A DNA stretch of 23,675 nt. It comes from a virus. The stretch spans positions 1 to 23,675 of the IMG/VR virus record IMGVR_UViG_3300044630_007392; one strand, given 5' to 3'. The translations under genes and the position numbers were made by a program. How positions within the stretch are numbered: the first letter of the stretch is position 1; the number at the start of each line of letters is the position of its first letter. The notes under the pieces are model-generated. The model did no database searches, was not told the origin of the DNA, and saw only the letters and a list, made by a program, of their open reading frames with translations. Positions 1 to 23,675 of this stretch are shown in pieces.

Positions 1-180
1 AATCAAGTAATATTAGAATTGAAACATTCAATTAAAGATAATTTAAAGGTTAAAGAATTGCAATACAAATTAACAGATAATTTAGACCCTAATAAAGTTT
101 GTATTGAAGTTATAGAGGGCGTTAAGCATCGGTCCCCAGAGTTAGAAAGATTATATTATAAAATAATTAATTTCATTTAA
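1..180 (+). CDS. Partial hypothetical protein (C-terminal 59 aa), related to the next gene
   Basis: The frame is open from the window edge to a TAA at 178-180, so the start lies outside. The visible part is a 59-residue Lys/Leu-rich tail with no recognisable domain. Its middle (VKELQYKLTDNLDPNKV) aligns with the C-terminal half of the protein at 288-632 (FGEIKYRITDGEDPNYV). This includes a shared Y-[KR]-[LI]-T-D-x3-D-P-N core, so the two are probably tandem paralogues. Function unknown. Confidence 0.7.
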   Translation, partial: NQVILELKHSIKDNLKVKELQYKLTDNLDPNKVCIEVIEGVKHRSPELERLYYKIINFI

Positions 181-249
181 AATTTTTGCCGCAAAACAGT
201 TTAAATTTAATATTTTAGTTTTGGTTGATTGACAACCCGTAACTAAAAG

Positions 250-257
250 ATATTTAT
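250..257 (+). promoter_or_regulatory. ATATTTAT motif, putative phage promoter element
   Basis: This copy of the octamer that recurs upstream of many genes here ends 30 nt before the ATG at 288. A TTGAC lies 18 nt upstream (229-233), inside a small inverted repeat GGTTG-ATTGA-CAACC (223-237). The promoter role is inferred from recurrence and orientation only. Confidence 0.45.
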
Positions 258-287
258 GTATATAACATTTTTTAAAAATTTGGTACT

Positions 288-632
288 ATGGAAAATTTTG
301 ATTTTATTGTTAAGGTTAGTTCTGGTAAGAAAACAATACTAGATAAAGAGTATGTTAGATTGGTCAACAATGTTATTTCTACAAATGATGAGGAAAAAGA
401 ATCTAGATGGGAAACTTACGATTTAATAATTAGAGAATTATTTGAAGTTGATAAGGGAATTTATTTTGGAGAAATAAAATATAGAATAACAGATGGTGAG
501 GACCCAAATTATGTTATATTAGACATCATTTCAAGGTATAAGGAATCTGAGTTAAATTATTTAATTTGGAGTTTAAAGAGAAGAATTGATGAATATATTG
601 AAGATGATTTTTACAAAAGATTCTTTGAATAA
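288..632 (+). CDS. Hypothetical protein, paralogue of the upstream partial gene
   Basis: A 114-aa acidic, soluble-looking protein with no signal peptide or membrane segment. The ATG follows an A/T-rich leader without a Shine-Dalgarno sequence, typical of Bacteroidota-type genes. Residues about 58-95 resemble the C-terminal region of the partial gene at 1-180 (shared Y-[KR]-[LI]-T-D-x3-D-P-N core), which points to a tandem duplication. I do not recognise the family. Small paralogous genes of this kind are common in accessory regions of large phages, where some modify host functions, but nothing here shows which. Confidence 0.75.
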   Translation: MENFDFIVKVSSGKKTILDKEYVRLVNNVISTNDEEKESRWETYDLIIRELFEVDKGIYFGEIKYRITDGEDPNYVILDIISRYKESELNYLIWSLKRRIDEYIEDDFYKRFFE

Positions 633-664
633 TTTGTAAAAGAAAATAAAGTTTTGTATATTTG
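633..664 (+). promoter_or_regulatory. Bacteroidota-type promoter for the WCTA/LRR gene
   Basis: TTTG at 633-636 is followed by a 20-nt spacer and TATATTTG at 657-664, matching the Bacteroidota primary-sigma pattern TTTG-N19-21-TAnnTTTG. The ATG at 683 lies 18 nt downstream. The promoter decides the start of that gene, because an upstream in-frame TTG (662) is part of the -7 box. It begins immediately after the stop of the previous gene. Confidence 0.75.
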
Positions 665-682
665 CTAGGTAAAATTATTTAC

Positions 683-2092
683 ATGACCGAAAATAAAGAG
701 CATAAGGTTAAGGACAGGATTTCTTTTTTAGCGGAGAAATTTAATGTTTTTGAGACTGACGATGAAAAGGATGTTGAAAAAAAAATTAAAAAGCTAGAAG
801 AGGATGGGAATAGTGTTTTAACAATAAAGTCAAATGATAAATTGTTAGCTATACTTTCTTTATTGAAAACTGAAGAAAAGGTACAAAAAAGTGTAAGTGT
901 TTCTTTTAGTGTTTTTTCAGATATTATAGAATCTGACCCAACACCAAATAAATCTTGTGTTCAGTGGATGTTAAACGTTTTTACTAGATTAATTAAATCA
1001 GGCGGTTCCGGTATTGATTCAGCGATTAGATTTGTAGTTGAAGATTTACCGCAAGCAAGTGAATACATTTCGCTTTTTGAGGCAAACAAAAGAAAAGATA
1101 AATTTAAGAAATTTTGTAAGTCTTCTTTTGTATTAAGAGATGTTGAGGACCCAACAGATATAAATCAATATAAGTCGTTATCTCAATTATTTGATTCAGT
1201 TGACCCATTTATTTTACGTAAACCAAGTGAAGTTGAATCGCTGATGCAACGATTTGTAACGTCTGGTGATGCAGAAATACCAGTAAATGATAGAAAGTTT
1301 TTACTTTTTATACCGAAGACTGTTGATGCTAATGTTATTTTTGATAAATTTGCTAATTGGTGTACAGCAAAACCTAAAAATGGAATGTTTAGAAATTATA
1401 CAGAGAATAATAAACAACCCGATGGTAGTAAATCAAAAATTTACATTATTATAAATAAAAAATTTTTTAGTGGGGAATCACAAGAAATATATCAAATACA
1501 TTTTGAAACAAATCAAATAAAGGATAGACATAATTCACAAAATGTTAGTATATTTGAAAATGTTATTAATCAAAGTGAGGGAATATCTAATTTTTTTCAT
1601 GAAGAATTAATGAACAACGCTAAAAAAGTTCAAACAGGGTTAGACAATAACAAATACTTAGATTTTTTAATTAAGTTTGGGTTTTGTGAGAGTTTGTTTG
1701 AGCTTATAGATAAAAAAACGCCTGTAATTAGGTTCATGACCAGAGAAATACCAAGATTACCTGATATTAGTAAATTTGAGTGGGTTGACCAATTAATTAT
1801 TACTAATGCCAGTATGGTTGAGTTGCATCCATCAATTGGAGTTCTTAAACATTTAGAGATGTTAGTTTTATCCGAAAATAAAATTAAAAAATTACCAAAA
1901 GAAATTGGTAATTTAAAAAATTTAACGTTTTTAAATATCATTGGTAATCCAATTACTGAAATACCTGAAGAAATAAAGTATTTAGATAAAACAAATGGCG
2001 GTTCTTTATTTCGTATTGCTGTAAAAAAAGAACATATAGGGGAGAAAAACTACCAAAGACTCAAAGAATTATTGCCTTCGGTTAAGTTATAA
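683..2092 (+). CDS. WCTA-motif protein with C-terminal leucine-rich repeats
   Basis: A 469-aa protein. The start at 683 is preferred over the in-frame TTG at 662, which overlaps the -7 box. Residues about 215-300 carry a WCTA motif (226-229) followed by a Tyr/Ile strand-rich segment (YIIINKKFF, YQIHFE). I recall WCTA segments of this kind in other phage proteins but cannot give a function. Residues about 340-435 contain two to three leucine-rich repeats of the L-x2-L-x-L-x2-N-x-[IL]-x2-[IL]-P type (LVLSENKIKKLP, LNIIGNPITEIP), a protein-interaction fold. No signal peptide, so it should act in the cytoplasm or virion. It has its own host-like promoter and ends at a strong terminator, so it is probably monocistronic and possibly early. 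Confidence 0.8.
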   Translation: MTENKEHKVKDRISFLAEKFNVFETDDEKDVEKKIKKLEEDGNSVLTIKSNDKLLAILSLLKTEEKVQKSVSVSFSVFSDIIESDPTPNKSCVQWMLNVFTRLIKSGGSGIDSAIRFVVEDLPQASEYISLFEANKRKDKFKKFCKSSFVLRDVEDPTDINQYKSLSQLFDSVDPFILRKPSEVESLMQRFVTSGDAEIPVNDRKFLLFIPKTVDANVIFDKFANWCTAKPKNGMFRNYTENNKQPDGSKSKIYIIINKKFFSGESQEIYQIHFETNQIKDRHNSQNVSIFENVINQSEGISNFFHEELMNNAKKVQTGLDNNKYLDFLIKFGFCESLFELIDKKTPVIRFMTREIPRLPDISKFEWVDQLIITNASMVELHPSIGVLKHLEMLVLSENKIKKLPKEIGNLKNLTFLNIIGNPITEIPEEIKYLDKTNGGSLFRIAVKKEHIGEKNYQRLKELLPSVKL

Positions 2093-2118
2093 AAAAGTCC
2101 CCTTAAATGGGGACTTTT
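2093..2118. terminator. Bidirectional intrinsic terminator
   Basis: A perfect 10-bp stem (AAAAGTCCCC / GGGGACTTTT) with a 6-nt loop lies between the converging genes ending at 2092 (+) and 2125 (-). The A and T tracts at either side let it work in both directions. Confidence 0.9.
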
Positions 2119-2124
2119 GTTTAG

Positions 2125-2346
2125 TTAGTGTCTTTTGTTACGGTAATAGGGTTTATAATAGTATCTGTTATAATGTCTATATTGTCTATAATTTGGATTA
2201 TAAAAAAGAACGGTTCTTTTTTTAATAATTACAGGTTGTTTGACATCATTGATATTATTAACGGATGGTGTTGGTCTTACCGTGACACAAGAACTAAAAA
2301 AAGTAATAGCTAAAGAAATGAATAAGAAATAATATATTTTTTTCAT
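2125..2346 (-). CDS. Small Tyr/Arg-rich lipoprotein
   Basis: A 73-aa protein on the minus strand with a lipoprotein signal: MKK, a hydrophobic stretch, then FFSSC with the lipidated Cys at residue 20. The -3 position is Phe rather than Leu, which is tolerable but not canonical. No acidic surface-export signal follows the Cys. The mature part is short and its last 25 residues are very rich in Tyr, Arg and His, so it is basic and aromatic. It reads against all its neighbours and ends at the shared terminator. Phage-encoded small lipoproteins often alter the host envelope or block superinfection (the T5 Llp class); that role is only an inference here. The opposite-strand frame at 2128-2313 is judged a shadow. 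Confidence 0.75.
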   Translation of the reverse strand: MKKIYYFLFISLAITFFSSCVTVRPTPSVNNINDVKQPVIIKKRTVLFYNPNYRQYRHYNRYYYKPYYRNKRH

Positions 2347-2350
2347 ATTA

Positions 2351-2358
2351 ATAAATAT
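2351..2358 (-). promoter_or_regulatory. ATATTTAT motif, 4 nt before the lipoprotein start
   Basis: On the minus strand this reads ATATTTAT-TAAT-ATG. The same N4 spacing to ATG occurs at 6975-6982 (-) and 10352-10359 (+). If it is a -10-like element, the transcript would be nearly leaderless. It lies in the 32-nt divergent gap shared with the gene at 2379. Confidence 0.45.
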
Positions 2359-2378
2359 TTTTTTAAAACATAAAAGTT

Positions 2379-2888
2379 ATGAATTGGGAAAGAGCTGGTA
2401 AAAAAATTAATGTTCCGTTATTAGATTATTTGGATAATCTTATTAAAGAAGAGTTTAATTTAAATCATCTATTAAGTGTTTCTGTTGGCACAGACTCTCA
2501 AAGAAATGGTAGAGGATATAAATTTGCAACCGTTGTTTTGATAACTGTTAGGGAGGATATTGGTGGTGGTGTAATAGTTGGAAGAGGTGGTAAAATTATC
2601 TCAGCGACATACAACATGAATACTTTCAATAAAAACAAAGAAGGAGTTAATGAAAGGATGTTAATGGAGGTTAGTAAATCTATCGAAGTTGCCTACGAAA
2701 TCGCACCACTATTAGATTCATATGGTATAAAGATGGAAATACACGCTGATATAAACACGGACCCAAAATGGGAATCTAATAAAGCTTTAAGTCAAGCAAT
2801 TGGTTATATTTTAGGTATGGGATATGAATTTAAGGTTAAACCTACTGCGTGGGCTGCGACCTATGCTGGAGACCGTTACGCAAGTTAA
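2379..2888 (+). CDS. YkuK/DUF458-like RNase H-fold protein
   Basis: A 169-aa protein matching the YkuK (DUF458) family of RNase H-like proteins in length and motifs. An early VGTDSQ strand (residues about 36-41) has the conserved Asp, a central basic/Gly segment follows, then a second acidic strand HADIN (about 122-126), and a C-terminal K-P-x-A-x-A-x2-Y-A-x-[DN]-R-Y signature (KPTAWAATYAGDRY). The fold predicts a metal-dependent nuclease or nucleic-acid-binding role, but the biochemical activity of this family is not established to my knowledge. It is divergent from the lipoprotein gene and carries an A-rich leader before the ATG. Confidence 0.85.
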   Translation: MNWERAGKKINVPLLDYLDNLIKEEFNLNHLLSVSVGTDSQRNGRGYKFATVVLITVREDIGGGVIVGRGGKIISATYNMNTFNKNKEGVNERMLMEVSKSIEVAYEIAPLLDSYGIKMEIHADINTDPKWESNKALSQAIGYILGMGYEFKVKPTAWAATYAGDRYAS

Positions 2889-2917
2889 AATTAATTTGAC
2901 TTTTTCATTAACAAGAT

Positions 2918-2925
2918 ATATTTAT
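2918..2925 (+). promoter_or_regulatory. ATATTTAT motif, putative phage promoter element
   Basis: TATATTTATA upstream of the small gene at 2957, with a TTTG at 2895-2898, 19 nt before the octamer. The combination resembles a degenerate Bacteroidota promoter in which the final G of TAnnTTTG is replaced by A. Confidence 0.45.
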
Positions 2926-2956
2926 ATTATAAGATAAATTATCTTTTTAAAAAACT

Positions 2957-3163
2957 ATGCATATGTCTAAAACTACAAAAACAGTTAAAATCTCTGAAAG
3001 CGACTTAGTCGATTTAATTGACAACATTGTATCTGAAGCTGTTCAAATTAAGAAAAAAGAATGGTTAGCGGAGCAAGCTGCTAAAGGTGATAAAAACGCT
3101 ATTTTGGAAACAAAATTAGCTAGCCTTGAAGCTAGACTTAACAAGTTAACTGAGAGTAAGTAA
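2957..3163 (+). CDS. Small coiled-coil hypothetical protein
   Basis: A 68-aa highly charged protein. Two in-frame ATGs (2957 and 2963) are possible; MSKTTKTVKIS from 2963 is equally plausible. The N-terminal half (SESDLVDLIDNIVSEAV) is amphipathic helix. The C-terminal half is a Leu-heptad-like coiled coil (LETKLASLEARLNKL) ending LTESK, a prohead-protease-like triplet. It has its own promoter-like motif and is followed by a hairpin terminator, so it is a stand-alone transcript. It could be a small scaffold or regulatory protein; not recognised. Confidence 0.75.
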   Translation: MHMSKTTKTVKISESDLVDLIDNIVSEAVQIKKKEWLAEQAAKGDKNAILETKLASLEARLNKLTESK

Positions 3164-3190
3164 TCTAAAATTAAGTTTTAACTATAATTG

Positions 3191-3230
3191 GCTATTGGGT
3201 ATTTCGTACCCAATAGCTATTGTATTTTTT
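3191..3230 (+). terminator. Intrinsic terminator after the small coiled-coil gene
   Basis: A perfect 11-bp stem, GCTATTGGGTA / TACCCAATAGC (3191-3201 and 3207-3217), with a TTTCG loop, followed by a T-rich tail ending in TTTTTT at 3230. Confidence 0.85.
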
Positions 3231-3270
3231 AGACTGTACATTTTTAATTAAAAATTTAAATTAATTAAAA

Positions 3271-3960
3271 ATGGATAAAAACATTCAAAAATTATTAAAA
3301 AGCGATATTCCATTAACATCTACAGTGGAAAAGGACGATTTTATTTCAGCTAGTGAAATAACGTTTGATTGTATTTTTGATGGAATCTCTAAATTTTATC
3401 CTTGGCAATTGCCTGAAACTTTACCAGTAAATTTTAAATTAGGGGTTATTGTAGGTTCCAGCGGCTCTGGTAAATCAACACTTTTAAAAAAATTTGGTTT
3501 TGAGGATACACCTGTATGGGACAACTCTAAATCTATTATCTCACACTTTTCAAGTCCAGACGAAGCAATAAATAAAATGGGTGCTGTTGGATTAAATACA
3601 ATACCATCTTGGTATAAGTCATACGACGTTTTATCGAATGGTGAAAAATTTAGAGCTGATTTAGCTAGAAAAATAAAATCACACGCTGTGATTGATGAGT
3701 TTACCAGTGTTGTGGATAGAAATGCGGCCAAAGCTGCCAGTGTGTCTTTAGGTAGATTTTTAAAAAATAATGACGTTACCAATATTGTTTTGGCAACTTG
3801 TCACCGTGACATATTAGACTGGTTGGAACCGGATTGGGTAATTGATACGGACACCGGTGAATTTTACCAAGGTTTTTTTTTGTCCGCCCGGAAATCAAAA
3901 TTGAAATATATAGAACAAGCCATCATATCTGGTCCATGTTTAAAGACCATCACTATTTAA
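3271..3960 (+). CDS. ABC-type ATPase, N-terminal part of an ATPase-GNAT gene split at T9
   Basis: A 229-aa zero-frame product containing a full ABC ATPase core: Walker A GSSGSGKST (62-70), signature LSNGE (121-125), Walker B VIDEFTS (140-146) and H-loop His178 (ATCHRD). There is no transmembrane segment, so it is not a typical transporter subunit. After residue 203 the sequence loses family character. The -1 frame instead continues directly from the T9 run (3873-3881) as FVRPEIKIEIYR and then HHYL into a GNAT acetyltransferase. A fused 360-aa ATPase-GNAT protein is therefore the likely native form, or one of two products. The last 26 residues here are probably out-of-frame tail. Substrate unknown. 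Confidence 0.85.
   Translation: MDKNIQKLLKSDIPLTSTVEKDDFISASEITFDCIFDGISKFYPWQLPETLPVNFKLGVIVGSSGSGKSTLLKKFGFEDTPVWDNSKSIISHFSSPDEAINKMGAVGLNTIPSWYKSYDVLSNGEKFRADLARKIKSHAVIDEFTSVVDRNAAKAASVSLGRFLKNNDVTNIVLATCHRDILDWLEPDWVIDTDTGEFYQGFFLSARKSKLKYIEQAIISGPCLKTITI
3873..3881 (+). other. T9 slippery run: frameshift joining ATPase and GNAT frames
   Basis: In the zero frame the run reads GGT TTT TTT TTG, containing a canonical -1 slippery heptamer T-TTT-TTT. A -1 shift here, RNA polymerase slippage, or one extra T in the true genome (T10) joins the ATPase to the downstream GNAT frame without a break. Sequencing undercount of the homopolymer is an equal alternative. Confidence 0.7.
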
Positions 3961-4352
3961 GTGGTGATATAAATAAGGCTGCTAGATGTTACGTTGGGGT
4001 TTGGAATGAGCAAATTGTTGCATTTGGTGCTAGCATCGCGTTACCAAACGGTAAAATGAAAAATGCATGGAGAGGTCATAGGACCGTTGTTTTACCAGAT
4101 TTTCAAGGTATGGGTATTGGTGTTAGGTTTTCTGATGCTATTGGTCAAATTCATTTAGAACAGGGGTTAAGATATTTTTCAAGAACAGCACACCCAAGAA
4201 TGATTTATTACAGAGAGAATTCAAAATTATGGAAACCAACAAGCAAACATAAAAAATTAAGAACCGATGTAACAAACATTAATGTTTATAATCAATACTA
4301 CGCTGATAATAAAAGATTATGTGGTAGTTTTGAATATATTGGTATTTTGTGA
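3936..4352 (+). CDS. GNAT-family acetyltransferase domain (C-terminal part of the split gene)
   Basis: The first ATG in this frame gives 138 aa, but the frame is open upstream to the T9 run and coding character extends through it (RPEIKIEIYR and IWSMF before HHYL). The acetyl-CoA-binding motif A is clear: VVLPDFQGMGIG, matching the GNAT pattern Q-x-x-G-x-G. It lies after HHYLSG and a WRGHRT segment. The ATG at 3936 has no Shine-Dalgarno sequence and would remove the first domain strand, so independent translation is unlikely. As a domain of an ABC-ATPase fusion it might acetylate a small molecule, protein or nucleic-acid base; no substrate can be read from the sequence. Confidence 0.8.
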   Translation: MFKDHHYLSGDINKAARCYVGVWNEQIVAFGASIALPNGKMKNAWRGHRTVVLPDFQGMGIGVRFSDAIGQIHLEQGLRYFSRTAHPRMIYYRENSKLWKPTSKHKKLRTDVTNINVYNQYYADNKRLCGSFEYIGIL

Positions 4353-4359
4353 TATTTAT
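4352..4359 (+). promoter_or_regulatory. ATATTTAT motif, putative phage promoter element
   Basis: Overlaps the TGA stop of the preceding gene by one base and ends 17 nt before the ATG at 4377. A TTGA begins at 4330, putting 19 nt between TTG and the octamer, as at 2918. Confidence 0.5.
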
Positions 4360-4376
4360 AAAAATAAAATTAATAT

Positions 4377-4928
4377 ATGAAAAGATTTGATAAATTAAAA
4401 AATATAAAAAAAGCAAATATACTTGCTGAGCAAAGATATAAACTTAGATTAATTGAATCTACAGAATTAGATTTAATGTCGGTTATTGGTCAAAAAACAA
4501 TGGGATTTTCAGTAGAAGATATCAATTTTGATAACGGTAAATTTAAAATAACGTTATTTAACGACAAATTTGATAACTTAGTTATGAACGGTATTAACAT
4601 TGATGGTATCGGGGTTGATATTGATGGTACCTATGAAATGCTATCTAGAGGTTATTACAGACCCGGAAAATATTCTGGTCCTCCTGAAGATACTTATCCA
4701 GATGAAAGTGAAAATCCAGAATTTGATGTTGTTATAGACAATATTAAAATTGAAAGATATGACAATAGTGGTGATTCAGCTACAATAATGGAATTAAGCG
4801 GTTTAGATATTAAAAAAATGCCTAAAAATTTTATTGAAATGGTTGAAAACAAAGTAATTGATATGCTTCTTGATTCAACTGAATTTGATGACTACGAGGA
4901 TGAACCTGATAGATATGAAGATTATTAA
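4377..4928 (+). CDS. Acidic hypothetical protein, possibly virion-associated
   Basis: A 183-aa protein with a basic N-terminal helix (MKRFDKLKNIKKANILAEQR) followed by a strongly acidic beta-type body and a Asp/Glu/Tyr-rich tail. The basic leader is separated from the body by RLIES, an [LI]-x-E-S triplet like prohead-protease sites, so it could be a removable propeptide or a delivery tag (inference). No domain recognised. It has an ATATTTAT motif upstream and the bidirectional terminator immediately downstream. Confidence 0.75.
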   Translation: MKRFDKLKNIKKANILAEQRYKLRLIESTELDLMSVIGQKTMGFSVEDINFDNGKFKITLFNDKFDNLVMNGINIDGIGVDIDGTYEMLSRGYYRPGKYSGPPEDTYPDESENPEFDVVIDNIKIERYDNSGDSATIMELSGLDIKKMPKNFIEMVENKVIDMLLDSTEFDDYEDEPDRYEDY

Positions 4929-4936
4929 ATTAAAAT

Positions 4937-4961
4937 AAAAGCCTAGATAATCTAGGCTTTT
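4937..4961. terminator. Bidirectional intrinsic terminator between converging operons
   Basis: A perfect 11-bp stem, AAAAGCCTAGA / TCTAGGCTTTT, with a TAA loop, flanked by A and T tracts. It ends the + gene at 4928 and the minus-strand protease operon ending at 4977. Confidence 0.92.
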
Positions 4962-4976
4962 TTATTGATGTTTAAA

Positions 4977-6578
4977 TTAGAATCCTATAAATGACTTCCT
5001 TGGTTCTTGATTTGGTTCATCTGGTCCAGACCAATTTGGTGAATCGGGTGATTTGTCCACTTCAAATTTACTTAAGAATCTAGCATCTTTTTTAAGGTCA
5101 TTAGCTATTGTATCGTCAATTACAATATAACTTATACTACCAAAACTTCTTTGTATTTTACTTGCTTGTAGTTTAGGGTTTGTCGATAGAAAAAATTCAC
5201 CTGTTGCAAATCTATATTTTGGTTTCTTATTAACTAAAAAATTATATATATTAGCAATTCTATATCCTTGTTCTTTATATGCATCGTACTTCATAACCGA
5301 AAACATATTTTTTTCTTTATCTGTTTCCATCAGTAAAAAAACTAATTCCATTCCTTGTTTTACCACATCCGAAGACATTTCAAACTTTGATGTTTCTGAT
5401 GAATCAGACCTAACACTAACATTAAATCCTAGACCCATAGAGTTAATTCTGTTCATTTCCCTAACAAATAACGGGCCGTGTTTAGCATTAACATCTTGTT
5501 GCATCCAAAAAACGTGAATCATTTCATGTGCTAAAACGTCTTTAAAAAATTTATACGGTACCTTAAGAAATTGAGACATGCTCAGCGATTTTAATGTGAT
5601 TTTTCCAGTTGCTCTATTTCTGGTACCTTTAACAACACCGTGTGCGCCCTTTCTTTTATTCCAAAGCATCGTTACTGGTTGTAAGTTACCATCAAATAAT
5701 AAATTATTTAATTTATTATATTCCTGTTGTAGGTCAATTTCGTTAAAATCTACAATTTCATCATCGGTATGTTCTCTACCTTCATTTATTGAGGGTGGCG
5801 GTGTATTGGCATTAATAAGTGCCATTCTAGCCTTATTAATAACATAAACTCTTACAGCGTGTGATATTTTTTTATCTCTAAGTTTTTCTAAGAGGTATTC
5901 TTCAATAAGTTTAACATCCTCTAAACCTTCAATATGCTCTATCATATTTACCATTAGCTTATGTAGCGGTTTCGTTGGAAACTCTCTTGCTTTGGTCATT
6001 TTTAATACTTTTATAGCAGCTTCTTTTGGTGTTAATGGTTCTTGAGGTACAACAGATTCGTGTAATAAAGTTTTAATGAATATTTTTGTTTCATTAACAC
6101 CTTTTTCCATTTTTTTCAATCTTGTATAATAGTCAGGAATTTCTTCTAAGTGGTCTAGCGCTATTTCTTTTGCTTTTTTTTTACTTTTTGTATGTTCGGT
6201 CTCAACATTTATCCCCATACTTAGTTCGTCATCTAATAGTTCATACATTTTCTGAACTTTTGTGTTGTCATCAGAATCTTCACCAGCGTGTTTTTTCGCA
6301 ATATCCATCAATCTGTTCTCAGTTAAGTATGGATAATCCGGATTTTTAGGGAATAGTTCTTTAACTATATCAACTAATTCTTGAGTATATGTTGCAATTG
6401 TGTTTTCTTCAGTCATTGGGTCCCAAGCTTGTTCTGAAATATTTTTTAAATATGTTTCAAATCTTTCAGGATTAACCAAATCGTTAGCCGCCATTTTTAA
6501 AAAATCAGCAGTAAATCCTTTTACTACGTCTTGTTTTACTATTTCTCTAGCTTTATTTATTAATTCTTGTCTATTCAT
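4977..6578 (-). CDS. SprT-like zinc metallopeptidase with a long N-terminal region
   Basis: A 533-aa protein, last gene of a minus-strand operon. Its ATG overlaps the previous stop (TAATG), suggesting coupled translation. Residues about 118-157 (ELSMGINVETEHT, then AKEIALDHL and IPDYYTRL) look like the DUF5661-type motif seen in several phages and bacteria. The C-terminal half (about 285-385) is SprT-like: HEMIH at 351-355 supplies two His ligands and the catalytic Glu, and KHGPLF (His367) the likely third ligand. SprT-type enzymes are cytosolic metalloproteases that act on DNA-bound proteins in cellular homologues. An INE-G triplet (264-267) lies between the two halves and an LHE-S at 172-175. 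Substrate unknown. Confidence 0.85.
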   Translation of the reverse strand: MNRQELINKAREIVKQDVVKGFTADFLKMAANDLVNPERFETYLKNISEQAWDPMTEENTIATYTQELVDIVKELFPKNPDYPYLTENRLMDIAKKHAGEDSDDNTKVQKMYELLDDELSMGINVETEHTKSKKKAKEIALDHLEEIPDYYTRLKKMEKGVNETKIFIKTLLHESVVPQEPLTPKEAAIKVLKMTKAREFPTKPLHKLMVNMIEHIEGLEDVKLIEEYLLEKLRDKKISHAVRVYVINKARMALINANTPPPSINEGREHTDDEIVDFNEIDLQQEYNKLNNLLFDGNLQPVTMLWNKRKGAHGVVKGTRNRATGKITLKSLSMSQFLKVPYKFFKDVLAHEMIHVFWMQQDVNAKHGPLFVREMNRINSMGLGFNVSVRSDSSETSKFEMSSDVVKQGMELVFLLMETDKEKNMFSVMKYDAYKEQGYRIANIYNFLVNKKPKYRFATGEFFLSTNPKLQASKIQRSFGSISYIVIDDTIANDLKKDARFLSKFEVDKSPDSPNWSGPDEPNQEPRKSFIGF

Positions 6579-6970
6579 TATGGATAAATTTCGGGGTGTT
6601 CTTCACCAAATTTTCTAATTATTTGACCAGCAACTGAATTTGCTTCATTTTCAATTGGGGACCCAGCGGCATTGTTTGAGTCGTAATTTGACGCATCTAA
6701 TCTACCTTCGATATCTTGTTTTAGATGAACCATTTCGTGTGCTGTTGACCTCATGATATCAACCATAGCTCTATCTTTGGCATAGACTTTGATTTTATAA
6801 TCACCATATGAGGCTGTCGTTGTAAGTCCCTCGTGTTTAAACTTAAGTGTTACCTTTGGTTTTTTTATTCCTAGGAACTTTGAGGCAAAATCAATAAATA
6901 ACTCTAATAATTTTATTTGACTATTAGATTCTTTATTGAACATTGCCTCATTTATCATTTTATTTTTCAT
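6578..6970 (-). CDS. Small HExxH zinc metallopeptidase-like protein
   Basis: A 130-aa protein with the zincin signature HEMVH at 78-82 and a downstream Glu-rich PIENEAN segment (105-111) whose Glu could be the third zinc ligand. It is a compact single-domain enzyme, unlike the SprT-like neighbour, and the two share little outside HExxH. No signal peptide, so cytosolic. It lies between clpC (33 nt gap) and the SprT-like gene (1-nt overlap), so the three are likely co-expressed; an ATATTTAT motif 4 nt before its ATG may add an internal promoter. The N-terminal MINEAM contains INE-A. Confidence 0.85.
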   Translation of the reverse strand: MKNKMINEAMFNKESNSQIKLLELFIDFASKFLGIKKPKVTLKFKHEGLTTTASYGDYKIKVYAKDRAMVDIMRSTAHEMVHLKQDIEGRLDASNYDSNNAAGSPIENEANSVAGQIIRKFGEEHPEIYP

Positions 6971-6974
6971 ATAA

Positions 6975-6982
6975 ATAAATAT
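6975..6982 (-). promoter_or_regulatory. ATATTTAT motif, 4 nt before the HEMVH peptidase start
   Basis: The minus strand reads ATATTTAT-TTAT-ATG in the 33-nt gap after clpC. The spacing is the same as at the lipoprotein and NlpC/P60 genes. It could allow the two peptidases to be expressed separately from clpC. Confidence 0.45.
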
Positions 6983-7003
6983 AATAAAACCCTAGAAAAT
7001 ATG

Positions 7004-9529
7004 TTATTCTTCCACTTTAATCGTTTTATCCGATTTATCTGATTTAACAACAATTTGATTGGTTGTTTTATCAAAAGTGATTTTAATTACATCACCATCC
7101 TTTAGATTACCACTTAAAATTTCATCTGCAACTTGGTCTTCAACAAAATGTTGTATTGCCCTAGCTAGAGGTCTAGCACCATAAGCTTCGTCATAACCCT
7201 CTTTAGCCAAAAATTCAATTGCTTGTTTACTAGTTTTTAGTTTATACCCGATTTCGGAAATTCTAGACTCAAGTTTTTCAATTTCCATATAGATAATTTT
7301 ATGTATATCATCTTCTTTAAGTCCATTGAAAACAATCGATTCGTCAATTCGATTTAAAAATTCAGGTTTGAATTTCTTTTTTAAAGCTTTTTCTATAATT
7401 GCTCGTGCTCTATTTTCTTCTTGAGAAATTGAAGCACCGGTATCAAACCCCATAGATTTACCAAATGAATTTAATTCTTTAACTCCAATGTTTGATGTCA
7501 TAATGATAAGTGAATTTTTAAAATTAACTTTTCTACCCAAGCCATCTGTTAATTGACCTTCGTCAAGTAATTGAAGTAGGAGATTGAATACATCGTCATG
7601 TGCTTTTTCGATTTCATCGAATAAAATAACACAGTGCGGTTTTCTTCTAACTTTTTCGGTTAGTTGTCCGCCTTGGTCATAACCAACATATCCCGGTGGC
7701 GGCCCAATTAATCTTGATACCGAGTGTTTTTCCATATATTCACTCATATCAATTCTAACCAACGCTTCTTCATCACCAAATACATGCTCAGCTAAAAGTT
7801 TTGCCAGATATGTTTTACCAACGCCTGTAGGCCCTAAGAATATAAATGAACCAATAGGTTTATTTTTATCTTTAATACCAATTCTGTTTCTTTTGATAGC
7901 TTTTACAACTTTTGAAACAGCAGCATCTTGCCCAATTACTTTACCCATTAATTCTTTATCAAGACTTAATAATCTTTTACTTTCTTGAGTTGATATTTTT
8001 GTTAACGGAATTCCAGTCATCATAGAAACAACTTCTGATATTTGTTCAATACCGACAGTTGTAACTTTTTTTTCTAGTTTATTTGACCAATCTGATAATG
8101 CCATTGATAGTTGGTCTTCTAATTTTTTTTCTTCATCTCTAAGCTTTGCTGCTTCTTCATATTTTTGTTTGTTAACAACTTCTTTTTTCTTTTCAAGAAT
8201 TTGAATTTTTTTAGCTTCTAGTTCTTTGATTAATTGTGGCTTATCAATGCTAACATTTGTAGCAGCTCCAGCTTCATCTAATACATCAATAGCCTTATCA
8301 GGCATTGACCTTTCCATAATGTATCTGTGTGATAATTTTACACACTCATCAATGGCTTCGTCAGTATATTTTACTTTATGATGTTTTTCGTACTTTTCCT
8401 TAATGTTATTTAAAATAACCTTTGTTTCTTCCAATGAAGGTTCTTCAACAAGTACCTGTTGAAATCTTCTAGTTAAGGCACCATCTTTTTCAATATGTTC
8501 ACGGTATTCATCAAGTGTTGTAGCACCAATGATTTGTATTTCTCCGCGTGCTAAAGCTGGTTTAAAAATATTTGACGCATCTAGTGAGCCCGATGCATTA
8601 CCAGCACCAATAATCGTGTGTAATTCATCAATAAATAGTATAATATCAGGACTTGCTTTACATTCTTCAAGAATTGCTTTCATTCTTTCTTCAAATTGTC
8701 CACGATATTTTGTACCAGCGACAATTGAAGCCAAGTCAAGACTATATATCTTTTTATTGGTTATTGTTCTTGGCGCATTATTATCTTTGATAAGTTGCGC
8801 CAATCCTTCAACAATTGAAGTTTTACCAACACCCGGTTCACCGATAAGAACTGGGTTATTTTTTTTTCTTCTGGAGAGAATTTGTGAAATTCTTTTAATT
8901 TCATTTGTACGACCAACGACTGGGTCAATTTCACCCTTTTCAACAGCTTTACTGATGTCTCTGCAAAAGTTGTCTAAAACTGGTGTTTTGCTAGATTCGT
9001 TTTTTTTCTTGTTTTTCTTAAAACGGTCTTGCTCATTTAAGTCATCACCAAATTGGTCTTCTTCAAACCCCATGTTTTTTGTGTCATTTCTAATTTCCAT
9101 TGCTATTTTTTTAAAACTTTTATAATTGACCCCCATATCACCCATAATTTTGCTGGTAGGATTTTTATTTGAAAGAATAGCCAACATTATATGTGTTGTG
9201 TCTATCATGCTATCGTTTAATTTTTCCGATTCACTATCAACATTTTTGAAAACCAATTTTGATTCTTCAGATAGTGGTAATTTTACTCTACTTGTTTGAG
9301 ATATTCTAGGATTTAAATCATTTTTTCTAAGATACTCTCCTATTTTATCGTGTAAATCTGAAGTATCAATTTTTAATTTTTTTAAAATTGTAATACACTC
9401 ATTGTCATTATCATTTAAAATAGATAAAACAATATGTTCAGGTCTTACTTTTATATCGTCGAAAGATTTTGCTTCTTTCATTGCTTCTCGCATTATTACT
9501 TTAACTTTTGGATATATTTCTCGATTCAT
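7004..9529 (-). CDS. clpC: ClpC-like AAA+ protein unfoldase
   Basis: An 841-aa class I Clp/Hsp100 ATPase. Start 9529 is chosen because the upstream in-frame TTG (9547) lies inside the -7 promoter box, and the resulting N terminus matches ClpC length. Domains: Clp_N repeats (about 1-145); AAA-1 with Walker A GEPGVGKT (230-237) and Walker B IILFIDE (296-302); a UVR-like middle segment (KQKYEEAAKLRDEE, about 454-467) typical of ClpC; AAA-2 with Walker A GPTGVGKT (566-573) and VILFDE (634-639). MGF (693-695) sits where ClpC/ClpA carry the ClpP-binding [LIV]-G-[FL] tripeptide, so it may dock on host ClpP. A complete, intact gene, probably captured from a Bacteroidota host. It heads the operon with two metallopeptidases. 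Confidence 0.93.
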   Translation of the reverse strand: MNREIYPKVKVIMREAMKEAKSFDDIKVRPEHIVLSILNDNDNECITILKKLKIDTSDLHDKIGEYLRKNDLNPRISQTSRVKLPLSEESKLVFKNVDSESEKLNDSMIDTTHIMLAILSNKNPTSKIMGDMGVNYKSFKKIAMEIRNDTKNMGFEEDQFGDDLNEQDRFKKNKKKNESSKTPVLDNFCRDISKAVEKGEIDPVVGRTNEIKRISQILSRRKKNNPVLIGEPGVGKTSIVEGLAQLIKDNNAPRTITNKKIYSLDLASIVAGTKYRGQFEERMKAILEECKASPDIILFIDELHTIIGAGNASGSLDASNIFKPALARGEIQIIGATTLDEYREHIEKDGALTRRFQQVLVEEPSLEETKVILNNIKEKYEKHHKVKYTDEAIDECVKLSHRYIMERSMPDKAIDVLDEAGAATNVSIDKPQLIKELEAKKIQILEKKKEVVNKQKYEEAAKLRDEEKKLEDQLSMALSDWSNKLEKKVTTVGIEQISEVVSMMTGIPLTKISTQESKRLLSLDKELMGKVIGQDAAVSKVVKAIKRNRIGIKDKNKPIGSFIFLGPTGVGKTYLAKLLAEHVFGDEEALVRIDMSEYMEKHSVSRLIGPPPGYVGYDQGGQLTEKVRRKPHCVILFDEIEKAHDDVFNLLLQLLDEGQLTDGLGRKVNFKNSLIIMTSNIGVKELNSFGKSMGFDTGASISQEENRARAIIEKALKKKFKPEFLNRIDESIVFNGLKEDDIHKIIYMEIEKLESRISEIGYKLKTSKQAIEFLAKEGYDEAYGARPLARAIQHFVEDQVADEILSGNLKDGDVIKITFDKTTNQIVVKSDKSDKTIKVEE

Positions 9530-9544
9530 TTTGTAACATTTTAG

Positions 9545-9575
9545 CAAATATACATTATATTTTAAAACTAGTCAA
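9545..9575 (-). promoter_or_regulatory. Bacteroidota-type promoter for clpC
   Basis: On the minus strand TTG (9575-9573), a 20-nt spacer and TATATTTG (9552-9545). The clpC ATG lies 15 nt further. It is back to back with the + strand promoter. Confidence 0.8.
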
Positions 9576-9581
9576 CTTGAC
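9571..9581. repeat. GTCAA-C-TTGAC palindrome holding both divergent -33 elements
   Basis: A perfect 5+1+5 inverted repeat. Its TTG on each strand is the -33 element of one of the two divergent promoters, so the transcription units share an axis of symmetry and possibly a common operator. Confidence 0.75.
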
Positions 9582-9607
9582 TATAAAGATAAATATTTGT
9601 ATCTTTG
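9577..9607 (+). promoter_or_regulatory. Bacteroidota-type promoter for the 9623 operon
   Basis: TTG at 9577-9579, a 20-nt spacer, TATCTTTG at 9600-9607. The ATG at 9623 lies 15 nt downstream, the same geometry as the clpC promoter. Confidence 0.8.
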
Positions 9608-9622
9608 TTTAAAATGTAAATA

Positions 9623-9859
9623 ATGAATAAAGCACCTAAATTTGGAAAGGTTGAATTATTGATTAGGGATAATAGTCACAACGACCCATTATTCAAATCA
9701 GAAACAAGAGTAGAGTTTTTAGATTGTGGATTAATGATAACAGGAGACTATATTATCGTAGTAATCGATGAAAAAGATGAGTATAATAACACTTTAACTA
9801 GCACAGGTAAAATTTTTAGCCTAAAAGATATTTCAGCTTATAAAACACACGCCGTTTAA
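9623..9859 (+). CDS. Small hypothetical protein
   Basis: A 78-aa soluble protein, predicted mostly beta (alternating hydrophobic runs such as GLMITGDYIIVVID), with no Cys pairs or signal peptide. It is first in a short rightward unit from the divergent host-like promoter and is followed 11 nt later by the KTSC gene. No family recognised. Sharing a host-type promoter with clpC suggests early expression. Confidence 0.7.
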   Translation: MNKAPKFGKVELLIRDNSHNDPLFKSETRVEFLDCGLMITGDYIIVVIDEKDEYNNTLTSTGKIFSLKDISAYKTHAV

Positions 9860-9870
9860 AATTAAAATTT

Positions 9871-10323
9871 ATGATATTAAAAAGACAAGAAAAAAACAAC
9901 TTAATTAAAGCAATCTATGAATCATCAAATATTGCAGCCTCTACTTATAATTCAGAAACCGAAGATTTAATTTTAATTTTTAAATCTGGTACACAGTATA
10001 GGTATCCTAAAGTATCAAAATCTGATTATATGAGGTTTGAAATTGCTGAAAGTCAGGGTAAAGTTTTCAATTCTCACATAAAAAAGTACACATACGAAAA
10101 ACTGGACAATTTTGAAGTGTCACAATTATTAAATGAGATTGAAAAGCTATCAAATCAAGAAAAAATTGCAGAAATTGAAGTTAAAAGAGCTGAATTACTC
10201 AAAAAATTAACATATACAATTAATATAACAGAAAAAGAGAGAACTGAAGAAACTGATAAAATTTTTATTGACAATTTACAAGAATTAAAGAAATCAATTG
10301 ATATTTTTTTAGCTGAAATGTAA
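9871..10323 (+). CDS. KTSC-domain protein with C-terminal coiled coil
   Basis: A 150-aa protein. Residues about 16-75 fit the KTSC domain: S-x-I-A-A-S-x-Y, then LILIFKSGTQYRYPKV, Y-x-R-F-E-x-A-x-S-Q-G-K-x-F-N-x-H-I and K-Y-x-Y. KTSC is a small domain found alone or fused in bacteria and phages, named after lysyl-tRNA synthetase-associated versions, and its function is not defined. The rest (about 85-150) is a Glu/Lys-rich helix or coiled coil. It lies 11 nt after the upstream gene and is probably co-transcribed. Confidence 0.8.
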   Translation: MILKRQEKNNLIKAIYESSNIAASTYNSETEDLILIFKSGTQYRYPKVSKSDYMRFEIAESQGKVFNSHIKKYTYEKLDNFEVSQLLNEIEKLSNQEKIAEIEVKRAELLKKLTYTINITEKERTEETDKIFIDNLQELKKSIDIFLAEM

Positions 10324-10351
10324 AACCATAAAAGTTTAGAATGATTTTTTG

Positions 10352-10359
10352 ATATTTAT
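10352..10359 (+). promoter_or_regulatory. ATATTTAT motif, 4 nt before the NlpC/P60 start
   Basis: Reads ATATTTAT-GAGT-ATG with the ATG at 10364. The third case of exactly four bases between motif and ATG. Confidence 0.45.
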
Positions 10360-10363
10360 GAGT

Positions 10364-10903
10364 ATGAAAAAGATAATATTATTTGCAATATTAATTTTTA
10401 GTACTTATAGTACTTATTCACAATATAAAATTAAAATTAATTGGAATAAACCAAAGCCAAAACCCGTAGCCTTACCTAAAATTGAAAAAAAACCCGATGT
10501 TTTTGTTGAAAAAACACCAATTGATACAAATACTGACACAAATAAACAGTTAAATAAATTTGTAACTAATTGGTTAGGTGTTAGGTACGTCTTTGGTGGA
10601 GATAGTAAGAGTGGTATTGACTGTTCGGCATTTGTTCGTAGAGTTTATAAATCAGTTTATGATAAGGTTTTACCTAGAACATGTGTATATCAATATAAAA
10701 TCGTTCAAAAAATAACTAAAGATTGTCTAGAAATTGGAGATTTGATATTTTTTAGGGTTAGGGGTGGTTCTGGGTGGCATGTTGGTATTTTTATTGGAGA
10801 TAATAGATTTGTACACGCTTCCGGAAGAGGTAGAAACGTAATGATAAGTAGTTTAGAAGAGGATTTCTATAAAAGAATATATTTAAGTGGGGGTAGATTA
10901 TAA
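10364..10903 (+). CDS. Exported NlpC/P60 cell-wall peptidase
   Basis: A 179-aa protein from the ATG at 10364; an ATG at 10358 is also possible, while the TTG at 10349 is rejected. A signal peptide covers residues 1-20 (MKK, hydrophobic core, STYSQ). A Lys/Pro-rich linker follows to about residue 65, then an NlpC/P60 domain with catalytic Cys87 (GIDCSAF), His139 (WHVGIFIG) and His151 (FVHASG). Such enzymes cut gamma-D-Glu-diamino-acid bonds in peptidoglycan. With a signal peptide it would act in the periplasm, as a lysis aid or a wall-modifying function, rather than as a holin-dependent endolysin. A terminator follows directly. Confidence 0.88.
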   Translation: MKKIILFAILIFSTYSTYSQYKIKINWNKPKPKPVALPKIEKKPDVFVEKTPIDTNTDTNKQLNKFVTNWLGVRYVFGGDSKSGIDCSAFVRRVYKSVYDKVLPRTCVYQYKIVQKITKDCLEIGDLIFFRVRGGSGWHVGIFIGDNRFVHASGRGRNVMISSLEEDFYKRIYLSGGRL

Positions 10904-10906
10904 AAT

Positions 10907-10930
10907 AAGCACTATTTTAGTGCTTTTTTT
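10907..10930 (+). terminator. Intrinsic terminator after the NlpC/P60 gene
   Basis: A perfect 8-bp stem, AAGCACTA / TAGTGCTT, with a TTT loop, then a run of T ending at 10930. Confidence 0.9.
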
Positions 10931-10941
10931 GTTTTTCTCAA

Positions 10942-10949
10942 ATATTTAT
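10942..10949 (+). promoter_or_regulatory. ATATTTAT motif, putative phage promoter element
   Basis: Lies between the terminator at 10907-10930 and the ATG at 10964 (14-nt gap). A gene directly after a strong terminator needs its own promoter, and this is the only conserved signal there. Confidence 0.6.
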
Positions 10950-10963
10950 TAATTAAAAACTAT

Positions 10964-11218
10964 ATGGCATTATTAAATGATATACATAGTATTGTAGTAT
11001 CTGCAGGAAGCGCTAATTTTTCAGCACATAGTTATACCGAAGTGTATGCTGGAGTAGCGGCAACACCAACTATTAACGGTGTTGCGGTTGCAATGGGGGC
11101 TGGGTCATCTATAAAAATTAAGGTGCGTAGTATTAGTCCAACAGCAAATGTTTACCTTTTAGGTGAAAATATTAATTGTGCTTTAGGGTCGCAATATTTG
11201 GGCGGTTACGGCGCATAA
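10964..11218 (+). CDS. Small Gly/Ala/Ser-rich putative virion protein
   Basis: An 84-aa protein without signal peptide, rich in Ala, Gly, Ser and Val, with alternating beta-type hydrophobicity (SIKIKVRSI, NVYLLGENI) and a Gly/Tyr tail. Composition and position, between two ATATTTAT motifs at the start of the virion-type block, suggest a small head-decoration or fibre-type structural protein. No family assigned. Confidence 0.7.
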   Translation: MALLNDIHSIVVSAGSANFSAHSYTEVYAGVAATPTINGVAVAMGAGSSIKIKVRSISPTANVYLLGENINCALGSQYLGGYGA

Positions 11219-11229
11219 ATAACATAAAG

Positions 11230-11237
11230 ATATTTAT
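11230..11237 (+). promoter_or_regulatory. ATATTTAT motif upstream of the virion-module operon
   Basis: GATATTTATTAAT with a 12-nt gap to the ATG at 11250. It is the only promoter-like signal seen before the tight gene block 11250-17807. Confidence 0.6.
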
Positions 11238-11249
11238 TAATAAAAAATT

Positions 11250-12209
11250 ATGAAAGAAAAAATAAATCCAGTTGGTCTCAAAGGTAATCAAATTACTGAG
11301 CGTATGAAACAATTAATGGGTGTTGCACCGATTAATGAAGATAAAAAAACATCAGTTGTTGAGTTAACTAAAAAAGGGCCAGATGGAAGAGTATATGGTA
11401 TCGTAAGAGAAAACCACGAATACTATATTAAAGTAACTACAAAGCAAGAAAATCTTGTTGTTGAAGACTTCCAATATATTGGTGGATTACAAAATAAAAA
11501 ACAAGAAGCGTACCCTTCTTATGCTAAAGCAATAAAGCATTTAAATCTTAAATTTCATAGCCTTAATGAGGCTTATGGTAAGTCAGGTCAAATTAATGTT
11601 TTTTTAAACGATAAATTATTGAAAGAAGACTATGCAGCATTTGAAAGCATGGGTTCCGGATTTAAAGCTGAAGGTAATATGGAAGGCCATATGAGAAGTG
11701 AATGCTGTGGTGCACAAACAATGGAAGGAATGTGTATGGAATGTGGTGGTTCAGCTTATGGTGGTGGAATGAATGAATTTGATAAATCAGCTATGGATAG
11801 CTTCCAAAAGCAATATGGTGGCGAAAAGGGTAAAAGTATTTATTATGCTACAGCAAATAAGCAGGACCGTAATCCAGAAACATTTGAAAAAAATGAAGGC
11901 ATGGGTATGTCATACGAAATGGAAATGAACGATGGGTCATATGTTGACCGTCCAGTTCCAGAAGAAGTAGAATTAACTGATGAAATGGCCGCAGTTGAAG
12001 CTATGATGGAGAAAGAAGAAGAAATGACGGATAAAGAGAAAGAATTTGCAGCTTTAGCACCTCCTCATGATAAAATAACTTATGCCGATAAAATTGCTGG
12101 TGCTACCAAAGGAAAAAATGAAGGTAAACTATCAATTGAAAGGGCTATGAGTATGATGGATGAAATGATTGATGAGTTACAAGAATCTCAAAGTAAAAAA
12201 AAACTCTAA
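11250..12209 (+). CDS. Modular putative head protein, N-terminal part (frame ends after A9)
   Basis: The zero-frame product is 319 aa. Residues about 43-105 form a Tyr/Lys beta-rich domain (YGIVRENHEYYIK, YIGGLQNKKQEAYPSYAKA) ending at LNE-A (105-108). Residues 152-165 hold a zinc-ribbon-like Cys cluster, CC-x8-C-x2-C. Residues about 178-212 form a module FDKSAMDSFQKQYG, then YYATANKQDR. A Met/Glu-rich acidic tail ends ELQES and SKKKL. The stop at 12207 comes just after an A9 run, and the -1 frame continues as TLIESNLEEVKYKLKLGAKS into the next gene. The two are therefore probably one 789-aa protein. First gene of the operon ending at 17807. Confidence 0.75.
   Translation: MKEKINPVGLKGNQITERMKQLMGVAPINEDKKTSVVELTKKGPDGRVYGIVRENHEYYIKVTTKQENLVVEDFQYIGGLQNKKQEAYPSYAKAIKHLNLKFHSLNEAYGKSGQINVFLNDKLLKEDYAAFESMGSGFKAEGNMEGHMRSECCGAQTMEGMCMECGGSAYGGGMNEFDKSAMDSFQKQYGGEKGKSIYYATANKQDRNPETFEKNEGMGMSYEMEMNDGSYVDRPVPEEVELTDEMAAVEAMMEKEEEMTDKEKEFAALAPPHDKITYADKIAGATKGKNEGKLSIERAMSMMDEMIDELQESQSKKKL
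12195..12203 (+). other. A9 slippery run: frameshift joining two halves of a head protein
   Basis: The zero frame reads AGT AAA AAA AAA CTC TAA, which includes the -1 heptamer A-AAA-AAA. A -1 shift, transcriptional slippage, or a missing A (true A10) would give an uninterrupted 789-aa frame. The downstream frame is open back to 12197 and has no ATG near its start, which argues against independent translation. Confidence 0.7.
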
Positions 12210-12241
12210 TTGAGTCTAATTTAGAAGAAGTTAAATACAAG

Positions 12242-13618
12242 TTGAAGCTCGGGGCTAAATCGGCCCCAGCTCCAGCTGAAGAACCTACCGATACGGCTCC
12301 CGCCGAAGAACCTGAAGATGCAACTCAAGATACATCAGGAGGTGATTTAGATTTTAGTACAGATACTGGCGATGATGCAGCTACCGATACCGGAGCTGAA
12401 GATACAAGTTCAAATGATAAACCATTTGATGATGAGCCGTTTGATGCTGGTGTAGAAGCTAGTGAGGAAGATGACCCTAAAAAATTTATTGAACAACTAA
12501 CTGGTAAGTTAGGACAATCTCTTAGAAAATATACTGAAGACAAAGGAGAACCAGACTTTGAATTGGAAAAGTTTGCTGTTAATTCTTTGCTATCTGCAAC
12601 ACATACAGGTGAAATGGATAGTGAAGACCAAAAAGATATTATTAAGAAAGTTAAAAAATCTGGTAAGGGTGACGAAAATGTAGATTCATCTGAAGAAACA
12701 GAAACTACAGATACTGAGGTGACGGATGATGGTGAAGTAACCGACACTGAAACCACAGACACTGAAGTAACTGATGATTCAGAAAATATGTTTGAAACTG
12801 AAGCGTTAGATGAAATGTCACTTAATGATTATATGACTAAAGATTTAATTGACTTGTATGACAATAGTAAAGGTGACGCTAGAGAAATTATATTTAGAAA
12901 AGTTACACTTACAAAACCTTTTCCAGAGAAAGACGAAAAAGATAGAAATTTAAATAGAGAAAAGTTTTTAATTGATTTACAAGATGATGTAGACAAAGAG
13001 CATTTGGATGAGATTATGGGTGAGTTAGAAGAAATGGGAATTTACAATGACCCAAGAGCAAAAGTTGTTAAAATGTTTGAGAATAATTTTATTTTACAAA
13101 CCCCTAAAAAAAACAACATGTTTCAAGAAGGTTCTAATGATATTTTAGATGAGTATGAAATATATGAAGTGGTTGAAGAGGGTAAAAAGAAAAAAAAGAA
13201 AACAAAAAAAGATGCTTGCTACCATAAAGTAAGGGCTAGATATGATGTATGGCCATCGGCTTATGCTTCTGGGGCTTTAGTTAAGTGTAGAAAAGCTGGC
13301 GCTGCTAACTGGGGTAACAGTACAGATGAATCTGTTGAATTAACTGAAGCTGTTGGTAAAGAGGCAATGAAAAAAAAATGTACTGTTATAGCAAAACGTA
13401 AACACAATAAATTTCCTTCAGCTAAAGCGGTAGAAGATATAGTGGCTTGTGTTGCTGGTAAAATATGGGCGGATGAAATTAAAAAATTAAATGAAGCTGA
13501 AGAATTAGAGTCATTAAAAGAAAAATGGTCAGCAAAGTATAAAAAAAGCATAGATTGTAATAACCCAAAGGGATTTAGCCAAAAAGCACATTGTCAAGGA
13601 AAGAAAAAACATGAGTAA
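12242..13618 (+). CDS. Modular acidic/Cys-basic putative head protein (C-terminal part)
   Basis: Given from the first TTG (458 aa), though the frame is open from 12197 and is probably read by frameshift from the gene before. Order: Pro/Ala/Glu linker with GDLDFS (34-39); acidic Thr/Asp repeats (153-179); helical region (190-310); a lysine run (315-320); Cys-basic module A (Cys326 to Cys349, containing WPSAYA and LVKC); LTE-A (367-370); module B with identical Cys spacing (Cys380 to Cys403, FPSAKA); LNE-A (416-419); and a final basic peptide with KSIDCN and KGFSQKAHC (Cys439, Cys451). [L]-x-E-A triplets flank module B exactly, as if to release a 49-residue basic peptide. It overlaps the next gene by 8 nt. 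Role inferred: capsid-internal or scaffold precursor. Confidence 0.75.
   Translation: MKLGAKSAPAPAEEPTDTAPAEEPEDATQDTSGGDLDFSTDTGDDAATDTGAEDTSSNDKPFDDEPFDAGVEASEEDDPKKFIEQLTGKLGQSLRKYTEDKGEPDFELEKFAVNSLLSATHTGEMDSEDQKDIIKKVKKSGKGDENVDSSEETETTDTEVTDDGEVTDTETTDTEVTDDSENMFETEALDEMSLNDYMTKDLIDLYDNSKGDAREIIFRKVTLTKPFPEKDEKDRNLNREKFLIDLQDDVDKEHLDEIMGELEEMGIYNDPRAKVVKMFENNFILQTPKKNNMFQEGSNDILDEYEIYEVVEEGKKKKKKTKKDACYHKVRARYDVWPSAYASGALVKCRKAGAANWGNSTDESVELTEAVGKEAMKKKCTVIAKRKHNKFPSAKAVEDIVACVAGKIWADEIKKLNEAEELESLKEKWSAKYKKSIDCNNPKGFSQKAHCQGKKKHE
12698..12778 (+). repeat. Two copies of an 11-residue acidic repeat, period 16 residues
   Basis: TETTDTEVTDD is encoded twice (12698-12730 and 12746-12778) with many synonymous codon differences. 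The peptide is conserved while the DNA has drifted. Confidence 0.8.
13217..13450 (+). repeat. Duplicated Cys-basic module, C-x10-[WF]-PSA-x-A-x3-[LI]-V-x-C
   Basis: Module A (Cys326-Cys349) and module B (Cys380-Cys403) have the same 23-residue Cys spacing and share the PSA, A, [LI]V and Cys positions. The sequences are otherwise divergent, so the duplication is old. Both are strongly basic before the PSA turn. Confidence 0.75.
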
Positions 13619-15443
13619 AGAAATAATATATACTAAACCTAATTTTCAAGACGAATGGGAAGAAGCTATTCGTTATCCTGAATTTAAGCAAATGGGTATA
13701 AAAAATTGGTATAATGTTGCTGGGCAAGGTTATACTACTAAGTATTCAAAAATTAAAGATGTATTGGGTAATGTTGATTTGGATTTTGATAATTTAGAAT
13801 CAGATAAAAAAGATAGGTTTTGGAAGGCTTATATTTCAGGTAAAGTAGAATTACCAATTGTTGTAAAGTTTGCTGATAATGATTACGATTTGCTTGGTGG
13901 TAATACCCGTTTGTCTGGATTAATATACCATGGAATTGACCCAGCAGTTTGGGTTGTTGATTTGGATGCGTTTTCAAAAAAAATGATTAATATGGCGCAT
14001 CAAAATATTACTAGAATAAAAGGTAAGGAATATGCACCAGATGCACAAGAATTAGGTGCATGGATTGTAAAATATTTAGAAAGTACTGGTGGGTTATTTA
14101 CTGCAGATTTAGACGAAGCAAAAAAAACAGATTATTCAAAAGAAAAATCACAAGGGTTACATGGTTGGTTTGCTAGAAGAGGTGGAGGCGGTAGTAGTGG
14201 TTGGGTAGATTGCAATACATGTAGAAAAGACTCTAAAACAGGTAGAAAAAAATGTAAACCATGTGGTAGACAAGATGGTGAAAAAAGAAAATATCCAGCT
14301 TGTAGACCAACACCAGCTTCTTGTGGGACAAGAGGTAAAGGTAAAAAATGGGGTAAAAAAAGTCATAATGAAAATGAAAATAAAGAAAGTATGAAAAACT
14401 TAATCACACAAAAGCTACATGAAATGGTAGAAGAAGGACATAATGAATTTCAAAATTATATGTTCTTTAATAATTTAATAACGATTAAAGAAGCAATTGA
14501 AGAAATGCTTCAAATGGATGCTCACGCTGTTGACCAATTACTTTCAGACGGTCATAACTGGGCACTAGACCATTTGGCAACTTCAGCTGATGACGTTGAG
14601 GAGGTTTACCATTTTTTAAACGCTAACCTTGGTGAACACGATGATGATTCATATTACGGTGATACCGAAGCTGGATATGAAGATGAGTGTGGTTCAGTTG
14701 AAGACGGTTCACACATGATGAATGAGGCTGAATATAAAGGTAGAAAAGTTCAATTAGGTAAACCAACTAGAGGTGATGTTAAAAAATACAAGGTATTTGT
14801 TAAAAACGCCAAAGGTAAAGTTGTAAAGGTTAATTTTGGTGACAAGAATATGGAAATCAAAAGAGATAACCCAAAAAGAAGAAAGTCATTCAGGGCTAGA
14901 CACAAATGTGCTCAAGCTAAAGATAGAACAACACCTAAATATTGGTCATGTAGAATGTGGTCTAAAAAGCCAGTCTCTAAAATAGTTGGTGAAAATTTTG
15001 GTTTTGAAGAAAATACTCGTATCTTTGTAAAAAAAAACGAAATGACACAACCAGCTACTAAACCTTTGGTTCCTGAAACAAAACCGAAAACAGCTCCAAA
15101 TCAACCAGTTAAACCTAGTAGAAGAGATAAACCATTTCTACCAGAAGTTGCACCCGGCATTAAAACAGACCCAAAAGCTATGAACGAAGGCAAGTTTGAT
15201 TATGAAACATATCATGAAACATTGGGCGCTGCCTTGGGTGAAATTGAGAGATATGCTCAATCTAGAGGTTATGACCCAGTTGAGTTTGGTCCGTTTGATA
15301 CTGAGCATGTTGCTTATGGTACAACTAAGAAAATTGCTATACCTTTAAGTATAAATGGTATGCCTAGAAAAAATAAGTATCTACAAGCTCAAATATATAG
15401 AATGGATAGCGGTAGATATGAATTAAATATGTATGTTGGGTAA
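13611..15443 (+). CDS. Multidomain putative head protein: ParB-like and two Cys-basic modules
   Basis: A 610-aa protein overlapping its upstream gene by 8 nt. Domains: (1) about 10-120, ParB/sulfiredoxin-like core ending DLLGGNTRL (93-101), with GGNTR in the position of the ParB GGxxR nucleotide motif; (2) about 170-250, after LDE-A (167-170), a Cys/Lys-rich module with LHGWFARR, GWVDCNTC, CKPCGR, KYPACRP and GKKWGKK (resembles DUF5872); (3) 373-455, after MNE-A (370-373), a basic module (KPTRGDVKKYKVF, RRKSFRARHKC, YWSCRMW); (4) 527-610, after MNE-G (524-527), a mixed alpha/beta C-terminal domain. An acidic helix-rich spacer (260-370) separates modules 2 and 3. Family members I recall occur in large phages without assigned function. 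Precursor of internal head peptides is an inference. Confidence 0.78.
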   Translation: MSKEIIYTKPNFQDEWEEAIRYPEFKQMGIKNWYNVAGQGYTTKYSKIKDVLGNVDLDFDNLESDKKDRFWKAYISGKVELPIVVKFADNDYDLLGGNTRLSGLIYHGIDPAVWVVDLDAFSKKMINMAHQNITRIKGKEYAPDAQELGAWIVKYLESTGGLFTADLDEAKKTDYSKEKSQGLHGWFARRGGGGSSGWVDCNTCRKDSKTGRKKCKPCGRQDGEKRKYPACRPTPASCGTRGKGKKWGKKSHNENENKESMKNLITQKLHEMVEEGHNEFQNYMFFNNLITIKEAIEEMLQMDAHAVDQLLSDGHNWALDHLATSADDVEEVYHFLNANLGEHDDDSYYGDTEAGYEDECGSVEDGSHMMNEAEYKGRKVQLGKPTRGDVKKYKVFVKNAKGKVVKVNFGDKNMEIKRDNPKRRKSFRARHKCAQAKDRTTPKYWSCRMWSKKPVSKIVGENFGFEENTRIFVKKNEMTQPATKPLVPETKPKTAPNQPVKPSRRDKPFLPEVAPGIKTDPKAMNEGKFDYETYHETLGAALGEIERYAQSRGYDPVEFGPFDTEHVAYGTTKKIAIPLSINGMPRKNKYLQAQIYRMDSGRYELNMYVG

Positions 15444-15853
15444 TGAAAGAATTATATCTCATATATGTAAATCATGTTGGTAAGAGTTACAAGGGTAACT
15501 ACATATATGAATTTATTTTTTCTAATACATTAGAAGGAATTGATGGTGAAGACTGGGATACATTTCCAGCATCTGGAAGACCAGAACCGCCACATGAGAT
15601 ATTTATAAAAAAGGTCGGTAAATTAGAATCAAGTCTAAAGTTGGATGTTGTTCAAAATAGTGATACATTTGCTGTTTGGGATGCTGTTGATGGTGTTATT
15701 GCACTAGCGTGGGAAAATGTAAATGCTTATGACTCATATCCTGAACATAGATTGTGTTTTAAATTTGGAGAAACCTTTGAAGATGTTAAAGATAAATTAT
15801 ATGAAAAAGATTTAATATTAACACCCGATGAAAAAATAGAAAAAACAAAATAA
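15443..15853 (+). CDS. Conserved phage protein of unknown function
   Basis: A 136-aa protein whose ATG overlaps the previous stop (TAATG). Core motifs: YLIYVN and YEFIFS strands, DWDTFPASGRPEPPHE, SDTFAVWDAVDGVIALAWEN, and FGE near the C terminus. This looks like a single globular alpha/beta domain with conserved Trp and acidic residues; I recall similar proteins in other large phages, without a function. Tight coupling to the modular head proteins suggests a role in virion assembly. Confidence 0.75.
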   Translation: MKELYLIYVNHVGKSYKGNYIYEFIFSNTLEGIDGEDWDTFPASGRPEPPHEIFIKKVGKLESSLKLDVVQNSDTFAVWDAVDGVIALAWENVNAYDSYPEHRLCFKFGETFEDVKDKLYEKDLILTPDEKIEKTK

Positions 15854-15856
15854 ATT

Positions 15857-16600
15857 ATGGAAAATAAATCATTAAAACTAGAATACCTATCAGAGGTTAT
15901 GGACTCTGAAAGTGGTGAAATTTCTAAACCATTTACAATTGCTGGTAAAAACTATCAAATGGTTAGAGCAATCACACCAGACAGAAAAAAAGTTATGGGA
16001 GTGTATTGCATGGATGAGATGAATGAAGACGGAACAAATAAAATATATGATGTTAAAGAATTTGAGGATAAAATCGCTAACAAGCATTTAAAAAAAGAAA
16101 ATACTATGGAGCCGGAAACAAAACCTAACTTTGAGGGTTACAAACATTTTATTGTTAATAATAAAACAGGTAAAGCCAGAAAATTTAAAAATATTGAAGA
16201 GCTAGCTAAAGCACAAATGGGTGAGAACGAAAAGTATATGGGGGTTAAAGAATTTAAAAAATTTGTTGATGAGGCTTTATTTGGTAGCAATAAAAGAGGT
16301 ATTATGCGTGAGGAAGATGTTGTACCAGCGGAAGGTGGTGAAGATGGGGAAAAGTTACAAGTAATGGCACAAAAAATGATGACAAAAATTCAAGAAAAAA
16401 TACCATCAACTGTTTTTGACCAAATTAGAAAAAATCAAAAAGCACAGGCTCAAGTTATATCGGCTTTTGCTGAATTAATTGGTGTACCTAAAAATAAGTT
16501 AGCTACAGTAATTAGTAGTATTAAACAAACTGCGCAACAAAAACAAGAATCACCTGTAGCAGAAAGTAGAATTATTAAAGTTAAAGATATAAAAAAATAA
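15857..16600 (+). CDS. Hypothetical protein in the virion operon
   Basis: A 247-aa protein, 3 nt after the previous stop. The N-terminal 80 residues are beta-rich (ITIAGKNYQMVRAI-type strands), the middle is Lys/Glu-rich with a repeated EFKKF/ELAKA helix, and residues about 165-225 are a helical domain (KMMTKIQEKIPS, VISAFAELIGV). The end is PVAES followed by RIIKVKDIKK, a basic C-terminal tail after a V-x-E-S triplet. No family recognised; probably structural or assembly, from context. Confidence 0.72.
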   Translation: MENKSLKLEYLSEVMDSESGEISKPFTIAGKNYQMVRAITPDRKKVMGVYCMDEMNEDGTNKIYDVKEFEDKIANKHLKKENTMEPETKPNFEGYKHFIVNNKTGKARKFKNIEELAKAQMGENEKYMGVKEFKKFVDEALFGSNKRGIMREEDVVPAEGGEDGEKLQVMAQKMMTKIQEKIPSTVFDQIRKNQKAQAQVISAFAELIGVPKNKLATVISSIKQTAQQKQESPVAESRIIKVKDIKK

Positions 16601-16601
16601 T

Positions 16602-17807
16602 ATGAGCAATTTCAAAAAATTAGCTGAAAAAGCATTAGCAAATTCAAATAAAACTAAAACTCTAAACGAGAGTGTTGTTTATCCTGAAAATTTATCTGAA
16701 AGGATGCATGCATCTTTAGAAGAAGATTTAATTAAACAAAATCATTCTTTAGGTAAGCATCCAGCTTTTCCAGAAGGTGATGAATCATCTTTTGAGGAAA
16801 AAGTATTGGGTGAAAGATTTAATGAAGTTTGTAAGCGTTATAAAAGAGCATTTGATGTTGATACTATCAATAATCAAAATGTTATGATGGAGATGATGCC
16901 AATGGTTTATGAAACTATTGCATTAGAATCTAAGCATAAAAAAGAATTGGAAGAATTGGCGGTTAAAATGATTAGAGAGGAATATGGTATGAGTGAAGAT
17001 GTTGTTGAAATTGTTGCAGAATTAACCACTAATATTAATTTAGAAGGTACAAAGAAAAATCCAAAGCCAATGCCGGTTGAAGGCATGCAATTTGAATCTC
17101 ATGACGATATGGTTAATGCTACGAGTGAGGTTTACAAAAGAAGATTTTTAAATGCGATGGGGCAAGGTGCTGCAAAAAAATGTAATCATATGTTTCATAT
17201 GGTAGATGATGAATTAACCAATATGGACCCTAGATTACCAAACAAGTATAACAAAATGATGTCAGCAGCTGATTATATGTACTATGTAATACCAAAAATG
17301 GATGATGGTGTTAGTGGAGGTGTTGTTAGGGTTGACTTCCCAACGCCTGAAAATCCAAAAGCTAAGATACATGCACAAGGTATGGTATTCCCAGTTTTAA
17401 TTCATGAAATTGTAAAAGGTGTAATGGAACTATTGAATGGGCATGGTTTACCAAAAGATAAAAATATGACAAATTATGTTATTAATAAAGCAGATTTTTT
17501 AGCTGCTGAACCTTGGGATATGAGATTGGGGCCAGCTATCTGGGGTAAATTTACAGATGCAATTCCGGCTGAAGATTTTGATTTAAAACATCAAGTTTAT
17601 TGTGAGCTCGCGGCTTTACCAGCAAATGAATTTCATAAGCAAATGAAAGAAATAATGGCAGGTACAAAAAGAGGGCAAAAAGTAATTCAAGAAATATTAA
17701 ATGGTGTTAAAAGAGAGTTACAAGAAGATGAATTTAATAAAGCTTTGAATGAATTAAGTATGGGTGACGATTGGGAAAATAATTACTTAGATGAAGATTA
17801 TCTATAA
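16602..17807 (+). CDS. Conserved putative structural protein, last gene of the virion operon
   Basis: A 401-aa protein. The basic N-terminal segment (MSNFKKLAEKALANSNKTKT) is followed by LNE-S (21-24), which looks like a removable leader. The body has PAFPEGDESSFEE (about 54-66), GERFNEVCKRYKRAFD (70-85), a helical region, and a mixed domain with HAQGMVFPVLIHEIVKG (about 254-270). LIHEIVK contains H-E but no second His, so it is not a zincin. The C terminus is acidic. It ends at a terminator. I recall similar proteins from large marine-type phages but no assigned function. Confidence 0.75.
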   Translation: MSNFKKLAEKALANSNKTKTLNESVVYPENLSERMHASLEEDLIKQNHSLGKHPAFPEGDESSFEEKVLGERFNEVCKRYKRAFDVDTINNQNVMMEMMPMVYETIALESKHKKELEELAVKMIREEYGMSEDVVEIVAELTTNINLEGTKKNPKPMPVEGMQFESHDDMVNATSEVYKRRFLNAMGQGAAKKCNHMFHMVDDELTNMDPRLPNKYNKMMSAADYMYYVIPKMDDGVSGGVVRVDFPTPENPKAKIHAQGMVFPVLIHEIVKGVMELLNGHGLPKDKNMTNYVINKADFLAAEPWDMRLGPAIWGKFTDAIPAEDFDLKHQVYCELAALPANEFHKQMKEIMAGTKRGQKVIQEILNGVKRELQEDEFNKALNELSMGDDWENNYLDEDYL

Positions 17808-17812
17808 TAATA

Positions 17813-17839
17813 AGGCACTCAAACGAGTGCTTTTTTTTT
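17813..17839 (+). terminator. Intrinsic terminator of the virion operon
   Basis: A 6-bp GC-containing stem, GCACTC / GAGTGC, with an AAAC loop (extended by A-T and G-T pairs), followed by nine T (17831-17839). Confidence 0.9.
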
Positions 17840-17906
17840 GCACGATATTTGCTAAAATATTTTTAATTATTTAAAATAAAATCTTTATAAAAATAGTTTA
17901 AAAAGT

Positions 17907-17914
17907 ATATTTAT
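17907..17914 (+). promoter_or_regulatory. ATATTTAT motif, putative phage promoter element
   Basis: TATATTTATA, 13 nt before the ATG at 17928. It lies in a 120-nt AT-rich gap that begins with the operon terminator; nothing else was recognised in that gap. Confidence 0.6.
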
Positions 17915-17927
17915 AAAAAAACACATT

Positions 17928-18953
17928 ATGTCATCTCCAAAAATTTTATTCGTACTAAAAAAAAGAAGGCTATACAATATGCCATCTGCTAAAACCCTAC
18001 ATTCAGGTTTATTTAACAGCGCAACATTCGTAAATGATATGTTAAATCAAAGTGGTGTCGAATCTTATTTAGTTCAAGTGGATGATAATAATGCGATTGA
18101 TAGAGAAGTTTCAAAATATAAACCAACACATGTAATTGTTGAAGCTTTATGGGTAATACCAGAGAAATTTGATGTTTTACATAAATTACACCCAAAGGTA
18201 ACTTGGATTGTTAGACTACATTCTGAAATGCCATTTATTGCAAACGAGGGTATGGCAATTGATTGGATTTATCTTTACGATAAAATGGCGAAAAGAAATA
18301 AAATTTTAATTGCACCAAACACAACAAAAATGTACAATGACTTGAAAAAAGTTGGCATTAATAATTTGGTTTTTTTACCAAATTACTACCCAGTGACTGG
18401 TGGTAAAAAAGAAAAATTTATTGATAAAGATTATGTTGATATCGGATGCTTTGGTGCAATAAGGCCAATGAAAAATCAGTTAATACAAGCTGTAGCCGCA
18501 ATAGAATTTGGAAATAGGATTACTAAACCTATTAATTTTCATATTAATAGTGAGAGAATTGAAAAGGGGGATAGTGCTTTAAGAAATATTAGAGCTTTGT
18601 TTGAAAATCAGGAAGTCCACAGGTTAATTGAACATCCTTGGTATAGTCATGAAGATTTTACAGAATTAATTAGAAGAATGGATTTAGGATTACAAGTATC
18701 ATTAAATGAAACTTTTAATATTGTAGCTGCCGATTTTGTTTCTAATAATATACCAATCATAGGTTCAAACGAAATTAATTGGTTAAGTTGTTTTTATAAA
18801 GCAAACCCGACATCAACAGATGATATTGTTAAAAAAATGAAATTTGCCTATAAATTTAGAAAATTAAATTTTCAAATTTTAAATAAAATGGGTCTTGCTG
18901 GTTCAGGAGAATGGGCAAAAAACAAATGGTTAGAATATTTTGAAAATCGTTAA
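17928..18953 (+). CDS. GT-B glycosyltransferase (GT4-like)
   Basis: A 341-aa cytosolic protein with GT-B layout: an N-terminal Rossmann half (KILFVLKKR, THVIVEALWV, VTWIVRLHS) and a C-terminal half with GCFGAIRPMKNQ and VSLNETFNIVAADFVSNNIPIIGS. The last segment matches the E-x6-9 nucleotide-sugar motif of GT4-type enzymes. It could glycosylate phage DNA bases, virion proteins or host surface sugars; the sequence does not decide. It sits alone between a terminator and terL with its own ATATTTAT motif, suggesting expression with the late genes and possibly virion glycosylation. Confidence 0.8.
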   Translation: MSSPKILFVLKKRRLYNMPSAKTLHSGLFNSATFVNDMLNQSGVESYLVQVDDNNAIDREVSKYKPTHVIVEALWVIPEKFDVLHKLHPKVTWIVRLHSEMPFIANEGMAIDWIYLYDKMAKRNKILIAPNTTKMYNDLKKVGINNLVFLPNYYPVTGGKKEKFIDKDYVDIGCFGAIRPMKNQLIQAVAAIEFGNRITKPINFHINSERIEKGDSALRNIRALFENQEVHRLIEHPWYSHEDFTELIRRMDLGLQVSLNETFNIVAADFVSNNIPIIGSNEINWLSCFYKANPTSTDDIVKKMKFAYKFRKLNFQILNKMGLAGSGEWAKNKWLEYFENR

Positions 18954-18978
18954 AATCGCGTTTTAATTGCCTATCGGT

Positions 18979-18986
18979 ATATTTAT
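18979..18986 (+). promoter_or_regulatory. ATATTTAT motif upstream of terL
   Basis: TATATTTATTAGT, 12 nt before the terL ATG. terL is a late gene in T4-type phages, which is the main argument for calling this a late-type signal. Confidence 0.6.
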
Positions 18987-18998
18987 TAGTAAAAGAAT

Positions 18999-20783
18999 AT
19001 GTTGACTAGGCAAGAAATAATAAAAGAGTATGCTAAATGTTTATCAAGTCCAATTTACGCAATTGAGACCTATTTAGAGACATTTGACAAAACTCAAGAA
19101 GGATTTGTCCCGTTTAAACTATTCCCAAGACAAAAAGAAATTTGCCATGCTTACGAGCATAATAGGTTTAATTTAATCACAAAACCAAGACAGGCCGGTG
19201 TATCTACAACAACCGCCGCTTATTTATCTATAAAGGTTGGATTTGCCGATGAAGAAAATCCAGAAGCGATTCTGATTATTGCTAACAAGCAAGAATTGGC
19301 TTTTGAATTTTTGGCTAAAATTAAAGATTTTGTTTCACAATTACCAAGATGGGTTTGGGGTCCAGAATATTACGGTTCACCCAAAAATGAATCAAAGACT
19401 ATTTTCATTACCGATTCTAAAAAAGAGATAAAACTACCAAACGGTAGTCGTGTAAAAGCTGTTGCAACATCTAAAGACGCATTAAGAGGTTTTACACCTA
19501 CTTATCTTGTTATGGATGAAGCGGCCTATATTGATAATGGGGCTATTGTATTCGGTGCAGCTTTAACAGCTCTTGGTACTGGTGGTAAAGCTACTCTTAT
19601 TTCTACACCAAATGGTATGGATAAGCTTTATTACGAAACGTATGCTCAATCTAAAGCCAAAAAAAATAATTTCAATATCATTGAAATGAAATGGTATGAG
19701 GATTTGAGATATAATAAAGATTTGAAATGGGTTAAGGGTGAAGAGATAATAACTGAAGTTGAATTTACATTTGATTCATATATAAAAATGATTAATGATG
19801 GTTATAAGCCAACATCATCATGGTATGAAGAAATGTGTAGAGGTATGAATAATGATGCTAGGATGATAGCACAAGAATTGGATGTGTCATTTATTGGTTC
19901 TGGTGGTAATGTTATTTCAGAAGAAGATATTGAAACCCAAAACAATCTAAATGTTCAAGACCCAGCATATGTAAGTGGAGCTGAAAATGAAATTTGGATT
20001 TGGAAGGAGCCTGAAGAAGGTCATCAATACATAATGGGTGTTGACGTTTCGCGTGGAGACGGTGAGGATTCGTCTACAATCGTAATGTTAGACTTTACAA
20101 CAATGGAACAAGTTATGGAGTATCAAGGTAAAATCCAACCAGACTTGTTGGCTCAGTTAGTTGAAGAGTATGGTGAAATGTATAAGGCTTATACCGTTGT
20201 TGATATTACTGGTGGTATGGGTGTTGCTACCGTTTTAAAGCTTTTAGAATTTGATTATAAAAGATTACACTACGATACACCTAATGGTAAGATATTGTCA
20301 ACTAAACAAAGACAAATGGAAGCTTATAAAAAAGATAATAAGGTTCCGGGACTTCAAGTAAGTTCAATAAGGCCACAATTGGTTTCCAATTTAGAAGAAA
20401 AAATAAGAAACAATATTGTTAAAATTAGGTCTGTTAGAATGACAAATGAAATGAAAACATTTGTATATAAAAATGGTAGACCAGACCATATGGATGGTTA
20501 TCATGATGATTTGTTGATGGCAATGGCTATGTGTTTGTGGGTAATTGAACATTCATTTAAAAACTTGGAAAAACTTGAAAAACAAACTAAAGCAATGCTA
20601 AATAGTTGGGTTAGTAACGGTAATACAGCTGAGGCTTTGCTTGAAAATAATAGAAACGGATTTGTTTCAAAAAATAACAGGTATAAGGAAGCTGCAGCTG
20701 CACCTAAATTTAGTCCAGTTGTATCTAAAAATATGCAAGACCCTAAAGGCCAATATATGTGGCTATTTAGTGGTTCAAAATAA
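18999..20783 (+). CDS. terL: Terminase large subunit (T4 gp17-like)
   Basis: A 594-aa packaging motor. ATPase half: adenine-motif region FPRQ (42-45), Walker A-like KPRQAGVSTT (62-71), Walker B YLVMDEAAY (169-177, catalytic Asp/Glu 173-174), coupling motif ISTPNG (202-206 region). RNase H-fold nuclease half: Asp349 (GVDVSRGDGEDSS), Asp402 (VVDITGGMG) and the late HDD pair (about 502-504, GYHDDLLMAMAM), the expected metal-binding acidic residues. Length and order match T4 gp17 (about 610 aa). It pumps DNA through the portal encoded two genes downstream. No small terminase is seen nearby. Confidence 0.96.
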   Translation: MLTRQEIIKEYAKCLSSPIYAIETYLETFDKTQEGFVPFKLFPRQKEICHAYEHNRFNLITKPRQAGVSTTTAAYLSIKVGFADEENPEAILIIANKQELAFEFLAKIKDFVSQLPRWVWGPEYYGSPKNESKTIFITDSKKEIKLPNGSRVKAVATSKDALRGFTPTYLVMDEAAYIDNGAIVFGAALTALGTGGKATLISTPNGMDKLYYETYAQSKAKKNNFNIIEMKWYEDLRYNKDLKWVKGEEIITEVEFTFDSYIKMINDGYKPTSSWYEEMCRGMNNDARMIAQELDVSFIGSGGNVISEEDIETQNNLNVQDPAYVSGAENEIWIWKEPEEGHQYIMGVDVSRGDGEDSSTIVMLDFTTMEQVMEYQGKIQPDLLAQLVEEYGEMYKAYTVVDITGGMGVATVLKLLEFDYKRLHYDTPNGKILSTKQRQMEAYKKDNKVPGLQVSSIRPQLVSNLEEKIRNNIVKIRSVRMTNEMKTFVYKNGRPDHMDGYHDDLLMAMAMCLWVIEHSFKNLEKLEKQTKAMLNSWVSNGNTAEALLENNRNGFVSKNNRYKEAAAAPKFSPVVSKNMQDPKGQYMWLFSGSK

Positions 20784-20793
20784 ATTTTTAATT

Positions 20794-21066
20794 ATGGGTA
20801 TTAAACCAGAAAAAAGAGGTTGTTATGCGTTAAAAACATATGGTAACTATTTATATACTTGGTGTCCAGAAACACCCACATATAATAGTAAAAAATCAAA
20901 ATTAATTATTAACAATCCAAATAATCCAAACAATAGAAAATACTATTGTACTGCGACTCCGGGTTCTCAGGGGGAAGACTGGATTTCAACATATTCATAT
21001 GATATTTCATCATTTAATGGTGTGCAAGAAAGGATTGCTTATGTTGAGTGTGACTATGTACAATAA
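20794..21066 (+). CDS. Small hypothetical protein between terL and portal
   Basis: A 90-aa protein from the ATG at 20794, 10 nt after terL. An upstream in-frame ATG at 20641 lies inside terL and gives terL-antiframe sequence, so it is rejected. It is polar, Tyr/Asn-rich, with four Cys (10, 24, 52, 86) and a repeated NNPNNPNN segment. No known domain. In T4 this position is occupied by the tail sheath and tube genes (18, 19), which it is not; function unknown. Confidence 0.7.
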   Translation: MGIKPEKRGCYALKTYGNYLYTWCPETPTYNSKKSKLIINNPNNPNNRKYYCTATPGSQGEDWISTYSYDISSFNGVQERIAYVECDYVQ

Positions 21067-21108
21067 GCTTGATTAAAATTAAAAAATCGTTATAATTAAA
21101 TAAAAAAA

Positions 21109-23163
21109 ATGGCTACAAATAATTTAACAATATTTCAAAAATTAGGAAAAATATTAGGTCCTGATGGTTTTAAAACAAAAGAAGTTACACCACAAAGATT
21201 TAATATAAATAAAGACGTACTTTTAAAAACTACTGACAAACAAGAGTTTGAGGTTGCCAAATTACAAGCACAACAAAATAGATATTTAGGTCAAGTTTGG
21301 AAAAAAGTTGAACACGGCTTATTTCAACAAGCTGTTAACTATGAAACAACTAGAATAGGGTCGTATTCAGATTTCGAAGCTATGGAATTTTATCCAGAAA
21401 TTGCTGCCGCTTTAGATATTATGATGGAAGAGTCAACTACTGTTAATTCAAATGGTAGAATGATAAATGTTTATTCTGAAAGTAAGCGAGTAAAAACAAT
21501 TGTTGAAGATTTATTATACAATAGATTAGATATTCACACATCTTTACCAATGTGGACAAGAAATACATGTAAGTATGGTGATAATTTTGTTTATTTAAAT
21601 ATTGATGATAAAAACGGTATTGTTAGTGTTAAGCAAATGCCAAATTATGAGATGGAGAGAAGAGATGGCGGATTGTTTGACATGTTAACACAAAGAACTA
21701 ATGAGGATTATATAACTGACAAGGTTAAATTTTATTGGAGAGGCCGTGATGTTGAATTTAATTCTTGGCAAATGGCCCATTTCAGATTATTGGGTGATGA
21801 TAGAAGATTACCATACGGTACATCTGTTTTAGAAAAAGCAAGAAGAATTTGGAAACAACTTATTTTGTCTGAAGATGCAATGCTTGTGTATCGTGTTACT
21901 AGGGCGCCTGAAAGAAGAATTTATAAGATTTACGTCGGTAATATTGATGACAAGGATGTTGAAGCATACGTAAATGAAATTGCTAATAGATTTAAAAGAG
22001 CATCAATTGTTGACCCACAAACAGGTCAAATTGACTTAAGATATAATCAATTAGCTAATGACCAAGATTATTTTATTCCAGTACGTAGTGAAGATGCACC
22101 AAACCCAATTGATACGTTGCCGGGAGCTCAAAATTTAGACCAGATAGCCGATATTGAGTACTTACAGAAAAAACTATTTACAGCATTAAGAGTTCCAAAA
22201 CCATTTTTAGGGTTTGAGGAGGCTACAGGAGAGGGTAAAAATTTAGCACTTCAAGATATTCGCTTTTCAAGAACAATTAATCGTATTCAACAAGCGATGT
22301 TACAAGAATTAAATAAAATTGTTATTATTCACCTATATGTTTTAGGTTTTGAGGACGATTTAGATAATTTTACTCTTACACTTAATAATCCATCCACACA
22401 AGCAGAGATGCTTAAAGTTGAGCATACACAATTAAAAGTAACACTTTACAAAGATGCTGTTGCAGATGCTGGTAATGGATTTGGCGTAATGTCTATGACT
22501 AGAGCAAAACGTGAAATATTGGGATGGTCTGATGATGATATTAAACAGGATTTATTAGAACAAAGAATGGAGAAAGCAGCAGCAGCTGAAATTGCAAATA
22601 CCTCAAATGTCATTAAGCATACAGGTATGTTCGATACAGTTGATAGAATTTACGGAGATATATCTGCAGCAATGGAAGGTGGTGGTGAAGCACCGGCTGC
22701 TGGTGGTGATACGTCTGGAGGCGGGGCACCATCTGCTGGTTTAGGTGGTGGTTTTGGCGGTGGTGGTACGGCGGCTGGTGATTTAGATTTTTCAGCCGGT
22801 GGTGAAGGGGCGGAAACGCCAGAAGCTGGAGCTGAGGCTGGTGAAGCAGAGGCAGCAACAGCAGCTGGTGGTGAAGCAGCGGCTGCTGGGGAAGTTGCAG
22901 GTGCGGCTGAAACTGAAGCTGAAGCTCTTGCTGAAGAAATAAATAAGGTAGAAAAATTGTTAACAGAAAGAAAAGAAAATTTACAAAATGCTTTAAATAA
23001 AAGAACTGAAAAATACAAGGGATTATTTGTTGATAAATTAATTAGTATGGTTGACCATGAACCAAAACCAATTGAAAATACTAAAATTTATAATAAAAAC
23101 GTAAAAATAAATGAAGGTATCAATACGATGATTAAAGATATTGATGATATGCTTAGTGAATAG
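21109..23163 (+). CDS. Portal protein (T4 gp20-like) with low-complexity C-terminal extension
   Basis: A 684-aa protein. Residues about 60-490 match the T4 gp20 portal family: YSDFEAMEFYPEIAAALDIMMEE, MPNYEMERRDGG, FRLLGDDRRLPYGTSVLE, RVTRAPERRIYKIYVGN, and VPKPFLGFEEATGEGKNLALQDIRF. The portal dodecamer is the DNA channel and head-tail vertex. T4 gp20 is about 524 aa; here about 160 extra residues follow. These are a Gly/Ala/Glu-rich disordered stretch (about 521-608, containing GDLDFS), a coiled coil (610-650) and a tail with INE-G (667-670) near the end. An A-rich leader precedes the ATG; no own promoter motif seen, so likely read through from terL. Confidence 0.93.
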   Translation: MATNNLTIFQKLGKILGPDGFKTKEVTPQRFNINKDVLLKTTDKQEFEVAKLQAQQNRYLGQVWKKVEHGLFQQAVNYETTRIGSYSDFEAMEFYPEIAAALDIMMEESTTVNSNGRMINVYSESKRVKTIVEDLLYNRLDIHTSLPMWTRNTCKYGDNFVYLNIDDKNGIVSVKQMPNYEMERRDGGLFDMLTQRTNEDYITDKVKFYWRGRDVEFNSWQMAHFRLLGDDRRLPYGTSVLEKARRIWKQLILSEDAMLVYRVTRAPERRIYKIYVGNIDDKDVEAYVNEIANRFKRASIVDPQTGQIDLRYNQLANDQDYFIPVRSEDAPNPIDTLPGAQNLDQIADIEYLQKKLFTALRVPKPFLGFEEATGEGKNLALQDIRFSRTINRIQQAMLQELNKIVIIHLYVLGFEDDLDNFTLTLNNPSTQAEMLKVEHTQLKVTLYKDAVADAGNGFGVMSMTRAKREILGWSDDDIKQDLLEQRMEKAAAAEIANTSNVIKHTGMFDTVDRIYGDISAAMEGGGEAPAAGGDTSGGGAPSAGLGGGFGGGGTAAGDLDFSAGGEGAETPEAGAEAGEAEAATAAGGEAAAAGEVAGAAETEAEALAEEINKVEKLLTERKENLQNALNKRTEKYKGLFVDKLISMVDHEPKPIENTKIYNKNVKINEGINTMIKDIDDMLSE
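22671..22935 (+). repeat. Low-complexity Gly/Ala/Glu-coding tract in the portal gene
   Basis: Clearly richer in G and C than its surroundings, made of GGT/GGA/GCA/GAA-type codons. It encodes a flexible acidic linker. The 15-nt string ggtgatttagatttt (22777-22791) is shared with 12341-12355 in the modular head-protein gene. Confidence 0.85.
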
Positions 23164-23186
23164 TCAGTATTTTCTGGTAAATAAAC

Positions 23187-23194
23187 ATATTTAT
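23187..23194 (+). promoter_or_regulatory. ATATTTAT motif, putative phage promoter element
   Basis: CATATTTATATAG, 18 nt before the ATG at 23213, in the 49-nt gap after the portal gene. Confidence 0.55.
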
Positions 23195-23212
23195 ATAGTA
23201 AAAAATATAGTA

Positions 23213-23675
23213 ATGCAGAACTTTGGAAAAATTAAAAATACATTCAATAATTTGCTAATTGAAGGCATCGTTAAAAACGATGAAAACATTAAAAAATTGT
23301 TTAAAAAATACATTAAAACAATTAAAGAAAGTGAAATATTGAAAACACAATTTTTAATTTATAGCAATATTGAAAATAAAGTTGACACCGAACAGTTATC
23401 TGCTTTTTCATTTGTTTCAGAAAATTTTAGATTGTTAGAAAAATATAGTCAATCAGATATATTAAAAGAAAATAAAAAATTATTAAGTTTATTAAAAAAC
23501 TTTAATAATAAATTTTCAGATTCATATGATTTGCAGGATTTACACGAATCAATGAGTAAAATTACCTTTACAAAAAGGTCACCCAAAAATGTTGAACCAT
23601 TGATGGTTGAGATTAAAAAAGTTTCTGAATTTATTAATAAAAATAAAGTAAAAGAAATTAAGGAAACATTTGACT
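23213..23675 (+). CDS. Partial putative head/prohead protein (N-terminal 154 aa)
   Basis: An ATG at 23213 opens a frame that runs to the window edge without a stop. The product starts MQNFGKIKNTFNNLLIEGIV, a short basic/amphipathic leader with LIE-G at residues 15-18, then Lys/Leu/Asn-rich helices (KKLFKKYIKTIKESEILK, LLSLLKNFNNKF). In T4 the genes after portal are the prohead core proteins and the prohead protease, so a core or scaffold role is plausible by position. The family is not identified from this fragment. Confidence 0.7.
   Translation, partial: MQNFGKIKNTFNNLLIEGIVKNDENIKKLFKKYIKTIKESEILKTQFLIYSNIENKVDTEQLSAFSFVSENFRLLEKYSQSDILKENKKLLSLLKNFNNKFSDSYDLQDLHESMSKITFTKRSPKNVEPLMVEIKKVSEFINKNKVKEIKETFD

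What the first reader, a model, noticed from the sequence alone, without database searches (positions are those of the whole stretch)
11250..15443. Head-type polyprotein-like genes: Cys/Lys-rich modules bounded by prohead-protease-like triplets
In the proteins from 11250 to 15443, small basic modules with paired Cys sit in acidic linkers. [LIM]-x-E followed by A/G occurs at the edges: LNE-A after the first domain of the 11250 protein; LTE-A and LNE-A exactly around module B of the 12242 protein; LDE-A, MNE-A and MNE-G before domains 2, 3 and 4 of the 13611 protein. T4 gp21 cuts after the Glu in (I/L)-x-E with A/G/S next, releasing internal peptides. Similar triplets occur in the 16602 protein (LNE-S), the portal tail (INE-G) and the last gene (LIE-G). 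The hypothesis is a maturation-coupled set of excised basic DNA-condensing or injected peptides. The triplets are short and can arise by chance in Glu-rich proteins.
Basis: partly seen in the sequence, partly recalled or inferred. Interest (0 to 1): 0.8.

Follow-up and report, generated by a model that had tools for sequence, protein, structure and literature searches.

The report
Protease-cut cargo polyproteins in phage heads
Three neighbouring genes of an aquatic T4-like phage encode chains of small interchangeable domains joined by sites that look made for the phage's own head-maturation protease, so each long protein is probably cut inside the forming virus head into several packaged pieces.

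Summary
Raw counting is the wrong test: in the window [LIM]xE[AGS] is only mildly enriched (8 against 3.6 expected, p=0.02), and clpC relatives also run 1.9x over. Position decides it. In 90 non-redundant relatives the motif occurs 105 times at module N-edges against 12 expected, and at chance inside modules (24 against 23). Homology between shuffled proteins often starts exactly on the P3 residue. The gp23 cut site of relatives (LL[TSN]E|[STAG]) gives the same motif independently. A gp21-family (S77) protease lies just downstream in relatives. In phages where no S77 was detected, the RARHKC module is a separate small gene; in the two closest versions it starts at the P1' residue (MAKYKGR for E|AEYKGR). 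Module homologs were found in cyanophage virions by mass spectrometry. Best reading: gp21-type processing of multidomain internal-head (cargo) polyproteins. Not shown: the cuts, packaging in this phage, ejection, module function. DNA condensation is plausible for some basic pieces only; ParB-like inserts in relatives point to injected effectors. The portal-tail triplet is not conserved. No prior description was found in the held library.

The parts
11250..12209 (+). P1, 319 aa: conserved N-domain, then a Cys4 stretch and acidic tail
11562..11573 (+). P1 predicted cut SLNE|A, bond after 11570
   Evidence: motif after the N-domain in 62 of 69 non-redundant relatives
12242..13618 (+). P2, 458 aa from TTG (true start probably ATT 12209): acidic N-part, modules M1, M2 (module B), M3
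13205..13321 (+). Module M1 (ACYHKV...NWGNS)
   Evidence: phrog_727 match; homologous module in S-CREM2 virion protein gp160
13340..13351 (+). P2 predicted cut LTE|A, bond after 13348
   Evidence: left edge of module B; module and both triplets are absent together from L010
13349..13495 (+). Module M2 (module B), 49 aa, net +6, 2 Cys
13487..13498 (+). P2 predicted cut LNE|A, bond after 13495
   Evidence: right edge of module B
13514..13615 (+). Module M3 (CNNPKGFSQKAHC)
13611..15443 (+). P3, 610 aa: N-domain, modules M4, M6, M5, M7
14109..14120 (+). P3 predicted cut LDE|A, bond after 14117
   Evidence: N-domain is swapped at this junction in L010 (MNE|AKKTDYS); 20 distinct contexts all with E at P1
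14145..14363 (+). Module M4 (CxxC, basic)
14391..14621 (+). Module M6 (helical, often tandem in relatives)
14718..14729 (+). P3 predicted cut MNE|A, bond after 14726
   Evidence: directly before M5; 52 contexts with distinct upstream sequence, P1 80% E, P1' 71% A
14727..14960 (+). Module M5 (RARHKC...YWSC), predicted beta-beta-alpha-alpha
   Evidence: stand-alone ORF in phages without detected S77; model pLDDT 85
15180..15191 (+). P3 predicted cut MNE|G, bond after 15188
   Evidence: start of M7; conserved KA[MILV]xE|G
15189..15440 (+). Module M7, C-terminal domain
   Evidence: confident part of the P3 model
16662..16673 (+). LNE|S near the N-terminus of the 16602 protein, likely propeptide end
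   Evidence: motif in 67 of 79 non-redundant relatives
23255..23266 (+). LIE|G near the N-terminus of the truncated last gene, likely prohead core protein
   Evidence: motif near N-terminus in 47 of 55 relatives; family 4.7x enriched

Best explanation
P1, P2 and P3 are internal-head (cargo) polyproteins of a T4-like phage. [quoted passage not shown] The released pieces, several of them basic, stay with the genome and are probably ejected into the host. New cargo domains are gained, lost and swapped between cut sites. Shown by computation: the sites, their placement and conservation, a protease in relatives, domain shuffling. Inferred: the cutting itself, packaging in this phage, ejection, and the function of each module.
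For: Protease: in L010 (portal 93% identical) an S77 prohead protease (E 2e-22), a scaffold-like protein and gp23 follow the portal; S77 found in 7 of 7 IMG/VR relatives and both cultured relatives of the first search. Specificity read from independent substrates: all 31 IMG/VR gp23 homologs have LL[TSNC]E with P1' S/T/A/G (N once), and T4 gp23 has FLTE|A. Placement: 105 vs 12 at module N-edges; 48 homology start points lie exactly on P3, and 636 of 4827 pairwise starts fall on P3 in both proteins. Site-like conservation: upstream of M5, P4-P12 are poorly conserved, P3 mostly L/I/M, P1 80% E, P1' 71% A. Natural experiment: six phages without detected S77 carry M5 as a free ORF (five) or fused to another prohead protease (CRP-6); Aegir and HTVC111P start MAKYQGR/MAKYKGR at P1'. 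Capsid-targeting-like N-termini: T4 IPII/IPIII MKTYQEFIAE|A and IPI MKTFKEF; module proteins of relatives MKTFAQYLTE|A, MKTFKEF..., MDLKRYLSE|A. Virion presence of homologs: S-CREM2 gp160 (M1, ISE|G) and cytidylyltransferase gp154 (MKNFSSFLTE|A) by MS (PMC10665884); S-SCSM1_29 annotated virion protein.
Against: No cleavage product has been seen. The window record ends before the protease. P2 and P3 of the window lack an obvious T4-like targeting N-terminus. Module relatives share ancestry, so counts overstate independence. V at P3 and K/N at P1' also occur at edges, so the exact specificity is unknown. MS-detected homologs are in cyanophages and share single modules only, and the authors caution about co-purification. 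G012 (199,865 bases, fused M5) gave no S77 or phrog_207 match, though only a fragment of gp23 was found there and the phrog_207 search had no positive control.
Confidence: 0.76

Rival explanations
1. The L-x-E|A triplets belong to the folded modules or are conserved linker ends with no protease role.
For: P1'-P4' residues are conserved with M5 and M4, so part of the signal could be structural; shared ancestry inflates the counts.
Against: Free-standing M5 proteins lack the L-x-E and two begin at P1'; P3 and P1 are conserved while P2 varies and P4-P12 are not conserved; the same triplet sits at gp23, protease-tail and propeptide-like positions.
Confidence: 0.12
2. The sites are real but the main purpose is removal of targeting or scaffold segments from a core protein that is then largely discarded, as with T4 gp22 and gp67, rather than delivery of cargo.
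For: Acidic linkers and dense motifs resemble scaffold and core proteins; T4 core proteins are cut into several fragments that mostly leave the head (PMC9026906).
Against: Folded Cys/Lys modules are preserved and swapped, M5 exists as a free gene in phages without detected S77, and module homologs are detected in mature virions.
Confidence: 0.2
3. The triplets mark recombination joints: short shared DNA or protein ends used for domain shuffling, and nothing is cut.
For: Homology breakpoints coincide with the triplets.
Against: The triplet is equally conserved where architecture is constant (gp23; P1 62 of 69; 16602 protein 67 of 79).
Confidence: 0.07
4. Cutting is done by another protease, of phage or host.
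For: The window phage's own protease is not in the record; HExxH-type ORFs lie nearby.
Against: Motif identical to the gp23 site of the same clade and to the reported gp21 rule.
Confidence: 0.06

Closest known systems
T4 internal proteins IPI, IPII, IPIII and Alt, processed by gp21 (PMC9026906)
   Same: Same protease family, same L/I-x-E rule, basic internal proteins, targeting N-termini of the same type in several relatives
   Different: T4 IPs are small proteins with one short propeptide (Alt is cut at both ends); here many modules are strung together with a site at each join
Polyvalent proteins of phages and conjugative elements (Iyer et al. 2017, PMC5512222)
   Same: Shuffled multidomain late-region proteins, ParB-like domains in close relatives, thought to be injected
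   Different: Their processing was ascribed mainly to built-in metallopeptidases; here the head-maturation protease is the likely processor
Giant-phage head proteins cut by gp245 of SPN3US or gp175 of phiKZ (PMC10052503, PMC9026906)
   Same: gp21-related protease cutting after x-x-E in many head proteins, several sites in one protein
   Different: 13 of the 14 sites mapped in SPN3US remove N-terminal propeptides; no release of shuffled domains reported
T4 gp67, gp68 and gp22 prohead core proteins
   Same: Multiple gp21 cuts in one chain; the last gene here occupies the gp67/68 position
   Different: P1-P3 lie upstream of terL and carry folded Cys/Lys modules
phrog_727, phrog_7595, DUF5754, DUF5872 families of unknown function
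   Same: Cover single modules of P2, P3 or their relatives
   Different: Domain families only; DUF5754 is below cut-off in P3 (17.8 vs 27.4 bits)

Membership tests
T4-type gp21-processed internal head proteins | Phage encodes an S77 (gp21) prohead protease | tested here: inconclusive
   Not in the window record, which ends before the expected place (one search searched another protease family, PF04586); present in 9 of 9 relatives with portal or fused modules, incl. L010 (portal 93% identical)
T4-type gp21-processed internal head proteins | Conserved (L/I)-x-E|(A/G/S) sites matching the clade's own gp23 site | tested here: met
T4-type gp21-processed internal head proteins | N-terminal capsid-targeting propeptide of 10-19 residues | tested here: inconclusive
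   Present in several module proteins of relatives, not obvious in window P2 and P3
T4-type gp21-processed internal head proteins | Present in the mature virion | tested here: inconclusive
   Proteins sharing a module detected by MS in S-CREM2 and labelled virion protein in S-SCSM1; not this phage
T4-type gp21-processed internal head proteins | Cleaved at the site and ejected into the host | not testable with these tools
   needs proteomics
Polyvalent proteins (Iyer 2017) | Two to fifteen shuffled domains in one polypeptide | tested here: met
Polyvalent proteins (Iyer 2017) | Recognisable effector domains (nuclease, ART, peptidase and the like) | tested here: inconclusive
   Weak ParB-like matches (best PHROG E 1e-5; Pfam ParB_N 0.016, below cut-off) in inserts of L003 and L010 only
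DUF5754 (PF19058) | Score above the curated cut-off | tested here: not met
   17.8 bits vs 27.4

The most novel reading that the evidence does not exclude
Aquatic T4-like phages use the prohead protease as a general polyprotein processor: a plug-in cargo system in which new proteins come to be loaded into the head through insertion of a domain between L-x-E cut sites during evolution, are released inside the head and are injected as separate effectors.
Probability: 0.5. Interest if true: 0.85.

Novelty: new variant of a known kind. Interest (0 to 1): 0.72.

Why it matters
It would explain a group of unannotated late proteins in aquatic T4-like phages as payload, and give a simple rule for predicting the mature pieces (cut after [LIM]xE before A/G/S/T at a module edge). 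It makes the question of what these phages inject directly testable.

Tried and rejected
Raw motif counts against shuffles: weak in the window and raised in clpC as well, so not used as the main argument. Portal tail INE|G: not conserved. P3 IKE|A at 294: inside a predicted helix. Fold of P3: whole-chain model poor (mean pLDDT 50); M7 matched only at Z below 5, uninformative. Fold of M5: good model, no PDB sequence match and no significant PDB fold match; significant BFVD matches are viral proteins, incl. one named XkdF. Flavobacterium phage immuto as proteomics model: no paper naming it was found in the library. T4-like N-termini in window P2 and P3: none recognised. First protease search used the wrong family (S78, PF04586); S77 was used afterwards. 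Prior descriptions of modular prohead-protease polyproteins: none found in the held papers; subscription papers are mostly missing from that library. G012 as a counter-example (no S77 or phrog_207 match, only part of gp23 found): not conclusive, since no control rang for phrog_207 and the gp23 region is incomplete.

Full report
What is there. The window is the whole of an IMG/VR record of 23,675 bases, a fragment of a T4-like phage with a T4-type terminase and portal. Its closest longer relatives are contigs L010 (168.9 kb, portal 93% identical) and L003 (36.9 kb, 88%). P1, P2 and P3 (11250-15443) have almost no Pfam match; single modules of P2 and P3 match PHROG families of unknown function.

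The protease. The window ends inside the gene after the portal. In L010 the same gene order continues: core-like protein, small genes, an S77 prohead protease (E 2e-22), a scaffold-like protein and gp23. S77 was found in all seven IMG/VR relatives of the first search and in the cultured Flavobacterium phage immuto and Microcystis phage Mel-JY01.

What the protease should cut. All 31 gp23 homologs from IMG/VR relatives carry LL[TSNC]E near residue 60, followed by S, T, A or G (N in one); T4 gp23 reads FLTE|A and T4 IPII and IPIII read MKTYQEFIAE|A. So the rule applied to P1-P3 is learned from other proteins, and it is the rule reported for gp21 (PMC9026906).

Counts. In the window, [LIM]xE[AGS] in P1-3 is 8 against 3.6 expected (p=0.02); terL, clpC and the glycosyltransferase together give 8 against 5.3. 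Across non-redundant families the ratios are 2.3-2.6 for P1-P3, 4.7 for the last gene, 2.3 for scaffold and protease, 0.8 for terL and 0.9 for portal, but 1.9 for clpC. Counting is therefore suggestive at best.

Position. I built profiles of ten modules, and used seven of them on ORFs from about 250 loci. In 90 non-redundant proteins the motif lies at module N-edges 105 times against 12 expected, at C-edges 24 against 5, inside modules 24 against 22.8; the control [LIM]xD[AGST] is 0 against 5.5 at N-edges. [AVF]xE[AGST] is also raised at N-edges (3.4x), so V may be accepted at P3. In a test using BLAST breakpoints, 33% of starts lie within 10 residues of the motif against 17% for random positions; 48 starts lie exactly on P3, and 636 of 4827 pairwise starts fall on P3 in both proteins, M5 contributing most. 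These proteins share ancestry, so the numbers overstate independence; the argument is that different modules (M1/M2, M4, M5, M6, M7) carry the motif at their edge while the sequence upstream differs.

Shuffling between near neighbours. P3 of the window and L003 share an N-domain; L010 has another (phrog_1915) joined at the triplet: LFTADLDE|AKKTDYS against SNEHMNE|AKKTDYS. Module B of P2 is absent from L010 together with both flanking triplets. L003 and L010 carry extra domains with weak ParB-like matches between M4 and M6.

A natural experiment. Six phages without a detected S77 protease carry module M5 as a separate small ORF (Aegir, HTVC111P, CRP-235, HTVC106P, CRP-2) or fused to a different prohead protease, XkdF type (CRP-6). 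In Aegir and HTVC111P the protein begins MAKYQGR or MAKYKGR, so its second residue aligns with the residue after the predicted cut in E|AEYKGR. In a separate set of loci from bacterial and archaeal assemblies, read by eye, 8 of 15 fused M5 copies with a recognisable start have [LI]xE before A, 4 more have VxE before A, S or K, and 3 have none.

Virion evidence. In cyanophage S-CREM2, gp160 (module M1 preceded by ISE|G) and the cytidylyltransferase gp154 (N-terminus MKNFSSFLTE|A) were detected by mass spectrometry in purified virions (PMC10665884). The M1-bearing protein of S-SCSM1 is annotated as virion protein. The S-CREM2 authors note that highly expressed regulatory proteins may co-purify.

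Structure. The P3 model is poor overall but places the LDE|A, MNE|A and MNE|G sites in or at the end of low-confidence stretches, with the confident M7 domain starting just after MNE|G. M5 alone models well (pLDDT 85) and has no significant PDB match.

Mechanism. Best reading: P1-P3 enter the prohead core, the S77 protease cuts them at module edges, and the pieces stay with the DNA and are probably ejected, as with T4 internal proteins. Predicted pieces range from +26 (M5 with its linker) to -41 (P2 N-part), so DNA condensation fits some pieces only. ParB-like inserts fit the polyvalent-protein idea (PMC5512222), with the difference that the processor would be the head protease.

Limits. No cut has been observed. 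The start of P2 is uncertain. The window phage's own protease is not in the record. I did not find this arrangement described in the held library, which lacks most subscription papers.

Noticed in passing
window 12209-12242: P2 has no ATG/GTG/TTG before conserved in-frame sequence (IESNLEEVKYKLKLGAK); ATT at 12209 overlapping the P1 stop is the likely start, and L010 shows similar in-frame sequence upstream of its TTG.
   Followed up: partly
window 23213-23674: The truncated last gene belongs to a family with 4.7 times the expected number of L-x-E motifs and sits where T4 has gp67/gp68: probably a prohead core protein cut to pieces.
   Followed up: partly
L136 contig (G006:C1:86918-88483): S77 protease ORF is 622 aa with the domain in two pieces: probable intein or insert in the prohead protease.
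   Followed up: no
L246:5231-8260: 1009-aa module protein whose M1 module is interrupted by an intein-like sequence.
   Followed up: no
L257:7842-8531 (Roseobacter phage CRP-6 gp55): Module M5 fused to an XkdF-type (S78_2) prohead protease, tying the module to head assembly by a second route; a BFVD match to M5 is also annotated XkdF.
   Followed up: partly
window 16602-17807: Conserved late protein of unknown function with a basic N-terminal segment of roughly 20-35 residues ending in L-x-E|[AGST] in 67 of 79 relatives: likely propeptide.
   Followed up: partly
window 4977-6970 (minus strand): Two adjacent ORFs with HExxH-type metallopeptidase motifs (by eye); the second starts MKNKMINE|A.
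   Followed up: no
loci from viral contigs, ORF N-termini: Motif [LIM]xE[AGST] is enriched at residues 10-19 of ORFs across the clade (107 vs 30 expected), suggesting more capsid-targeted proteins; scaffold family members contribute.
   Followed up: partly
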